A DNA stretch of 64,000 nt, from NCBI RefSeq assembly GCF_949769195.1, contig NZ_OX458333.1, forward strand, positions 2,046,001 to 2,110,000. Reading direction: 5' to 3'. Numbering within the stretch: position 1 is the first letter of the stretch; each line of letters begins with the position of its first letter. This DNA comes from Methylocaldum szegediense (GTDB taxonomy: Bacteria > Pseudomonadota > Gammaproteobacteria > Methylococcales > Methylococcaceae). The notes under the pieces are model-generated. The model saw only the letters and a program-made list of their open reading frames with translations, was not told the DNA's origin and ran no database searches. Below are positions 1-64,000 of this stretch, piece by piece. The translations under genes and the position numbers were made by a program.

Positions 1-1472
1 TCGTTTTGGGGTTGCGCTGCTGTTTTGGGTTTGGGGTTGTTTGTGTCGACGTCGATGTCGAGTTGCGCGATGTTTTCGGCGGCCTTGTCGGCCGCGTTGG
101 GCCAGCCAGGTTGTGTCCACGGGGCGGGGTCGGTCGGGGCGTTGTCGCCGGGGAGTTTTGAAAAGGGCCAGATGAGCTTAAAAACAAACTCGCCGCCGGT
201 GAGTAAAAGGGCTTGCACGCCGTTTTTGTTCGGTCCCAGCATGGCAAACTCGTTCGGGGCGACAACCGGCTCGGTTGTTGTTAGCCAGTTATCAGTTCGC
301 TGCGGCACCGCGGCATAACCACCTAGGCCGCTTACCGGGGCGCTGAAAGTCGGCGAGTACCGCTTTACTTGTCGTTCGCCAATTAAGCTGCTGAGCCATT
401 GCGGGGTCTCGGCTCCTTGCGTGCGACAGGCAATGACGGTGCCGACCATGCTGCTGAGCGCGTTCGCGAATTCGTGACTATATATCGACCGGACCTGATT
501 TATGTCTTGCGTTGCTAACAGCGTTCGGACGCCCTTGCTTCGGCCGATTTCCACAAATTTTTCTATGCTTTCAACCTTCCCGAGTTGCGGGAACTCGTCC
601 AGGACTAACCACAGCCGCCGTTTTCTGCTGTCGGGTAGGTCAGGGCTGTTTACGATGCTCGCTAACGCGCTGATGAGCGACTGAATGTAAGCCTGTGCCA
701 ATTTTTGATACCTGCCATGCGATTGCATGAGCAGGATTTTTGTTTGCTGCTCTTGTGCTTGCGGGTTTAGCAGCCAGTTACGAAGCGAAAATTTTTGCAC
801 CGGCCCGCCGTGTCCGCAGTCGCTCCAGGCGTCCGCTAAGCTGAAAACTTGTCCCATAAAAACAATAAGTTGCGACAAAAAAGACTGGGTTGTTTTGGTT
901 GGTTTTTCGGGGAGTAGCAGGGCGAGTTTTGGATCGGCAGCTAGGCATATTTCGCGTAGCTGCTCGTATTCCTTCGATGCCGTTGCGGCTATGTCGGCAA
1001 AGCTCCATTCGCCCGGCGTGTTGCTTTGCGCGTGGACGATCATCGCGGCAAGTATTTGCCGAGCGCCGTTGCTCCATGTTGGATCGCTGCTCTCTGGGAT
1101 CAGTCTGGCGGCGAGTTCGGCGGCATCGGCTTTTGTCGTGCAGTCTTTCGCTACATCCCACGCAAGGCTGCGGCTGTCCCACGGGGCAATAAGCCTGACG
1201 CCGGGTTGATCGAGCAAGCCGCTTGTGAAGTCTCCCTTGTTGTCAAATATTAAAGCTTTATCGCCGCGCGAAAGTATTTGATTTACAACATAATTTATGA
1301 TTTGCGTCTTTCCGCCGCCGATGCTGCCGAGGATCAAAAAGCCCCGGGTCTCTCTGTCGCGCGAGATTTGCAAATTGGGGTGTAGATTGATGCCGGGCTC
1401 GCTGATTTTGATTTCTTCTTTGCTTTCAGTTTGGGCGGTTTTTATGTCGTTTCTGACTTGCCGCCCGCGCAT
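1..1472 (-). CDS. VirD4/TraD-type conjugative coupling ATPase, C-terminus beyond window
   Basis: Reading the minus strand from the ATG at 1472 gives about 490 open codons that run off the left edge. Residues 49-56 form a Walker A loop (GSIGGGKT) and residues 288-293 a Walker B (WLVLDE), followed by FPQLGK and a stretch like the motif after Walker B in type IV coupling proteins (GRSKGVRTLLATQD). Such proteins are hexameric DNA pumps that hand a nicked strand to a conjugation channel or work as FtsK/HerA-like motors. The usual N-terminal transmembrane domain is absent from this frame; it seems to be supplied by the overlapping ORF 1426-1764. No good ribosome site precedes the ATG, so an upstream GTG near 1511 or translational coupling is possible. 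Zot of filamentous phages is a less likely alternative. Confidence 0.85.
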   Translation of the reverse strand, partial: MRGRQVRNDIKTAQTESKEEIKISEPGINLHPNLQISRDRETRGFLILGSIGGGKTQIINYVVNQILSRGDKALIFDNKGDFTSGLLDQPGVRLIAPWDSRSLAWDVAKDCTTKADAAELAARLIPESSDPTWSNGARQILAAMIVHAQSNTPGEWSFADIAATASKEYEQLREICLAADPKLALLLPEKPTKTTQSFLSQLIVFMGQVFSLADAWSDCGHGGPVQKFSLRNWLLNPQAQEQQTKILLMQSHGRYQKLAQAYIQSLISALASIVNSPDLPDSRKRRLWLVLDEFPQLGKVESIEKFVEIGRSKGVRTLLATQDINQVRSIYSHEFANALSSMVGTVIACRTQGAETPQWLSSLIGERQVKRYSPTFSAPVSGLGGYAAVPQRTDNWLTTTEPVVAPNEFAMLGPNKNGVQALLLTGGEFVFKLIWPFSKLPGDNAPTDPAPWTQPGWPNAADKAAENIAQLDIDVDTNNPKPKTAAQPQN

Positions 1473-1764
1473 CGGAGAATCTGAACCCAAAGAAGGCAAA
1501 CAAACCACCGGTTCCTGCTGCAATATATCCGGCCGCCTCGAAAATGTTTTGCCATCCCCGGGCCTTTGTGTTTGTGAAAAGACTTTTTAAAACCCAGCCC
1601 GAAAACTCAAGCATGCCGCCCGCGTCGAGCGTCGGCCATCCGCGCGCGATATGCGATAGCGTTGCGCATGCTGCGAGCGCGATAGCCGCGCCCATGCAAA
1701 AAGCCAGGACACTGAATGTGAGGGCAAAGATCCAGTCGCGCGGCGGCCCGGGGTGTTTCTTCAT
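1426..1764 (-). CDS. Two-TM protein, probable detached membrane anchor of the coupling ATPase
   Basis: This 112-residue protein has hydrophobic segments at about residues 11-33 and 78-98, separated by a soluble loop, and a basic tail. VirD4/TraD proteins normally begin with exactly such a two-helix membrane domain. Here the frame stops 47 bases inside the coupling ATPase, which continues one base out of phase. It starts with ATGA overlapping the stop of the 62-residue gene upstream, with GGAG just before it, so it sits in an operon. Either the anchor and motor are naturally separate, translationally coupled polypeptides, or a frameshift split one gene. I favour separate genes because the ATPase frame has the full nucleotide-binding domain, but sequence alone does not decide. 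Confidence 0.7.
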   Translation of the reverse strand: MKKHPGPPRDWIFALTFSVLAFCMGAAIALAACATLSHIARGWPTLDAGGMLEFSGWVLKSLFTNTKARGWQNIFEAAGYIAAGTGGLFAFFGFRFSDARAASQKRHKNRPN

Positions 1765-1949
1765 CTATTTTTCTCCGTGCAAAAATCGAGGGTCGTCGGC
1801 TCGGCGAGTTGATTGACCGAGTGCGCGATTACCGCGCCCGCCATGGCGGCGGCGAATACGGCGGTCAACGGGGATGTGATGATGTGTCTGCGCGCTGCAC
1901 TGATATCACGTTGCATTGGGCGGATGCGCGTGCCGGGTGGGGTGTTCAT
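1761..1949 (-). CDS. Small single-TM protein of the mobile element
   Basis: This 62-residue protein has a basic N-terminal part (residues 1-25) and one hydrophobic segment at about 26-45. AAGGAGC lies seven bases before the ATG, an excellent ribosome site, which supports a real gene. Its stop overlaps the start of the next gene (ATGA), so it is translated in series with the membrane anchor and coupling ATPase. I do not recognise a family. Position between a DNA-binding protein and a coupling protein suggests a membrane accessory of DNA transfer, but that is inference only. Confidence 0.65.
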   Translation of the reverse strand: MNTPPGTRIRPMQRDISAARRHIITSPLTAVFAAAMAGAVIAHSVNQLAEPTTLDFCTEKNR

Positions 1950-1960
1950 TTATTGCTCCT

Positions 1961-2203
1961 TTATTCCGCGACAAGGCCGTCCAGCGTCTTTTTGACGAGG
2001 CCGATTTGTTCTGATAGGGCCTTAAATCCGGTCGCCAATTTTGTTTCGAGGACGGCGAGTCGGTCTTCTTGCTGCTCGGCGTCGATCGCTTGTTGCGTTG
2101 CGCTGCGCATGAGGTCGCTCAGCGTTATGCCTTGCTTTTCCGCCGCTGCCTTAAAAAGTTTCCATTGCTGTTTTGTCACATGGATGCTTACCGTTGTACT
2201 CAT
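1961..2203 (-). CDS. Ribbon-helix-helix-like DNA-binding protein
   Basis: An 80-residue protein that starts with a short beta-strand-like stretch (TVSIHVTKQQWKLF) followed by two helices and a heptad-like coiled coil (about residues 40-75). This is the layout of CopG/MobC-type ribbon-helix-helix proteins that bind operators or relaxosome sites. AGAGG lies upstream of the ATG. It is the first gene of the operon leading to the coupling ATPase. A perfect 8+8 palindrome overlaps its own -10 region at 2233-2254, so autoregulation is likely. It could also be the accessory factor that recruits the HUH endonuclease to the nearby origin-like repeats; not shown by sequence. Confidence 0.65.
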   Translation of the reverse strand: MSTTVSIHVTKQQWKLFKAAAEKQGITLSDLMRSATQQAIDAEQQEDRLAVLETKLATGFKALSEQIGLVKKTLDGLVAE

Positions 2204-2232
2204 ATTTAAAACCTCTTTAAAAGATAATAAAG

Positions 2233-2254
2233 ATATACTAGGATTATAGTATAT
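2233..2254 (-). promoter_or_regulatory. Palindromic operator over a -10 box
   Basis: ATATACTA and TAGTATAT are perfect inverted arms separated by six bases. The minus-strand -10 hexamer TATAAT falls inside the spacer and right arm (2243-2248), about 40 bases before the ribbon-helix-helix gene start. Binding there would block RNA polymerase, the usual arrangement of an autorepressor. Confidence 0.6.
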
Positions 2255-2267
2255 TGCTTAGATTTTT

Positions 2268-2748
2268 AATAGTGCCAGATAGTTCCCGATATATCTGGTT
2301 TTTGTGGGTTTTCTTTTTGTTTTTTGGGTGTGGCGGATAGTGGGTTGTAGTTCTTGTATTTTGTGGGTTTTCGGGGGTTTTGTTGTTGTACACCCTGCAC
2401 CCGGAGGGGGTGCGACGGGTGTGTAGTTTTTGGGTTTTGCTTTGCTTTTTTGTTTGATGTGCCGCAAGCCCAGTATTTATACGTACTACGGCGCACTATG
2501 GGGTATGTTTTTGTTGCTTGTTTAAAACGCAAAGCCAGGTTTTATACGTACTACGGCGCGCTATGTGGGTATGATTTCCCCCCCCCGTCATGGCGGCGGC
2601 GGTGGTGTGTGCGTGTTAGCGCCCTTTGACGGCGCATCAAAACGGGCGTCCGGTCGGTGGATGCGCTATGTGGCACTATCGGGCGCTATGAGGGGGTAAA
2701 AGGTAGGGTCGGGAAAGCTGTTTATGGCGGGAACTATCTGGCACTATT
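2268..2748. repeat. Origin-like region bounded by a perfect 21-bp inverted repeat
   Basis: The 21 bases at 2268-2288 are the exact reverse complement of 2728-2748. Between and just beyond them the motif GC(A/G)CTAT recurs (near 2493, 2559, 2664, 2673, 2683, 2741 and 2809). The + strand here is strongly G/T-rich with long G runs, and I see no convincing gene. A repeat-rich, strand-biased noncoding stretch between a HUH replication gene and a coupling-protein operon suggests a rolling-circle origin or transfer origin. Which nick site is used cannot be told by eye. A separate regulatory role is possible because the left arm lies just upstream of the ribbon-helix-helix promoter. Confidence 0.6.
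2476..2565 (+). repeat. Direct repeat pair of 25 bp, 65 bp apart
   Basis: Copies at 2476-2500 and 2541-2565 differ at one base (A/G in the GCGC(A/G)CTATG core). Similarity continues more weakly upstream (CGCAAGCCCAG against CGCAAAGCCAG). Each contains the palindrome TACGTA. These look like iterons of the origin-like region. Confidence 0.7.
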
Positions 2749-2859
2749 CAGTAAAAAGCCTGGGTTTTATGACTGCGCTCAAAACTCAGGCTTTTCGGGG
2801 CCTATCGCGCGCTATCTGCGGTCCTTTAAAATGGGGGAAAGCATATTGTTTGCTCCTTC

Positions 2860-3105
2860 TTAAGGCTTAAGTTGGATATCGTAACGGTTACAAAATTCAC
2901 GGATGATTCGTGCGCTGATGTTTTTTGCGCCTGCGTCCTTCGCGTTCTTGAATGGGGGGGTTTTTGTGATATTTTTAAGTTGCGAAAAACGCTTGCCAGA
3001 TAACGGTTTTTGTAAAATTGATACAATTCGATACAAAATTGTTTTATAACATTTTGATATAACTATATGCGGCGAGTTTTTATGGTATGTATATATACCT
3101 ACCAA
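2860..3105 (-). CDS. Doubtful small basic protein
   Basis: An open frame of up to 81 codons, starting only with TTG codons. The C-terminal half (KNAKDAGAKNISARIIREF and after) reads like ordinary protein sequence with mixed charged and hydrophobic residues, while the N-terminal part is translated from AT-rich, promoter-like DNA. No ribosome site is evident. It could be a short regulator of the element, a remnant, or chance. I recognise no family. Confidence 0.3.
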   Translation of the reverse strand: MVGIYTYHKNSPHIVISKCYKTILYRIVSILQKPLSGKRFSQLKNITKTPPFKNAKDAGAKNISARIIREFCNRYDIQLKP

Positions 3106-3132
3106 AACCAGCGGTTAAAAATATTTTAGGGA

Positions 3133-3161
3133 TTGACAAAAAGCGTTGTTATACCGATAAT
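3133..3161 (+). promoter_or_regulatory. Sigma-70 promoter
   Basis: TTGACA (3133-3138), a 17-base spacer and GATAAT (3156-3161) give a near-consensus promoter directed at the small gene at 3190. The TTG of the -35 box could be misread as a start codon. Confidence 0.7.
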
Positions 3162-3189
3162 AAAGCTGCTTTTAACGAAGGAGTCGAAT

Positions 3190-3390
3190 ATGTATTTAAG
3201 TGCTGAGAATTTCGATGAATATCTGAACCGGAATGCCGAGAAAATGAGCGCGGATGACTTGTGGGATATGCTCGATAATGCGCCTGCCGAGTTTCAGGGG
3301 CAGCCGTTATATTGGTATTGGCAGGGGTTTTTGGCGGGTCGGGATAGTGCTTATTATCGCGCTTTGCCGTCGTTATCCCGGGGTTGTTGA
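3190..3390 (+). CDS. Small acidic protein of the mobile element
   Basis: A 66-residue protein, the only clear plus-strand gene of the element. GAAGGAG lies just upstream of the ATG at 3190 and a near-consensus sigma-70 promoter lies 30 bases further up, so it is probably strongly expressed. The first two-thirds is acidic and helical (YLSAENFDEYLNRNAEK), followed by an aromatic patch with two YW pairs and GFLAGRD. I recognise no family. Small acidic proteins in phages and plasmids often act as inhibitors or anti-defence factors, but nothing here proves that. Confidence 0.6.
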   Translation: MYLSAENFDEYLNRNAEKMSADDLWDMLDNAPAEFQGQPLYWYWQGFLAGRDSAYYRALPSLSRGC

Positions 3391-3761
3391 TATAGCAGGC
3401 TTGGGCCTTTGCCTGGATGAGGCCGAAATTTCCCACGTGCTTTCATCCCAGAGCCGCCTCTGCGTCGGGTCCATTTCCGGAGCAAGCCCGCGACCTTGGG
3501 TGTTTAGTTGTAAAGCGGCGCGGATGGCGGGGTCAAGGTAAAGTAAAAGGGGCTGGCGCGGCCCGCAGCCCTTTTTCCTTTGAAATAAAAAAGGGCGAGG
3601 ACACGGGCCCCTTTTACGGCCTTGACGCTGCCAGGAGCGCCATAGCCTGAAGGCGAAGGGGGCGGGAACAAGGGCGAAGCCCGCTGGGCCTGCCCCCCGA
3701 GCCACGCGGCGGCGAGCGGCTCCCTCTCCCTTGGGGAGAGGGCGGGGGGAGTGGGTAATCG
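3391..3761. other. Noncoding stretch with hairpin repeats
   Basis: No gene supported. It contains C/G-rich dispersed-repeat sequence, including CCCTCTCCC and GGGGAGAGGG facing each other at 3722-3742. It lies downstream of both the 66-residue gene and the convergent 117-residue gene and may serve as a terminator region. Long minus-strand open frames here read as low-complexity R/G/P-rich peptide typical of translated repeats. Confidence 0.5.
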
Positions 3762-4115
3762 TCAGGCTGTTGAAAATTCGGGGCGGCGCGTGATGGATAT
3801 ATGACGCGACTCGTTTCTTTCGAGTGCCCGGCGAAGCTCGTCGGTCACGACTCCGGGGCTGTAGATGACGATATTCCATGTATTTTGCTCGACGATACGA
3901 AGCCGCGGGTCGATGAGTGCGAGCATTTTTTCGTTGATTTGCAGCGGTTTTTGTTTTGGTTTCGGTTTTTTCGGCCAATATTCCCACGGCGGTAAGTCAA
4001 GTCTTGTCCCCGGCGGGTCGGTTTTTGCTGTTTCCGGCGGGTTTTTTGCCGGGTCAGCCGGTGTTTGTTGCTCGTCTGTATGTTTATTTATATTAATACT
4101 TGGGACAACTAACAA
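3762..4115 (-). CDS. Hypothetical protein translated after the Rep gene
   Basis: A 117-residue protein whose ATG overlaps the last codons of the replication gene (Rep stop at 4109), implying translational coupling. The first half is Pro/Lys-rich and probably disordered (PPWEYWPKKPKPKQKP); the second half is a small folded part (about residues 60-112) with NTWNIVIYSPGVV and a basic helix. I do not recognise the family. Being cotranscribed with a HUH endonuclease, it may be a replication or nicking accessory; this is inference. Confidence 0.55.
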   Translation of the reverse strand: MLVVPSININKHTDEQQTPADPAKNPPETAKTDPPGTRLDLPPWEYWPKKPKPKQKPLQINEKMLALIDPRLRIVEQNTWNIVIYSPGVVTDELRRALERNESRHISITRRPEFSTA

Positions 4116-5713
4116 TAACTGTAACCCGCTGATCCTTGGTCCCTTCCTTTGGTGATGTCGATATTTCCCACTGCGTTTTCAGCGCTATCCGGGGCCGCTC
4201 CGGTGCGGTGAGATCGGCCAGGCCCGCGACTTTTTTGCATTTGTCGCCATACTTGTTTATGGAGGGGGTGTAATGCAGGCGTACGAGCGCCTTTCCATCC
4301 GCGTCGCGCGGAATCGCGCCTAAAAAAACCAGCCCAGTCGTTATTTTTGGCAGCTTCAGCCATCGCGGCAACGTGTTCGCTGCGATTCGCTTCTTTTTCG
4401 TTGAGTTTTCTGCACATTCGCCAAGTTGTGAGTGTCGAGTTAAGCCCAAAATACCCGAACGTGCGGAAGCGCCAAGCTTTTTGTGCAGCTCGTACGCGGG
4501 CAAAGTTGCTCGGGTCGTCGCCGTCCGGCGTGATGCCGGTTGCTTTTTGTATGTATTTGAATGCGTAGCTTGCGGGGTTGCCTTTTTCCCAGTCTATCTC
4601 TTTGAATTCCAACGCGTTTTTGCTGTGGCGAAAATGTTTTACAAATGACTGCGCAACAATATGTCGCGCGCTTTTCCCGTTGTGCATTTTTGGTTTGTAA
4701 AAAAACACAAAATGCATATGCGGGCATCCGTCGGCGTGTGGTTCTTTCGTCCAACAGCCGGTATATTCGATTTTGTTTTTTGCTAGCAAAGCTCTGACGC
4801 GCGCAAAACGTTTTTGCAGCCACTTTGCCGCCTCGTCCGGTAGTGTTCCGTCCCAGTTGTCGTTGCCGTTGCTGGGGTTTGGGTGCATTTCTGGCGGGCA
4901 GGTCGCGGTAATGAAAAAGCCGATATAACCCGCGTTTTTGGCGAGTTCGCAGATATATTTGTTGAGTACGTACCGCTCTGACGCTCGATTTTGGTCGGCC
5001 TTTTTTAGTATATCGATCAGTGGGAGCGTCGCGTTTTCGCATTTTATTTGGCGTCGCGATGCCCATTGCTCCGCCGCGTTGTCAATATCAATCCGGCTTC
5101 TCAATGTGTAATCGCTGCAATATTCGTGCCGCTTTTTGCCAACAATACCGAGCCACAATCCGGCCGATTCGGCGGCGCGTCGCACGTGGCGACGCAAAAC
5201 GCGGCGAATAAATTTGGGGTCGCATGCGCGTAATGTTTTGCTTAGGACTGTATCGCCGGGGAGTTGTTTGAGTTTTATGTTTAAACAGCGGATAACGACT
5301 GTGTCGTCGGGCAGCGGGTTTTGTTTTAAATCCGCTGTTTCTATTTCTCCCCTGGTTGCGTTTTCAAAAAGGAGTGATACCGGATCCTTGCCCCGCAGAA
5401 TTTGTTTGTGTTTGTTTTTATCAAAATCAGTTAAGTTAACAACGTTGTTGTAAAAAATCCATGTCGCTTTATTTTCTTCGGCTTCGCTTTGTGCGATTTG
5501 GCGGATTTGTTCTTCGTCCATAAAGGCCAATTCGTCGATCTCGGGCATGCGTTGCCAGCGGGCTGAGATGTCGTAACCCTCCGGTAAGAGGGGTTTTTGG
5601 CCCGTGAGATCGAAAAGGCTTCGTTTTTTTAGCTCGCTTTCTTGCCAAAGGGCGGCGGCGAGGGGTTTTATTTCTTGCGGCAGCCCCGGTAGTACGGATT
5701 TTTTGTTTACCAT
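4109..5713 (-). CDS. Rolling-circle replication endonuclease, P2 gpA-like HUH family
   Basis: A 534-residue protein. Around residue 270 is the family's first motif (FFITATCPPEMHP); around 325 the metal-binding HUH motif (EPHADGCPHMHFVFF); around 380-390 the paired catalytic tyrosines (SYAFKY, a YxxxY arrangement); then RFRTFGYFG, also typical of phage P2 gpA. Members nick one strand at an origin, join to the 5' end through Tyr and start rolling-circle synthesis; related proteins can act as relaxases. ATG overlaps the stop of the 101-residue gene upstream. No separate relaxase is visible in the window, so this enzyme may also start DNA transfer with the coupling ATPase. Family assignment is strong; the transfer role is inferred. 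Confidence 0.85.
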   Translation of the reverse strand: MVNKKSVLPGLPQEIKPLAAALWQESELKKRSLFDLTGQKPLLPEGYDISARWQRMPEIDELAFMDEEQIRQIAQSEAEENKATWIFYNNVVNLTDFDKNKHKQILRGKDPVSLLFENATRGEIETADLKQNPLPDDTVVIRCLNIKLKQLPGDTVLSKTLRACDPKFIRRVLRRHVRRAAESAGLWLGIVGKKRHEYCSDYTLRSRIDIDNAAEQWASRRQIKCENATLPLIDILKKADQNRASERYVLNKYICELAKNAGYIGFFITATCPPEMHPNPSNGNDNWDGTLPDEAAKWLQKRFARVRALLAKNKIEYTGCWTKEPHADGCPHMHFVFFYKPKMHNGKSARHIVAQSFVKHFRHSKNALEFKEIDWEKGNPASYAFKYIQKATGITPDGDDPSNFARVRAAQKAWRFRTFGYFGLNSTLTTWRMCRKLNEKEANRSEHVAAMAEAAKNNDWAGFFRRDSARRGWKGARTPALHPLHKQVWRQMQKSRGPGRSHRTGAAPDSAENAVGNIDITKGRDQGSAGYSYC

Positions 5714-6012
5714 GGCAGGTATTCTTCTTCTTCTTGTTCTTCTTGTTCGTCGAGTTCGGCCGCGTATTCCGCCAAAAAGTTTTTGTATTCAATATATTTT
5801 TCGGTCGATTCGTGCAACGCGGCGTGATAACCGTCGATGAGTTTGTGTTTTTCGGCGGCTGAGAGTTGGTTGAAGTGGCGGCCCAAAATAAGGCGAACGC
5901 TCGCTTCGCTTTGAAGCTGTTCGGAAATGTGGGCGGGGAACATTTCTCTTGTTCCGCCCTTGGCGGTTAAAACCGGTGTGGGATAAAAGTTTTTTCTGAA
6001 TTCTTCGTTCAT
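5707..6012 (-). CDS. Hypothetical acidic protein upstream of Rep
   Basis: A 101-residue protein with GGAG nine bases before its ATG and an ATGGTAA overlap into the Rep gene. The middle is helical (SEQLQSEASVRLILGRHF) and the end is a run of Glu (about residues 88-97). No known family is recognised. It lies between an AlpA-like regulator and the replication enzyme, so a role in replication control is plausible but unproven. Confidence 0.6.
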   Translation of the reverse strand: MNEEFRKNFYPTPVLTAKGGTREMFPAHISEQLQSEASVRLILGRHFNQLSAAEKHKLIDGYHAALHESTEKYIEYKNFLAEYAAELDEQEEQEEEEYLPW

Positions 6013-6152
6013 AGCTCAGCTCCTTCAGCCGGAAAACTGAGCTTGCGCGCCGATCAGATTTTTTTATTGCAACAGGCGGCTTTATAATGTATACTTATGC
6101 ATGTAGTTTTGCATAAGTGGCTTGTTGCGTTGATCGACGCACAAGCCCTTTT

Positions 6153-6347
6153 TTATGCCTGTTGTTTTTGCTGGTGCTGATTACGCTGGCGATCAAGCCA
6201 AGCGTAGATGTCTTGGTCCAACCATGCGGCGGTGCCGGGTGAGGGGTGGATCGGGCGGGGAAACTTTTTAGCTGCAATTAACCGGTAAATGGTGCTCCGG
6301 CTCAATGCAGTAATCTCGTTAACGTGTTTAATTCGATAGAGGCGCAT
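6153..6347 (-). CDS. AlpA-family transcriptional regulator
   Basis: A 64-residue winged-helix/MerR-like DNA-binding protein: RIKHVNEITALSRSTIYRLIA forms the helix-turn-helix (residues 4-24), followed by KKFPRPI and a short helix with WLDQDIYAWLDR, the standard AlpA layout. AGGAG lies eight bases before the ATG. AlpA proteins control integration or excision functions of prophages and integrative elements. It is the rightmost gene of the element and probably directs the operon reading leftward through Rep. Confidence 0.85.
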   Translation of the reverse strand: MRLYRIKHVNEITALSRSTIYRLIAAKKFPRPIHPSPGTAAWLDQDIYAWLDRQRNQHQQKQQA

Positions 6348-7154
6348 ACCAAAACTCCTGAGTAAGAATTTTGGTCATCGCGCCCTGCCTAAACAGCGCT
6401 GTGCGGCTAACGGTCCAGGCCACTAGACCGTATCGTTTCCATGTGGCTACGCCGTTTTGGGATCCCCGGCGTGCGTTTCCTCGGTTTTACATATAGCCGT
6501 TAGACCAATCTGGCGGCATCAAAAAACAGGGAGGATATCGCAACATCAAGTATAGCGTCTCATGTAATTTCTTGCAACAAAGGATTAATAAGAAAACATG
6601 GTGCCTTATCGCCTCAATCATCACAATCTTTGATAGGACCTCCGATTTTGTGGTTTATAGTATCCTGTTCACAAATTGCTTCGTTATTAATAAGCAATAC
6701 CTTATCTTTATTTAAGAGACAATAAAAACTTTTTATCAATGGAACTGGCACTCCCGTCCGATGGTATTTTTGATGGTATCCAAGGCTTTCAAAGATCTAC
6801 TTTCTCGTTACTATTCAGTGACTTAGTCGGGCTATGTGATTGAGGCCCGAGCACCAATTTCTTATATCGTAAACGGCTCCCGTTTCCTTCTACGTATTCA
6901 ATGACTTTTCACGGCAGCTCAATACATTGCCTTGTCGCCAGCTATGGCTAAGGTTTCGTGGCCGGCGTCGTTCCATCATGCTTGCCCTTCGACTATTCCG
7001 CTCGCCGCTCCCTGTTTCTTGACCTATCTACGGATCACTAACGTAACGTCAATCGCGGCCGACTTCCTTTCCCGATTCTCCGCATCACGGTTCATGCCCT
7101 CCTTTAGTCTCCGCCCGAGCGCGTCACCGTTGTAGGCTTCCGCAAGATGAAAAA
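6348..7154. other. Noncoding junction between the mobile element and the trkH region
   Basis: No gene, tRNA or clear att core is seen. The AT-rich part (about 6540-6750) differs from the sequence on either side and probably marks the right border of the element. CTAACGG appears at 6409-6415 and as its reverse complement at 6489-6495. The last 200 bases are upstream of trkH and presumably hold its promoter, but I cannot fix the boxes. Confidence 0.4.
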
Positions 7155-8612
7155 ATGAACCGAATCCTGTCCCTCGCGAGAGTTTTCGGCTTAATGCTGA
7201 TGGTTTTCAGCGCGACTTACGCATTGCCTATCGCGACATCGTTAATCTATCGCGACGGCACGGTCTTGTTGTTCATACAAGATATGCTGCTCACTCTTGG
7301 CGCGGGCGGATTGCTTTGGATCACGACAAGAAATTTTCAGCGGGAATTGAAAGCTAAGGACGGATTTTTGCTCGTCGTGCTCGCCTGGACGGGAATGGCC
7401 GCTTTTGCGACATTTCCCCTGATGTCGTACCTGAAGGATTTATCTTTTACGGACGCATACTTCGAAGCCATGTCCGGACTTTCCACCACCGGGGCGACAG
7501 TGCTCACGGAACTCGATCGATTGCCGCCGGCCATCAACTTATGGCGGCACGAGCTCAATTGGTTGGGGGGCATGGGTATTATCGTATTGGTGGTGGCTAT
7601 CCTCCCGGTCCTGGGCGTAGGCGGGCGTCAGTTGTTCATGGCCGAAACGCCGGGTCCCATGAAGGAAACCAAGCTGACGCCTCGCATCACCGAGACGGCC
7701 AAGAATCTCTGGTTGGTGTATGCCGGAATCACAATAGCGTGCATTCTGGCGCTACACAACGCCGGAATGAGTTGGTTCGACGCCGTTTGTCACGCGTTTT
7801 CTGCAATGGGACTCGGAGGCTTCTCGACCCATGACGCCAGCATAGGCTATTTCAACTCGCCGGCCATCGAATCGGTGTTGATCATATTTATGCTCATCGC
7901 CGGCATGAACTTCGCCACGCATTTCCTGGCCATCCATAACAAAAGCCTCAGCCCCTACAAACATGACATCGAGGCAGCGCCATTTCTTATCATGACCTTA
8001 GGGAGTTGCGTCGGTATCGCGTTTTACCTCTGGAAAACGGGAACCTATTCGGATTTCTGGACCGCTCTCCGCCATGCGAGCTTCAATCTCGTCTCCATCG
8101 CGACCGATTGCGGTTATACGAGCGTCGATTTCGATCGGTGGCCGATGTTCGCCCCCTTGTGGATGCTGTTCCTCAGCTCGATCGTTACCTGCACCGGTTC
8201 CACCGGCAGCGGAATCAAGATGATGCGAACCCTGATTTTGCTCAAACAGAGTCAGTTACAAATGTTTCTTCTCGCACACCCGACCGCTGTCAATCCCCTC
8301 AAACTCGGCAATATGGTTATCCAATCGCCGATCGTGCTGTCGGTGCTCGGGTTCATCTTTGTTTATTTCATGAGCATCGTCATTGTGACCTTACTGCTCG
8401 TGATCAGCGGCATGGATTTCATTTCCGCATTTTCAGCCGCTATCGCCTGTATCAACAATGTCGGCCCCGGCCTCCATGAGGTCGGCCCCAACACGAATTA
8501 CGCGGCACTGACCGATTTTCAGAAATGGATTTGCATCCTCACGATGTTCCTCGGCCGCATCGAAGTGTTTACGGCCTTCATCTTGTTCACGCCGGCATAC
8601 TGGCGAAAATGA
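7155..8612 (+). CDS. trkH: Potassium uptake channel TrkH
   Basis: A 485-residue inner-membrane protein with four pore repeats. The selectivity-filter loops are visible: SGLSTTGATVL, SAMGLGGFSTHD, IATDCGYTS and INNVGPGL. In the family TrkH forms a dimeric K+ channel gated by cytosolic TrkA. Length matches E. coli TrkH (483). No trkA is adjacent, as is usual for trkH genes outside operons. It runs towards the PEBP gene with only ten bases between the two stops. The ribosome site is weak (AAGATGAAAA), but the start agrees with the family N-terminus. Confidence 0.93.
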   Translation: MNRILSLARVFGLMLMVFSATYALPIATSLIYRDGTVLLFIQDMLLTLGAGGLLWITTRNFQRELKAKDGFLLVVLAWTGMAAFATFPLMSYLKDLSFTDAYFEAMSGLSTTGATVLTELDRLPPAINLWRHELNWLGGMGIIVLVVAILPVLGVGGRQLFMAETPGPMKETKLTPRITETAKNLWLVYAGITIACILALHNAGMSWFDAVCHAFSAMGLGGFSTHDASIGYFNSPAIESVLIIFMLIAGMNFATHFLAIHNKSLSPYKHDIEAAPFLIMTLGSCVGIAFYLWKTGTYSDFWTALRHASFNLVSIATDCGYTSVDFDRWPMFAPLWMLFLSSIVTCTGSTGSGIKMMRTLILLKQSQLQMFLLAHPTAVNPLKLGNMVIQSPIVLSVLGFIFVYFMSIVIVTLLLVISGMDFISAFSAAIACINNVGPGLHEVGPNTNYAALTDFQKWICILTMFLGRIEVFTAFILFTPAYWRK

Positions 8613-8622
8613 GGGCTCTGCA

Positions 8623-9198
8623 CTACTTGCCGCGCTGATAAAAGCCGATCAGCTCTGCTTGCGCCAGGATATGTCCCTGCATCGCTTTTTCAAGCTGGGC
8701 TTTCGTTGGTTTATCGAGTCCCGTCAAAACGGTATCGAGTGCATAAAGCTTATGGAAATAGCGATGTCGCCCTGTTGGCGGACACGGTCCGCCGTAACCG
8801 GTTCGCTTCCAGTCGTTGACTCCTTCGGCCGTCCCAGTGGGCAAGGCGCCGGGTAAAACGCCCTCCGGCAAACCGCTTGCGCTAGCTGGGATGTTATAGA
8901 GTACCCAGTGGACCCATGTCATCTTCGGTGCTTTGGGATCCGGCGCATCCGGATCATCCACGATCAGCACCAGGCTTTTCGCGTCCTCTGGCACTCCGGA
9001 CCAGGATAAAGGCGGTGACAAGTCTTGACCATCACAGGTATAACGCTGAGGTATGTCGCCATTGTGCACAAATGCCGACGATTCGATTTTCATGGACATA
9101 CCCTGCCCTCCTTTGGATTCCCCTGAAATGACTACGCAGCTGAGGGTAAACAACACGCCGCCGAGCAGCGCCGTTTTCCAGCACGCAACCCTATTCAT
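8623..9198 (-). CDS. Exported YbhB/YbcL-type PEBP protein
   Basis: A 191-residue protein with a hydrophobic signal sequence (residues 1-27) and a phosphatidylethanolamine-binding fold: FVHNGDIPQRYTCDGQDLSPPLSW, the anion-pocket segments DDPDAP and TWVHWVLYNIP, and GYGGPCPPTGRHRY. In bacteria these are Raf-kinase-inhibitor-like proteins of uncertain role. The ATG at 9198 is chosen over an upstream TTG because AAGGAGGT lies nine bases before it. It may bind phospholipid head groups in the periplasm; the ligand is not known. Confidence 0.88.
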   Translation of the reverse strand: MNRVACWKTALLGGVLFTLSCVVISGESKGGQGMSMKIESSAFVHNGDIPQRYTCDGQDLSPPLSWSGVPEDAKSLVLIVDDPDAPDPKAPKMTWVHWVLYNIPASASGLPEGVLPGALPTGTAEGVNDWKRTGYGGPCPPTGRHRYFHKLYALDTVLTGLDKPTKAQLEKAMQGHILAQAELIGFYQRGK

Positions 9199-9236
9199 AG
9201 GCCGGACCTCCTTGCCTTTCAATGAAAAACCGAAAT

Positions 9237-9674
9237 CTAACGCCGTAGTCGAACGGCTAAAACGTCATTCTCGGCGTGGTGAATCACGCTAGCCGCCGTG
9301 GAACCGAGCAGTAAGCCGAAGCCATGCCGTCCATGCGAGCCTATGACGATGAGGTCGGCCTGCCATTCTTTGGCGACGCGGATGATCTCGACTTTCGGGC
9401 TTCCGATTTCAACCCAACGGCGATCCTCAGGGATAGCCAAAGACTCGGCGATCTCGGCCAGGCGCTTTCGCGCCGCCTCGACCATCTGATCGGTCAAATC
9501 GATGTCGAACGGCACGATGGGGCCGTAAGACGAGTCCATAATCGGCACATTCTCTACAACATGGATGATACCCAGCTCAGCAGCGTACTTTGTCGCCAAT
9601 TCAAGCGCGCGCTGGATAACCTCTTCGCCATGTTCGGAAAAATCGGCTGCCAACAAAATCCGTCGGTACGCCAT
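9237..9674 (-). CDS. Universal stress protein, UspA family
   Basis: A 145-residue single-domain Usp. It begins with the usual MAYRRILLAADFSEH strand and contains the ATP-binding signature IGSHGRHGFGLLLGSTA (about residues 112-130), so it is probably of the ATP-binding UspFG/MJ0577 type. Cytosolic; in the family, linked to survival in growth arrest and redox stress. It shares strand with the membrane protein upstream and the PEBP gene downstream, but gaps are short enough that an operon with 9700-10200 is possible. Confidence 0.9.
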   Translation of the reverse strand: MAYRRILLAADFSEHGEEVIQRALELATKYAAELGIIHVVENVPIMDSSYGPIVPFDIDLTDQMVEAARKRLAEIAESLAIPEDRRWVEIGSPKVEIIRVAKEWQADLIVIGSHGRHGFGLLLGSTAASVIHHAENDVLAVRLRR

Positions 9675-9699
9675 CGCGAATCTCCTGGTTCTTGTGGGG

Positions 9700-10200
9700 T
9701 CACGTGGCTCGATCGAATAAAGCCATCATAACCTGATAACTGATGACCACGTAGCCGAAAGCCAACGCGACACCGTAAAAGAACGGGATAGCGAGGGCGT
9801 GTCGCAAGATGTGTCCGACTACGGCCAAATGCCAAAGCAGCAAAAACGTCAAGAAAATATAAACCGGTTTGGCTTCAGGAGCCATCAACAGCAAAGCCAA
9901 AAGCGGAATGGCCGTTGCGCTGATCAACGCATCGCACCCATATAAGGCGGTGGCCGTCTGCCGAAGGCGGGGGAGCTTCTTGCCCAAATAAAGCACCACA
10001 AAAAGGAATCCGAACACCATCGCCCCTTCGGCTATGGCTTCGACTACCGCTCCGGCCCAATCGCCCTCCAGCCCAAGTAGCACGAAACCGACGATCAAAT
10101 AGGCCGAAATCGCGAGCCCCAGCAAAAGGTTCGAGGCTGGCGTATCCTGCGGACCTTTCCTAAAGAAACAAATATCGAGAAAGAGTTTTATCAGCGGCAT
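9700..10200 (-). CDS. Five- or six-TM membrane protein of unknown function
   Basis: A 166-residue integral membrane protein with hydrophobic segments at about residues 24-44, 53-74, 88-105, 113-130 and 137-158. The N-terminus (FLDICFFRKGPQDTP) is the only polar stretch of note. I recognise no catalytic motif. It sits between a universal stress gene and yheS. Nothing supports a specific role. Confidence 0.75.
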   Translation of the reverse strand: MPLIKLFLDICFFRKGPQDTPASNLLLGLAISAYLIVGFVLLGLEGDWAGAVVEAIAEGAMVFGFLFVVLYLGKKLPRLRQTATALYGCDALISATAIPLLALLLMAPEAKPVYIFLTFLLLWHLAVVGHILRHALAIPFFYGVALAFGYVVISYQVMMALFDRAT

Positions 10201-10231
10201 GTTTACCCTTCAGCGCGAATGTTGTGCTCGG

Positions 10232-12118
10232 TCACATTTCAGTGGAGATCGCTTCCAGTGCCTCACTCGCGGCCAACCAGGCCGACTCGGCATCGGCTAA
10301 CTGCCGGTCGATTCCGGCTTTCTCGAGCAGCAAAGCTTGCAGTTCGGCTTTCGAGTCGCCCTTATACAGCGCCGGATCCGCCAACCGCATTTCGATACGC
10401 TTTTTTTCGGAACTCAATTTCTCCAAAGCTGCCTCGGCTCGCTCCAGTGCTTCCCGAAACGGCTTCAAGGCTCGACGCCGCTCCGCATCCAGGCGGCGTT
10501 GATCTTTGCGGGAAACCGTTTTCGCATTGGTCGAAGCTTCGGAGACCGCACGCCGATCACTCAACCACTGCCTATAGTCGTCCAAATCGCCGGTGAATGC
10601 GTTCGCGTTTCCATCGGCCACCAGCCAGAAATCGTCGGCAACTGTTCGGAGCAAATAGCGATCATGGGAAACAAGCACCATCGCCCCCTGATAATCCTGT
10701 AACGCCAAATTCAGCGCGTCACGCGCGCTCAGATCGAGATGGTTGGTGGGCTCATCCAGCAACAGAAGATTCGGCTTTTGATAGACCAAAAGCGCCAGCG
10801 CGAGCCTCGCGCGTTCTCCACCGGAAAAAGGTCCGATTGCGGCCAATGCCTGGTCCCCACGAAAACCGAACCCGGCGAGGAAGTTGCGCAAATCCCTCTC
10901 TAACGCGCTGGGGTCCAGCCGCTGCAAATGCTGGAGAGGACTCTCATCAGTCCGCAACTGTTCGAGCTGATGCTGTGCGAAGTAACCGATCCTGAGATCT
11001 TGTGCCTCCAACCGCTCACCGGACTGTGGTTCCAATACCCCTGCGAGCAATTTGATCAAAGTGGACTTGCCGGCACCGTTGGTGCCCAAAAGCCCTATCC
11101 GATCGCCCGGATTCAAGGTCAGATTGACATCGCTCAAGACCACGTTCGCCCCGTAGCCTATGCTCACGTCGTTCAGTCTCAGCAAAGGCGAAGGCAACTT
11201 GTCCGGTGACCCAAACGAGAATTGAAACGGCGAATCGACATGCGCAGCGGCAATCAGCTCCAGCTTGCCCAATGCCTTCAGACGGCTTTGCACCTGGCGA
11301 GCCTTGGTCGCTTTCGCACGGAAGCGATCGACGAACGCTCGAATACGCGAAATTTCGCGCTGTTGTTTTTCATAGGCCGCTTGCTGCTGCGCCAGAAGCT
11401 CGGCGCGTCTCGCTTCGAACGCAGAATAGTTTCCGGAAAAAAGCGTGACGGTTTGGTTCTCGATATGAAGCACATGATCGACGGTCTCGTCGAGAAAATC
11501 CCGGTCGTGGGAAACCAGCAAAAGAGTGCCAGTGTACCGGGATAGCCACTCCTGAAGCCAAATCACGGCATCGAGGTCCAGGTGATTGGTCGGTTCGTCG
11601 AGAAGCAGCAGGTCGGAACGACACATGAGGGCCTGCGCAAGATTAAGCCGCATTCGCCAGCCGCCGGAAAACCGGTTGACCGGCTTGGTTTCATCGCTCG
11701 GCGCAAATCCGAGACCGGACATCAGCCTAGCGGCACGCGCTCCGGCCTCATAACCGCCGATTGCTTCAAGTCGAGAATGCAGCCTTGCGAGCTCTAAACC
11801 ATCACCGCTCTCGTCCGCCTTTTCCAGTCGTTGCTGAATGAGGCGCAATTCACGGTCGCCGTCCATGACGTAATCCAATGCGATCCGGTCATCGGCTGGC
11901 GTTTCCTGGGCCACGTGGGCAATAGAGAGATTCGGCGGCATCGAAATTTCGCCAGCGTCGACGTGAATCTCGCCCAAGATCAGACGGAACAGGCTGGATT
12001 TGCCGACGCCATTCGCACCGGTGATACCGACCTTTTCACCGCTGTGAATGGTGAAAGAAGCTTCTTTGAACAACAGACGCTGGCCGCGTCTCAGCGCGAC
12101 CGACTTGAAATTCAGCAT
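10232..12118 (-). CDS. yheS: ABC-F ATPase YheS
   Basis: A 628-residue soluble tandem ABC protein. The first domain has Walker A GANGVGKSS, signature FSGGWRMRLNLAQAL and Walker B LLLLDEPTNHLD; the second has GTNGAGKST, FSGGERARLALALL and LLLLDEPTNHLD. A linker rich in charged helices (about 240-290) is the P-site-tRNA-interaction motif of ABC-F factors, and a coiled-coil C-terminus (about 530-625) follows. No transmembrane segments. ABC-F proteins bind the ribosomal E site and relieve stalling. Length and architecture match YheS of E. coli (637) better than Uup or EttA. Confidence 0.92.
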   Translation of the reverse strand: MLNFKSVALRRGQRLLFKEASFTIHSGEKVGITGANGVGKSSLFRLILGEIHVDAGEISMPPNLSIAHVAQETPADDRIALDYVMDGDRELRLIQQRLEKADESGDGLELARLHSRLEAIGGYEAGARAARLMSGLGFAPSDETKPVNRFSGGWRMRLNLAQALMCRSDLLLLDEPTNHLDLDAVIWLQEWLSRYTGTLLLVSHDRDFLDETVDHVLHIENQTVTLFSGNYSAFEARRAELLAQQQAAYEKQQREISRIRAFVDRFRAKATKARQVQSRLKALGKLELIAAAHVDSPFQFSFGSPDKLPSPLLRLNDVSIGYGANVVLSDVNLTLNPGDRIGLLGTNGAGKSTLIKLLAGVLEPQSGERLEAQDLRIGYFAQHQLEQLRTDESPLQHLQRLDPSALERDLRNFLAGFGFRGDQALAAIGPFSGGERARLALALLVYQKPNLLLLDEPTNHLDLSARDALNLALQDYQGAMVLVSHDRYLLRTVADDFWLVADGNANAFTGDLDDYRQWLSDRRAVSEASTNAKTVSRKDQRRLDAERRRALKPFREALERAEAALEKLSSEKKRIEMRLADPALYKGDSKAELQALLLEKAGIDRQLADAESAWLAASEALEAISTEM

Positions 12119-12175
12119 GCCGGTAGGGCGTTAGGCTTCAAACGCCCGTCAGGTCAAAATCATGGAGAAACAGGC

Positions 12176-12697
12176 TCAAGCCGCCTGATCGATGCGCTTG
12201 TCCGCTTCTTTGATGAACGCCTGTAGATCCCCTTTCTTGACGGTAGCCTTAGGGATGATCAAAGCCGTATCGAGATCCACAAACAAGAAGGCGTGTTTCT
12301 TGGTCGTTTCGACGCGAAGCACCTCCGACCACTTCACCCGAGACTCGCCGTTCTTATGAACCTCCACCAAAACATGCGGCTCGGCCCGCAAGGTATACGT
12401 ACCGAGAACATTAGCTCTGTCTTCGTCCGAGTACATTTTTCGGAGCTGTCTGCGCAGACTTCCTTTGAAATAGAGCGGCGCAAATATGCCCCACAATACG
12501 CCGGTTACACCTGCGTAGATGGCGGCTAGCGTATCTTGATAATAAAACCACAAAAACAGTGAGATAAGTACAATGATACCGGGAAAAATCGCCTGGTGAC
12601 GGCGCAGGGTTTTCTGCCAGCTTGCGGAATTCCGCAGTTGATGTTCGTTGAAGGCGACCAAATCTTGCTCGCGAACTTCGTATTCTATTTGGGCCAT
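12176..12697 (-). CDS. YcxB-like membrane protein
   Basis: About 173 residues from the ATG at 12697; a GTG nine codons upstream is an alternative, and neither has a good ribosome site. Two transmembrane segments (about 38-56 and 60-77) follow an N-terminal IEYEVREQDLVAFNEH, and a C-terminal soluble domain has the YcxB pattern (GESRVKWSEVLRVETTKKHAFLFVD, then ALIIPK). The function of YcxB-like proteins is unknown. It is followed by yheS on the same strand. Confidence 0.7.
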   Translation of the reverse strand: MAQIEYEVREQDLVAFNEHQLRNSASWQKTLRRHQAIFPGIIVLISLFLWFYYQDTLAAIYAGVTGVLWGIFAPLYFKGSLRRQLRKMYSDEDRANVLGTYTLRAEPHVLVEVHKNGESRVKWSEVLRVETTKKHAFLFVDLDTALIIPKATVKKGDLQAFIKEADKRIDQAA

Positions 12698-12864
12698 ACG
12701 TCTACCATGAAAGTTGTCGAACACGCCGCGCGGCCGACGGACGGCAACACGCCCCCTGAGCGTTAAAGGGTGACTAGTATACGTAAATCTGTTTCAATTT
12801 ACCCACTTCGGTAGGCCCAACCAAGCCCGAAGCAGGATTTCGTGCCTCTCAACGGAGAACAACA

Positions 12865-13332
12865 ATGAAAGGCAATGCCGACGTTATCGCGCGCTTAAAC
12901 GATTTGCTCGCCGGTGAACTGACTTCGATCGATCAGTATCTGATTCACTCTCGGATGTATAAAGATTGGGGATTTAACCGGCTATACGAACGCATTCATC
13001 ATGAATTGGAGGAAGAACGATCCCATGCCGACCAGCTAATCGACCGGATTTTGTTCCTCGAAGGCGTACCGGATCTCAGCAAGCGCAATACGCTACAAAT
13101 TGGCCAGGACGTCCCCAGCATGCTCAAGAACGATTTGGCTTTGGAATACAAAGTCATCGAGGAACTGAGAAAGGCGATGGCATTTTGCGAAAATGTAGGG
13201 GATTTCGTGACGCGGGACGTACTCCTTGCACTCCTTAAGGATACGGAAGAAGACCATGCGCATTGGCTGGAGATCCAACTGGAACTGATCGAAAAAGTCG
13301 GTCTCCAGAACTACTTGCAAACACAGATGTAA
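12865..13332 (+). CDS. bfr: Bacterioferritin, subunit lacking the heme-ligand Met
   Basis: A 155-residue four-helix ferritin. Di-iron ligands align with E. coli Bfr: Glu18, Glu51, His54, Glu94 and the C-terminal E/H pair in KDTEEDHAHW. The conserved Met52 that ligates heme between subunits is Arg52 here (HHELEEERSHAD), so this subunit cannot bind heme in the usual way. In Neisseria and others, a heme-free ferroxidase subunit pairs with a second heme-binding subunit. A good ribosome site (GGAGAACAACA) precedes the ATG. The ferredoxin gene bfd follows 123 bases on, behind a Fur-like box, so store and release proteins are side by side. Confidence 0.93.
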   Translation: MKGNADVIARLNDLLAGELTSIDQYLIHSRMYKDWGFNRLYERIHHELEEERSHADQLIDRILFLEGVPDLSKRNTLQIGQDVPSMLKNDLALEYKVIEELRKAMAFCENVGDFVTRDVLLALLKDTEEDHAHWLEIQLELIEKVGLQNYLQTQM

Positions 13333-13398
13333 GCGCTTCATCTCACACTTCCTTCGCTTGCCGGCCGATGGGCAAGCAATTCAAAGCGAATCCTATTT

Positions 13399-13417
13399 GA
13401 AAATAATTATCAGTTGT
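13399..13417 (+). promoter_or_regulatory. Possible Fur box upstream of bfd
   Basis: GAAAATAATTATCAGTTGT matches 12 of 19 positions of the classical Fur consensus and lies about 40 bases before bfd. Bfd genes are commonly repressed by iron through Fur. Match quality is moderate. Confidence 0.45.
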
Positions 13418-13455
13418 ACTAATATTTCGACCAGGTTCATCGATCTGGTCTTGTT

Positions 13456-13662
13456 ATGTACATCTGCATCTGCAAGAAAATCACCGACGGACAGATTCGC
13501 AAAGCCGTTCAGGAACAGGACGTCACAAGCATACGCGGCTTGCGTTCCAAATTAGGTGCCTGCGACCAATGTGGCAAATGCGCAGTTCAGGCCCAGCAAC
13601 TCATATACCAGTGCCTGCAGGAAAAAGTGGTTGCGGGACATAACCCCCGCAAAGCCGCATAA
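13456..13662 (+). CDS. bfd: Bacterioferritin-associated ferredoxin
   Basis: A 68-residue [2Fe-2S] protein with the Bfd cysteine pattern: Cys4 and Cys6 (MYICIC) and Cys36 and Cys39 (GACDQCGKC, with an extra Cys42). Bfd docks on bacterioferritin near the heme and passes electrons to mobilise stored iron. Its location next to bfr is the norm. The adjacent Bfr subunit lacks the heme Met, so Bfd presumably acts on a hetero-oligomer containing another heme-binding subunit encoded elsewhere. Probably iron-repressed through the Fur-like site upstream. Confidence 0.92.
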   Translation: MYICICKKITDGQIRKAVQEQDVTSIRGLRSKLGACDQCGKCAVQAQQLIYQCLQEKVVAGHNPRKAA

Positions 13663-13763
13663 GCTCAAGCGTTCCGGCAAGGAACACGGCTTTTATCCGC
13701 ATGGAAGCGAGCGCGAAATCGCAAGAAATGCGATGACGGTAGAGGGAAGCACCAGAACAGATA

Positions 13764-13785
13764 TGGAGGACATCCCTGTCCTCCA
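13764..13785. terminator. Hairpin between bfd and the porin gene
   Basis: TGGAGGACA and TGTCCTCCA form a nine-base-pair stem with a four-base loop. It lies between two convergent genes, so it may stop transcription from both sides. No U tract follows, so the assignment is tentative. Confidence 0.4.
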
Positions 13786-13805
13786 CAGGAAAGCCCGTGG
13801 GATCA

Positions 13806-15059
13806 TTAGAATGTTATGACCACATCGGTGGAAAAAAGGAACTGGTCGTTCTTCTTACCAACAAAACCCGCCGCCCCACCGGCATTGTCATAAGCATCTG
13901 CATTGTCGGCCCAATCGTATCGGACGCTCGGGCGCAGCGTTAGCCAACTCACCGGCTTCCAGTTCAAACCCGCCGTAACCTCAAAATAGTTTGATGCCGG
14001 AGGCGCATAAGGACCTCTGATTGGGGAAAGTACCCGGAAACCATCATCGTCGCGGAACCATTCCCCTCGAATCCCGACAGCGAGTTCGTCGTTGATGTCG
14101 TAGGTGAGGTATTGGTTAATGCCATACCATTCAGCGTCCTTCCCGTCCACGATTTTGGAAGCCCAGCCGTGATCATGCTGAAAGGTGTAATGCAAACCTT
14201 CTATGATGTCGTGCTTGATCACCAAGCTGTACATACTCCAGTTATTCGAGTCCTGCTCGGAAATCTCGCCGCTAGTGGCACTAAGCGCTACCGAAGTTCC
14301 TCTATCGGTACTCGTCCAGGTTACGCCGCCGAGAAACGCCCAATTTCCGAGCCCTTTATCGAAGGCGCCGTCCCAACCGGCAGTTTCGCTTCCGGTCACC
14401 CCACCTCCCATGATCGTCCAATTCTGATCGATCGGGTAGCTCAGCAAGACACCTGTATGGGTGAAGGGCTCGCCGTATTGCATGGTATACGCGTGCGAGT
14501 AGAAGAAATTATCCGGAGCCGTCACCACTTCGTTACCGATAATGGTGTAAAAATGACCGATCTTCGCGGTGATGCCATTGCCGAAAGGCGCGAATATTTC
14601 GAAGTACGCCTGCGGAAGCGCAATATCGTAGAAGCGTTCGCTGTTAATCAGACGCTGATCCCAGTGACCAAAAGCCGCCTGCGTAAATTGCGCATCCGTA
14701 CCGAACATGAAATCGAAACGACCGCCGAAATCCCAGGAATCCCCCTCCGTATTCACAGCGCGCTCCAGAAAAAAGTAGAGCTGATTTAGTTGAAATTCGG
14801 AGGCTCGGTCGTCAAAGGTCACCGGCCCGTTAAATCTTCCTGCGGGCTTATTCGCATTGTAGGTGATACCGGCGTCAATCCACCCGCCAAAATGGAGGCC
14901 CAAATTTTTCATGAATTCCGTTTCATTAACATCGGCACCCACATAGCCGAGCAGTCCGATTGGTTCACTAGACTCTTGAGCGTTCGCGGAAATTGCATAT
15001 ATCCCCGCGCAAAAACCTAAAGCCAAACGCCCTACTTTGATCTGAGATAGATTGTTCAT
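13806..15059 (-). CDS. Outer-membrane beta-barrel porin, OmpL-like BBP2 family
   Basis: About 417 residues from the ATG at 15059 (an upstream in-frame ATG would add an unlikely leader). A signal peptide ends near residue 27 (AISANAQ). The rest is strands of alternating hydrophobic and polar residues with many Trp, Tyr and Gly, ending in Phe (VVITF), the usual outer-membrane sorting signal. Segments such as YFEIFAPFGNGITAKIGHFYT and YFEVTAGLNWKPVSWLTLRPSVRYDW are typical of the putative OmpL-like beta-barrel family. The solute carried is unknown. Confidence 0.75.
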   Translation of the reverse strand: MNNLSQIKVGRLALGFCAGIYAISANAQESSEPIGLLGYVGADVNETEFMKNLGLHFGGWIDAGITYNANKPAGRFNGPVTFDDRASEFQLNQLYFFLERAVNTEGDSWDFGGRFDFMFGTDAQFTQAAFGHWDQRLINSERFYDIALPQAYFEIFAPFGNGITAKIGHFYTIIGNEVVTAPDNFFYSHAYTMQYGEPFTHTGVLLSYPIDQNWTIMGGGVTGSETAGWDGAFDKGLGNWAFLGGVTWTSTDRGTSVALSATSGEISEQDSNNWSMYSLVIKHDIIEGLHYTFQHDHGWASKIVDGKDAEWYGINQYLTYDINDELAVGIRGEWFRDDDGFRVLSPIRGPYAPPASNYFEVTAGLNWKPVSWLTLRPSVRYDWADNADAYDNAGGAAGFVGKKNDQFLFSTDVVITF

Positions 15060-15706
15060 CTTATTTGTTCTCTTTGTAGATTTTGGAACGATAGCTTTAA
15101 CGCAAAACCTATACCAGGACAAAATCAACGCGAACTCAACCGCTTAAACAAGTACATCCGAAATCTGCGCAAACCTATGCACACTCTTGGTGCGCTCACT
15201 CTGCTAAGTGCACCAGAACAATACTTTGTGGCAATAAGTACAGTTACGAACCAAAGAGGTTAACAGGCGTCAGGTTGGCAACGACGTTTTAAACCGTGGA
15301 CCACGCCCTTTGAGACGCATCCTACCCGGGGAAAAATGATCGGTCGACGCGCTGGTTTCGACCTGGGCGGGCTCTGCCTCTTAGGAATCCTGACACGTAC
15401 TGCGGAATGAGCTGCCGCCAATGATAGGAAACGAACTGAAGACTAAAAGACGCGGATAATTAACTAAAAACCCGTAAACGAAAGCGAGATCATTCTTGAC
15501 CACCACCCTCTGTTTGGCACCTATCCCGAGTGCCGGAGCACCCCGGCAACGGCACTCGGGATAGGAAATGCGCGTCTTAAGCAAAGTCTTTCAGTCGACC
15601 CGTCCTGAGCCGAGGCGAAGGGCTCAGGATGAACGGAAACCTATCGATTCTGTTCGTGGTGAGCTTGCCGAAGGGCATAAACGGAGTTCACTGGTTCGGA
15701 GCTTCG
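15060..15706. other. Noncoding region upstream of the porin gene
   Basis: No gene supported. It holds the porin promoter region, a strong hairpin at 15520-15565, and at about 15598-15680 a dispersed-repeat-like segment (CCTGAGCCGAGGCGAAGGGCT, GTGAGCTTGCCGAAGGGC) also seen in altered form near 23130. Confidence 0.5.
15520..15565. terminator. 15-bp perfect hairpin
   Basis: CCTATCCCGAGTGCC (15520-15534) and GGCACTCGGGATAGG (15551-15565) pair perfectly around a 16-base loop. It lies about 140 bases after the metalloprotease stop. It may be a terminator or a REP-like repeat; there is no U tract. Confidence 0.45.
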
Positions 15707-17368
15707 TTAATGGCGTATGAAGCGACGGAAACCGAAACTGTTCAACCAAGATGCCTCATCGGTAGGTTTGCCGGTTGTTCTTGCGCTGCCAGTCATCGTC
15801 GACGTCGTTGCAGTAGTGACGATTTCAGAGGGAGCAGACTGAGCTGCCCCGTTGTAAGCGGACACTCGATAGGAGTACCTCGTGCTCGGGCTGAGGCCGG
15901 TGTTCGCAAAACGGGTCGTGTTGTGCCCTAGCAACGCCACCTCGTCCCAGTTCACCCCGTCATCGGAGCGCTCCACTTTGAATCCCTCTTCATTATCCGA
16001 ATTGTCTTTCCAACGAAGAACGATTTCGTCGTCGGACCGGGCGGCAGTTCTGAGACCGCTTGGTGCGGCTGGAGCGGACGCGGTGACCTTACTGGCTCGC
16101 CAGGCGGCAACGACGGAGCGGGCTTTTTCTATCGACCAAGCCGTCGCCGCAGCCTTGGAAGGATTAATGTTCGGATCAATACCTGTGGCTTTGCCGTTGT
16201 AATACACGTTGGGATTAGCGAAATTCGAGATGCGGGTAGCCCCGCTGCACGCATAGGACATGATCGTCCGGAAACCACCGCTTTGACATAGCCGATGTCC
16301 ATAAGAATAGGAATAGATGCCGGGAGAGCTCGAGTTGGCGCGATCATGGGCGTTGCCCTGGTTGTGACCCAGCTCGTGGGCCAGCGTTTGCGCAGCGAGA
16401 CAGTATGCTTTTGAATCGTCGTGCACGACGGCAAATGCATAAGGCGCGAAGGAACTGCTTAGCCGTGTCATTTGATAGGCAATGCCGCAGTAATTGGCGT
16501 CGGCGGAAACCAGTGCCACCTGATCGGCGCCGTACTGGTTGCGCCAAGAGTGCACGATATCCATCTTGCCGTCCGAGGTGCCGCGAAGATCGTTGAGCGT
16601 ACGAGCCATATCCCCGCTTTCCTTGTAGCTGACCTCGGCCATTCGCACTAGATTGAGCTTCAGATGCACTTTGCTGTTGATATACGCTTGGTTCGCGGCC
16701 TCGACGGCTTTCACGATCTTGGCCTGAATGCCGGAGGTACCACCGGCGTTGGCGCGAGCCTTGGGCGTATAGACGACCATAAGGTCCACGATAGTATCCC
16801 CCGTCGACGCCGCTGCCATTGGCGGCTCGTTAGCTGATGCTTCCGCGTCTGAAGCGGCCGGTGCGTTAGCCAGATCGGGATCCATTTCGACATCGGGAAT
16901 CGGATCTTTATGAGGAAGAATTTTTGTCGTGTCCACTTCCCGTATGGTATGGGTATCGTCGCCGTTGGACAGGATCTCGTAGACTTCACCGGTCCCCCGT
17001 TTGACCGTACCGGCCATCGTGTTTCCGATCACGGCTAGGATCACTTCACTATCAGGCTCTCCTTGAAGATGCCCGATCCAGGCGGAATGTCCGTGAACGT
17101 TGTCGACCACACGATCTTTTTCGGCGACCAAAAGTGTATCGTCGAAAATGTTCAGATTGATAGCATCCGCCTTCAGTCTGTCGAAATTGAGCCGAACCAG
17201 ACGCTGTCTGCCGTTCTTGGCCTGAGGAGAAGGAAAAATATCGGCTATCCCGTCCCACACATCTTGAAACAGATCCTCCGGCACCTTTCGTTCGGCTAAC
17301 GCCGTATGGCTCACCCCCGATAAGGCCAAAGATAGATAGAGCGGACTCAGGACAAGATGTTTTCTCAT
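15707..17368 (-). CDS. Secreted zinc metalloprotease with a fibronectin type III domain
   Basis: About 553 residues from the ATG at 17368 (GAGGAG eight bases upstream). A signal peptide is visible (residues 1-26, ending HTALA). A propeptide-like region follows to about 190, then a reprolysin/metzincin-type catalytic domain with the zinc site HELGHNQGNAHDR and Met-turn IMSYAC, and a C-terminal fibronectin III domain (APSGLRTAARSDDEIVLRW, about 450-530). The layout resembles peptidyl-Asp metallopeptidases and related exported proteases. A type II secretion ATPase gene lies at the right end of the window, a possible export route. Substrate unknown. Confidence 0.85.
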   Translation of the reverse strand: MRKHLVLSPLYLSLALSGVSHTALAERKVPEDLFQDVWDGIADIFPSPQAKNGRQRLVRLNFDRLKADAINLNIFDDTLLVAEKDRVVDNVHGHSAWIGHLQGEPDSEVILAVIGNTMAGTVKRGTGEVYEILSNGDDTHTIREVDTTKILPHKDPIPDVEMDPDLANAPAASDAEASANEPPMAAASTGDTIVDLMVVYTPKARANAGGTSGIQAKIVKAVEAANQAYINSKVHLKLNLVRMAEVSYKESGDMARTLNDLRGTSDGKMDIVHSWRNQYGADQVALVSADANYCGIAYQMTRLSSSFAPYAFAVVHDDSKAYCLAAQTLAHELGHNQGNAHDRANSSSPGIYSYSYGHRLCQSGGFRTIMSYACSGATRISNFANPNVYYNGKATGIDPNINPSKAAATAWSIEKARSVVAAWRASKVTASAPAAPSGLRTAARSDDEIVLRWKDNSDNEEGFKVERSDDGVNWDEVALLGHNTTRFANTGLSPSTRYSYRVSAYNGAAQSAPSEIVTTATTSTMTGSARTTGKPTDEASWLNSFGFRRFIRH

Positions 17369-18209
17369 TTTTCTTACTCCTCTCAAAGTGGACCGATGCG
17401 AAAAAGTTCAAGGGTGGGCACCGAAAGACGAACGACTCCGCCGGAATTTCACGACTGCGCGTGATCCGGTTTAAATGCGCCGTATACTCGATTGGCAGCC
17501 GCGCTGTGACAGCACGCCTTCGGTCGATCCGTTGTTTTCGCTTCGCTACCGGTCGATCGTCTTGCGGTTCTCAGGCTGCGACGCTCGGGTTTTTGAACAC
17601 TTCGAGGGTCGCTTTCAGTTGCGGAAATGGCTGGAGCACGTAGGCGCCAGCTGAGATCGGTGGTGAATGAGCGCTTCGATCCGTTTTTTCATGACCGCAC
17701 GGCTTATGTAACGGTTATGGCTGCGTAACCTGACGACTGCCCCCAATTGCGCACGGAGTTGACGCCTCACCCCCTGGCGCCTCGGATCATGTCTCAGCTC
17801 CACCTTCCTTGCTTCCTGTCCAACCCATGTTCGCGATGCTTCGATCTAAGGCATGAACTAGGCCATCTTCCAAATCATTTGGAAATGAATGGCTTAGGAG
17901 TAATCTTCTATTTCGTATGTCGCTCTTAAGAAACGGGGGAAATCATGCCGCCGCTTTCACACGATCGTTCAAACGCAATTCCGTGGAGGTTTATCGATAC
18001 GGCCTACAAAACTAGTCGCCCAAGAACGACAAAGTTGTAAGAAAGCAACACTCAGGCCGAAATCATGGGCACTTGCCGGCATCGCCAGAAGCGCCATGAG
18101 AACTCAGGCTATAAACAACAGGTCAGGGATCGGGGTAACCTCAAGGTCTTGAGGCCAACGGTAACCACCCCTTATAGTGAAATGGAGAACTTTGTTGCGG
18201 AGAACGTTT
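17369..18209. other. Long noncoding region with one palindrome
   Basis: I see no gene with coding character. TTCCAAATCATTTGGAA at 17868-17884 is a perfect palindrome around a central base and could be an operator. A 31-codon open frame at 17944 has a passable ribosome site (GGGGG) but no recognisable sequence. The end of the region is the entericidin leader. Confidence 0.4.
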
Positions 18210-18350
18210 GTGAGGAAATTCGCTTTTAACGTCCTGATGTGGCTCATGATTGCAATGTTTGCCGGGTGCAATACCGTGTCGGGCTTCGGCAAGGATGTTC
18301 AAAAGCTCGGTCGAAAAATGGAAGAAGCCGCCGACCGGCGCAACAGATAA
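18210..18350 (+). CDS. Entericidin-family small lipoprotein
   Basis: A 46-residue lipoprotein that starts with GTG and has GGAG upstream. A hydrophobic signal (residues 4-18) leads to the lipobox AGC, followed by [21 protein letters not shown], the hallmark of entericidin A/B peptides. Entericidins are cell-envelope lipoproteins, in E. coli an antidote/toxin pair under stationary-phase control. Only one copy is present here, so a pair cannot be proposed. It lies 109 bases before prfC. Recognition is firm because of the G-x-GKD-x-x-x-x-G pattern. Confidence 0.85.
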
Positions 18351-18459
18351 TCCGTTCCAACCTTCACCGAACACAAGTCGGCATTACCGCTCGATACTGC
18401 TAGACTGCCGTTCGCTGCAGCGATCACAGTATAATTGTCGTTTTTCGCTGCAACCTTCG

Positions 18460-20040
18460 ATGTCTGAGTTTCTCTCCGAATTAAACCGCCGCCGTACCTT
18501 CGCCATCATTTCCCATCCGGACGCCGGCAAAACCACGTTGACCGAAAAACTCCTCCTATATGGCGGTGCGATTCAGCTCGCCGGTTCGGTCAAGGGACGC
18601 AAGGCTGCCCGGCACGCCACCTCGGACTGGATGGAAATGGAAAAGCAGCGCGGAATCTCGGTCACGACCTCGGTCATGCAGTTCGAGCACAAGGGCAAAA
18701 TTTTCAATCTGCTCGATACCCCGGGACACGAAGATTTTTCGGAGGATACCTACCGTACGCTGACGGCAGTCGACTCGGCCCTGATGGTGATCGACAGCGC
18801 CAAGGGCGTCGAGGAAAGGACGATTAAGCTCATGGAGGTGTGCCGGCTGCGGGATACTCCGATCTTGTCCTTCATCAATAAGCTCGACCGGGAAGGACGC
18901 GAGCCGATCGAGTTGCTGGACGAAATCGAGCGCGTCCTGAAGATACAGTGTGCGCCCATGACCTGGCCCATCGGCATGGGCAAACGCTTCAAGGGAGTTT
19001 ATCAGCTCTACGCCGACGCGGTTCAACTGTTCAGCCCCTCCCACGGCGACCGCATCGTCGAAGGGGAAATCATCCAGGGATTGGAAAACCCGCGATTGGA
19101 TGATGTGCTGGGCGATCAGGCGGAGGAGCTGCGGGCGGAGATCGAACTGGTACGGGGCGCCAGTCACGAGTTCGACCTCGAGGCCTACTTGGCCGGAAAG
19201 CAAACGCCGGTATTCTTCGGATCGGCAATCAACAATTTCGGTGTGCTGGAATTATTGGACGCGTTCGCCGACTTTGCGCCGCCGCCTCGACCACGACAAG
19301 CCCGCGAACGTATCGTCCACCCCGATGAAGAAAAATTCACCGGCTTCGTGTTCAAGATTCAGGCGAACATGGATCCGGCGCACCGCGACCGCATCGCTTT
19401 CCTCAGGATCTGCTCGGGCAAATACGTGAAAGGCATGCGTATGCATCACGTCCGTATCGGCAAGACGGTCCAGATCGCCAACGCCATCACGTTTCAGGCC
19501 GACACCCGAACCACTATCGAAGAGGCATATCCGGGCGACATCATCGGCCTACACAACCACGGCACGATCCAGGTCGGCGACACCTTCACTCAAGGCGAGC
19601 CCCTGAAGTACGAGGGCGTACCCTACTTCGCTCCGGAACTGTTCCGCCGAGTGGTGCTGAAAGATCCACTCCGGGCCAAAGCCTTACAGAAAGGCTTGCA
19701 GCAATTGACCGAGGAAGGTGCGACCCAGCTTTTCCGGCCGCTCAAGAATAACGATCTCATTCTGGGCGCCGTTGGCGTACTGCAGTTCGACGTAACGGCC
19801 TTCCGGCTGAAATCGGAGTACAACGTGGAATGCGCCTACGACAACGTGCCGGTCACCACGGCGCGCTGGGTCAGCTGTGATGATCCGAAGAAGCTCGAGG
19901 AATTCAAGCGTAAGGTGTTCGACAATCTGGCCGAAGACGGCAGTGGCTATCTGGTGTACCTAGCCAGCAGCCGGGTCAACCTGCAACTGACCCAGGAACG
20001 CTGGCCGGACATCCGCTTCAGCGCGACTCGGGAGTTGTAA
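18460..20040 (+). CDS. prfC: Peptide chain release factor 3
   Basis: A 526-residue translational GTPase. The start at 18460 ([14 protein letters not shown]) matches family N-termini; the longer open frame upstream runs through the entericidin gene. G1 is [11 protein letters not shown]2 lies near [12 protein letters not shown]3 is DTPGHEDF and G4 is NKLDRE. RF3 removes RF1/RF2 from the ribosome after termination and has a quality-control role. Length equals E. coli RF3 (529). The ribosome site is weak. A hairpin at 20075-20101 may end transcription. Confidence 0.95.
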
Positions 20041-20367
20041 ACGAATAGCAGGACATCCCGTTCCCGATTGGACGGGTGTCTCTGGTACTTCCAGAGACAC
20101 CATTTGCGATTGGAAGACGTAAAAAAACGATCGATGCGGCTCATGCCGGACCATCCCTGTCCGGCACCCTACGGGCGGCCTTGCCGTGCAAACCAGCTAT
20201 CCTGCCGGTTTGTCGTCCCTCACCGCACCCTACAGGCTATCGGTCGTAGGATGTGGTGAGCGAAGCGAACCGCATCATCTGTGGTTAGGACAGACCCTTC
20301 GGCTCGGGACAAACCTATCGCATCACGGTCGGAGAAGCGGCTTGCCGAGAGGTCCCTAACGGGCCTA
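20041..20367. other. Noncoding repeat-bearing region after prfC
   Basis: GGTGTCTCTGG and CCAGAGACACC (20075-20101) form an 11-bp hairpin, a probable prfC terminator without a strong U tract. Further on, a segment near 20230-20290 (CGTAGGATGTGGTGAGCG, CGAACCGCATCATC) resembles dispersed repeats of environmental gammaproteobacteria. No gene is supported. Confidence 0.45.
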
Positions 20368-20654
20368 TCAAAACTCCGGTGGCGGCAAGCGCCGAACCAG
20401 GTCGTCCCACGCCACGGAGACGCCTTCCAATACCCCGACCGCGGTCTCCCCGGAAAGCTCCTGAACGTCCGGTTTGCCGTATTCGCCGTCGAGCAATCGA
20501 TAAATGGTCACCATCCGGTCGATAGGATGCACCAACCAATATTCCCTCACTCCGGCACGTTCATACACACGGCGCTTCAACACATGGTCATGGCTCGCGG
20601 TTGACGAGGACAACACTTCCACCACGAAGTCCGGCGCACCGCGAACGCCACGCC
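20368..20654 (-). pseudogene. Uma2-family nuclease, 3' fragment (duplicate)
   Basis: This stretch encodes the last 95 or so residues of a Uma2 (DUF820) protein, from GVRGAPDFVVEVLS to the stop. It is nearly identical in DNA to 24568-24854, exactly 4200 bases away and on the same strand. Upstream the frame runs into an IS630 transposase sequence on the other strand, so the N-terminal half is lost. It is a truncated copy rather than a functional gene; the intact version is at 24568-25161. Confidence 0.85.
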
Positions 20655-21263
20655 TCCCGGCGAGCAGCCGTACCAGAACGAACGGCCGGTCGTCTGTTTG
20701 GACGAGACCTTCATCCAGTTGATTGGCGAGGTCCGAGAACCGCTGCCAGCAGAGCCGGGGCGGGTGGCACGTTACGACAGTGTCTACGTGCGGAACGGGG
20801 TAACGAGTGTGTTCTTGACCTTCGAGCCGTTGGCCGGGTGGCGTGACGTTCAGGTCACCGCGGAACGGACCCGTCAGGACTTTGCCCAGGTTGTGCGAAC
20901 CTTGCTGGACGGGCGCTATCGGGGAGCGGATAAAATCGTATTGGTGATAGATCAACTGAACACCCATTCGATGAAGCTTTTGCGCCGGAGGAGGCTCGAC
21001 GGCTCGCCGAGCGGCTGGAGATTCACCACACGCCGAAGCACGGGAGCTGGCTGGACAGGGCCGAAATTGAACTCAGCGCTTTGGCCTGCGATCTGCCGGA
21101 ACGGATCGGCGAACGGGCCGACCTGGTCCGGCGTGTCGCCGCCTGGGCGCAGCGCCGTAACCAAACCCAAGTGAAAGCCAACTGGCAATTCACCACGGCC
21201 GACGCGCGGATCAAACTCCGTAAGCTTTATTCCATTCGGCATTCGAGTGAACATGAATCGTAG
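20655..21263 (+). pseudogene. IS630-family transposase remnant
   Basis: The frame begins abruptly where the Uma2 fragment ends, so the N-terminal half is missing. The DDE catalytic parts are present: CLDETFIQLIGEVREPLP, VLVIDQLNTH and, after a small deletion and frameshift near 20970, EIHHTPKHGSWLDRAEIELS. The C-terminus (VKANWQFTTADARIKLRKLY) is typical of IS630. Truncation plus frameshift make it inactive. It records an older transposon that was broken by recombination with the Uma2 locus. Confidence 0.88.
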
Positions 21264-21361
21264 TCAGTTATAAGAGAGTTCTGACGGGAGTTGGAGGGGG
21301 ACCCTCAAGTCCGGTACAAAGATTTTGTTTCATCAACCGGAAGACGTAGGAGGTATCCCCC

Positions 21362-22630
21362 ATGGGTAAGCGAAGCTATCGTAGCACGGCGTTTGACGAG
21401 ATGGACTGGTCGGCGGTTTTGAGCCGGATCGAAGGTGAGCGAGTGGTGTTGGCGGTGGATGTGGCGAAGGAGGCGTTCATGGCGCAACTGCTGACGGAAG
21501 AGCGCGAGGTGTTGGCGACGGTGAGGTGGCGCCATCCGCAGCAGACGCGGGCGCTGGTGGAGACGCTGAAGGGATGGCTTGGGCATTGTCGGGTGGAGGT
21601 CGTGATGGAGCCGACCGGGACCTACGGAGATGCCTTGCGCGGCCTGCTGGTCGCGCAGGGTTGGCCGGTGTACCGGGTGAGCCCGAAGCGAGTGCATGAT
21701 GCGGCGGAGCTGTATGATGGGGTGCCGAGCTTGCACGATGCGAAGGCGGCAAATGTGATCGGGCGGCTGCATCTGGAGGGGGTCAGCGAGGTGTGGGAGG
21801 AGGTTTCGGAAGAGCGCCGGGAGATGAAGGCGTTACAGGGGCTGTTGCGGCTGTACCGAGGACGATACCGGCGGGGTTTGAACCGGCTGGAAGCGCAGTT
21901 GGCGCGGCATTGGCCGGAGGTGTTGGGGATGTTGGCGCTGGACTCGGTCACGCTGCTGCAGCTGTTGGCCACGTATGGGGAGCCTGGGCGGATTGCGGCC
22001 GATCCGGAGGGGGCGACGCTCTTGATGGGGCGAGTGGGCGGTCGAGGTCTGTGCGCGGACAAACGTGAGGCGGTGCTGGCGAGTGCGGTGCAGAGTGTGG
22101 GGGTGCCCTGTCTTGAGGCGGAACGGGAACTGATTCAGCGGCTGGCGGCGGATGTGCTGGCGACCCGCGAGGAGTTACGGAAGCTGGAACGGCGCGTGAA
22201 GGCTAAGGTTGAGCGGACGCCGGTTCTGCGGCGCATGGCGGCGGTGGTGGGGTCGACGACCAGTGCCGTGCTGCTGGCGACGCAAGGGTCGCCACTGGAC
22301 TATCCGGAGCCCCGCAGTTACCAGAAGAGCCTCGGGCTCAACTTGAAGGAACGCTCCAGTGGTCAACACAAGGGCCAGCTGAAGATCACCAAGCGGGGGC
22401 CGTCGCTGGCGCGGCAGTACCTTTATTTTGCTGCACTTCGGTTGATGGACCGCGACCCGATGGTGCGCCACTGGTGTGAGCGGAAAGCCGGGCGTGACGG
22501 CGGGCGTAAGGGCAAGGCGGTAACGGCGGTCATGCGGAAATTGGCCAAGGCCTTGTGGTATGTGGCCCGCGGCGAGCGGTTTGAGACCCGTAAGCTGTTC
22601 ACGGTCGAGACCTGGCCGATGGCCGCTTGA
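21362..22630 (+). CDS. IS110-family transposase, apparently intact
   Basis: A 422-residue protein with the IS110 RuvC-like DEDD domain (VVLAVDVAKEAF at about residue 29; VVMEPTGTYG at about 81; HDAKAANVIG at about 125) and a C-terminal transposase_20 domain (VVGSTTSAVLLATQGSPLDY, then SYQKSLGLNLKERSSG and RQYLYFAALR). AGGAGGT lies eight bases before the ATG. These enzymes insert circular intermediates without inverted-repeat ends and, in characterised members, use a structured RNA from a noncoding end. Only about 98 bases precede the gene while a long noncoding tail follows, as in the IS1111 group. Confidence 0.93.
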   Translation: MGKRSYRSTAFDEMDWSAVLSRIEGERVVLAVDVAKEAFMAQLLTEEREVLATVRWRHPQQTRALVETLKGWLGHCRVEVVMEPTGTYGDALRGLLVAQGWPVYRVSPKRVHDAAELYDGVPSLHDAKAANVIGRLHLEGVSEVWEEVSEERREMKALQGLLRLYRGRYRRGLNRLEAQLARHWPEVLGMLALDSVTLLQLLATYGEPGRIAADPEGATLLMGRVGGRGLCADKREAVLASAVQSVGVPCLEAERELIQRLAADVLATREELRKLERRVKAKVERTPVLRRMAAVVGSTTSAVLLATQGSPLDYPEPRSYQKSLGLNLKERSSGQHKGQLKITKRGPSLARQYLYFAALRLMDRDPMVRHWCERKAGRDGGRKGKAVTAVMRKLAKALWYVARGERFETRKLFTVETWPMAA

Positions 22631-22940
22631 GGCGGGGGTAGGACCGATGCCCCGATGGGAGGACTGGGAGGAGCGAGCATGACCTAAGTTGTTCTGCGTT
22701 GATGGGCAAGGGTTAGGTGTCTTCCTGGGGGTGACCTTCCACCCACCCTGAGACCGGCCAGAGGTTCCAACGTAGTCCCGAGGCACCCCCCAGGATGACC
22801 CAGGGTTGCGATATCCCATGAAACTGATTTGATGCCGGTAGCCGGACATCCGATGTGAGAGGTTTGATGGACGCCCTGGCGTGGCATCCGGGAGACCCCG
22901 ACCGGGCCCCTGTTAACCGATAACCGACAGCACGATGTCA
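22631..22940 (+). ncRNA. Candidate guide (bridge/seek) RNA region of the IS110-type element
   Basis: About 300 bases after the transposase have no gene but clear structure. TCCTGGGGGTG (22723-22733) can pair with CACCCCCCAGGA (22784-22795) with one bulge, enclosing a loop of about 50 bases. In IS1111-type members the guide RNA is encoded downstream of the transposase. The exact transcript ends, target-binding loops and element boundary cannot be set by eye. If the element is of the IS110 group instead, the RNA would be expected upstream, where only about 98 bases are available. Confidence 0.45.
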
Positions 22941-23513
22941 TTCTGCGCCTTTCAGGTTTTTGAAGGCGCCCCGGTTTCGTGCTGGCAAAGAGGATGCTCT
23001 AAAACCAGAAATTGGGGACTTGACTGGGCTATGAGAGGATGCTCTAAAACCAGAAATTGGGGACTTGACTGGGCTATGAGAGGGTGGGTTAGCCCCTCGA
23101 CTCCGCTCGGGACAGGCTCCGCGTAACCCACCGACCCTTCGACCTGGCTCAGGACAGGTTCGAGGTCGTGCGGTGGGTTACGGCCTCGCGGCCTAACCCA
23201 CCCTACAAAAAAATGCCTTATTGAAAGCGATTTGGAATTACCCCACGCTCGACAGGTGACGGAGCACTAGCCAGGCATTCTGTGCCGGTCCGGTGGCATA
23301 ACGGTCGGACTCGGTTTCACCACCGTTTAGATGGGCCAGTTCAGCGGAAAAGCCAAAAACAAAAGCCTGATGCTTTTTTATGAACTCAAAAGCAGCAAAA
23401 ATATACAAATAATTAGATCACGCTCTTAGCCAAACTTAGGGGGGCGGTCGGATGAATAATGCCTGCTTTACCGGTTAAATGCACTACAAATCAAAAGCGC
23501 CTAACCTATTCAC
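22941..23513. other. Repeat-rich noncoding region
   Basis: No gene is supported. It contains the 45-bp tandem duplication (22991-23080), then inverted and direct GTGGGTTA/TAACCCAC repeats at about 23083-23205 with palindromic arms, and near 23330-23380 a segment (CCAGTTCAGCGGAAAA) that recurs at 24525-24566. The last 60 bases lead into the MNT/HEPN pair. Confidence 0.55.
22991..23080 (+). repeat. 45-bp perfect tandem duplication
   Basis: Two copies, 22991-23035 and 23036-23080, are identical. Length is a multiple of three, but the reading (GCSKTRNWGLDWAMR twice) is not recognisable protein. Likely a recent slippage or recombination product beside the insertion element. Confidence 0.85.
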
Positions 23514-23804
23514 ATGAAACCCTCCGAAGCTCTGCAAGCCCATCGTGAAGATATCCGTCGATTGGTCGACCGGAACCGTGTCCGAAACGCGCGCGTATTC
23601 GGTTCTGTTCTGTACGGCAAGGATACCGACGGGAGCGATCTCGACATCCTTGTCGATCCTCTTCCCGGAACGACGCTCCTCGATCTCGGCGGACTGCAGA
23701 TCGAACTTGAAGAGTTACTCGGCGTGACGGTCGACCTGCTCACGCCGGGAGACCTCCCTGCGGAAATTCGGAACAAGGTTCTCCAAGAGGCCACCCCACT
23801 ATGA
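23514..23804 (+). CDS. MntA-like minimal nucleotidyltransferase (antitoxin)
   Basis: A 96-residue protein with the MNT active-site motif GSVLYGKDTDGSDLDILVD (about residues 30-48). In the MntA/HepT system this enzyme adds AMP to the HEPN toxin and silences it. The ATG of the HEPN gene overlaps its stop (CTATGAGC), the expected arrangement of antitoxin followed by toxin. The DxD metal pair is intact. Such pairs often lie in accessory regions like this one. A stand-alone housekeeping role is less likely. Confidence 0.88.
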   Translation: MKPSEALQAHREDIRRLVDRNRVRNARVFGSVLYGKDTDGSDLDILVDPLPGTTLLDLGGLQIELEELLGVTVDLLTPGDLPAEIRNKVLQEATPL

Positions 23805-24178
23805 GCGATGAGAAGCTCCGGCCTCGCGCGGCTAATTACCTTAGCCATATGCTTGAAGCCATCCGCCTGGCACGCGAATACACCGAAGGAATCGCAAAGG
23901 ATGCTTTTTTCTCTGATCGTAAGACGCAGCAGGCGGTTATACTGAATCTTCTGATCATCGGCGAGGCAGCGACCAAATTGGTCAACGAATATCCGGATTT
24001 TGTTGCCACATACCCCGAAATACCATGGAAACCGATACGAGGTATGCGAAACAGAATGGTCCACGGCTATTTCGAGATCAACTTGGACGTCGTGTGGGAC
24101 ACCATTCGTGAATCCCTGCCAAAGCTTGAGCAACAGTTGCTGAACTTGAGCCAGCAGTTGGAGAAAGCCTCCGGGTAA
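23801..24178 (+). CDS. HepT-like HEPN RNase (toxin)
   Basis: A 125-residue all-helical DUF86 protein with the catalytic motif RNRMVHGY (R-x4-H-x-Y, about residues 83-90). In known pairs it cuts tRNA or mRNA, and the motif Tyr is AMPylated by the MntA partner. It overlaps the MNT gene by four bases, so the two are co-translated. Residues for activity look intact, so it is probably functional, although no target can be read from sequence. Confidence 0.9.
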   Translation: MSDEKLRPRAANYLSHMLEAIRLAREYTEGIAKDAFFSDRKTQQAVILNLLIIGEAATKLVNEYPDFVATYPEIPWKPIRGMRNRMVHGYFEINLDVVWDTIRESLPKLEQQLLNLSQQLEKASG

Positions 24179-24567
24179 TACTTTCCGGATCAAGGATAAA
24201 CACGTCGCCATCGCTTTTCAGCCAGTGACGCATAGCCCCCGGAATGAGAATCGGCATGTCGAACTGTCTCCGTTTAACTGACTGATCTGGCGTCTCGCAA
24301 AGTTACGGAAGCTCGCCCCCTCGCTCAGGGATCGATATTGCTAGTTTCCAGAACGGTCCCCGTCGCACTGTCAACCGACACGACCGGTCATGCTGCTTCG
24401 CCCGCAGCCGTAGCCGCTTGGATGATCCCCAGATTGTAAGAGAGTTCGCCAGCAGCCAGCGGTCACCCTTCACCAGTCCAAAGGCTGGGAGCGAACTCGG
24501 CGTCACCCTTCCACACTCTGGCGGCCCAGTTCAGCGGAAAAATCAAAAGTAAAAGCCTGGCGATTTT
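24179..24567. other. Noncoding region between HEPN gene and Uma2
   Basis: No gene supported. At 24525-24566 there is a second, diverged copy of the CCAGTTCAGCGGAAAA segment found at 23335. A short minus-strand open frame beginning near 24268 (MPILIPGAMRHWLKSDG) could be the end of a lost gene; I do not recognise it. Confidence 0.4.
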
Positions 24568-25161
24568 TCAAAACTCCGGTGGCGGCAAGCGCCGAACCAG
24601 GTCGTCCCACGCCACGGAGACGCCTTCCAATACCCCGACCGCGGTCTCCCCGGAAAGCTCCTGAACGTCCGGTTTGCCGTATTCGCCGTCGAGCAATCGA
24701 TAAATGGTCACCATCCGGTCGATGGGATGCACCAACCAATATTCCCTCACTCCGGCACGTTCATACACACGGCGCTTCAGCACGTGATCATGGCTTGCGG
24801 TTAACGGGGACAACACTTCCACCACGAAGTCCGGCGCGCCGCGAACGCCACGCCGATCCAGCTTGGACGCGTCGCACACCACCAGGACATCCGGCTGCAC
24901 CACGGTATCGATAGAATCGTCCGACTCGTCGGCCTTGGGCAAGCGGACGTCCACCGGGGCGACGAACAGGCGGCAGGGTTTGCCTTCCAGGGCATTGCTC
25001 AATTGCCGGTAAATTTCCCCGACCACGTCCTGATGCTCCAGGTTCGGCGCAGACGCCATCAGATAAGCCCGGCCATCGATCAGTTCATAGCGGACATCCT
25101 CCGGCCAGGACAGATAGTCGGCATAGGTATGGCGTTCGGAATCGCGAAGCGCAAGTCCCAT
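24568..25161 (-). CDS. Uma2-family putative PD-(D/E)xK endonuclease
   Basis: A 197-residue intact Uma2 (DUF820) protein: DYLSWPEDVRYELIDGRAYLM, VAPVDVRLP, VQPDVLVVCD, PDFVVEVLSPLTASHDHVLKRRVYERAGVREYWLVHP, all standard blocks. The fold is that of restriction endonucleases, yet these proteins are very abundant and mostly uncharacterised. Its 3' third is duplicated at 20368-20654. It is read on the minus strand and preceded by a GGAGA ribosome site. Accessory context suggests a mobile or defence-like role; unproven. Confidence 0.88.
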   Translation of the reverse strand: MGLALRDSERHTYADYLSWPEDVRYELIDGRAYLMASAPNLEHQDVVGEIYRQLSNALEGKPCRLFVAPVDVRLPKADESDDSIDTVVQPDVLVVCDASKLDRRGVRGAPDFVVEVLSPLTASHDHVLKRRVYERAGVREYWLVHPIDRMVTIYRLLDGEYGKPDVQELSGETAVGVLEGVSVAWDDLVRRLPPPEF

Positions 25162-25469
25162 GGGCGGTCTCCTTCATTGAAAAATTTTGCGATCTCAGAC
25201 GGATATTACCGTAACTAGGCGTGAACGTGCGGATACCAAGGCCTAAGGACAATCGTCCCATCTCGGTCCCATATCCCAGTTGGCCCGACAGTCATGCGGT
25301 CAGCCGGTTTTCCGCCTTCAGGTCGATTGCCGCGAATATTTCATACCGTGACAAAATCCAAAAACAAAATCCTGACACCTTTCGAATACCAAGTACATTT
25401 GCGCTGCCATCGGCTTCGGATCTGTGACTTGAGCCTGCTGCGGCGATGGTTGGCTTGGCGCCCCGGTGG
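25162..25469. other. Noncoding stretch between Uma2 and the esterase fragment
   Basis: No gene seen. It contains a short CAAAATCCAAAAACAAAATC motif (25347-25366) like ones at 23345 and 24537. Near 25440-25480 a plus-strand reading LAWRPGGYLR resembles the first residues of the flippase gene (LAWRPGGYAR at 25953), which hints at an old duplication. Confidence 0.4.
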
Positions 25470-25775
25470 CTACCTGCGCGCCAGCGAAGCGCGTATCCCC
25501 GCCTCGTCCTGCCCCGCCGTCGGGTCGCGCCCGTAGCTGTCGTACCATGCCGGCATCACGTAGCCGCCGTTGAGTGTTACCGGCATACTTGGCGCATGCG
25601 GCAGGATGAGGCGGATATGCGGCAGCGGCTGTATCTGCTCCGCCACCGGCGCGAAGTCGTAGCCATCCGCCCCCAGGCCGTGCAGCCAGATGACGGCCGC
25701 TGTAGGGGCGGATGAAGGGGAAATCTCGACGGCAGGCAGCATATGAACCGGTTCTTGTATGTGAAGGTGCGACAC
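25470..25775 (-). pseudogene. Carboxylesterase/acyl-protein thioesterase, truncated after 101 residues
   Basis: The N-terminal part of an alpha/beta hydrolase of the phospholipase/carboxylesterase family is clear: AAVIWLHGLGADGYDFAPV, RLILPHAPSMPVTLNGGYVMPAWYDS. The family is about 220 residues and carries its nucleophile (GFSQGG) further along; here the frame ends at residue 101 with an unrelated sequence. So it lacks the catalytic Ser, Asp and His and is very probably dead. Truncation coincides with the join to the sequence that echoes the flippase start. Confidence 0.85.
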
Positions 25776-25928
25776 TTTCCTCTCAACATTTTCCTCTCAA
25801 CCGGGCAAACATCCATCGTTATGGATTATGCTTGCAGCACAAATGAGTAACGCCTCTTACACACGGATAACAATTCTGAGCCTTTCGCACAAAACCCTTT
25901 GGATCATGCACCAGGCCAGTTCTAATAA

Positions 25929-27200
25929 ATGGCCACGTTAAATCGAATATTGGCATGGCGCCCCGGCGGGTACGCCCGTGACGGCGCACGCATCTTCGGC
26001 TGGCTCCTGCTGCGCGCCGCGGCCCAAGCGCTGACCGTGCTGCTTTTGGCCCGCTGGCTCGGGGCGAGCGGTTATGGTGAATTCGTCGCCGCGCTGGCGG
26101 TGGCGAGTTTTTTCACCCCGCTCGCCGGTCTCGGCCTGGGCGCGGTGTTGCTGATGCGCGGCGCGCGCGCCCCCGAACATCTGCCGGCGCTCTCCGCCCA
26201 GGCCACCCGGCTGTGGGCCATCTCCGCGCTGGGCTTTACCCTGGTTGCCGCGGCCGCCCTCTACTGGGCGCTGCCCACGCCGCCGCCGCTCTGGGCGCTG
26301 GCCGCGCTGGCGCTCGCGGAAGTAGCGGCCGCCTCATGGGTGGAGTTGGTGGCGCGGCGGATGCAGGCGCGCCATCAGGCCAACCGCTTCGGCGCCATTC
26401 AGGCTGGCCTCCCCTTGGCGCGGCTTGTGGCGCTCGCAATAGGGATGGCGCTGCTGCCCGCAAGCCCGGCCTCGTGGATGCTCGCCTACGCGGCCGCGAG
26501 TTTCGCCTCTGCCGCGCTGATCGCCGCCCACGTGCTGCGTGACCCCGCACCGGCGCCCGGCAGCGACCCGAACCTTCCCTGGGCTACCCTCGTGCGCGAC
26601 GGCGCCCCGTTTACCGTGGGAGCGGTGGCACTGCGTTTGCAGGCCGAATTCAACAAACCCGTACTCGCCCATCTAGACTACGCCCAAGCGGGGGCCCTGG
26701 GCGTGGCGCAGCGGGTGGTGGACCTCGGGCTGCTGCCGCTCACTGCGCTGCAAGAAGCCCTGTGGCCGCGCGTTTATGCTGCAGACCGTCCGGCCGCGCG
26801 CCTGTGGCGCACGGGGGCCGTGCTGATGGCGCTGGCGCTGCTCGCAGGCCTTGCGCTCGCCGCTGCGGCCCCGCTGCTGCCGTGGCTGCTGGGGGCGGAA
26901 TTTGCCGACGCGGCGAGCGCACTGGTTTCGCTCGCGGGCCTGCCTGCGCTGCAACTGATGCGCAATCTGGGCAACGCCGCGCTCATCGCCTCGGGCAACA
27001 GCCAACACCTCAATGGGGTGTACCTGGTGGCCGCCGCAGCCGGCGTGCTCCTCGCGTTGTGGCTGGTGCCAACCCAAGGGCTGCCCGGGGCGGTGTGGGC
27101 GATCTATGGCAGTGAAGGCGCCGCCTTGATGATTCAAGGGGCGATTGGGGCCGGGTCATGGTTTTTCTGCCATCACGACCGGGCAGCGAGAAAAACCTAG
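25929..27200 (+). CDS. Polysaccharide flippase, Wzx-like (MATE/MOP superfamily)
   Basis: A 423-residue integral membrane protein with about 12 hydrophobic segments. The N-terminus (LLLRAAAQALTVLLLARWLGASGYGEFVAAL) is characteristic of lipopolysaccharide/oligosaccharide flippases that move undecaprenyl-linked sugars to the periplasm. DNA is visibly much richer in GC and Ala codons than the genes on the left of the window, a sign of separate origin. It heads the glycan gene block that includes GT9, GT2 and GT4 enzymes, although two HEPN/MNT genes are inserted between. Confidence 0.85.
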   Translation: MATLNRILAWRPGGYARDGARIFGWLLLRAAAQALTVLLLARWLGASGYGEFVAALAVASFFTPLAGLGLGAVLLMRGARAPEHLPALSAQATRLWAISALGFTLVAAAALYWALPTPPPLWALAALALAEVAAASWVELVARRMQARHQANRFGAIQAGLPLARLVALAIGMALLPASPASWMLAYAAASFASAALIAAHVLRDPAPAPGSDPNLPWATLVRDGAPFTVGAVALRLQAEFNKPVLAHLDYAQAGALGVAQRVVDLGLLPLTALQEALWPRVYAADRPAARLWRTGAVLMALALLAGLALAAAAPLLPWLLGAEFADAASALVSLAGLPALQLMRNLGNAALIASGNSQHLNGVYLVAAAAGVLLALWLVPTQGLPGAVWAIYGSEGAALMIQGAIGAGSWFFCHHDRAARKT

Positions 27201-27248
27201 AATGGAGCGTTTTCTGTCCGGGGCATGAGGAAAGGGAGCGACGCGGCC

Positions 27249-27656
27249 ATGAACGAAGACATCCGCTGGAAGCAGCGATTTGACAACTACCAGCGCGCTT
27301 TACGCAAACTCACGGCTGCGGTGGGGTTGCAACAGCAACGTCCGCTGTCGGAACTCGAGCAGCAAGGGCTGATTCAGACCTTCGAATTCACCCATGAGCT
27401 GGCGTGGAATGTCTTGAAGGATTATCTAGAGATGGAGGGCATTCAAAGCCTGGTCGGATCGCGCAGCACCGTGCGCGAGGCCTTCAAATGCGGGCTGATC
27501 GATGACGGCGAGGTGTGGATGGACATGATCGACAAGCGCAACCTCACCAGCCACACCTACAACGAGGCGGTGGCCTTGGCTATGGTGGATGCGGTGGTGC
27601 AGCGCTACCACTTGGCGTTTATCGATCTGGAACGACGCTTTGCGAGGCTGTTATGA
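27249..27656 (+). CDS. HI0074-like nucleotidyltransferase substrate-binding protein (HEPN-type)
   Basis: About 135 residues from the ATG at 27249 (an ATG at 27225 would add eight residues). The sequence is all-helical and matches the HI0074 family: RFDNYQRALRKL, QGLIQTFEFTHELAWNVLKDYLE, GSRSTVREAFKCGLI, MIDKRNLTSHTYNE. It pairs with the nucleotidyltransferase that overlaps its stop (ATGA). HI0073/HI0074 form a heterotetramer; related HEPN/MNT pairs act as toxin-antitoxin units, but for this subfamily that is not established. Confidence 0.88.
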   Translation: MNEDIRWKQRFDNYQRALRKLTAAVGLQQQRPLSELEQQGLIQTFEFTHELAWNVLKDYLEMEGIQSLVGSRSTVREAFKCGLIDDGEVWMDMIDKRNLTSHTYNEAVALAMVDAVVQRYHLAFIDLERRFARLL

Positions 27657-28036
27657 GTGAGATCCAATGGGGGTTGTCGGCAGCCACTTTGGCGACGATA
27701 CGCGCCATTTTGGCGCACGAGGCCAAGGTGGAAAAGGCCATTTTGTTTGGGTCGCGCGCCAAAGGCACGTACCGGCGAGGCTCCGACATCGATCTGGCCT
27801 TGGTCGGCCGTGATCTCGATATCGACGTTTTGGGGCGCCTGGGTCGAGCGTTCGAGGAGTCGTCGATCCCCTATCAGGTGGACCTATGCTGGTTGGCTGC
27901 GGTGGACCATCGGGGGCTGCGCGAGCACATCGAGCGGGTGGGGCAAGTGCTGTATGAGCGGGCGACCCATGACGAGGGAGCGCGCGCAGCGAGGGGATCG
28001 CATGATGCAAGAGGTACCGATTGCACGTCTATGTAA
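27653..28036 (+). CDS. HI0073-like minimal nucleotidyltransferase
   Basis: 127 residues from the ATG at 27653, which overlaps the stop of the HI0074 gene. The MNT motif is GSRAKGTYRRGSDIDLALVG (about residues 32-51). The C-terminal 20 residues (HDEGARAARGSHDARG...) look like added, non-homologous sequence, so the natural stop may have been lost at a rearrangement. Order is binding protein then transferase, the reverse of the MntA/HepT pair at 23514. Confidence 0.87.
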   Translation: MSEIQWGLSAATLATIRAILAHEAKVEKAILFGSRAKGTYRRGSDIDLALVGRDLDIDVLGRLGRAFEESSIPYQVDLCWLAAVDHRGLREHIERVGQVLYERATHDEGARAARGSHDARGTDCTSM

Positions 28037-28190
28037 ATCGGGGTCTGTCCCCTATTACTCTGAACCGAATGCGGTGGCATTTGCATAACGCCCTTCACCT
28101 TTTGCTCTGTGTGTTGATCGATCAGCACCCGGTTCCCAAAATCTTTGAAGCTGAGCTCGAGGCGTTGGTCAAGCGATAAGGCAGATTTCC

Positions 28191-29414
28191 ATGCAGGCAC
28201 GCTGGTGGCGCCGTTTCAAACGCGCGGTCGAATTCTTCATCTTTGGCTTGTTTGATCGGGTTGCTCTGGTAGGGCGAAAGAACCAGCCAGATCAGCGGCG
28301 GATTGCCTTGGTCCATGTTCAATTGCTCGGTGACGCCTTTTTATGGCTTCCTTACGCCCAGGCGATGGTTTCGACCCTCGTGCTGCGTGGACAAGTGCCG
28401 GTGATTGTTTGTGAAGCCGCGGTGCGCCCCGTTTTGGCAACCGGTTTATCGGGGTGTGAGATCGTTGCCATCAATAAACGCGACTTTCTTCGCTGCGCGC
28501 CTTGCCGTTGGCGGATTTTGCGTGGTCTGCGCGATTTGCAGGCGAGCCATACCTACCTGTGCAGCCATCCCCGGGATGGCATTACACAAGACGCCATCGT
28601 GCGGGCTTTGGGTGCGCCCGCCACAGGGTTCTGGGATACCTATGCCGATCGCCCTGCAATTGATCGCTGGATGGGCAACCGGCTTTATCACAATCTGATC
28701 AAAGTTGAAGCCGGGGGCATTCAGACCCACCATCGCGCCCTGCTCAAGGCCACGGGGTTTGGTGAGGTGGCTGTCATGCCCGTGGCGTTTCCGAACCAAC
28801 CCACATCGCCATGTCCTGATCCTTATTGGGTGCTCTCGCCTGGCGCCAGTCGGGAATTCAGGCGTTGGCCGGAGGATCGCTACGCTGAGGTGGCAGCGTG
28901 CGTCGCTGAGCGTTTCCCGCAGCTGCGCTGCGTCATTCTGGGCAGTGCGGCCGAGTGTGCGCTAGGCGAACGCATTGCCTCCATCCTGGGCGAGCGCGTG
29001 TTGAATCTTGTCGGAAAAACTTCTGTGACCGAACTGATTCGCTGGATCACACACGCAAAGTTGGTGGTGGGCAATGACTCGGCGGCTGGCCACATCGCCG
29101 CCGGCGTCGGCATACCCAGCGTCATCGTCGTCGGTGGCGGCCACTGGGGACGCTGTTATCCCTATCCGAAAGAGGCGCCGGTGCGATGTTTACCCACCGT
29201 TGTTGGCCGCTCGATGGAATGCTTCGGTTGCGACTGGCAATGCATCCATACCGCGCGAACGGACCGACCGTTTCCGTGCATCGAACAGGTCCCCGCCGAA
29301 GACGTGATTCGTGCGGTAGATACGATGCTCTCTGCGGCTTCAGTGCCTGGCGCGACGAGCGATGCGCCCCCCCTCCAACAAGGCTTGCAGGGACACCAGG
29401 CTACGGCTCCTTAG
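28191..29414 (+). CDS. GT9-family glycosyltransferase, heptosyltransferase-like
   Basis: A 407-residue protein with the two-lobed GT9 pattern: RIALVHVQLLGDAFLWLPYAQAM near the N-terminus and, in the C-terminal lobe, YWVLSPGASREFRRWPEDRYAEV and LVGKTSVTELIRWITHAKLVVGNDSAAGHIAA, matching ADP-heptose:LPS heptosyltransferases. In the cytoplasm such enzymes add heptose or related sugars to lipid A core or other glycans. The sugar and acceptor cannot be told from sequence. The last 75 bases overlap the convergent GT2 gene, so one of the two 3' ends has probably shifted. Confidence 0.88.
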   Translation: MQARWWRRFKRAVEFFIFGLFDRVALVGRKNQPDQRRIALVHVQLLGDAFLWLPYAQAMVSTLVLRGQVPVIVCEAAVRPVLATGLSGCEIVAINKRDFLRCAPCRWRILRGLRDLQASHTYLCSHPRDGITQDAIVRALGAPATGFWDTYADRPAIDRWMGNRLYHNLIKVEAGGIQTHHRALLKATGFGEVAVMPVAFPNQPTSPCPDPYWVLSPGASREFRRWPEDRYAEVAACVAERFPQLRCVILGSAAECALGERIASILGERVLNLVGKTSVTELIRWITHAKLVVGNDSAAGHIAAGVGIPSVIVVGGGHWGRCYPYPKEAPVRCLPTVVGRSMECFGCDWQCIHTARTDRPFPCIEQVPAEDVIRAVDTMLSAASVPGATSDAPPLQQGLQGHQATAP

Positions 29415-30191
29415 GGTGCGTGCAACAGCCCGAGCGCCTAAACCCAGCATTCGTCCAGAGAGGAGCATGGCATGCTCGAGCGGCGAGCGTGCCAATTTGT
29501 GCGCGAGCAGCCAATGCCCCGCCGCTGTACGTGTCTCGTAGAACACCGACCCGTTACGACTCGAAGCACTACCCTCATGCCACACCAGTACCTGGGGCAC
29601 ATGCGTCATGCGTGCTGCGCCTAAACGCCAGCCAAGCATCACGTCCTCGCCGTACATGAAAAAGTCCTCGTCGAACAGCGGAAGTTCGATGCGTTCGGGC
29701 GCGATCAGGAGTGCACTTCCACTGGGGTAGGGGAAGCTACCGGGCCACGGACGATCGAAACTTAACACCGCAAACCAACGCTGGTAGTAGATCGTGCCAA
29801 TTACTCGGCCGCCATGATCGACACGCGGGTAGGCGATGACTGCACTTGGTTGATCGGTCAATGCGCTTGCCAAGGAGGATAGTGCGCCACGCTGAAGTAC
29901 CGCATCGTTGTTGATGAGCATGACCCAGACCTGCGGCCAGCGGGTGAGTATGGCTTCGATGCCCCGATTGACACCTGCGGCAAAGCCTAGGTTTCGGGCG
30001 CTCACCTTTATGATGACGCGCGGCTCATGCACCCAGCGTTGGCGCAATTCCTGGGCCGATGCGTTGCTATCTTCCGAATTATCCCACACTACTACCCCAG
30101 CAGCACCATAGTCCAGCAGTGAGGCGATGCAGCGGCTGGTGCGCTCGGCATCGCGGTAGTTGAGGGTGAGGCCGACGATCGGTTTATCCAT
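29340..30191 (-). CDS. GT2-family glycosyltransferase, rhamnosyltransferase-like
   Basis: 283 residues from the ATG at 30191, which overlaps the end of the upstream GT4 gene by eight bases. GT-A motifs: VGLTLNYRDAERTSRCIASLL, VVVWDNSEDSN, ARNLGFAAGVNRGI, and the DXD-like INNDAVL near residue 100. The region EDFFMYGEDVMLGWRLG is typical of dTDP-rhamnose-type GT2 enzymes. Translationally coupled to the GT4 genes, so it belongs to the same glycan pathway. Sugar specificity is unknown. Confidence 0.87.
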   Translation of the reverse strand: MDKPIVGLTLNYRDAERTSRCIASLLDYGAAGVVVWDNSEDSNASAQELRQRWVHEPRVIIKVSARNLGFAAGVNRGIEAILTRWPQVWVMLINNDAVLQRGALSSLASALTDQPSAVIAYPRVDHGGRVIGTIYYQRWFAVLSFDRPWPGSFPYPSGSALLIAPERIELPLFDEDFFMYGEDVMLGWRLGAARMTHVPQVLVWHEGSASSRNGSVFYETRTAAGHWLLAHKLARSPLEHAMLLSGRMLGLGARAVARTLRSRSLVSLQALLEGGRIARRARH

Positions 30192-31209
30192 TGTGTTTTG
30201 CGCTCGTCTGCCGGTAAAGATCAAGGTAGCGCTCAACCTGCCTGGCCTCGTCGAACAGCGCCACCGCCCGTTCTCTTGCCGCGGTGCGCAGCGCCTGCCA
30301 GAGCGCCACATCGCTTCTCAGGCGCCGCGCGGCAGCCGCGAACGCGGCCACGTCATCCACCGGGCAGAGTAGTCCGGTCTGGCCGTCGGCGACCACCTCA
30401 GGCAGTGAAGAACAGCGCGCGGCGATCACCGGCAGGCCGCAGGCCATGGCTTCGAGCACGGTAAGCGGCAGCCCCTCCAAGCGGCTCGAAAACAGCAAGG
30501 CATCGGCTTGGGCATAGGCCTCGCGCAAACCGTGGGCATCCAGCCGGCCCAGGCAGCGGGTGTTCTCCGGCAGGGCATAGCGGGTATGGCGGCCGCCTCG
30601 GTCGGCGGTGTAGAGGAGTTCGAACCCTGTTCCCAAGGCGGTCATGATGGGTCCGAGCAGATCGACGCCTTTGCGGGGACCCCAGTTGCCCACGTAAAGC
30701 AAGCGAAAAGGCTGGTGCGGGGCTTGGCGGAACGTGGGCTGGAAAAAGTCGGTATCGACGCCGTTGGGGATGACCTCCGGGACATTGCCGCCAGACGCGG
30801 CAATGGTGGCGTGCGCCGTATAGTGGCTGACGGCAACGAGGCGATGTGCCCTTTGGAGTGCGGCGTTTTCGATGCGGTGGATCCAAAAGCGGTGGTAAAG
30901 CCGCTGCAAAGGGCGTTTGAACGGCAAGAGCGCCGCATCGTGCACGCAGGAGTGGACGGTACAAAGCACCGGCAGCTTCTGCGGCCAAAAGCGCTGATGG
31001 AGCCAGGAGTTGACATGGACGACGGTCGCCCAGGCCGGCGGCTGGGGCACAGCCACCGTCCACGGCGCGTATTCGGCGCGTAGCGGCAGCCAAGTGATTT
31101 CCGCGCGCAGGCCGCGCGCATTCAACACGGCGCACAGCCGTTCGGTGAACACATCGGTGCCGCTACCGGCGCGGATGGCGGGAAACCAGACACCAAGCGG
31201 CCTAGTCAT
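30184..31209 (-). CDS. GT4-family glycosyltransferase
   Basis: A 341-residue GT-B enzyme. The N-lobe has GSGTDVFTERLCAVLNARG; the C-lobe has FRLLYVGNWGPRKGVDLL, then the nucleotide-sugar site FSSRLEGLPLTVLEAMACGLPVIA with the E-x7-E pair. Starts with ATG overlapping the previous GT4 gene and ends overlapping the GT2 gene. High GC and Ala/Arg-rich like the flippase, so it shares that origin. The sugar moved is not evident. Confidence 0.88.
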   Translation of the reverse strand: MTRPLGVWFPAIRAGSGTDVFTERLCAVLNARGLRAEITWLPLRAEYAPWTVAVPQPPAWATVVHVNSWLHQRFWPQKLPVLCTVHSCVHDAALLPFKRPLQRLYHRFWIHRIENAALQRAHRLVAVSHYTAHATIAASGGNVPEVIPNGVDTDFFQPTFRQAPHQPFRLLYVGNWGPRKGVDLLGPIMTALGTGFELLYTADRGGRHTRYALPENTRCLGRLDAHGLREAYAQADALLFSSRLEGLPLTVLEAMACGLPVIAARCSSLPEVVADGQTGLLCPVDDVAAFAAAARRLRSDVALWQALRTAARERAVALFDEARQVERYLDLYRQTSAKHNG

Positions 31210-32362
31210 CGACCAAGCTCTCTACCACTTTCTGCCCAAACTCACTCCACGCGAACCGCTCGGCAAACCCACGGCAGCGTTCGAGTGCTGGGGGAGCGGC
31301 GAGGAGCGCCAGCACCGCCTGCGCAAAGCCTGCCACATCGCCCGGGGGGATCAGGCGGCCCGAGACGCCGTCGGCCACCGCATCCACCACGCCGCCGGTG
31401 GCGTAGGCCACGGTTGGGAGGCCGTGCGCGGCAGCTTCGATGGCGACCATGCCAAAGCCTTCCGGGTCGCCGGGTAGCGCCCGCACCGGAAAGACGTGCA
31501 GATCGGCGCCGAAATAGGCGTCGTGAAGGGCTTGCTCGTCGATATTCCCGAGCAGTCGAACGTTTTGTGCCACCCCGGCCGCCTGCGCCGCCGCGAGGAT
31601 GCTCTCGGGCGTTTGCGCCTGCGCATAGAGCGCCTGCGCCGGGGCGTCGCCGACGATGACGAGCTGCACATCGGGCTGCGCACGGGCGATCATAGGCAGC
31701 GCCTCCTGTACGCATTCGCGCAGGCCCTTGCGCGCGGTGAGCCGCCCAACCGAGAGGAGCACCGGGGCGGTGGCGGGCAGGTTCCAGCGCGCGCGAAAGC
31801 GGGTACGGGCAGCCGGGTCCGGGTCTGGCACCTCGACGCCCGGATGGACGATGCTGATCCGCTCGGGGGGAACCCCCGCCTCGCGCGCCAGTTCAAAGGT
31901 GGGTGTGCTGTTGGCGATGACGTGATCCATCCGCCGCAGCGCCGGCAACCACAGGGTGCGATAGACGGGGTGCGGCACGGTGAGGTCGAGCCCATGCACA
32001 TAGGCGGCGGCGCGGGCGCCATAGGCGCGGGCGGCGATGAGCGCGAGCGGCGCAGTCAGGCCGCTGCCGGCCAGCACGTGGGTCGGCCGAAAGGCGCGCG
32101 CCTCGGTGCGTGCAGCCCATGCTGCGCGCCAGAAAAAACGGCCGAGTGGCTGGAGCGGCACCTCGTGCATCGCCACCTGCGCGGGTGCCCGCTCGGCGGC
32201 CCCTTGCGGGGCCACGACGCGCACGGTGAATGTTTGTGCCAATTCGGCGGCCAGGTGCCAGTTCAACCGCTCCATGCCGCCTTGCAAGGGCGGAAAGTTG
32301 CGGGTGACCAAAAGCGCTATCGGTCTCTTTGGCATGCCTGTCCACCGCGCATCAGTCGTCAC
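31202..32362 (-). CDS. GT4-family glycosyltransferase
   Basis: A 386-residue GT-B enzyme (GTG start at 32362; an ATG at 32335 beginning MPKRPIALLVTRNFPP is an alternative). N-lobe glycine loop: NFPPLQGGMERLNWHLA. C-lobe: VLLSVGRLTARKGL and, near residue 300, DPEGFGMVAIEAAAHGLPTVA with the E-x7-E pair. It is close to PimB-like and other surface-glycan transferases. Start overlaps the end of the preceding GT2 gene. Part of the same cluster; substrate unknown. Confidence 0.88.
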   Translation of the reverse strand: MTTDARWTGMPKRPIALLVTRNFPPLQGGMERLNWHLAAELAQTFTVRVVAPQGAAERAPAQVAMHEVPLQPLGRFFWRAAWAARTEARAFRPTHVLAGSGLTAPLALIAARAYGARAAAYVHGLDLTVPHPVYRTLWLPALRRMDHVIANSTPTFELAREAGVPPERISIVHPGVEVPDPDPAARTRFRARWNLPATAPVLLSVGRLTARKGLRECVQEALPMIARAQPDVQLVIVGDAPAQALYAQAQTPESILAAAQAAGVAQNVRLLGNIDEQALHDAYFGADLHVFPVRALPGDPEGFGMVAIEAAAHGLPTVAYATGGVVDAVADGVSGRLIPPGDVAGFAQAVLALLAAPPALERCRGFAERFAWSEFGQKVVESLVDD

Positions 32363-33257
32363 GCCTAGTGCGGCGGAGGTCCTGCTCCACTCCCCGGTAG
32401 TGCAAGGACGAGATCTGCTCCGAGAGAATGCCCATCAAGAAAGTAAACAAGCCAGACAGGAGCAAGAACGCGCTCATGTTGGTAAAACGACCCTGAGTGG
32501 CATAGTTATAGACATATAGGCCGAGGCCACTCAAGCTCAGGAATGCGCTGACGGGGAAAAACAGCCGCATCGGGGAAAACAGCGCACCGATCTTCAGTAT
32601 GATTACGAAAAAACGCATACCGTCGTGAAAGAGCCGGATATGGCTACGACTGTTGGTTGTACGCTGACCCGCGCGTATCGGAACATAGGCGACAGGTAAG
32701 CCGGACCGGAGAAAGGCCATGGTGATCGTAGTCGGATAAGAGAAACCATTCGGCAATAAATAAAGGAACTTCTGAAAATGCCGAGCCCGAACCACTCGGA
32801 AACCGGATGTAAGGTCTTCGATTGTGTAGCCGGTCATTCTGGATGCGAGACGGCTGTAGAAGTAATTAGCCCCGTGCCGGCCCAAGGACGCTTGGCTGGC
32901 CCCATCCCGTGAACCGACAATCATCTCGTATCCCTCGGAAAATTTTGCCAAGAGACGCGAGATATCCTCGGGATCATGCTGACCATCCGCGTCCATGAAG
33001 ACGATGATTTCGCCGTTGGCGTGACGCGCCCCCGTTTTGATTGCTGCGCCATTGCCTATCGCGTACGGATGACTGATCACCCGAACGCCCTGGGCGCGGG
33101 CAACGGCCTCTGTGTCGTCCGTTGAACCGTCGTTCACCACGATGATTTCCGCTTCCGGATACAAGCGTTTCAGTTCAGGCAATAATGACTTCAGGCCGAA
33201 TGCCTCGTTTCTCGCAGGTAAAACAATACTGAACTTAAAAGGGTTTGAAGTCGCCAT
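32352..33257 (-). CDS. GT2-family glycosyltransferase with C-terminal membrane segments
   Basis: A 301-residue protein with the dolichyl-phosphate-mannose-synthase-like GT-A domain (SIVLPARNEAFGLKSLL, IIVVNDGSTDDTEAVA, IVFMDADGQHDPED) and two C-terminal transmembrane helices (about 225-245 and 260-282). Such enzymes often charge undecaprenyl phosphate with one sugar for use outside the membrane by GT-C enzymes. The adjacent gene on the same strand is just such a GT-C-like protein, so a donor-then-transfer pair is plausible. Base composition is lower in GC than the next two GT4 genes. Confidence 0.88.
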   Translation of the reverse strand: MATSNPFKFSIVLPARNEAFGLKSLLPELKRLYPEAEIIVVNDGSTDDTEAVARAQGVRVISHPYAIGNGAAIKTGARHANGEIIVFMDADGQHDPEDISRLLAKFSEGYEMIVGSRDGASQASLGRHGANYFYSRLASRMTGYTIEDLTSGFRVVRARHFQKFLYLLPNGFSYPTTITMAFLRSGLPVAYVPIRAGQRTTNSRSHIRLFHDGMRFFVIILKIGALFSPMRLFFPVSAFLSLSGLGLYVYNYATQGRFTNMSAFLLLSGLFTFLMGILSEQISSLHYRGVEQDLRRTRRDD

Positions 33258-33398
33258 GATCTCGTTATTCGAATTGAAAGGTAAAAAGGCGCTTCAATGA
33301 AGTTTAGTTGATTGCCAGTGAGCTCGTAAGGAAGCTTTGCGACGTAATTTTTCTAATAAGGAAAACAGCAGCCGTTCAGGCGTACCCACAAACTAAAG

Positions 33399-35294
33399 TT
33401 ACGGGGCTTGAAAATGACGCATATCCTCTTCAATAACCCGTTGCAGCCGTTCGATTTCCGCTGGATAGTCCAAGGTCGCCCAACGTTTATACAGATTGTT
33501 GCCGGAATTTGGCAAAGTCCGTACGGAATCCAGCAATTGCAAGGCTTCCGCATAAAGGCCATGAGTAGCAAGAATTGATACTTCCAGCAATCCGGCGCTG
33601 ATATCGGGCCGAAGACGCAGAGATTCTCGAAACTCCTTGAAGGCGCTGTCGCCAGCCTTTTGTCGCGCGTAGAGCAACCCTCTCAAATGATGTATCTGCC
33701 GGCGTGCTCCGCTATCGGAGGCGCCGGGATTCCGCTCGAACGCATCCAGCAGAGCATGTAGCTGCTCAAATCCAAGTTCGGTGCAATCTCCATTCGGAAG
33801 AGTCTCCATCATGCTTTCAAAAAGAGGATAGCTACGAAAATTGAACTTGGTCCGGCGAAATTTTTCCAAGGCGCGCTCGAAGTCTTCCGGGTGCAATGAG
33901 GCCGAATAGCAGGCTTGCACCAGATAGTGCAGATGCAGATGGATGTCTGTGGGTTGCCTCTCTATGGCTCGTGTCAAGATGTTCAAAGCCGCTTGAGAAT
34001 ATCCCAAGCGATCGAGCGCCGAGGCTGCGGCCCCTTGGGCGCGACCGGAAAACGGATTCTGCTCAGCCCGATAAAGTGCCAAGCGCGCCTCGTCCGACCA
34101 GATTCGAACCAATCGATGGGTAGTAAACGCCATGCCAAGCACGAGGACGCCAAGAAATACCGGCAACAATCGAACTTTTCGTGCATTCTCGACGCCATAT
34201 TCGGCGATCGGAAGAAACAGGAACATGGCAGGCAGATAATTGCGGTGCTCGAAGTAAATTTCTAGCGGAACCGAAGTCGATTCGATTAGGTGCCCGCCTA
34301 AAAAGAACAGAATGCCGAGCGCCACCGTTGGATGAGCATCTCGCTTCCACACCGCACCGATGAACGCCGCTGCCAAGGTAGTCAACGCAAGCAAAGTCGT
34401 CGGCGGCGAGAAAAGCCCGGTGGATATCGGATAATCTTCGGCAAACAGCCCGCGCGTGGGTGCAAAAGGCATGAACCAATGGAACAAATAGTCGAGCAGT
34501 ACTCGGCACTCGGTTAGAAGTCTTTCGGAAACTGTAAACGACCTTCCCCCGAACCCGCGACCGGTGATTCCTTCCCAAAATAGATAGACCGTTATCGCCC
34601 CGGTCGGTAGCCAAAGCAAAATCGATTGCCACATTGTATTAGGTCGTTTATCCGCTGAGGATAAGACAGTGTATTCCAGTGCCAGAGCGAGGACGGGCAG
34701 CAATGCGCCGTTTTCCTTACTGAGGGTGGCGAGAACGGTAAATCCGATACCTGCCGTCATCCATAGATAAGCGCTCGGTCTAGCTTCGGCTAGCAGCGTT
34801 CGGCCACGCACATACACCAGCAACCCCGTGAGCACGAACAGCGTTGAAAGCATGGCCATACGCTGCACCACGTAAAGCACTGTTGATACATTCAACGGGT
34901 GAAGCAACCAGAATGATCCGATAAAGAGAGCAATCCAGCCGGCGGCGGCATCCGATCGGCCACGGAATTTGAAGATGCGAAATGTCAGCCAAGATAGCAG
35001 GCAGCCGTTCAGCAGATGGAACATCAGGTTGGTGTATTTGAAGTGCCAAGGATCGGACGGCCATGCATTGTCGTCGATCAGAAAACTGAGCAGCGATAAA
35101 GGGCGGCCTGTAGGACCGGCAATTCCGTTGAGGAGAAACAGGCGCAACGATTGGAAATCCCTTATGCCGCCGAAATCGGCGAGGGCGGGTAGATTGGCGA
35201 AATCGTCAAATAGAAAGGGGCCCTTTAACCCAAACCAATAAACGACCAGGGTTAGAGTCAACAGAAGAAAAAAAAGGACACCCGTTTTAGTCAT
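33399..35294 (-). CDS. TMTC-like multi-TM glycosyltransferase candidate, next to pilin
   Basis: A 631-residue protein with about ten transmembrane segments in the first 400 residues and a soluble helical, TPR-like C-terminus. FDDFANLPAL, GRPLSLLSFLID, FKYTNLMFHLLNGCLL and SVPLEIYFEHRNYLPAM match bacterial TMTC-like/GT-C proteins, whose loop DD is a candidate catalytic site. It follows pilA on the same strand, about 190 bases downstream past a terminator, and precedes a GT2. Pilin-modifying GT-C enzymes are commonly encoded beside pilA, so pilin is a likely acceptor. The target is inferred from neighbourhood only. Confidence 0.7.
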   Translation of the reverse strand: MTKTGVLFFLLLTLTLVVYWFGLKGPFLFDDFANLPALADFGGIRDFQSLRLFLLNGIAGPTGRPLSLLSFLIDDNAWPSDPWHFKYTNLMFHLLNGCLLSWLTFRIFKFRGRSDAAAGWIALFIGSFWLLHPLNVSTVLYVVQRMAMLSTLFVLTGLLVYVRGRTLLAEARPSAYLWMTAGIGFTVLATLSKENGALLPVLALALEYTVLSSADKRPNTMWQSILLWLPTGAITVYLFWEGITGRGFGGRSFTVSERLLTECRVLLDYLFHWFMPFAPTRGLFAEDYPISTGLFSPPTTLLALTTLAAAFIGAVWKRDAHPTVALGILFFLGGHLIESTSVPLEIYFEHRNYLPAMFLFLPIAEYGVENARKVRLLPVFLGVLVLGMAFTTHRLVRIWSDEARLALYRAEQNPFSGRAQGAAASALDRLGYSQAALNILTRAIERQPTDIHLHLHYLVQACYSASLHPEDFERALEKFRRTKFNFRSYPLFESMMETLPNGDCTELGFEQLHALLDAFERNPGASDSGARRQIHHLRGLLYARQKAGDSAFKEFRESLRLRPDISAGLLEVSILATHGLYAEALQLLDSVRTLPNSGNNLYKRWATLDYPAEIERLQRVIEEDMRHFQAP

Positions 35295-35409
35295 GTGATT
35301 TCGACGATAAGAGAGCAGTTGCGGCGGGAGTGTATTCCATACCTATCGGCATTCAAGCGCCCTCGCAGTCATCGGAGCACAATAGAACGGAAGAGATCGT
35401 CAACCCCAC

Positions 35410-35445
35410 AAAAAACCGCCCGCCGGATCCTTTGGCGGGCGGTTT
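35410..35445 (-). terminator. Rho-independent terminator of the pilin gene
   Basis: CCGCCCGCC and GGCGGGCGG (35416-35442) make a nine-base-pair GC-only stem; in the direction of the pilin gene it is followed by TTTTTT. It should separate pilin mRNA from the TMTC-like gene downstream. Confidence 0.88.
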
Positions 35446-35486
35446 CAGAAAGCGGTGGACTTGAACGCATGCCCACCCTACTTAGC

Positions 35487-35942
35487 TTAGCTAGTGCGGC
35501 AGCTGGCCGGGAGGAATTTCTGGTCTATAGTCCCCGCTTTGCACCGCCACTGCACCGATCCAGCACCCGTGATTGGACTTACTACAACTGTTTTGCCCTC
35601 AACTCCCTTAGCAACTTTGCCCGCTCCTTCCATGGTCGCCGTGATAAGACCGTTCTCAACCGCTACTTGAGCCACATATTTGCCCTTCACATCAGTAGCA
35701 GTTGGAAGACCGTATTTTGTACTATCGGCATTATCCAAGCTGCCTTGATCGGTCCAAATATCCGCAACTGTAGCTTTCAAGCCGTCAGCTAAATTGAGGG
35801 CTTCCGCTACTTGAGCTCTTGCCGTGTAATCCTGATAAGCCGGAATTGCTACCGCCGCCAAAATACCGATGATCGCCACGACGATCATCAACTCGATCAA
35901 AGTAAAACCACCTTGCTGCCTCATATTCATATTCGCATTCAT
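35487..35942 (-). CDS. pilA: Type IV major pilin
   Basis: 151 residues from the ATG at 35942 (GGAG eight bases upstream). A short leader ends in QQGG before [20 protein letters not shown], the prepilin peptidase site and the hydrophobic helix with Glu5. The C-terminal half has a disulfide pair (WRCKAG...PASCRTS), and the last residue is Ser, which in some pilins is a glycosylation site. It carries its own sigma-54 promoter and terminator. Cleaved by PilD and assembled into pili for twitching, adhesion and DNA uptake. Adjacent glycan genes support glycosylation. Confidence 0.93.
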
Positions 35943-36007
35943 GACGAACTCCATTGAGTTAGGGGACGGGTTGGAAAAGAAGCTTTATCAGCTCTCGGCC
36001 AACATAG

Positions 36008-36023
36008 TGCACAGGCCGTGCCA
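36008..36023 (-). promoter_or_regulatory. Sigma-54 promoter of pilA
   Basis: On the minus strand TGGCACGGCCTGTGCA fits the -24/-12 consensus TGGCACG-N4-TTGCA with one mismatch, and GG and GC are ten bases apart. It lies 66 bases upstream of the pilA start. Pilin genes in Pseudomonas use RpoN with PilR; no pilS/pilR lies in this window. Confidence 0.82.
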
Positions 36024-36741
36024 GCGTCCTTAACGTAGATAGAATGCGGTATTTCCGTCCTCAAGGAGGGGAATTGGATCCTTGAATATGAATTCTCAAC
36101 GTCAAGAAGTGACGCATGGCGTCACCCGAAGATCGTTATTTCTGCCGAAGGATATTTGCGAATGGCCTTAATATCTCTGAGGATTGTTTCGGTAAACGCT
36201 CCTCACATCCCCGGCTTGCACTCGGAGTCGGTCGGTAGGAACGAAGGGGTCAGCGAAGAGGGCGCGCTTTTATTTTTTGCTTTCCGCCAAACCGTCCCCC
36301 ATCCGAATGGGTGCAAGAAGGATGTGACACGCCATAATCTACCCGCCCATTGCGCCGCACGCCCCCTCAAGGCGATCATCGGGCTCACGGGGGTTCGCCA
36401 TAGGTCGCCCAAATCCATACGGCGTATTACGTTGAGGAGACTCTGATTAACTCTCCGTTCGAAAGGGGTGGGACCCCAGCGACCGTTTGCGATTGGGGAA
36501 ATGACTTGCGTCACGGTTTAAACCGAAAGACCCTCACCAATCCAATGTTGTCGGCTTTCCTGCCCGACACCCTCCGGGCGAGTTCCAATCGCAAACGGTC
36601 GTCCCGGGAGTGCCGACACGACCCTTCCGCTCGACCAAATTGCTCCCGGCAAATATCCCAGAGGGAGAGGGCTTGTTCAGAGATTCCTTGAATTTGCTAA
36701 CATGCGTTATGCGGCAACGCCTACAGCATGGAGATACCACA
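36024..36741. other. Noncoding region upstream of the DUF29 gene
   Basis: No gene supported. GTGACGC and GCGTCAC form a palindrome at 36109-36125. A 17-bp perfect inverted repeat occurs at 36480-36496 (CGACCGTTTGCGATTGG) and 36585-36601. Positions 36270-36335 are a diverged copy of 37230-37293 on the far side of the DUF29 gene (both contain TCCGAATGG). Confidence 0.5.
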
Positions 36742-37182
36742 ATGAAGATCGCAGAAGATCTTTACGTCCGGGATTTTTACGCCTGGACGCAGCAAAGCGC
36801 TCGTCTTATCCGGGAAGGGCGTTTTGACGAACTCGATCTGGAGCATATTGCCGAGGAAATCGAAAGCACGGGAGCCAGTGAACGAAGAGAATTGATCAAT
36901 CGTTTAGGATTGTTGCTGGCTCATCTGCTTAAATGGCACTATCAGCCGCTTTATCGCGGCAAAAGCTGGGAACTGGCCATTAAAGAACAGTGTCGGCGTT
37001 TAAAACGGTTGCTCAACGACAATCCGAGTCTTAAACCCCACGCCGAAACCGTCTTGAGCGAGGCTTTCGGAGATGCGGTTTTAATGGCCGCCAAGGAGAC
37101 CGGCCTCGATGAGTCGTCCTTTTCACAAAGTTGCCCCTACTCACTGGAGCAAACCCTAAGTCCTGAGTTCTTGCCTGAGTAG
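36742..37182 (+). CDS. DUF29-family protein
   Basis: 146 residues from the ATG at 36742 (GGAG nine bases upstream). The pattern LYVRDFYAWTQQSARLIREGRFDELDLEHIAEEIESTG and LLAHLLKWHYQP is that of DUF29 proteins, small helical cytosolic proteins of unknown role that are common in cyanobacteria and methanotrophs and are often in many copies. It is flanked on both sides by diverged copies of a short repeat, suggesting it moves or spreads as a unit. Confidence 0.85.
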   Translation: MKIAEDLYVRDFYAWTQQSARLIREGRFDELDLEHIAEEIESTGASERRELINRLGLLLAHLLKWHYQPLYRGKSWELAIKEQCRRLKRLLNDNPSLKPHAETVLSEAFGDAVLMAAKETGLDESSFSQSCPYSLEQTLSPEFLPE

Positions 37183-37352
37183 CGCGAAGTCAGTCACTGC
37201 GGCTTATAAAAGCGATAAAAGAATAAGGGGCAGGCCTTATTTCTTGCTTTCTGCCCATCCGCCCCATCCGAATGGACGGAAAAAGGATGCGGCGGGTAAT
37301 CGAGTAGCGCCTCCTCTGCTTTTTTGTCAAACCGAAGGCTAGAGGATTCAGT

Positions 37353-37571
37353 ATGGCAACCATTACGACACTCACAAATCGTCCGAAAGCTCGAAGAAGC
37401 CGGCCTGCCCGAAAAAGCTGAGCCGAAGCGATTATAGACACCTTCAAGAGGCAACAAGGCGAAGCAGAACGTGCCGCTGAACGCGATATAGCGGACCTGC
37501 GGCGCGAGATGGAACAGCGCATGATCATCAAGCTCGGCGGATTGATTAATGGCCGTAGCCGTTGTAGCTAG
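37353..37571 (+). pseudogene. DUF1640-family coiled-coil gene, broken by two frameshifts
   Basis: Reading + from ATG at 37353 gives MATITTL; after a shift QIVRKLEEAGLPEKAE; after another AEAIIDTFKRQQGEAERAAERD and so on to a stop at 37571. Together they reproduce the DUF1640 pattern (residues leading to a coiled coil; usually a C-terminal TM follows). At least two frameshifts and loss of the C-terminal membrane segment make it a decayed gene. Only sequencing errors in this stretch would rescue it. Confidence 0.7.
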
Positions 37572-37612
37572 AGTTTTTTTCGGCGTGATGTAGCGCCTAA
37601 GGCTGTTGTAAA

Positions 37613-37656
37613 TCGGTAATCCTTTGCCGACGCAGCTGTCGGCAAAGGATTACCGA
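37613..37656. terminator. 19-bp perfect hairpin in an otherwise gene-free stretch
   Basis: Arms of 19 bases at 37613-37631 and 37638-37656 (TCGGTAATCCTTTGCCGAC against its complement) surround GCAGCT. No U tract is present. It may be a bidirectional terminator between the decayed DUF1640 gene and regA, or a small mobile repeat. Nothing else is seen between 37572 and 37888. Confidence 0.5.
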
Positions 37657-37888
37657 CTTATAACTCATTCGATCTGCATTGCCGGCTGTATGTGCCGGCG
37701 CTTTGCCATGCCCCCGCCGCTATATTGCAGCGGAAAACGCTCTAGCTACGATGGACACGATTTTCTGAGGATTGAGAATTGCGTAGAGGCGTCTGAGAAC
37801 AAGCACGAAGAATGTTCATGAAACTGGAATCCAGCTTTGAATTCCATAACGTGGACGCGTCGAAACGAGGGAAATGTTGCCGGTGAAA

Positions 37889-38440
37889 TTACTCCCTCAC
37901 CGGCCGCTTATCCAATTTCCGCTGCAAGGTCCTACGATGCATCCCGAGCGCCCTAGCGGCGGCGGAGATGTTGCCGCCGTGCTCGATCAGGACTTTTTGC
38001 AGGTGCTCCCATTCCAGGCGGCGGACGGAGAGGGGTTTTTCCTTGATTTCAACGGACACGTCGCCTTGGTCTTTGTGAAGCGCAGCGACGATCTCGTCGG
38101 CATCGGCGGGCTTGGTTAGGTATTGGATCGCCCCGAGCTTTATCGCTTCGACCGCCGTGGCGATGCTGGCATATCCGGTCAAGACGACGATTCGGGTGTT
38201 CGCGTCGAGACTGTGAAGGCGCTTGACCAAAACCAGCCCGGAATCGTGGCCGATGCGCAGATCGATCACCGCGTATTCGGGCACCAATTGCTCCGCCAAT
38301 GTGCCACCCGTTTCCAGGTCTTGAGCGGCGTGTACTTCGAACCCGCGCTTCTCGAGAGCTTGCTTTAAGACTCCGCAGAACGTGGGATCGTCGTCGACCA
38401 ATAACAAGGTGGGGCGGGGCGAGGATTTAGTGCTGTTCAT
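37889..38440 (-). CDS. regA: Redox response regulator RegA/PrrA family
   Basis: 183 residues: a receiver domain (LLLVDDDPTF; phosphorylation Asp in YAVIDLRIG, near residue 60; LTGYASIATAVEAIKLGA; Lys in YLTKPA) and a Fis-type DNA-binding helix-turn-helix at the end (GGNISAAARALGMHRRTLQRKL). The C-terminus matches RegA/PrrA/ActR, which control respiration, carbon and nitrogen genes in response to redox state. Its start overlaps the regB stop by four bases, so they are made together. GCGACA...TGTCAC boxes upstream of regB are candidate targets. Confidence 0.92.
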   Translation of the reverse strand: MNSTKSSPRPTLLLVDDDPTFCGVLKQALEKRGFEVHAAQDLETGGTLAEQLVPEYAVIDLRIGHDSGLVLVKRLHSLDANTRIVVLTGYASIATAVEAIKLGAIQYLTKPADADEIVAALHKDQGDVSVEIKEKPLSVRRLEWEHLQKVLIEHGGNISAAARALGMHRRTLQRKLDKRPVRE

Positions 38441-39786
38441 AGACCTTGATTCGGACGCAACAATGGTAGTTCGATACGGGTACAGGTGCCGCCTTCGGGG
38501 CGGGGCAGCATCTCTATTCGACCGCCCAGCCGCTCGATAGTGGCAAACGCCAAAAACAGCCCCACGCCTAGGCCATGTTCCTTGGTTGTGATTGGAGCCT
38601 TCCCGATGCGTTGCGAGAGCGTGGGAGCGATGCCGGGGCCCTGGTCCAAAACCTCCAAGGTAGCGCGTTCGAAACTCCAGCGGGCGCGAAGCTTTATTCC
38701 GCGCGGCGAGACATCGGCGGCATTGTTCAGGATGTTAACTAGGGCGTGGGTCAGAGTATCCTCGGCTAAGATGCATGGAGGCGGTGAAGGCCCTCTCCTT
38801 TCGTATTCCAATTCGGCATTGAGACGCTGCCTGCGCCAACTTTCCACCGTTTCATCCAGGTAGCTCGGCAACGGCTCGATCCGCCCCGATTCGGCACGAA
38901 TGGCTCCTGCCGACGCCGACATGACCGAAAGCGCTTTCTTGCAGCGGGCCACCTGCTCCCGCAGGATTTTCATTTTCTCCAACAGCTCCTTCTGCTTGGC
39001 GCCTTCACCTTCACATTCGCTTTCGATCTCATGAATCAGAATCGCCATGGTTCCGAGCGGGGTCCCCATCTCGTGAGCCGCTCCGGCCGCCAACGTTCCC
39101 AATGCCACGACCCGTTCGTTCCGCAGGGCTTGTTCTCGGGCTTCCGCCAAACGGCGTTCCCGTTCTCTGAGCGTTTTCGCCATTTCCACGACAAAATACG
39201 CCACAAGAACAGCGCTGAATACGAACCCGAACCACATCCCGAAGGCATGAAGTTCGATATCGTGGTCTTCCATCAGAGCCTGAACGGCGGGCGGGGCATC
39301 TCCATGCAAAGTTGCGGCTTGAATGTCGGGAAGCGGCTCATAAAAGCCGATCAGTATCGTATAGCAGCCGGACGTGAAGATCACCATGTACCAAGTGTAG
39401 AACTGGGGCAACACAGTAGCGGCGATGATCAGCGGAAGCAGGAAAAACCAAGCCATTGGATTGGTGGCCCCGCCCGTGAAATAGAGCACCGCAGTGATCG
39501 CCAGAACGTCGAACGAGAGTTGCAGGAACAACTCCATTTCGGCAACCGGACGCGGATTGCTGATCCTCAACCAAGTCCACCAGTTGAAAGCGCCCTGGAC
39601 CGTCATGATTCCCCAAAGCGGCACTTCCCTAAGCGGGATCTCAAGTCCGTAGACACTGATGAGAACAATCAGCGCTTGGCCCGCAATCATGAGATTGCGC
39701 AGGACGAACAGCCAGCGCAGATTTTGGCGGGCATCTGTTTCCGTATCCGCCGGAGTGGGAATGTTCATGAGCGGGTTTGAGTTCAT
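38437..39786 (-). CDS. regB: Redox sensor histidine kinase RegB/PrrB family
   Basis: 449 residues: about six membrane helices (35-180 and 185-205), with the ubiquinone-sensing pattern GGATNPMAWFFLLPL between helices (GGxxNPF type), then a coiled coil, the H-box GAAHEMGTPLGTM, and an ATPase domain (NILNNAADVSP, VLDQGPGI, GLGVGLFLAFATIERLGG). The redox-active Cys seen in RegB may correspond to VARCKKAL. Cognate of the adjacent RegA; inner membrane. A 15-base palindrome GCGACAATTTGTCAC lies 38 bases upstream, consistent with autoregulation. Confidence 0.92.
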   Translation of the reverse strand: MNSNPLMNIPTPADTETDARQNLRWLFVLRNLMIAGQALIVLISVYGLEIPLREVPLWGIMTVQGAFNWWTWLRISNPRPVAEMELFLQLSFDVLAITAVLYFTGGATNPMAWFFLLPLIIAATVLPQFYTWYMVIFTSGCYTILIGFYEPLPDIQAATLHGDAPPAVQALMEDHDIELHAFGMWFGFVFSAVLVAYFVVEMAKTLRERERRLAEAREQALRNERVVALGTLAAGAAHEMGTPLGTMAILIHEIESECEGEGAKQKELLEKMKILREQVARCKKALSVMSASAGAIRAESGRIEPLPSYLDETVESWRRQRLNAELEYERRGPSPPPCILAEDTLTHALVNILNNAADVSPRGIKLRARWSFERATLEVLDQGPGIAPTLSQRIGKAPITTKEHGLGVGLFLAFATIERLGGRIEMLPRPEGGTCTRIELPLLRPNQGL

Positions 39787-39823
39787 GATGCGGATTGTAA
39801 ATATCCAACTTTGTTGGGCGAAT

Positions 39824-39867
39824 GCGACAATTTGTCACATTATTCGATAGCAAGCAGCTGCTAATAT
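39824..39867 (+). promoter_or_regulatory. Promoter of putative sRNA 1 with shared 18-bp box
   Basis: GCGACAATTTGTCACATT (39824-39841) is repeated exactly at 40023. Its end is 17 bases before an extended -10 (TGCTAATAT; hexamer 39862-39867). The palindromic box, GCGACA plus TGTCAC around three bases, is centred about 42 bases upstream of the predicted start, where an activator would touch polymerase. It also lies in the regB upstream region, so a single RegA-type site could serve both directions. Confidence 0.6.
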
Positions 39868-39873
39868 AAGATT

Positions 39874-39987
39874 GTGGCTTGGACGCTCAACGAACCGCGG
39901 ATCGCGGCAAACTGACGACCAGATGTTATCTGTGGCTGTGCGCTATAGCCTCCTCATAGGGCAGAAGATTTGAACTTCTGCCTTTTT
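39874..39987 (+). ncRNA. Putative small RNA 1, divergent from regB
   Basis: About 114 bases from the predicted start to a strong terminator (GGCAGAAG/CTTCTGCC stem at 39960-39982, then TTTTT). No open frame. CAGAT and ATCTG form a small hairpin, and CTAT and ATAG (39943-39959) flank a loop with CCTCCTC (39949-39955), the complement of a Shine-Dalgarno sequence. Such loops in known trans-acting sRNAs block ribosome sites. A sibling with the same plan follows 200 bases on. Existence of the RNA is inferred from promoter plus terminator. Confidence 0.6.
39960..39987 (+). terminator. Rho-independent terminator of putative sRNA 1
   Basis: GGCAGAAG (39960-39967), a seven-base loop, CTTCTGCC (39975-39982) and TTTTT. 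There is no protein gene on this strand upstream, which is what points to a noncoding RNA. Confidence 0.88.
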
Positions 39988-40022
39988 ATTGTTTCCTTCA
40001 ATCGTTCAACTCTTTTGTTTGC

Positions 40023-40067
40023 GCGACAATTTGTCACATTTCATGTACAAATTATCGTTGCTAGACT
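40023..40067 (+). promoter_or_regulatory. Promoter of putative sRNA 2 with shared 18-bp box
   Basis: An exact second copy of GCGACAATTTGTCACATT at 40023-40040, 18 bases before an extended -10 (TGCTAGACT; hexamer 40062-40067). Spacing differs from copy 1 by only one base. Sequence between the box and the -10 is not conserved, so the box and the -10 appear to be under selection. Confidence 0.6.
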
Positions 40068-40073
40068 GTATTT

Positions 40074-40173
40074 CAGGTCTAGGAGACGATCCTAGCCGAG
40101 ACCAGACGCACGCGTAGTGCTCACAATCCTCCTCTTGACGTGCAGGGAACTATTTCCCTGCACTTTTTCTTTT
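40074..40173 (+). ncRNA. Putative small RNA 2, sibling of RNA 1
   Basis: About 100 bases. A 5' hairpin CTAGGA-gacga-TCCTAG (40079-40095) is followed by a linker, then CAA and TTG flank a loop with CCTCCTC (40128-40134), then a terminator. The order box, extended -10, hairpin, CCTCCTC loop, terminator equals that of RNA 1, though most other bases differ. The pair recalls tandem sibling sRNAs of Neisseria that carry anti-Shine-Dalgarno loops. No open frame of note. Confidence 0.6.
40140..40173 (+). terminator. Rho-independent terminator of putative sRNA 2
   Basis: GTGCAGGGAA (40140-40149), loop CTAT, TTCCCTGCAC (40154-40163), then TTTTTCTTTT. It points on the plus strand; the convergent M48 gene on the minus strand would gain no U tract from it. 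Confidence 0.9.
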
Positions 40174-40187
40174 CCAATCGACTCCGA

Positions 40188-40967
40188 TCAACGACCGCAT
40201 TGAGGCGTTTTCCTTGCCGCCCGTGCACTCCGATACAGTTCCAAAGCTTTAGGCATGTGTTGTTTAAGATCCTGCGTGCGAGTTGCATGGGATGGATGGG
40301 TCGAAAGAAACTCCGCCGGCTGTCCGCCACCCGCTTGCTCCATATTGATCCACAGATCGATGCTCTGCTGGGGGTCGAAGCCTGCTTTGGCCATAAGCTC
40401 CAGTCCGACCAAGTCCGCCTCGCTTTCCTGCATCCGGCTATAGGGCATCAGTACCCCGTATTGGGCTCCCAACCCTAATGCGCCCATCATCAACTGGCCG
40501 GTCTGACTAGTAGGATTGGCGATGGCCTGGATGACATTCAGCCCTTGCTGTACCGCGATCTGCTGGGACGCCCGCTCGTTCGAGTGTCGTGAGAGCACAT
40601 GGGCAATCTCGTGGGCGATGACGGCCGCAAGCTGGTCTTGGTTTCGAGCGACGCGCAGTATGCCGCTATGTACGCCGATCTTGCCTCCGGGCAAAGCGAA
40701 AGCGTTGGGCGTTTCATCCTGAAAAACCACAATCTCCCATTGTCCCCCAACCTCGTTGACAAGAGCCCGGGCGACGCAAGTGACATACTGATTCGTTTGC
40801 GGATTTTGATCGATGGGCATTTGCTGTTTCATGTTAACGAAAGCCTGCGCGCCCATGGCAGCCATTTGATCTTCCGGCATCAACATGAACTGAGTGCGCC
40901 CCAGCGGCGAGGTTGCGCAGGCAGAAAGGACCAGCGCAAAAAAAACACACAAGAGACAATTTTTCAT
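40188..40967 (-). CDS. M48-family metalloprotease lipoprotein, BepA/LoiP-like
   Basis: 259 residues from the ATG at 40967. Signal peptide with lipobox LSAC (Cys17). The peptidase domain has the zinc motif HEIAH (AVIAHEIAHVLSRHSNER) and a third-ligand Glu in MQESEADLVGLELMAKAG, then STHPSHATR. BepA and LoiP, the nearest models, act in outer-membrane protein quality control; this protein ends after the peptidase domain with no TPR repeats, so LoiP is closer. Anchored in the periplasm, probably on the outer membrane. An upstream in-frame start is unlikely as it would mask the lipobox. Confidence 0.88.
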   Translation of the reverse strand: MKNCLLCVFFALVLSACATSPLGRTQFMLMPEDQMAAMGAQAFVNMKQQMPIDQNPQTNQYVTCVARALVNEVGGQWEIVVFQDETPNAFALPGGKIGVHSGILRVARNQDQLAAVIAHEIAHVLSRHSNERASQQIAVQQGLNVIQAIANPTSQTGQLMMGALGLGAQYGVLMPYSRMQESEADLVGLELMAKAGFDPQQSIDLWINMEQAGGGQPAEFLSTHPSHATRTQDLKQHMPKALELYRSARAARKTPQCGR

Positions 40968-41022
40968 GAAAGCTCGAAATTTTGTGAGGACGTGCGATGA
41001 TAGCCAAAGGGATCGCGCGGCA

Positions 41023-41685
41023 TCAATCATTGTCGAAAGCCGAAGATGTATCGAATCGTGCAGGGCAATCGACTCCAGTGCCCCCCAGGCCACAGTACCC
41101 ACCGGGATTCTTGGCTAGGTACTGCTGATGATAAGGCTCCGCATAGAAAAATTCAGCGGCATCGCGAATTTCAGTCGTAATTTGCCCGTAACCTTTTCGG
41201 TTCAGAGCTCTTTGGTAAGCATTGAGCGACGCGATGGCCAGACGTTTCTGGTTCAGCGTGTAAGCAAAAATCATCGAACGGTACTGTGTGCCGATGTCGT
41301 TGCCCTGGCGCATTCCTTGTGTAGGATCGTGAGACTCCCAGAAGGTTTTCAGCAATTCTTCGTAGCTGACTTTATCCGGTTCGTACACAACGCGAACCAC
41401 CTCGGCGTGGCCGGTCATCCCGCTGCAGACTTCCTCGTAAGTGGGATTAGGCGTCACGCCGCCAGCATAACCCACCGCCGTCACGTAGACGCCAGGAATC
41501 TGCCAGAATTTCCGCTCCGCGCCCCAGAAGCAACCGAGGCCGAAGACCGCGATTTCCGAACCGTCCGGATAAGGAGGCTCCATTCGATGTCCGTTTACAA
41601 AGTGAAATTCCGGTACCGGCATTTTCTCGAGGCGGCCCGGAAGTGCGAACCCGGGGTCAGGCAACGAAAGCTTTTTCATAGACAT
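41023..41685 (-). CDS. msrA: Peptide methionine sulfoxide reductase A
   Basis: A 220-residue enzyme that repairs Met-S-sulfoxide. Catalytic Cys in [14 protein letters not shown] (near residue 52), then [25 protein letters not shown] and the family region [22 protein letters not shown]-terminal resolving Cys pair in [14 protein letters not shown]. Length is at the long end of the family owing to about 40 N-terminal residues. Cytosolic, with no clear signal peptide. Thioredoxin-dependent in the family. It lies 56 bases upstream of the lipoprotein protease on the same strand and may be cotranscribed. Confidence 0.93.
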
Positions 41686-41814
41686 GGCACTTACTCTCGG
41701 GGTGGTCCGTAAATCAGAAGCCGCGTGAATAGCACCGGCTGAATTTCGGTAGACTAACGATTTTTACCTATTAAAACGGTAAAGTAACATCCGTTAAAAC
41801 CTTTTGCTTCGACG

Positions 41815-42684
41815 ATGAGCGATTTTGACAGTTTCCAGCGGTTCTTGTTTGAAGATCTCGGTATACGGGGCGAACTGGTGCGGCTAGATTCAAGCTGGCA
41901 AGCCGTACTCGAGCGTCATTCCTATCCCCCGGCCGTTTCGAGTCAGTTGGGGCAGGCTCTTGCTGCCGTTCTCTTGCTCTCCGCCACCATAAAATTCCGA
42001 GGGTCCTTGATTCTTCAGGCTCAAGCCCGCGGCCCATTACACACCCTGGTAGCACAGGCCACGCATCAGAGGACCATTCGAGGACTCGCGCACTGGAATG
42101 GAGAGGTCACTGGAGAGACCCTGTCCGATATCTACGGTCCCGGACATTTGGTGTTAACGGTGCGGAATGACGATTCCGAGCCATATCAAGGAATCGTTGC
42201 CCTTGAGGGAGACGATCTGGCCGGGGCTATTCAAACCTATTTTTCACGTTCGGAACAACTCGCGACCCGGCTTTGGCTGACAGCTGACGAACAGCGCGCC
42301 GCCGGCTTGCTCATCCAGGAACTACCCACGCAAGCCCGCGATCGCGACGACTGGGCGCGCGTCGAATTTTTGGCCGACACGATTACCCCGGCGGAGCTGT
42401 TGCATCTGCCCGGTCAGGAACTGTTGTATCGGCTATTCAATGAAGAGAGGGTTCGCCTCTTCGATTCCGAGCCCGTTGCGTTTCGATGCGGCTGTTCGCG
42501 GGAACGCATCGAATCCGTCTTGCTGGCCATGGGGAATCAAGAGGTCGAGTCCATTTTGGAGAAAGAGGATTCGGTGGAAGTTTTCTGTGAATTCTGCAAT
42601 CGCCGTTATCTTTTCGACCGCGTCGATATCGGCGGTCTATTTGCCGATCAAATAAAACTCCCTCCTTCAACAACTCGACAATGA
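41815..42684 (+). CDS. hslO: Redox-regulated chaperone Hsp33
   Basis: 289 residues matching Hsp33. The C-terminal zinc centre has CGC (FRCGCSRERIESVL) and CEFC (VFCEFCNRRYLF), which form disulfides on oxidation and switch on the chaperone. N-terminal substrate domain: FRGSLILQAQARGPLHTLVA. Cytosolic. Lies near msrA and the oxidase genes; like them it deals with oxidants, but it is transcribed the other way. A shared terminator hairpin separates it from coxC. Confidence 0.94.
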   Translation: MSDFDSFQRFLFEDLGIRGELVRLDSSWQAVLERHSYPPAVSSQLGQALAAVLLLSATIKFRGSLILQAQARGPLHTLVAQATHQRTIRGLAHWNGEVTGETLSDIYGPGHLVLTVRNDDSEPYQGIVALEGDDLAGAIQTYFSRSEQLATRLWLTADEQRAAGLLIQELPTQARDRDDWARVEFLADTITPAELLHLPGQELLYRLFNEERVRLFDSEPVAFRCGCSRERIESVLLAMGNQEVESILEKEDSVEVFCEFCNRRYLFDRVDIGGLFADQIKLPPSTTRQ

Positions 42685-42706
42685 TCTGTCCAGCTGTAGA
42701 TACCTG

Positions 42707-42738
42707 AAAGGGCGCTACTTAAACGAATAGCGCCCTTT
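42707..42738. terminator. Bidirectional terminator between hslO and coxC
   Basis: AAAGGGCGCTA and TAGCGCCCTTT pair perfectly over 11 bases around a ten-base loop. It sits between two convergent genes. Confidence 0.75.
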
Positions 42739-42760
42739 CTCGGTGACGAGACAAACTTGG

Positions 42761-43627
42761 TCAGAGCCAATAAACGAAGACGAAGAGCCCCAACCACACG
42801 ACGTCAACGAAGTGCCAATACCACGCGGCAGCTTCAAAAGCGAAGTGATGCTCCGGACTGAAGTGCCCGCGGATACTCCGGATCAAAACCACCGTGAGGA
42901 TGATGGCACCGATCGTCACGTGCAAGCCATGGAACCCGGTCAACATGAAGAACGTCGAGCCGTAGATTCCGGATCCCAAGGTTAGCCCCATCTCCGTGTA
43001 GGCTTCATGGTATTCGAAGCCTTGGAGGATCACGAAGAGGAAGCCCAATGCAACGGTAGCGATCAACCCTTTGATCAATTGGCCACGATTATTGGCTAAC
43101 AATCCCCAGTGCGCCCAGGTCACCGTGCCGCCACTGGTCAGCAGAATCAACGTATTCAAGGCCGGAACCCCCCACGCTTCCATGGGTTCGAACTCGCCAC
43201 CCACATGGCCAGGGCCATTGGTCGGCCAAATGGCCTGAAACCCTTGCCAGAGATCGGCGGTAGCGCCAGAAGCAAAACTGCCTTCGCCGGCCAGCCACGG
43301 CACCGCGTAAATCCGCGCGTAATACAGAGCGCCGAAAAACGCTCCAAAGAAGAACACTTCTGAGGTGATGAACCAGATCATCCCCATCCGGAAAGAGCTG
43401 TCCACCTGCTGGTTGTACAGCCCGGAGATACTCTCGTTTATCACCGCACCGAACCATCCGGCTAACATGAAAATCAGGATGCCGGCCCCCAGCACCATGA
43501 GCGTTCCGCCGATGCTCGATCCGTTGAGATAGTTAGCAAACCCCACAACCAAAGTGGTGAGTCCGATCGAGCCCACGATCGGCCAACTCGCTTTGTGCGG
43601 TAGATAGTACGCGTCTTTTGTTGCCAT
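42761..43627 (-). CDS. coxC: Cytochrome c oxidase subunit III
   Basis: 288 residues from the ATG at 43627. Seven transmembrane helices, with HEAYTEMGLTLGSGIYGSTFFMLTGFHGLHV and the end WYWHFVDVVWLGLFVFVYWL typical of subunit III. It has the family Glu in SEVFFFGAFFGA. It stabilises the catalytic subunits and guides oxygen and protons. Last gene of the cox cluster (B, A, small ORF, ctaG, C) and closed by the shared terminator. Confidence 0.95.
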   Translation of the reverse strand: MATKDAYYLPHKASWPIVGSIGLTTLVVGFANYLNGSSIGGTLMVLGAGILIFMLAGWFGAVINESISGLYNQQVDSSFRMGMIWFITSEVFFFGAFFGALYYARIYAVPWLAGEGSFASGATADLWQGFQAIWPTNGPGHVGGEFEPMEAWGVPALNTLILLTSGGTVTWAHWGLLANNRGQLIKGLIATVALGFLFVILQGFEYHEAYTEMGLTLGSGIYGSTFFMLTGFHGLHVTIGAIILTVVLIRSIRGHFSPEHHFAFEAAAWYWHFVDVVWLGLFVFVYWL

Positions 43628-43662
43628 CACATTCCCCTGCATTGAAATTGATCTTTCTCTCG

Positions 43663-44208
43663 TCAGTTCTGGTTCTTGTCGGTGATATCGAAGAACGTAT
43701 AGGAAAGCGTCATGTCCTTAACGTTTTCCGGTATGGATGGATCGATCACGAATCGAACCGGCATTTCCCGCAACTTGTGCGGCTCGAATTCTTGTTCGGA
43801 AAAACAGAAGCACTCCGTCTTGTTCAAATATTGGGTAGCCGTGCCGGGGGCAACGCTGGGAATAGCACGTCCGACCATTTTCTTGTCGCTGGTATTTTCG
43901 GCATAGAACTTGACCGTGTAATACTGCCCCGGATGTATTTTCATCTTCGCTTTCTCGGCGCGGAAAGCGAGAGGCATGTTTTCATTCACAGAAGTAATGA
44001 ATTCGATCGACAACTCCCGTGACTGATCGACCACATATGCCGCGTCCGCGACTGCCTCTGACTTCACTTTCCCGTTCAGCCCGGTCACTTCGCAGAACAC
44101 GTTGTATAACGGCACCATGGCGAAGCCGAAACCAAACATGCCGACAGCCACTAAGACCATCGACCACGTCAACCGCTTATTGCCTTTTCTGCTATCTGAA
44201 TCGTTCAC
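43663..44208 (-). CDS. ctaG: Cytochrome c oxidase assembly protein CtaG/Cox11
   Basis: 181 residues. Single N-terminal membrane helix (about 14-33) ending in VPLYNVFCEVTGLNG, then a periplasmic beta-rich domain with the copper site CFCFSEQ and the end IDPSIPENVKDMTLSYTFF. It inserts CuB into subunit I. Starts with GTG that overlaps the stop of a 36-residue ORF by four bases. Position between coxA and coxC is usual for proteobacteria. Confidence 0.94.
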   Translation of the reverse strand: MNDSDSRKGNKRLTWSMVLVAVGMFGFGFAMVPLYNVFCEVTGLNGKVKSEAVADAAYVVDQSRELSIEFITSVNENMPLAFRAEKAKMKIHPGQYYTVKFYAENTSDKKMVGRAIPSVAPGTATQYLNKTECFCFSEQEFEPHKLREMPVRFVIDPSIPENVKDMTLSYTFFDITDKNQN

Positions 44209-44315
44209 TGGCCAGGTGAGGTCACAATAAATTTAAGAATCGAAGCCACATAGAGCAGCAGGGCAATGAGCCCAATGATGATCGCCAGTAATGCGTTCTT
44301 CTTTCGAATATCCAT
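44205..44315 (-). CDS. Small oxidase-assembly-type membrane protein
   Basis: A 36-residue ORF between coxA and ctaG: a basic start (MDIRKKN), one transmembrane helix (residues 8-30) and a short end. Its stop overlaps the GTG of ctaG (GTGA). Similar tiny proteins, annotated in other proteobacteria as cytochrome oxidase small assembly proteins, occupy the same slot. Function is not known; a role as a helper of subunit I or Cox11 is likely from conserved position. Confidence 0.7.
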   Translation of the reverse strand: MDIRKKNALLAIIIGLIALLLYVASILKFIVTSPGQ

Positions 44316-44369
44316 TGTCTGTTCGTCCGAAAGTCCCCACCTCGGAGGCGGGGACTTTCCAGCCTGTTC

Positions 44370-45956
44370 CTACCGGATTTCCGGCGCGGTCGTCCAAGTG
44401 TGGTAAGGAGGCGGAGACGGCAGCGTCCACTCCAAGCCGTGTTTCTGAGCCCCTTCCCACACTTCGTATGTCGCAATCTCGCCGCCACGGATGGCTTTGA
44501 TAATCACGTACACGAAAATGAGTTGGGAGAAGCCAAACACGAAGGCACCGACACTGGACCATGCGTTAAATTCCGCAAACTGCGTCGCATAATCCGGAAT
44601 ACGCCGCGGCATGCCCGCCAATCCCAGAAAATGCTGCGGGAAGAACAGCAGGTTGACCGAGATAGTAGACAGCCAGAAGTGCAGCTTACCCAAACGTTCG
44701 TCGTACATATGGCCGGTCCATTTGGGCAGCCAATAGTAGGTTGCTGCGAAGAGCGCGAACACAGCGCCCGGCACTAGCACATAGTGGAAATGAGCCACGA
44801 TGAAATAGGTGTCGTGGTACTGCAGATCAGCGGGCGAAATAGCCATCATCAGTCCGGTGAAGCCGCCCATCGTGAACAGTACGACGAAGGCGATGGCAAA
44901 CAGCATCGGTGTTTCGAAAGTCATCGCACCTTTCCACATGGTGGCGATCCAGTTGAACACCTTCACCCCGGTCGGTACCGCAATCAACATCGTGGCATAG
45001 GTGAAATACAGCTCTCCGGCGAGCGGCATGCCAACGGTGAACTGGTGGTGGGCCCAGACGATGAACGACAGGAATGCAATCGAAGCCGTGGCATAGACCA
45101 TCGAGCTATACCCGAACAGCGGCTTCCGCGCGAAGGTCGGGATAACGGTGGAAATTACCCCGAATGACGGCAGAATCATGATGTATACCTCGGGATGCCC
45201 GAAGAACCAGAACAAGTGCTGGTAAAGCACAGGATCGCCACCGCCCGCGGCATTGAAGAAGCTCGTGCCGAAGTATTTGTCGGTCAGCAACATGGTCACC
45301 GCACCCGCGAACACCGGCATAACGGCGATCAAGAGGAAGGCGGTGATCACCCAGGTCCACACGAACAACGGCATCTTCATCAGCGTCATGCCGGGCGCGC
45401 GCATATTGAACACGGTGACGATGATATTGATCGCCGCCATGATCGACGAAATACCCAGCAAATGGATGGAGAAGATAGCAAACGGCAGATGCGCACCACC
45501 TTGTAGGACCAAAGGCGGGTAAAGCGTCCACCCCGCGGCTGGCGCACCACCGTCCATGAACAGCGTGCTCGCCAGGAGCGCGAAGGCGAACGGTAGGAGC
45601 CAAAAGCTCCAGTTGTTCAACCGGGGCAGAGCCATGTCCGGTGCACCGATCATGATCGGAATCATCCAGTTCGCCAATCCGGCAAAGGCGGGCATTACAG
45701 CACCGAACACCATGATCAGGGCGTGCAGCGTGGTCATCTGATTGAAGAACAGCGGATCCACGAACTGCATACCGGGTGCGAACAGCTCGGCACGAATGAC
45801 CAGCGCCATGGCGCCCCCGACCAGGAACATGATCAAAGCCGCCGTCAGATACAAGGTTCCGATGTCCTTATGATTGGTCGTGAACACCCACCTCAGAATC
45901 CCCTTAGCGGGGCCATGGTCATGGTGCTCATCATGAGTTGCCACTACGGATGACAT
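44370..45956 (-). CDS. coxA: Cytochrome c oxidase subunit I
   Basis: 528 residues, 12 helices. Heme a and a3/CuB ligands and surroundings are present: TLHALIMVFGAVMPAFAGLANW, FWFFGHPEVYIMILPSFGVIS (Tyr-His crosslink region), WAHHQFTVG, and DTYFIVAHFHYVLVPGAVFALF. The K-path and D-path residues are in familiar settings. It is the catalytic core of an A-type oxidase. Second gene of the cluster after coxB. Confidence 0.96.
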   Translation of the reverse strand: MSSVVATHDEHHDHGPAKGILRWVFTTNHKDIGTLYLTAALIMFLVGGAMALVIRAELFAPGMQFVDPLFFNQMTTLHALIMVFGAVMPAFAGLANWMIPIMIGAPDMALPRLNNWSFWLLPFAFALLASTLFMDGGAPAAGWTLYPPLVLQGGAHLPFAIFSIHLLGISSIMAAINIIVTVFNMRAPGMTLMKMPLFVWTWVITAFLLIAVMPVFAGAVTMLLTDKYFGTSFFNAAGGGDPVLYQHLFWFFGHPEVYIMILPSFGVISTVIPTFARKPLFGYSSMVYATASIAFLSFIVWAHHQFTVGMPLAGELYFTYATMLIAVPTGVKVFNWIATMWKGAMTFETPMLFAIAFVVLFTMGGFTGLMMAISPADLQYHDTYFIVAHFHYVLVPGAVFALFAATYYWLPKWTGHMYDERLGKLHFWLSTISVNLLFFPQHFLGLAGMPRRIPDYATQFAEFNAWSSVGAFVFGFSQLIFVYVIIKAIRGGEIATYEVWEGAQKHGLEWTLPSPPPYHTWTTAPEIR

Positions 45957-45986
45957 AGCTTTTCACCTCGTCTACTGTTTAATTCG

Positions 45987-47108
45987 TTAATCTTGCGACT
46001 TGATTTCGCTCGGCTGAACCATGTCGCCCTTGTCGTTACCGAAGGCGTTGCGCTGGTAAGTCACCACGGCAGCCAGTTCTACCGGGTTGAGCGTCTCTTC
46101 GAATGCCGGCATCATGTCCCCTTTGCCTTTCAGCACGACCTTTAGGTGCTCATCCTTCGGACCGGTCGCAACCGGACTGCCCTTGATCGGCGGGAACGTT
46201 CCGGGAATCCCTTCGCCGTTGACCTGGTGGCAGCCCGCGCAGTTGGAATTGTAAACTTCCTGCCCTTTTGCCATCAGTTCATCCATGGTGAAGGTCTTGG
46301 TTGCTTCGGCCTTGACCGTTTCCGCCTTGGCCTTCTGTTCGGCAACCCATTGTTTGTATTCTTCGTTGGTCTTGGCGATGACGACAATCGGCATGAAGGC
46401 GTGATCGCGGCCGCAGAGTTCCGCGCATTGACCGCGATAAACGCCCGGTTTCTCGATCTTCGCCCAAGCGTCGGTCACGAATCCCGGAATGGTATCTTTT
46501 TTCCAGCCGAGAGCGGGTACCCACCAGGAGTGAATCACGTCGGCCCCAGTAAACAGGAAACGGATTTTCTTGTTGACCGGAACCACCAAGGGATTATCGA
46601 CGTCTAGCAGATAGTTGGGAACCGAAGCCGGGTCGATACTGGCGCCTAATTGACGGGCTTCGTTGCTTTTCGCGTCCAGCGAGCTGAAGAAGTCGATACC
46701 CTCATCGAGATACTCGTAGCGCCACTTCCATTGGTAGCCGGTGACCTTGACAGTCATGTCCGCGCCACTGGTGTCGTAAGCCTTGACCATAACACCCGTC
46801 GCAGGGATGGCCATGCCCAAAAGGATGAGGAAAGGAATTACCGTCCACAGGATTTCGAGCTTGGTATTTTCGTGAAACTGTGCCGGAACCACTCCCTTGG
46901 ATTTCCGATGATGTATGACGGAGTAAATGATCAAGCTGTACACGACAACGCCGATCGCCACGCAAATCCACATAATCAGCATGTGGAGGTCGTAGATATC
47001 GCGGCTTATCTCGGTGACGCCCGGCGTCAAGTTAAGCGCGTAGTCGGCGTGTGCCTCTCCCCACAGCAGCAACCCGAACCCGGCAAGCAGTCGTCTTATC
47101 TTATTCAC
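45987..47108 (-). CDS. coxB: Cytochrome c oxidase subunit II fused to cytochrome c (caa3-like)
   Basis: 373 residues. Signal sequence (1-21), two membrane helices (about 43-63 and 86-109), a CuA cupredoxin domain (HSWWVPALGWK; CAELCGRDHAFM), a linker, then a heme-c domain with CAGCHQVNG (about residue 295) and a Met ligand candidate in GDMMPAFEE. So electrons can enter by heme c and pass to CuA, like caa3 oxidases. First gene of the cox operon. Alternative reading as a plain aa3 subunit II is excluded by the CxxCH. Confidence 0.95.
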   Translation of the reverse strand: MNKIRRLLAGFGLLLWGEAHADYALNLTPGVTEISRDIYDLHMLIMWICVAIGVVVYSLIIYSVIHHRKSKGVVPAQFHENTKLEILWTVIPFLILLGMAIPATGVMVKAYDTSGADMTVKVTGYQWKWRYEYLDEGIDFFSSLDAKSNEARQLGASIDPASVPNYLLDVDNPLVVPVNKKIRFLFTGADVIHSWWVPALGWKKDTIPGFVTDAWAKIEKPGVYRGQCAELCGRDHAFMPIVVIAKTNEEYKQWVAEQKAKAETVKAEATKTFTMDELMAKGQEVYNSNCAGCHQVNGEGIPGTFPPIKGSPVATGPKDEHLKVVLKGKGDMMPAFEETLNPVELAAVVTYQRNAFGNDKGDMVQPSEIKSQD

Positions 47109-47148
47109 GGAGCCCTCTCCTCAGTCTAAAGAAATGCTTTGTGTCGAA

Positions 47149-47631
47149 TCATTTGCTCTCAAACAAAATCTTTCGCAATTCGCTCGCCAGCGCCGCGCGC
47201 TCGGATTCGGCCAAAAATCGTCCGATTTCAACCTCCTTGCCATGGGAGCGAAATAACAAACGGCTTGGGTAACCTTTTATAGGAGGCTCAGCCCAATGGA
47301 GCGCCACCCACGCGCGCTGGAATCGATAGGTCTGCTTCGGTGTATCGAAACCTCGCTCGACTAGAACCGAGGTTTCGTTGATTGTGATGACTTCGCGAAC
47401 CCTACCGTTCCTTAAACCCAGCTTGAAGCAATAAACCAAAAGAAGCCATTCTGCCCCTGAGAACGGCAATACGAGCCATGCACCCATCGATGCAAAGCTC
47501 CCTGCAATGACCGCCATTACTAGGGCAATACCAAGCATTAGGACCAATGCCTGGCGACCGCTCATGGACATATTCGGCGTCAGCACGAGCCGCCGGCTGT
47601 CAGATCCGACATCCCGTTCAGACTCGATCAT
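47149..47631 (-). CDS. DUF2244 membrane protein
   Basis: 160 residues: soluble N-terminal strand (RLVLTPNMSMSGRQ), two transmembrane helices (about 25-48 and 54-70), then a C-terminal soluble part with the DUF2244 pattern (WVALHWAEPPIKGYPSRLLFRSHGKEVEIGRFL). It lies just upstream of coxB on the same strand, a placement seen in other proteobacteria, which hints at oxidase biogenesis. Function unknown. Confidence 0.8.
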   Translation of the reverse strand: MIESERDVGSDSRRLVLTPNMSMSGRQALVLMLGIALVMAVIAGSFASMGAWLVLPFSGAEWLLLVYCFKLGLRNGRVREVITINETSVLVERGFDTPKQTYRFQRAWVALHWAEPPIKGYPSRLLFRSHGKEVEIGRFLAESERAALASELRKILFESK

Positions 47632-47753
47632 GCGGATCTCCGATTTCGGTACATCTCACGAGAAGACCGCGCCCGGCCTTAGCTTCAAGAACACCCAAAT
47701 CGCTTGAGAAAACCGGCCTACAACTCGCGTATTTAAAATTGCGAGAATGTAAA

Positions 47754-48458
47754 CTATGAACAAAGCACACGCAAGACATTATCCTTTCGTTCTGTAGGGA
47801 AAATATCCCAATGCTTTGCCGGGTCGTCGTAAAACGGTACAACCGTTAGTAATGGCCAATCGAACGCCTTTTCGAGGGTTTCGATATTTTCGGCGAGCAA
47901 TGGGTAATCCCGGTCGACCTGGTTCGCGACCCAGCCGATACAGCGCACTCCGGCATGAGTGATTGCGTGCCCGGTGAGCAGGGCATGATTCAAACAGCCG
48001 AGGCGTAGTCCCACCACCAGCAACACCGGCAGATCGAGCATTCGGACCAAATCCGCCACACGTTCTCGTTCGTTTAAAAGCACTTCCCAACCGCCGACGC
48101 CTTCCACCACCACGCAGTCCGCAACTTCGTTCAACTCGTCGTAGACCTGCCGGATGCACTGAAGATCGATGTCCCGCCCTGCCTTCTTTGCGGCGAGATG
48201 GGGCGAAACCGGCAGTTCGAAGACAAAAGGGTTGACCTGACTGTAGTCCAGCGGAATCGATGCATTCGCCTGAAGCAGTAAGGCATCCTCATTAACCAAG
48301 TGACCGTTCAAACCGGATGCTCCGGTCGCCACCGGTTTCATGCCCGCTACCTTCAATCCTGTAGTGCGCAGCAGCCGCATCAAACCCACGCTCACCAGGG
48401 TCTTACCGATTCCGGTGTCAGTTCCCGTCACGAAGATGCCTCGCGCTTTCAAGGACAT
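47754..48458 (-). CDS. bioD: Dethiobiotin synthase
   Basis: 234 residues. P-loop GTDTGIGKTLVS (residues 11-22) and MKPVATGA; VVVEGVGGWEVLL holds the second loop. It converts DAPA, CO2 and ATP to dethiobiotin, the step before BioB. Last gene of the bio operon; its start overlaps the bioC end by ten bases. bioA is not in this operon. Confidence 0.94.
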   Translation of the reverse strand: MSLKARGIFVTGTDTGIGKTLVSVGLMRLLRTTGLKVAGMKPVATGASGLNGHLVNEDALLLQANASIPLDYSQVNPFVFELPVSPHLAAKKAGRDIDLQCIRQVYDELNEVADCVVVEGVGGWEVLLNERERVADLVRMLDLPVLLVVGLRLGCLNHALLTGHAITHAGVRCIGWVANQVDRDYPLLAENIETLEKAFDWPLLTVVPFYDDPAKHWDIFPTERKDNVLRVLCS

Positions 48459-49294
48459 TCCACAGGACCTCTGGCAAAGCCGTAAATGACCTCGAAGCTT
48501 GCGGGTATGCCGTCACCCCCCGCTTGGCGTTCGTAGGCCGCCACCATGCGCTGCAACGTGCCCTTCCCGGTCAAATGGCGCGGCCGACCAAGCGTGACGT
48601 TATGAGCGCCTAGCCCTTTCAATTCGCGCATCAGGTCGTAAACCGAAGCGTATGTCAGTCTATGGGTCTCGATACCGACTTCGATCTCAGTGAATCCGGC
48701 TTCTTGTAAAGCCGACATCACTGCGGAAGATCCACCGAAGCAATTGACATGTGAGTAGTCGTCAACCGACGCCCATGCTGACCGAAGTTCCTTCAGCGTC
48801 TCCGCACCGAACGTGCTGAAAAGCGTAACGCCATCCGGTCTCAGGATTCGCCGGATTTCGCGAAACACAGTGTTGAAACCGGAACACCATTGAATCGTCA
48901 GATTGGAAAAGACCAGATCGATTGAACGATCTCGAAACGGCATGGCTTCCGCGTCGCCGCACACAAATCTTACCGCCCCCGAGTTGCCGCACCGCGACCG
49001 GGCGAAGCGCAACATGCCTTCGGCGATATCCAAAGCCAGTAGATCCGCCTTCGGATACAGCTGGATTAGTCGGGTCCCCAGATAACCCGTTCCGGCGCCG
49101 ACATCCGCAATGCGCGCCGGAGCGAGATTCACACTCGAAAGGCGTGCCAGCAGTTTCTCCCCTACCGTTCGCTGCAAATCTGCGAGCCCGTCATAGCGCG
49201 CCGCAGCCGCGCCGAAGGAGCGCCCGATCAACCGCTTGTCCGGACGGCCTCCAAAGCCGAGCTCATCGGTTTGCAGAAAATCAGCGGCGCTCAT
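48449..49294 (-). CDS. bioC: Malonyl-ACP O-methyltransferase
   Basis: 281 residues of a class I SAM methyltransferase: motif I VGAGTGYLG (about residues 64-72), LALDIAEGML, and LVFSNLTIQWCSGF, all as in BioC. It caps malonyl-ACP with a methyl ester so that fatty acid synthase can extend it to pimelate. Overlaps bioH by 14 bases and bioD by ten, so translation is coupled. Confidence 0.93.
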   Translation of the reverse strand: MSAADFLQTDELGFGGRPDKRLIGRSFGAAAARYDGLADLQRTVGEKLLARLSSVNLAPARIADVGAGTGYLGTRLIQLYPKADLLALDIAEGMLRFARSRCGNSGAVRFVCGDAEAMPFRDRSIDLVFSNLTIQWCSGFNTVFREIRRILRPDGVTLFSTFGAETLKELRSAWASVDDYSHVNCFGGSSAVMSALQEAGFTEIEVGIETHRLTYASVYDLMRELKGLGAHNVTLGRPRHLTGKGTLQRMVAAYERQAGGDGIPASFEVIYGFARGPVECP

Positions 49295-50084
49295 GTCGGG
49301 CGATGAACTCGGTGATCAAGGAAGCAGTCTCGGCAGGATGTGTCAGAAACGGCAAATGGGCCGCGCCGCCTATGACATGCAATTCGCTCCTGGGATTCAG
49401 GGCCCGCATGGATACCCCGGCCGATTTGGGGACCAAGCGATCGCGCGCTCCCAAAATAACCAGGCTGGGCACGTTCATTCGGCGCCAGGCACCGCGTAAG
49501 TCCGCTTGCCGCAGCAGTTCCAATCCGCCGCGAAGAGCTGCGGGATCAGGCGGCTCGCAGGCCGCCACCCGCGCCGAGAGTTCTTTCACCAGCCCCTTCG
49601 CATCCTCCATGCCGAAAGTCTGAAGGCCGAGGAAACGCCGGATCGTGCCGGCATAATTCGCCTCCAAATCGGAAGCGAACTGGGCAAGCAGCGCAGGCTC
49701 GACACCAGGCCAGCCGCTTTCCGTGCCGCCCGTTGTCGAGTCGCTGGTAAAACGCACGTTTCCAGCCACGACAATCGTGCTTTTCACGCGGTTCGGGCAC
49801 TGATCGGCGATGTGCAGGACGGGCAATGTCCCCAGCGACCAGCCGAGCCAATGGGCGCATTCTGGCGCGATCGTCAGAAGGGCATCGGCAAGACCGGCGG
49901 CAGAAAAATCGGCAATGTTCGCGCTGCGTCCGTGTCCGGGGAGATCGACCAGGGTCACCCGGACTTTTTCCGCCAGCGTTTCGGCAAAATCCCGCCAGAT
50001 CCCGCTATGCATTCCCCAGCCGTGCACCATGACGAGATCCGGCCCTCGGCCGAAGGTTTCACGGTATAAACCCCGTTCCCTCAT
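49281..50084 (-). CDS. bioH: Pimeloyl-ACP methyl ester carboxylesterase
   Basis: 267 residues, alpha/beta hydrolase. [13 protein letters not shown] supplies the oxyanion region; GWSLGT holds the nucleophilic Ser (near residue 82); Asp in LGARDRLVP and His in GGAAHLPFL complete the triad. It removes the methyl group placed by BioC after chain elongation. Position in the operon next to bioC is common in gammaproteobacteria. Confidence 0.93.
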
Positions 50085-51313
50085 CCCGAGACACCTGCGG
50101 AGAATGCGGACATTCCGGCGGTCATAGCTTGTTCAGACCGGTCCCCAGCCGATATTCCGGGCAGCAAACGGGTGAGCGCTTCCAAAAGGCGGTCCACCTG
50201 AGCCTCGGTATGTTCGGCGGTGAACGTGACACGCAACCGCGCTGTACCTACCGGAACCGTGGGCGGCCGAATCGCGGCAACCAGGAAACCGGCAGACAGC
50301 AACACTTCACTCGCCCGCACGGCCGTCTCGTTGTCGCCGACCACGACAGGCTGAATCGGGGTATCGGACGCCATAAGCCGCAGCCCGATCTGCGCGGCCC
50401 CGGTGCGGAACCGGCTCACCAAAGCATTCACTTTCTCCCGCCGCCAGGATTCTTCGCGAGCCAGATGCAAGCTGGCACGGGTCGCCTCTGCCACGGCCGG
50501 GGGCAAGGCTGTCGTGAAAATGTAGGTCCGGCTTCGCTGGATCAGATATTCGATCAGATCGGCGCTTCCGGCGACGAATGCGCCGAAGGTGCCGAACGCT
50601 TTGCCCAGCGTACCGACCAGTACCGGCACGTCGTCCTGCGTCAAGCCAAAACGAGCCAGACTGCCGCGTCCGCCGTCACCGATCGTGCCCAGCCCGTGGG
50701 CATCGTCGACCATCAGCCAAGCGCCGCTCTGTTTTGCCAATGCCGCTAAAGCGGGGAGCGGCGCCAAATCGCCGTCCATGCTGAAGACCCCGTCGGTAGC
50801 GATGAGGCACCGCTTACCGGCGGAAGCATTCAGTTCGCGCTTCAGTGCCGCGGAATCGGCATGCGGATAGCGCCTGAGCCGGGCATCCGAAAGCCGCGCG
50901 GCATCAAGCAGCGAGGCGTGATTGAGCCTGTCTTCGAAAACCTCCTCGCCTCGCCCCACCAAAGCCGAAATCACACCGAGATTGGCCATGTAACCCGTGG
51001 AAAACAGTAAGGCGCGCTCCCGGCCGATGAACTCGGCCAACTCTTCCTCCAAGGCATGATGAGCGCGTCCGTGACCGCAGACTAAGTGTGCCGCTCCGGC
51101 CCCGACCCCGTAGCGCTCGGCGCTCTCGCGGAAGGCACGGACGACGGATGGGTGATTCGCAAGCCCGAGATAGTCGTTGCTGCAGAAATTGACCAATCGG
51201 CGCCCGTCAACAATCACTTCGCCGCCCTGAGGCCCTTCGACGATGCGTCGACGGCGATATAGCCCCCGCCGATCGATCTCGTCGATCTGCTCGCGCAGCC
51301 AATCACGCCACAT
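50081..51313 (-). CDS. bioF: 8-amino-7-oxononanoate synthase
   Basis: 410 residues, PLP enzyme. [14 protein letters not shown] near the N-terminus, [28 protein letters not shown] and the PLP lysine in [14 protein letters not shown] (near residue 240). It condenses pimeloyl-ACP with alanine. Stop and the bioH start overlap (ATGA type). The ATG at 51313 is the family start. Confidence 0.95.
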
Positions 51314-51346
51314 GGCTTTTCTCGAACTGGACCTTTCCGAGGCCGC

Positions 51347-52363
51347 TCACGCTTGCCCGACGTACCCGGACATTCTGAGCCCTAGGCGTCTGAAAAGACG
51401 TCTATCCTTCTCGACGGACGGATTATCGGTGGTGAGAAGTTTTTCACCGTAGAAGATGGAGTTGGCGCCGGCGAGGAAACACAGGGCTTGAGTCTCATCG
51501 CTCATATCCGTGCGCCCGGCGGACAAACGCACCCGTGACTTCGGCATGAGAATGCGCGCCACGGCGATGGTGCGCACGAACACGAAAGGATCGAGCTTCG
51601 CGGTTCCGGCCAAAGGCGTACCCTCCACCTGAACGAGCATATTGATGGGTACGCTTTCCGGGTGTTTCGGCAGGTTCGCCAGCTGCCGAAGCAGTTCGGC
51701 GCGATCTCGGTCGCTCTCTCCCATTCCGAGAATTCCGCCGCAGCACACGTTGATGCCGGCGTTGCGCACGCGCGCCAGCGTATCGAGGCGATCCTGGTAG
51801 GTACGGGTCGTGATGATCTTGGGGTAATACGCCTCCGAGGTGTCCAGGTTGTGGTTGTAGTAATCGAGTCCGGAGGCTTTCAGCCGCTGCGTCTGACTGT
51901 CAGTCAGCATGCCCAGCGTGACACAGGTTTCGAGACCCAAAGCCTTCACCGCCTCGATCATTTCGCAAACCCGTTCCACATCGCGGTCTTTGGGGCTTCG
52001 CCAAGCCGCCCCCATGCAAAACCGGGTAGCGCCCTGCGCCTTGGCTGCACGCGCCGCTTCCACTACCTCGCTTAAAGGCATCAGGGACTCACGCTTTAAA
52101 TCAACATCGTGACGGGCGCTTTGTGGGCAGTAAGCACAGTCTTCCGAACAAGCACCGGTTTTGATGCTCAAGAGACTGCTGACTTGAATTTCGTTCGGAT
52201 CGAAATTTTGGCGGTGAACGGTTTGTGCTCGGTAAACGAGATCGCTGAACGGCAATGCAAACAATGCCTCGACTTCATCCAATCGCCAGTCGTGACGCAG
52301 CGAACTGTCCGAAAAATACACTTGGGCCGCTGCATTTGCCTGGAATTCTTCTGCTATTTTCAT
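51347..52363 (-). CDS. bioB: Biotin synthase
   Basis: 338 residues, radical SAM. The CxxxCxxC motif is in [19 protein letters not shown] (about residues 69-87), and the auxiliary [2Fe-2S] residues ([37 protein letters not shown]) are present. It inserts sulfur in the last step. First gene of the operon. Divergent from comF with 74 bases between; no BirA-like operator is obvious there. Confidence 0.96.
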
Positions 52364-52437
52364 GGCTACTCCGGAAAAGATTTGGATTATGGCCAGGACC
52401 GCCGATCGAACGCTGTCAACTTCAAAATTCTAAAACC

Positions 52438-53130
52438 GTGAACAAGTGGTCGAACATTATACAGAATTGGTTGTATCCGCCTACCTGTCTGTTGTGCGGG
52501 GACACGCACAAAGAAGCCATCGACCTCTGCCTGGGCTGTCGAAAATCTTTACCGTACAACACCGTAGCCTGCCCGAACTGCGCCATCCCGCTCGAGACCT
52601 CCGTTCCCGAGCTGTGCGGAAACTGTCAGAAGAACGCCCCGGGTTTCCATTCGGCTTTTGCCTTGTTTCGCTACGAAGAACCGGTCCGCTATCTAATTCA
52701 TTCGCTGAAGTTCGGAGCCCATTATCCTTGCGCGCGACTCCTGGGCGCCTTGCTGGCAGAAAAGCTGGCGACCTTGAACGAAAAGCCCCATGCGATCATT
52801 CCGGTCCCCCTCCATCCTAGCCGGTATCGCTGGCGTGGTTTCAACCAAGCGACCGAGATCGCGCGCACGGTATCTTACCGACTGGGTATTCCGCTTGACC
52901 TCCGCAGTTGTCGGCGCATCCGGCCAACGGCCGCCCAAGCCGAACTTACTGCCAAACAGCGCCGCAGGAACGTGCGCAACGCTTTCGCGGTCGAAACGGC
53001 GATCCAACACCGGCATGTCGCCATTCTCGATGACGTCATCACCACCTGCGCGACCGTGGGCGAACTCGCGAAAGTCCTATACCGGGCGGGCGTCCTCCGA
53101 GTCGACGTGTGGGCATGCGCACGAGCTTGA
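52438..53130 (+). CDS. comF: ComF/GntX-family phosphoribosyltransferase-like protein
   Basis: 230 residues from the GTG at 52438. A zinc-finger-like N-terminus (YPPTCLLCGDTH, CLGCRKSLP, CPNCAIPL, CGNCQKNAP: four CxxC pairs) precedes a type I phosphoribosyltransferase fold (IIPVPLHPSRYRWRGFNQATEIAR; ILDDVITTCATVGELAKVL). In naturally competent bacteria ComF is needed for DNA uptake; GntX in others. It is commonly found next to bioB in gammaproteobacteria. The longer open frame starting upstream overlaps bioB and is not used. Confidence 0.92.
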   Translation: MNKWSNIIQNWLYPPTCLLCGDTHKEAIDLCLGCRKSLPYNTVACPNCAIPLETSVPELCGNCQKNAPGFHSAFALFRYEEPVRYLIHSLKFGAHYPCARLLGALLAEKLATLNEKPHAIIPVPLHPSRYRWRGFNQATEIARTVSYRLGIPLDLRSCRRIRPTAAQAELTAKQRRRNVRNAFAVETAIQHRHVAILDDVITTCATVGELAKVLYRAGVLRVDVWACARA

Positions 53131-53870
53131 GCCACAGAAAAATCCCTTCATCCGCCCGGAAGGAAAGACGAGGCTTCATAAATTCATTATTGGCTCAGGC
53201 TGTTGGAAGCGACCGATAGCATCCGGCCATATCGCGAGAACGTCCGGACTTTGCCAACTTTTCGAAACACACGTAAGGACGTGCGGTTTGTCAAGAACGG
53301 CATCGATGCGTACAATCCGGGCGTTTAATCCGCTTTGTCGCCAGCCGATTCGTCATTTCTCGATATTGAAGTAATGGAACCTTGGGTATCCACAAGAAAC
53401 AGGGCGTCCTTTCCCAGGAAACGTATCGGCTTAGTCGCGCTCATCGCTTTTTTCTGCGCGCTCATTCTCGTTTCCCGTTTTCAATTTCTCATCGATTTCC
53501 CGTTTTTTACGCCTGTCAGCATAGAATTCGCCGGCCAGAAACACGACAAATCCAATCCTCACAAGGACCGGATTCACATCGCCGAACATCAGACGTGCGC
53601 CGATGATGACGACGGCCATGATTCAGACCGGTATTTACTCCCTTCTTATCACTCTCTGGCGGCACGTGCTCCCGCAAAGCAGCTCGCCGCCAGAGAGCCC
53701 CATGCCGAGGACTGGACTCCCAAACCGGCAGTTCCGCCGCCGCGCGGCGCCTGATCGTCCCTTTCTGTTTCGATCGGCGGCCGATCTCGATCAGCCGTCC
53801 AAGCAAGCACGGCGGACCCGATACGCTGTGTGATTGTTCCTGTTCCAGACTCAGAAGCTTGAGGACATGA
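53131..53870. other. Weakly coding region upstream of the efflux operon
   Basis: Several short open frames overlap here on both strands and none is convincing. On the + strand a frame from about 53374 has a hydrophobic stretch followed by a His/Asp-rich part, as in CzcI-type leader genes, but lacks good similarity and a clear start. The last part is the upstream region of the efflux operon. Confidence 0.4.
53431..53619 (-). CDS. Possible small membrane protein
   Basis: 62 codons: a hydrophobic first half (VVIIGARLMFGDVNPVLVRI) followed by a charged tail (RRKKREIDEKLKTGNENE), a plausible small single- or two-helix protein. A stop lies one codon before the ATG, so the start is fixed, but there is no ribosome site, and another open frame runs on the opposite strand. 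Not recognised. Doubtful. Confidence 0.35.
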   Translation of the reverse strand: MAVVIIGARLMFGDVNPVLVRIGFVVFLAGEFYADRRKKREIDEKLKTGNENERAEKSDERD

Positions 53871-55127
53871 ATGTTTCTGCACCGATGGCAATTTGTTTGT
53901 GTTTGGGTATCTCTGGCCTTGACTATGCTCAGTTCGACCGTAGCTGGGGAACCTTTAACCCTGAGCCAAGTCCTTGATTTGACTCTCAAGAACAATCCTG
54001 AGCTGATCGCTTCACGCGCTCAAATCCGGGGCGCGGAAGGCGATTTGGTCGCAGCGAAGGCCTATCCCAACCCGGAGATTCAGATCGGAGCCGGCGAATC
54101 GGTAGCCCGAGATGACCAAGTTTTGCGGGGAGCATTGGGCGGCGTCGATATCGCTCAGCCCATCGAACTCCCGTTCGTTCGCCGCCCCCGGCGGGAAGCT
54201 GGCGAAGCCGGCGTGGAATCGGCTCGCGCTCAGTATCGGGTCGTCATCCTCAATGTGCTGACCCGGACCAAACAGGCGTTTTATAACGTGCTCCGGCACC
54301 AGGAACTGCTGCGCATGGCGGAGTCGAACCGGGAGCTCCTGGAATCCATACGGGACAAGATCAAACTCCGAGTCGAAGTCGGCGAATCCTCCCGTTATGA
54401 ACTGGTCAAAGCCGAAGCCGAACTGCTGGGAGCCACCAAGAATCGCGAAAGTGCAGCTTTACGCGTAGAACAGGCAAAAGCAGCCCTACGTGCACTAATT
54501 GGCGCCCCATTGCCGCCCCGGTTGGAAATCGTCGGCGAGCTGCCATCGTCCGAAGCACCTCCTCCCGATTTGGATAAATTGCGCGAGAGCATATTGCAGA
54601 ACCACCCCGCGCTGGTCCAGGCGCGCGCGGAAATCGACCGGGCTAGATCCCAGCTCGAACTAGAACAGGCCCTCCGCTATCCACAACCCACCATCAAAGC
54701 CGGCGTCTATACCGAGCCGCACCTGGAACAATGGCGGGTCGACCTCATCGTCCCGCTCCCGCTATGGAATCAGCGACAGGGTCCTATCGCGCGGGCCCTC
54801 GCTGACCGGGAGCGGGCGGACGCGCAGGCGAATCAGCAGCAGTTGAACCTCATGTACGAACTGGACTCGGCGATCACTGCCTATCGCATCGCCACTCAGC
54901 AGATCGAGACCTTCGAATCCGGACTCCTGCGCGAAGCCGAGTCCGCGCTGAAAGTCGCCGAGGCCGCCTACCGCCTCGGAGAACGCGGCATCCTCGATTA
55001 TCTGGATGCTCAGCGCACCTTTCAGGCGGTGCGCGTCGATTACATCAACGCCTTGTTCGACAAGAACGCCGCGCTTCTCGAGATCGAACGGCTCCGCGCT
55101 CAGGACTATCAGGATCAGCCACAATGA
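53871..55127 (+). CDS. Outer-membrane channel of a heavy-metal efflux system (CzcC-like)
   Basis: 418 residues of the TolC/OEP family. Signal peptide (1-26, STVAG), then repeated long helices (LTLSQVLDLTLKNNPELIASRAQI; SILQNHPALVQARAEIDRARSQLELE; ERGILDYLDAQRTFQAVRVDY). In family members three copies form the outer-membrane duct. First gene of the operon and overlaps the adaptor gene by four bases (ATGA). Confidence 0.88.
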   Translation: MFLHRWQFVCVWVSLALTMLSSTVAGEPLTLSQVLDLTLKNNPELIASRAQIRGAEGDLVAAKAYPNPEIQIGAGESVARDDQVLRGALGGVDIAQPIELPFVRRPRREAGEAGVESARAQYRVVILNVLTRTKQAFYNVLRHQELLRMAESNRELLESIRDKIKLRVEVGESSRYELVKAEAELLGATKNRESAALRVEQAKAALRALIGAPLPPRLEIVGELPSSEAPPPDLDKLRESILQNHPALVQARAEIDRARSQLELEQALRYPQPTIKAGVYTEPHLEQWRVDLIVPLPLWNQRQGPIARALADRERADAQANQQQLNLMYELDSAITAYRIATQQIETFESGLLREAESALKVAEAAYRLGERGILDYLDAQRTFQAVRVDYINALFDKNAALLEIERLRAQDYQDQPQ

Positions 55128-56254
55128 AAAAAACCATACTTCTCGCTTGGCTCGCGCTCGGCATCGGGCCCGCATTTGGACAACAGAACAGCCAAGAGGC
55201 GGAGACCACCGCCGAAATCGCCGTCACCGCCCCTCCATCGCTGCTCGAACGACTCAAGATCGAGCCCGTCACCTCAATGGAAATCGGCGAGACTCTTCAC
55301 TTGCCGGGGCGGATCACGTTGAACGAACACCGAGTCGCCCGAGTCGGACCGAGCGTCACCGGCCGGGTCACCCATGTCGCCGCCTTCATCGGCCAGAACG
55401 TGCGCCAGGGCGAGCGCCTCGCCAGCATTAACAGCACTGAACTGAGCACCGCTCAGGCCGCTTACCTTAAAGCCAGAACACAGATGAATCTGCACCGGCT
55501 GGCGGTCGAGCGAGCGCGCCGACTGCTGGAGGCCGACGTCATCAGCCGGGCGGAACTCACTGAGCGTGAGAGCCAACTGGCGGAAATCGAGGTGGAAGTC
55601 CGCGCCAGCAAGGACCAGTTGGTGGTCATGGGAATGAGCGAGAACGCTATCCAGCGTCTGTCGAACAGCGGCCAGATCAATTCCGTGATCCCAGTCACAG
55701 CCACGCTGTCGGGAACAGTCATCGAGCGGAAGATTTCCATTGGCCAGATCGTCGAACCCGCCGACGATTTGTTTACGATCGCCGACCTGTCCGAAGTCTG
55801 GGTCGTCGCCGAAGCGCCGGAGCAGCAAGCCTTTCTGGTCGAAATCGGCGGGCAGGCCGAGGTGCAGATACCGGCACTGCCCGGACAGAAAATCACCGGC
55901 AGGGTGATTTACGTGGCGGATACGGTCAATCCATCGACCCGCACCGTCACCGTGCGGATGGAGGTCGAGAACCCGGAACGCAAGATCAAGCCCGAGATGC
56001 TCGCGACCATGGTTATTCACAGGCCGCGAGTCAGCTCGCTCAGCATCCCGGCTAAGGCTGTGGTCAGGGCTGGCGATCATGACTATGTATTCGTGCAGAT
56101 CGCCGAAGACCAATTCGTGATGACGCCGGTTTCGCTCGGACCGGATTTGGGGGGAATTCGCCGGGTCATCGGGGGGCTGACGGAAGGACAGCGGATCGTC
56201 GTGGACGGCGCATTCCACCTCAATAACGAACGGATCCTCAAAGAACTGGAGTAA
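55124..56254 (+). CDS. RND membrane-fusion adaptor (CzcB-like)
   Basis: 376 residues. Signal peptide (1-19), then a barrel-sandwich/lipoyl part (LHLPGRITLNEHRVARVGPSVTGRVTHVAAFIGQNVRQGERL), a coiled-coil hairpin (about 110-170), and a second lipoyl strand (VIPVTATLSGTVIERKISIGQIVEPADDLFTIADLSEVWV). No N-terminal metal-binding His cluster such as in CzcB. Bridges the pump and the outer channel in the periplasm. Spaced four bases from the pump gene. Confidence 0.9.
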   Translation: MKKTILLAWLALGIGPAFGQQNSQEAETTAEIAVTAPPSLLERLKIEPVTSMEIGETLHLPGRITLNEHRVARVGPSVTGRVTHVAAFIGQNVRQGERLASINSTELSTAQAAYLKARTQMNLHRLAVERARRLLEADVISRAELTERESQLAEIEVEVRASKDQLVVMGMSENAIQRLSNSGQINSVIPVTATLSGTVIERKISIGQIVEPADDLFTIADLSEVWVVAEAPEQQAFLVEIGGQAEVQIPALPGQKITGRVIYVADTVNPSTRTVTVRMEVENPERKIKPEMLATMVIHRPRVSSLSIPAKAVVRAGDHDYVFVQIAEDQFVMTPVSLGPDLGGIRRVIGGLTEGQRIVVDGAFHLNNERILKELE

Positions 56255-56257
56255 TCC

Positions 56258-59200
56258 ATGATAGAGAGTTTGATCCGCGCCGCGCTCAAGCAGCGCCTCG
56301 TGGTCGTGATCGTCGCGCTCTGCCTTCTGGCAGCGGGTTTCTCGGCCATGCAGAATCTATCGGTCGACGCTTTCCCCGATGTCACCAACGTCCAGGTGCA
56401 AATAGCAGCGGAAGTCCCCGGCAGTTCGCCCGAAGAAGTGGAACGCTTTGTCACGGTTCCTTTGGAAATCGCCATGACCGGACTTCCCGGCTTAGTCCAG
56501 ATGCGGTCGGTGAACCGCAACGCCTTGTCCCAAATCGTGCTGGTATTCACCGACGATACCGACATCTACTTCGCCCGCCAATTGGTGCTCGAACGCCTGA
56601 TCGAAGCGACACAGCAGCTGCCGCAAGGCGTCACGCCGATTTTAGGCCCTGTCTCCAGCGGGCTCGGCGAAGTCTATCAGTACACCCTGGAGCGGCCCGA
56701 CGACGGCGAGCGTCCACTGACCGAGGAAGAATTGACCGAGCGCCGAACAATTCAGGACTGGGTCGTCCGCCCCCTGCTCCGAAGCATTCCTGGCGTCGCC
56801 GAAATCAACTCGATCGGCGGCCTGGAGCGCCAATACCAGGTCCTTCCCAATCCCGACCGCTTGCGCCATTACGGCTTGACGCTGAAAGATGTTTACACGG
56901 CGCTGGCACTCAACAACGCCAACAGCGGCGGCGGCAAATTACCTCAATACGCGGAGCAATACCTCATCCGCGGAATCGGCTTAATTCGCAACGTCGAGGA
57001 CATCGGCAATATCGTTCTCAAGGAAATCGACGGCACCCCCGTCTACATCCATGACGTGGCCGAGGTGCGCATCGGGCACGCGGTGCGCTCGGGCGCCGTC
57101 ATCAAGGACGGGTACACCGAGGCGGTGGGCGGCATCGTTTTGCAGCTCCGCGGCGGCAATGCCAAGGAGATCGTTAGCCGGGTCAAGGAGCGGGTCAAGG
57201 AGATCAACGAACAAAACATGCTGCCCGGCGGTCTCAAAATCGTACCGTTCTACGACCGTACCGACCTGGTGGACGCGGCGATTCACACCGTGACCAAGGT
57301 ACTCATGGAAGGCATCGTCTTGGTCATCGTCGTACTGTTCCTGTACTTGGGCGATATCCGTTCCAGCCTGATCGTGGTAGCGACGCTGATCATCACGCCG
57401 TTGGTTACCTTCATGGTGATGAATCATTACGGCATATCGGCCAATCTCATGTCGCTCGGAGGGCTTGCGATCGCAATCGGGATCATGGTGGATGGCTCGG
57501 TGGTGGTAGTGGAAAACGCCTTTCACCACTTGGGGGAGGCGAAGGAAACCGGGGAAAGCCGTAGCATGATCGTATTACGTGCCGCCGCCCAAGTAGGAAC
57601 GCCGGTCTTATTCGGGGTGGGTATCATCTGTTTAGTGTTTCTGCCCTTGATGACGATGACAGGACTCGAAGGCAAGATGTTCGCGCCGCTGGCCTACACC
57701 ATCGCGATCGCCTTGTTTATATCCCTCATCGTATCGCTCACCCTATCGCCGGTGCTTTGTTCTTACTTGCTCAAGGGCGGCGCGGACCACGATACGCCCG
57801 TCATCGCGTTCATGAAGCGGCCCTATCTCCGGCTGCTACATTTCGCCTTAAACAATCCGTTCAAAGTCGTCGCGAGCGCCCTTGCCTTACTTGTCTGCAG
57901 CCTGGCGTTGTTTCCTTTCCTGGGAACATCCTTTATTCCTGAGATGAAAGAAGGTTCCATCGTGCCCGGCATCAATCGGGTGCCTAGCATGTCGCTGGAA
58001 GAGTCGATTCGCCTAGAGAGCGAAGCCATGCGCCTGGTCATGGAAGTTCCGGGGGTCGCCAAGGCCGTATCGCAATTAGGGCGAAGCGAAAATCCCACCG
58101 ATCCGCAGCCGGAAAACGAATCCACACCGATCGTGACGCTCAAGCCACAGGATGAGCTTCCGGAAGGCTGGGATCAAGACGACGTGATGGACGCCATTCG
58201 AGAGAAGCTCAAGGTACTGCCGGGAGTCAACATCGTGATGGCGCAACCGATTTCGGACCGGGTGGACGAAATGGTGACCGGGGTGCGCTCCGACATCGCC
58301 ATCAAGCTGTTCGGCGACGACTTGGAGGTTCTAAAGCAAAAGGCCGACGAAATCATCAAGGTGCTCAATTCGATCGAAGGCGCTGCGGACATTCGCGTCG
58401 AACGGGTAAGCGGCCAGCAGTACCTCACTATCGACATCGACCGCCAGGCTATCGCCCGCCATGGCATCAATGTGGCGGACATCAACGACATCATCGAGAC
58501 AGCGCTCGCCGGCCGCGTAACCACCGAGGTCTACGAAGGCGAACGCCGCTTTTCGGCGGTGGTCCGGTTTCCCGAAAGATTCAGGAACAACCCACAGGCC
58601 ATCGAACAAATCCTGCTCAAATCTCCCAACGGGGCCCTGGTGCCTTTGGGAGATCTGGCCACCATCACAGTCGTGGACGGACCCGCGCAAATCAGCCGAG
58701 ACGATGCCCGGCGCCGACTGGTCATCGGGGCGAATGTCCGCGGCCGCGACTTGGGCGGCTTCGTCGCGGAACTGCAAAAGGCCATCGCCGAACAAGTGAA
58801 GCTACCGGAAGGTTATTACGTCACCTGGGGCGGACAGTTCGAGAACTTGGAAAGGGCTATGAACCGCCTGATGATCATCATCCCCATCACCATCGCGGCG
58901 ATCTTCTTCCTACTGTTCCTGCTATTCAACTCACTGCGCTTCGCCGCCCTCATCATCCTGGTGCTGCCGTTCGCGTCGATGGGCGGCATCTTTTCGCTGT
59001 TTCTTACCGGAGAGTATCTCTCGGTTCCGGCTTCGGTCGGCTTCATCACTTTGTGGGGCATCGCGGTGCTGAACGGGGTGGTGTTGGTGTCTTATATTCG
59101 AGGATTACGGGACGAAGGACTGTGCCAGATCGACGCCATCGTCGAAGGTTGCAAGCAACGCTTTCGGCCGGTGATGATGACGGCCACCGTGGCCATGCTC

Positions 59201-59359
59201 GGCCTGGTGCCTTTCCTCTTCGCCACGGGTCCGGGCTCCGAGGTGCAGCGTCCGCTAGCGATCGTGGTGATCGGTGGATTGATCACCTCCACTCTGCTTA
59301 CGCTGGTCGTGTTGCCGACCCTTTACCGTTGGTTCGAAGAAAAACGCATCGAAGCCTGA
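56258..59359 (+). CDS. Heavy-metal RND efflux pump, HME5-like
   Basis: 1033 residues with 12 transmembrane helices and two large periplasmic loops. The N-terminus (FSAMQNLSVDAFPDVTNVQVQI) marks a heavy-metal RND (CzcA/CusA) protein. In helix 4 the signature is AIGIMVDGSVVVVEN, i.e. AIGxxxDGSxxxVEN. That differs from DFGxxxDGAxxxVEN of CzcA (Zn/Co/Cd) and AIGxxxDAAxxxIEN of CusA (Cu/Ag); in the Nies scheme this form is a separate group of unknown metal. The proton-relay Asp is present. Metal specificity is therefore open. Followed after 13 bases by a P-II-like gene. Confidence 0.93.
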   Translation: MIESLIRAALKQRLVVVIVALCLLAAGFSAMQNLSVDAFPDVTNVQVQIAAEVPGSSPEEVERFVTVPLEIAMTGLPGLVQMRSVNRNALSQIVLVFTDDTDIYFARQLVLERLIEATQQLPQGVTPILGPVSSGLGEVYQYTLERPDDGERPLTEEELTERRTIQDWVVRPLLRSIPGVAEINSIGGLERQYQVLPNPDRLRHYGLTLKDVYTALALNNANSGGGKLPQYAEQYLIRGIGLIRNVEDIGNIVLKEIDGTPVYIHDVAEVRIGHAVRSGAVIKDGYTEAVGGIVLQLRGGNAKEIVSRVKERVKEINEQNMLPGGLKIVPFYDRTDLVDAAIHTVTKVLMEGIVLVIVVLFLYLGDIRSSLIVVATLIITPLVTFMVMNHYGISANLMSLGGLAIAIGIMVDGSVVVVENAFHHLGEAKETGESRSMIVLRAAAQVGTPVLFGVGIICLVFLPLMTMTGLEGKMFAPLAYTIAIALFISLIVSLTLSPVLCSYLLKGGADHDTPVIAFMKRPYLRLLHFALNNPFKVVASALALLVCSLALFPFLGTSFIPEMKEGSIVPGINRVPSMSLEESIRLESEAMRLVMEVPGVAKAVSQLGRSENPTDPQPENESTPIVTLKPQDELPEGWDQDDVMDAIREKLKVLPGVNIVMAQPISDRVDEMVTGVRSDIAIKLFGDDLEVLKQKADEIIKVLNSIEGAADIRVERVSGQQYLTIDIDRQAIARHGINVADINDIIETALAGRVTTEVYEGERRFSAVVRFPERFRNNPQAIEQILLKSPNGALVPLGDLATITVVDGPAQISRDDARRRLVIGANVRGRDLGGFVAELQKAIAEQVKLPEGYYVTWGGQFENLERAMNRLMIIIPITIAAIFFLLFLLFNSLRFAALIILVLPFASMGGIFSLFLTGEYLSVPASVGFITLWGIAVLNGVVLVSYIRGLRDEGLCQIDAIVEGCKQRFRPVMMTATVAMLGLVPFLFATGPGSEVQRPLAIVVIGGLITSTLLTLVVLPTLYRWFEEKRIEA

Positions 59360-59372
59360 AGGAGGAGAATCT

Positions 59373-59699
59373 ATGAAGGAGATTAAAGCCGTGATCCAGC
59401 CTCAGAAGCTGGGCAAACTCCGCAACGCATTCCGTCAGATGCGCGGCTTTCCAGGAATGACCGTGAGCCGGGTAGAAGGCTGCAGCCAGCACGAGGAACC
59501 CGAAGTTAGCCACGACATTCGGGAAGAACTGACCGATTTTTCGCCCAAGGTGCGGGTGGAGATCGTCGCCCCAGACGACAAGGTGGATGAAATCGTCGGC
59601 CTAATCCATGCCCATGCCCATACCGGGCGGCAAGGCGACGGTCTCGTTTGGGTGACGGACGTGGTGAGCGCCAAACCCATCCGGGCGGAGCGGATTTGA
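59373..59699 (+). CDS. P-II-like signalling protein of the efflux operon
   Basis: 108 residues with the P-II fold pattern: MKEIKAVIQPQKLGKLRNAF, RVEIVAPDDKVDEIVGLIHAHAHTGRQGDGLVWVTDV. The T-loop (about 36-55, VEGCSQHEEPEVSHDIREE) is acidic and His-rich and has no Tyr51, so it is not regulated by uridylylation. P-II-like proteins beside RND pumps are known in other bacteria; they may bind nucleotides or metals and control the pump. Good ribosome site (GGAGGAG). Last gene of the operon. Confidence 0.9.
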   Translation: MKEIKAVIQPQKLGKLRNAFRQMRGFPGMTVSRVEGCSQHEEPEVSHDIREELTDFSPKVRVEIVAPDDKVDEIVGLIHAHAHTGRQGDGLVWVTDVVSAKPIRAERI

Positions 59700-59742
59700 C
59701 GGCCGTGGCTGGAGAGGATTCGATGAAGCAGCCCCTAAACGT

Positions 59743-60153
59743 TCAATACAGAATCACTCGTTTGCACTGATGCTGGTCGGCGAGATATGAAAAAGGTAAG
59801 AAAGGAGTCCCAGCGATCGCTCCGGCGAAAGTGCCGAATGCCCAGGAAACATTGCTGAGTGCGGATGCTACTGGTGGCGGTTGCTCCGAAGAACGTGCCA
59901 GACCGATGCCATAATCGATGGGACCGCCCACGATATAAAGCGGAAGAACGGCAAGGGCTGTCGCGCCGCCAACCAAATGTCCTACGATGGTGCTCGGCGT
60001 ACACACGATGCCGTTTCGCCCATACGGACCGTGCTCGAAAAGCTTCTCGGAGAGCCGATAGGCAGGCAGGGCTTCAGGATACTGTTTCGGACTAACCGCA
60101 CATCCGCTTAGGACGATCGTAGCCAGAAAGACGAGCACTCGTTTGTATCGCAC
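59743..60153 (-). CDS. Small lipoprotein of unknown function
   Basis: 136 residues from the GTG at 60153 (GAGAGG upstream). Signal with lipobox LSGC (Cys17). Two hydrophobic stretches (about 58-82 and 100-122) are separated by SSEQPPPVA; the end is YLADQHQCKRVILY. It resembles small YceK-like lipoproteins but I cannot name it. A longer frame starting at 60378 would bury the lipobox and overlap xthA. Convergent with the efflux operon, 44 bases apart. Confidence 0.72.
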   Translation of the reverse strand: MRYKRVLVFLATIVLSGCAVSPKQYPEALPAYRLSEKLFEHGPYGRNGIVCTPSTIVGHLVGGATALAVLPLYIVGGPIDYGIGLARSSEQPPPVASALSNVSWAFGTFAGAIAGTPFLPFSYLADQHQCKRVILY

Positions 60154-60223
60154 GTTCGCACCTCTCCATGGAACCGTCATCAGGTAGTCCCTCCTGTTGG
60201 ACATGAGCAGAGACGGTGTTCGT

Positions 60224-60991
60224 TCATGCCCGAAACTCCGCCACCATCGGCGCATGATCGGAGGGCCGTTCAAGCTTTCTGGGTTCGACATCGATACGGC
60301 AGGCAAGACAATCTTCCGCCGCCGACGCACTGACCAGTATATGATCGATGCGCAGTCCCATGTTGCGGCGGAACGCATTGAGGCGATAATCCCACCAGGT
60401 GTAGCTCTTCTCGGCTTGCTCGAAACGCCTGAAAACGTCGATCAATCCCACGTCGAGCAAAGCCCGAAACGCCTCACGCTCGGGCGTACTGCACAAAATC
60501 CTTTCGCGCCAGGCCTCGGGATCGTACACGTCCCTATCCTCCGGAGCGATATTGAAATCCCCCAAAACGATCAGACGCCGATGACGCTCCAATTCAAGAC
60601 TCAAGTAGTTGCGTATTTTGGCAAGCCAGTCCAGCTTGTAAGCGTACTTGTCCGACCCCACCTCCCCGCCGTTCGGCACATAGAGGTTGACGATCCGGTA
60701 ATCGCCGACGGTCACCGCTAAGATGCGCCGCTGGGGGTCGTCGAAGCCTTCCGGATCGGTGACGGGATCAGCGAGATCGAGCTTGCTGAGCACTGCGACG
60801 CCGTTATAGGTTTTCTGTCCGCTGTAAACCGAGCGATAGCCGGCTTCCGCCAGTTCGGCAACTGGGAACGCATCGTCGGTGATTTTGGTTTCTTGAATGG
60901 CAAGCACATCGGGCTGTTCCCGACCAAGCCAGTTCAAAACCTGGGGCAAACGTACGCGCAGGGAGTTGACGTTCCAAGTGGCGATTTTCAT
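60224..60991 (-). CDS. xthA: Exodeoxyribonuclease III
   Basis: 255 residues, AP endonuclease/exonuclease: MKIATWNVNSLRVR, QETKITDDAFP, VNLYVPNGGEVGSDKY, LGDFNIAPEDRDVYDP, SYTWWDYRLNAF and RIDHILVS, PSDHAPMVAEF, so all metal and catalytic residues are intact. Repairs abasic sites and 3' blocks. Its ATG begins one base after the stop of lpxD, so the two are probably cotranscribed. Confidence 0.95.
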   Translation of the reverse strand: MKIATWNVNSLRVRLPQVLNWLGREQPDVLAIQETKITDDAFPVAELAEAGYRSVYSGQKTYNGVAVLSKLDLADPVTDPEGFDDPQRRILAVTVGDYRIVNLYVPNGGEVGSDKYAYKLDWLAKIRNYLSLELERHRRLIVLGDFNIAPEDRDVYDPEAWRERILCSTPEREAFRALLDVGLIDVFRRFEQAEKSYTWWDYRLNAFRRNMGLRIDHILVSASAAEDCLACRIDVEPRKLERPSDHAPMVAEFRA

Positions 60992-60992
60992 G

Positions 60993-62054
60993 TCATTCGG
61001 CCTTGGCCAGGTCGGCGATCTTTTTTTCCAGGCTCTTCAACCGCGTCCACATCTCGTGCAAACGGGGAAACACCGCCATGTTCTTCAGATATTGCTGTAG
61101 CGGCTGAGCCGGTCCGCCAGCGTACATGCCGGGCTGTTTGATGCTGTTGTGAAGACCAGCGCGGTGAAGCAGTACCACGTCGTCGGCGACGGTAATGTGG
61201 TCTAGGGTGCCGGTCTGACCGGAGGCGATGACCCGCTTGCCAAACCGGGTCGATCCGGAAATGCCGGTGTGAGCACAGAGAATGCAGTCTTCGCCGATTT
61301 CTACGTTGTGCCCGATATGGCAAAGGGCATCGATCACCGCCCCAGAGCGTATGATGGTGGCCCCGTAAGTGGCCCGGTCGATTGTGGTGTTGGCACCGAT
61401 GACCACCCGATCCTCAATGATGACCTTGCCGGTGTGGGGAATGCGGTAATTGCGGCGGCGTTCGTCCTGAGCGAACCCGAAGCCCTCGGAGCCAATCACG
61501 CAGCCGGCCTTCAAAATGACGTTGGCGCCGATCTCGCACTCATAGCAGACGGTCACCCGCGGATGAATCACCGTCTCCCGACCGATTTTTGCCCCTCTTT
61601 CCACCACCGTATTCGCCATGATCACCACACCTGGGCCAAGGCTGACCCCGGCACCCAGCACGACACCGGGACCGATCACAGCATCCTCGGGAATCGCGAC
61701 GCTCTCGTGAATCACCGCCGACGGGTGAACCCTCGGCCATTCGACATCCCGTACATCGCGGTCGTCGTAAGCCTGCTTGAGGAGGGCCATTGCTAGGCGC
61801 ACGTTCGGTGCGATCAGCAAACTTACGCCGGCATCGTCCAATTCCGCGGCAATCGCCTCGGTGGTCACCACCGCCGCCGGTTTCAACTCACGTATCCGTG
61901 GCAGATACTTCACATGTTCTACGAAGACCAAATCTCCAGGCGCGCAAGCGTCGACTGGAGCGATGCGGCCGATGGCGCGATCCGGTCCACGAAAGTCGAC
62001 GATCAACCCCTGAGTCTTGAAGCGCTCAAATATTTCCGAGGCGAGTAAGTTCAT
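60993..62054 (-). CDS. lpxD: UDP-3-O-acylglucosamine N-acyltransferase LpxD (stand-alone)
   Basis: 353 residues from the ATG at 62054. N-terminal uridine-binding domain (GDLVFVEHVKYLPRI), then a left-handed beta helix of hexapeptide repeats (VIGPGVVLGAGVSLGPGVVIMANTVV...), with the catalytic His in DALCHIGHNVEIGEDC and a C-terminal helix. It adds the second acyl chain in lipid A synthesis. Usually lpxD lies with fabZ, lpxA and lpxB; here it is paired with xthA instead, so it may be a second copy. Both genes are on the minus strand. Confidence 0.9.
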   Translation of the reverse strand: MNLLASEIFERFKTQGLIVDFRGPDRAIGRIAPVDACAPGDLVFVEHVKYLPRIRELKPAAVVTTEAIAAELDDAGVSLLIAPNVRLAMALLKQAYDDRDVRDVEWPRVHPSAVIHESVAIPEDAVIGPGVVLGAGVSLGPGVVIMANTVVERGAKIGRETVIHPRVTVCYECEIGANVILKAGCVIGSEGFGFAQDERRRNYRIPHTGKVIIEDRVVIGANTTIDRATYGATIIRSGAVIDALCHIGHNVEIGEDCILCAHTGISGSTRFGKRVIASGQTGTLDHITVADDVVLLHRAGLHNSIKQPGMYAGGPAQPLQQYLKNMAVFPRLHEMWTRLKSLEKKIADLAKAE

Positions 62055-62639
62055 GGGTGAATCCAAACAGCTAAAATCAAGCGGCCATGATATGAAGGCG
62101 GAAATGGGCGGGCAACCCTTTTCATTCGCGCCTCGGGAATCGTTGGGTGCTCCGCCGGGGCATCTCTGCTCCGGATTAACCCAACCCTGTTATAGGCCCG
62201 GTCAAAAGCCTGGCAATCAGTTGGAAACCTGAGCCAAGACCAACCGCGTGCGGTATCGCCGCCTTGCGCCGAACACGGTGTGCATCGCGGCGAGGCGTGA
62301 ACCCCCACGCGTTTTATCGGGCGATCCGATTCCGTCTGGCATTCCTTCCTACTAAGCGCCCAGCAATCGGCGACAAGGCCGGCATGCAACGGTGCCAAGC
62401 GGTACTTGTCCAACTTTCGAACACTGCCGGACCAAAGGGATCGCCTATCGAATCGAAAGAGGCACCGTGTGGATCAAGCTTAGCGGCATTCAAACCGGTT
62501 TAGTTCACGGACGCGAGACGAAAGCCGATGATAAACCGCGAATTGGTGTAATATTCCCTACGTTTTCTGCTGATAAACGGACTATTTCGGCTCCGATCCG
62601 GCATTTTGGGATTGTTTTGGGTCTAAGGCGCTTTGCTTT
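62055..62639. other. Noncoding stretch before the secretion ATPase
   Basis: No gene is supported. It must hold the promoters for the divergent lpxD-xthA unit and the gspE operon, but I cannot assign clear boxes. Short frames here show no protein-like sequence. Confidence 0.4.
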
Positions 62640-64000
62640 ATGCTAGAGAAGACGTTAGCCATAGCACCTCAACCGCTGAGTCCGCCGGCAAATTACACGG
62701 ACATGGAAACCGCCGTGGAATGCCCTTACGAGCGTTTTGCCGACGAACTCGTCAAGCGCGGTAAGGTGCGCGAGGCGGAAATTCACCGCGCCAAACGCCT
62801 GGCCGCTCAGACCGGCGAGCAAAAGCTGCCTGCACTCTTGGCTCGGCTCGGCATGGTTTCCGAGCGCGATATCGCGGAAATATTGTCCGAGGTCGGCTCA
62901 TTGCCTTTGGTGTCGCCTACGGATTTTCCGGATACCTCCCCTCTTCCCGAAACCGTTTCCGTTCGATTTCTCAAGGAAAATCACGTGGTCGGTATAGCCG
63001 CGCGGGATAACGAATTCATCGTCGCGGTGGCGGATCCGTTCGATCACGAATTGCTCGCAGCCCTCGCCCTGGCCTGCGAAAAACCGGTGAGGCCGTACGT
63101 GGGACTCCCCTCTGAGATCGACCGGGCTCTCGAGCAGCAACTCGGTTCCGGCAAGACCCTGATGGGCCAAATCGTCGAGGATTTCGGCAGCGACGATGAC
63201 ATCGACGAGGCCGACGTCGAGCACCTCAAGGATTTGGCCTCGGAAGCGCCGGTCATCCGGATGGTCAATCTGATCATGCAGCGGGCGGTAGAGTCGCGCG
63301 CCTCCGATATTCACGTCGAGCCTTTCGAACAGCGGCTCAAGGTCCGTTTCAGAGTCGACGGCGTCCTACGCGAGGTGGAAGCCCCGCCGGTCAGGTCCAC
63401 CGCCGCCGTGATTTCGCGCATCAAAATCATGGCCAAGCTCAACATCGCCGAGCGGCGCCTGCCCCAGGACGGGCGTATCAAACTGCAAGTGCAGGGCAAG
63501 GAGCTGGATTTGCGTGTCTCCACCGTGCCGACCATGTATGGCGAAAGCGTGGTCATTCGCCTCTTGCACAAGGAAAGCATCGTATTCGATTTTTCGTCCC
63601 TCGGCTTCGAGGGCGTCATGCTCGAGCGATTCCTGAACGTGCTCGACCTGCCCCACGGCATCATCCTGATCACAGGACCCACCGGCAGCGGCAAGAGCAC
63701 CACCCTGTACACAGCGCTGCACAAGCTCAATACGCCCGAACGCAAAATCATTACCGTCGAGGATCCGGTGGAATATCAACTCGAAGGCGTCAACCAAATC
63801 CAGGTCAAGCCCCAGATCGGCCTGACTTTCGCCAACGCCCTGCGCTCCATCGTCCGCCAAGACCCGGACGTCATCATGATCGGCGAAATGCGCGACCTGG
63901 AAACCGCCCGCATCGCCGTACAATCGGCACTCACCGGCCATCTGGTGTTGTCTACGCTGCACACCAACGATGCCGCCGGCGGCGTTACCCGCCTCATGGA
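62640..64000 (+). CDS. gspE: Type II secretion ATPase GspE, C-terminus beyond window
   Basis: About 453 residues before the window ends; start at 62640 (an ATG at 62703 is possible). N-terminal GspE/MshE N1 domain (GMVSERDIAEILSEVG; LPLVSPTDFP), then SEAPVIRMVNLIMQRAVESRASDIHVEP, FRVDGVLREV, Walker A ITGPTGSGKSTTLY, Asp box TVEDPVEYQ, Walker B DPDVIMIGEMRD and HTNDAAGG. This fits GspE better than PilB, by the N-terminal part. It powers secretion across the outer membrane of folded proteins, perhaps including the metalloprotease at 15707. The zinc-binding Cys motif would lie beyond the edge. Confidence 0.87.
   Translation, partial: MLEKTLAIAPQPLSPPANYTDMETAVECPYERFADELVKRGKVREAEIHRAKRLAAQTGEQKLPALLARLGMVSERDIAEILSEVGSLPLVSPTDFPDTSPLPETVSVRFLKENHVVGIAARDNEFIVAVADPFDHELLAALALACEKPVRPYVGLPSEIDRALEQQLGSGKTLMGQIVEDFGSDDDIDEADVEHLKDLASEAPVIRMVNLIMQRAVESRASDIHVEPFEQRLKVRFRVDGVLREVEAPPVRSTAAVISRIKIMAKLNIAERRLPQDGRIKLQVQGKELDLRVSTVPTMYGESVVIRLLHKESIVFDFSSLGFEGVMLERFLNVLDLPHGIILITGPTGSGKSTTLYTALHKLNTPERKIITVEDPVEYQLEGVNQIQVKPQIGLTFANALRSIVRQDPDVIMIGEMRDLETARIAVQSALTGHLVLSTLHTNDAAGGVTRLM

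Follow-up and report, generated by a model that had tools for sequence, protein, structure and literature searches.

Does the gap between regB and an M48 peptidase gene of Methylocaldum szegediense carry two sibling small RNA genes, and would these belong to the RegB/RegA redox system next to which they lie? The locus was analysed within a window of 64,000 nt (NZ_OX458333.1, positions 2,046,001-2,110,000 of the forward strand; assembly GCF_949769195.1). The gap is 401 bp long, both genes that border it are on the minus strand, and it contains, on the plus strand, two units that each comprise a box, an extended -10, a predicted RNA, a CCTCCTC motif and a terminator. This observation was confirmed, and the features are as follows.

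37889-38440, minus strand: regA, response regulator with a Fis-type HTH; ActR/PrrA/RegA is its best NCBIfam match (190 bits, cut-off 250)
38437-39786, minus strand: regB, a redox sensor kinase; ActS/PrrB/RegB is its best NCBIfam match (235 bits, model cut-off 350)
39824-39841, plus strand: box 1, GCGACAATTTGTCACATT, a near-palindrome; proposed RegA operator of RNA 1
39859-39867, plus strand: extended -10 of RNA 1, TGCTAATAT, at a position kept across sites
39874-39987, plus strand: predicted RNA 1 (type A), its start placed from the -10 and its 3' end set at the T run
39949-39955, plus strand: anti-Shine-Dalgarno motif (CCTCCTC) of RNA 1, which the predicted fold leaves unpaired
39958-39987, plus strand: intrinsic terminator of RNA 1, 10-bp stem (39958-39984) and T run
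40023-40040, plus strand: box 2, matching box 1 at all 18 positions; likewise a proposed RegA operator, of RNA 2
40059-40067, plus strand: extended -10 of RNA 2, TGCTAGACT, at a position kept across sites
40074-40168, plus strand: predicted RNA 2 (type B, the commoner type), with hairpin 1, hairpin 2, single-stranded CCUCCUCUU and terminator
40079-40095, plus strand: hairpin 1 of RNA 2 (CTAGGA/TCCTAG), from the fold
40108-40120, plus strand: hairpin 2 of RNA 2 (GCAC/GTGC), which covaries
40128-40134, plus strand: anti-Shine-Dalgarno motif (CCTCCTC) of RNA 2, which the centroid fold leaves unpaired
40140-40168, plus strand: intrinsic terminator of RNA 2, 10-bp stem (40140-40163) and T run; the stem covaries
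40188-41102, minus strand: M48 peptidase gene, across the gap from regB

The best NCBIfam models for regB and regA were those of RegB and RegA, with both scores below the model cut-offs, and the RegB of the window shared 93% identity with its Methylocaldum sp. 14B counterpart (L033). The M48 peptidase, MsrA and Hsp33 genes (40188-42684) place regBA in a redox and protein-repair neighbourhood.

The original prediction described two units about 200 bp apart with the same 18-bp box and an extended -10, and direct reading bore this out: the boxes are identical at 18 of 18 positions and 199 bp apart, and the -10 hexamer starts 21 or 22 nt past the box end. An exact search of the 4.9-Mb genome found boxes 1 and 2 and no further exact copy. 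Strong rho-independent terminators had likewise been described, and two were found in 600 nt against a mean of 0.6 in shuffled sequences. Both predicted RNAs folded more stably than their shuffled counterparts (z of -2.65 and -4.27). The units point away from regB and toward a gene on the opposite strand; with no plausible gene downstream on their own strand, they are free-standing and not leaders. CCTCCTC had been assigned to a loop immediately before the terminator. Its position before the terminator held, but the loop did not: in the predicted folds the motif is single-stranded and links hairpin 2 to the terminator. A weak 3-bp stem touches CCUCCUC in the minimum-energy fold of unit 2; the centroid fold leaves it free. 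The bases that flank the motif differ between the siblings (AGCCUCCUCAU versus AAUCCUCCUCUUGA). CCTCCTC by itself was not rarer than chance in the window (8 copies against a shuffled mean of 7.4), and its weight rests on its location before each terminator and on its conservation.

Conservation was followed in a set of genomes whose family and genus labels (f1-f8 and genus numbers) are arbitrary; the family of M. szegediense is f1, f8 is presumably Methylomonadaceae, and f6 is, at a guess, Cycloclasticaceae. Counts across these related genomes are non-independent. Within f1, regB was found in 35 of 38 genomes and 30 regB loci were fetched, among which a full unit lay upstream of regB in 21, a box alone in two and neither in six, while one was cut by a contig end. 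Of 24 units, 21 had 84-94 nt between the box end and the anti-Shine-Dalgarno motif; in the other three, the type A units of Methylocaldum, the distance was 107-111 nt. Duplicates (L001 and L033-L039), L029, which is cut by a contig end, and L041 were excluded before the spacing count, in which six sites without a recognised terminator were entered as failures. Four of the six loci with neither feature belonged to one genus, g13, whose genomes have box-led short units elsewhere (L146, L148, L149 and L150); such units away from regB were also present in G003 and G037 (L127 and L152). Three of the g13 units (L148, L149 and L150) have GTTCTCTTCAA instead and lack CCTCC, a further change of the CU-rich stretch. 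In G002, a box-led unit lies beside an M48 gene (L045/L126) on a contig other than that of regB, and regB retains a box of its own. Across the family, a 15-mer form of the box occurred at 54 places in 28 of the 38 genomes, compared with one match of the reversed pattern.

Beyond the family, the exact box GCGACAATWTGYCRCATT was present in 155 of 201 Methylococcales genomes, in at most four copies per genome, and the reversed pattern in none. The box followed after 80-100 nt by CCTCC was found at 35 places in 28 of 151 genomes of the order (reversed control, 0). A unit stood upstream of regB in 14 of 30 loci of other families, and no unit adjoined regB in 15 of these 30 non-f1 loci. Tandem pairs recurred beside regB in f5, beside msrA in f3, and at L063, and L096 and L101 have two boxes each. 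We also built a covariance model (R1) of the RNA core, from hairpin 2 to the terminator and thus without the promoter. The model and its alignment (A6) came from 19 of 41 cores, and a seed alignment (A3) from 19 of 24 units. R1 matched 35 of the 201 genomes of the order at E<=0.01. Of seven weaker loci that were read (L095-L101), six (L095, L096, L097, L098, L100 and L101) had a box with at most two mismatches that lies 75-80 nt before the core. Among these six, L095 and L097 had previously been found via the box pattern; the box was absent at L099. Over 369 genomes of the class, strong matches were confined to the genome studied here and one other family member, with nothing credible outside the order, in a search whose filters, those for sets of more than 40 genomes, lose some weak matches. 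One class-level match, L124 (E=0.00256), was taken as chance, the 15-mer box being absent there.

In the shared fold of the 19 core sequences (type B), 95.1% of cells were paired, seven of 14 pairs showed changes on both sides, and the covariation score was 0.423 compared with 0.154 after shuffling. The sequence of hairpin 1 varies among relatives, and a 5' hairpin was predicted in every relative folded. In the conservation test set beforehand, box, CCTCCTC and terminators were kept in most of the family loci read and also beyond the family; other families have tandem pairs as well, and the stems covary. The interpretation of the two units as sibling RNAs is thus supported at the level of sequence comparison.

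Four forms of the RNA could be distinguished. Type B, to which unit 2 belongs, is the widespread one (f1, f3 and f5), and type A, that of unit 1, was seen in three Methylocaldum genomes and, tentatively, as a single copy at L007/L008. A third type beside regB in f8 has a long hairpin, UAUAUYCUUCCUAA and a GGCGGUUU terminator, UYCUUCCUAA standing where CCUCCUC would be, and a fourth, elsewhere in f8 genomes, carries CCUCCUC in the loop of a small hairpin. Given the f8 variant and the divergent g13 units, the strict anti-Shine-Dalgarno motif is not universal; promoter and general plan are constant and the body of the RNA is variable.

How regularly the box leads into such an RNA was judged from what follows it. 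A broader set of 120 sites (terminator at 98, in the opposite direction at 10, at random at 181 of 1940; CCTCC in 57 of the 98) includes loci found by the CCTCC pattern or by regB and is therefore biased, so we relied on a box-only sample in which CCTCC was not required and for which 14 f6 loci and 40 f8 stretches were read. A terminator lay 70-215 nt past the box at 39 of 42 f8 sites, hand-picked among the box matches listed, compared with five in the opposite direction and 50 of 649 at random. The 39 f8 transcripts contained CCTCC in 17 cases (2.5 in shuffled sequences) and CCTCC or CTTCC in 31 (5.6 in shuffled sequences). At the f6 sites, a terminator followed 7 of 17 boxes (opposite direction, 3; random, 14 of 268), CCTCC after the box was at chance level, and nine of the 17 led within 46-84 nt into a reading frame of 472-484 amino acids, so that the same box seemingly controls mRNAs there too. 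Most of these nine frames (L255, L256, L257, L259, L260, L261, L263, L264 and L265) begin like signal peptides. Box and small RNA are thus strongly linked in f1 and f8, whereas in f6, where protein genes are served by the box as well, the link is weak.

The box reads GCGAC-N5-GTCRC followed by ATT and fits the inverted repeat proposed for RegA/PrrA; RegA is its likely regulator. In keeping with this, the exact box was present in 52 of 64 regB-positive genomes and in none of four regB-negative ones (G007, G032, G035 and G043, of which G032 and G035 are incomplete). Box 1 begins 38 nt from the start codon of regB and so may serve regB too. In six Methylococcus loci (L022-L027), each with one unit, a further and weaker box, GCGGCAATTTGCCAC, lies 30-33 nt before regB, which suggests autoregulation of regB in that genus. 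Over the whole M. szegediense genome, 22 sites matched the box with up to three mismatches compared with eight in the reversed control, so weak box sites are mostly noise. Some 110 nt ahead of pmoC (AmoC by Pfam), both pmoCAB operons also have a box-like site with two mismatches (L105 and L106, 1501-1518, corresponding to C1:3178702-3178719 and 4369527-4369544, minus strand); in each operon the site lies just downstream of a TTGACA/TAGACT-like promoter, placed as a repressor site might be.

Taken together, we consider it probable that the locus holds two paralogous trans-acting small RNA genes that are activated by RegA and act against Shine-Dalgarno sequences, as a post-transcriptional arm of RegB/RegA, and that they belong to an undescribed family within the Methylococcales. 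Each gene would have its own promoter and terminator. RegB would relay the reduced state of the quinone pool to RegA, and phosphorylated RegA would bind the GCGAC-N5-GTCRC box. The box covers the -35 position in part, and about 20 nt separate its end from the -10 hexamer, a placement expected of an activator site. A transcript of about 95-115 nt, ending at the intrinsic terminator, is predicted to be made. Its CCUCCUC would then pair with strong Shine-Dalgarno sequences and block ribosome binding on a set of mRNAs, with the flanking bases conferring target selectivity; since these flanks differ between the siblings, their targets would probably be overlapping but distinct.

Which mRNAs these might be was approached by target prediction with CCTCCTC, as had been suggested; complementarity to Shine-Dalgarno sequences was found, but a clear single target was not. 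The conserved unpaired CU-rich stretch is complementary to many Shine-Dalgarno sequences, and the best predicted duplexes among 52 genes of the window reached -20.1 (unit 2) and -22.7 kcal/mol (unit 1), so that no target stood out clearly. The pmoB genes (Monooxygenase_B by Pfam) of G004 and G020 contain AAAGAGGAGGA, which could pair over 10-11 nt with CCUCCUCUUU in the RNAs of the same genomes and at first suggested coevolution; this complement was present in two genera and absent from the M. szegediense genome. Coevolution of RNA and pmoB was not supported: within families, shuffling the pairs gave energies as low as or lower than those of a genome's own pairs in 1734 (f1), 1637 (f5) and 837 (f8) of 5000 permutations each. 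When all 19 genomes were pooled, 2 of 5000 permutations were as low, in what is a comparison between families and confounded by descent. The best single RNA-pmoB duplex was that of G041 (-29.2 kcal/mol).

In the M. szegediense genome, four genes carry AAGAGGAGG before the ATG (L164, L171, L178 and L185). L171 encodes an H+-pyrophosphatase, the products of L164, L178 and L185 had no Pfam match, and one product of the four is a 139-amino-acid protein with neither a Pfam nor an NCBIfam match. A similar site precedes a related protein in G005 (L183) for L164 and in G006 (L163) for L178; for L171 and L185 a similar site is present in G005 and G006, by comparison of the sites only. Duplex energies did not separate these four genes from the best of the 52 background genes, except for unit 1 with L164 (-25.1), although the background energies are the best of several start codons per gene and so favour the background. 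In G005, AAGAGGAGGAGATGGCGATG occurs 31 times, and the four copies read (L162, L169, L176 and L190) precede the same 98-amino-acid frame; these copies are probably a multi-copy mobile element.

The small RNAs could be real and yet answer to a regulator other than RegA, their adjacency to regBA being only partly functional. We consider this rather unlikely, although several observations lean its way. The right half of the box resembles a CRP half site; units lie away from regB in g13 and f8; and the exact box is missing in 2 of 29 regB genomes outside f1 and in 10 of 35 within it, several of which have variants. The box is also far more invariant than known RegA, PrrA and RegR sites: ChIP-seq of PrrA in R. 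sphaeroides did not yield a strong consensus, whereas the methanotroph box is nearly invariant, and putative RegR sites in Bradyrhizobium are similarly loose in the part of that report covered here (PMC4064962). Against a foreign regulator stand the near-palindrome with its GCGAC/GTCRC half sites, as proposed for RegA, the absence of the exact box from the four regB-negative genomes, and a copy of the box (up to five mismatches) that 18 of 30 f1 loci have at a distance of 30-41 nt from regB, including loci where a second box drives the RNA.

Other readings keep the RNAs and change what they do, or deny that they are regulatory. CCUCCUC matches the anti-Shine-Dalgarno core of 16S rRNA and alone confers little target selectivity, so the RNAs might pair with no mRNA and instead titrate ribosome-associated factors or an RNA-binding protein, or mimic the 3' end of 16S rRNA. 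This seems improbable: the UYCUUCCUAA of f8 is a poorer rRNA mimic, although still CU-rich, and the GGA motifs of a CsrA sponge (RsmY/RsmZ-like) are not conserved, with 0-4 per unit and 10 of 24 units lacking any. It is a far more remote prospect that the units encode no regulatory RNAs and are instead terminator-like relics, tiny-peptide genes or a leader antisense to regB. Frames of at least 12 codons do occur in 14 of 24 units, with similar ones in close relatives such as six Methylococcus units, but the other 10 units lack one and no frame was seen by eye to be common to the whole set; predicted transcription heads away from regB and toward the opposite-strand gene; and covariation, fixed spacing and recurrent tandem copies also speak against this reading.

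Returning to RegA-activated, anti-Shine-Dalgarno RNAs, a wider proposal may be made tentatively. The box could be chiefly a small RNA operator in the methanotrophic Methylococcales, and RegA could act there largely through a family of CU-rich anti-Shine-Dalgarno RNAs that duplicates and diversifies and that tunes the translation of C1-oxidation and respiratory proteins to the quinone pool. These RNAs would then be the missing intermediary in the indirect RegA regulation of Methylomonas sp. DH-1, and pmoB and the H+-pyrophosphatase would be weak target candidates. Methane oxidation, respiration and biosynthesis compete for the electrons of a methanotroph, which has to keep them in balance, and, if the proposal is true, an undescribed RNA arm tunes protein production to redox state in such bacteria. 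For Methylomonas sp. DH-1, the part of a 2026 study covered here (PMC13274454) reports that RegB/RegA is important for this balance, that RegA binds the feo promoter and that its effects on tbdr and tonB look indirect, with unknown intermediaries; the terms 'sRNA' and 'small RNA' are absent from its main text. A small RNA family at a nearly invariant site, often beside regBA, is a concrete candidate for such indirect effects. The sequence from one copy to tandem siblings to changed seeds under a constant promoter would also offer a natural series for the study of small RNA duplication and target change.

That no described RNA of this type was known had also been stated at the outset, and it agreed with our searches: Rfam gave no match at gathering level over the window, and no account of such RNAs in Methylococcales was found in the open-access literature searched. 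A permissive search of the region (E<=5) returned ncS16 (E=0.0079), HrrF, snR67, Clostridiales-2 and STnc380, and one of 16 relatives (E<=1) returned SorX (E=0.086) and a tRNA, with SorX and all the region matches below cut-off. The Betaproteobacteria toxic small RNA (RF02278) was absent from the region matches up to E=5. The match of unit 2 to ncS16 (RF02866; 25.1 bits against a gathering value of 48) was dropped; of the 38 family genomes, 15 gave some match at E<=1, in every case below cut-off, and the matches fell on the units in G000 and G006 alone, the latter of the same genus as the genome studied here. Like the units, ncS16 of Burkholderia has a linker, CUCCUCUUG, before its terminator; unlike them, it is located in the 3' UTR of ompA according to the part of its description covered here (PMC5688073).

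The units have what is expected, by sequence, of trans-acting anti-Shine-Dalgarno small RNAs, namely their own promoter, a terminator and a conserved unpaired CU-rich stretch. The family of alpha-r14 and the cuckoo RNAs is in Rfam; it gave no gathering-level match in the window and was not among the matches of the region (E<=5) or of the 16 relatives (E<=1). In the portion of the literature covered here, alpha-r14, NfeR1 and the cuckoo RNAs are likewise short, with an unpaired CCUCC anti-Shine-Dalgarno motif that is kept while the stems differ (PMC10746234), and the CcsR1-4 RNAs of Rhodobacter are four copies (PMC10253847). As described there, alpha-r14 has three hairpins that each carry CCUCCUCCC, whereas the units here have one CCUCCUC, in a linker, and the three-hairpin plan was found neither in units 1 and 2 nor in the folded relatives, so that by these tests the units are not members. 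The CcsR RNAs share, in the same sources, an operon with a DUF1127 gene that is transcribed from an RpoHI/RpoHII promoter; in M. szegediense, box and promoter are separate for each copy, and the host, unlike that of alpha-r14 and CcsR, is gammaproteobacterial. PcrZ of Rhodobacter sphaeroides is a close parallel in regulation, a small RNA controlled by PrrA, the orthologue of RegA, and reported to have a PrrA consensus site in its promoter, much as RegA would control the RNAs here; it differs in being alphaproteobacterial with photosynthesis targets. No PcrZ-type family was among the Rfam matches of the window, the region or the 16 relatives. The combination found at this locus, with a nearly invariant operator before changing RNA bodies, is new to us; its kind is known from PcrZ and from alpha-r14 and CcsR.
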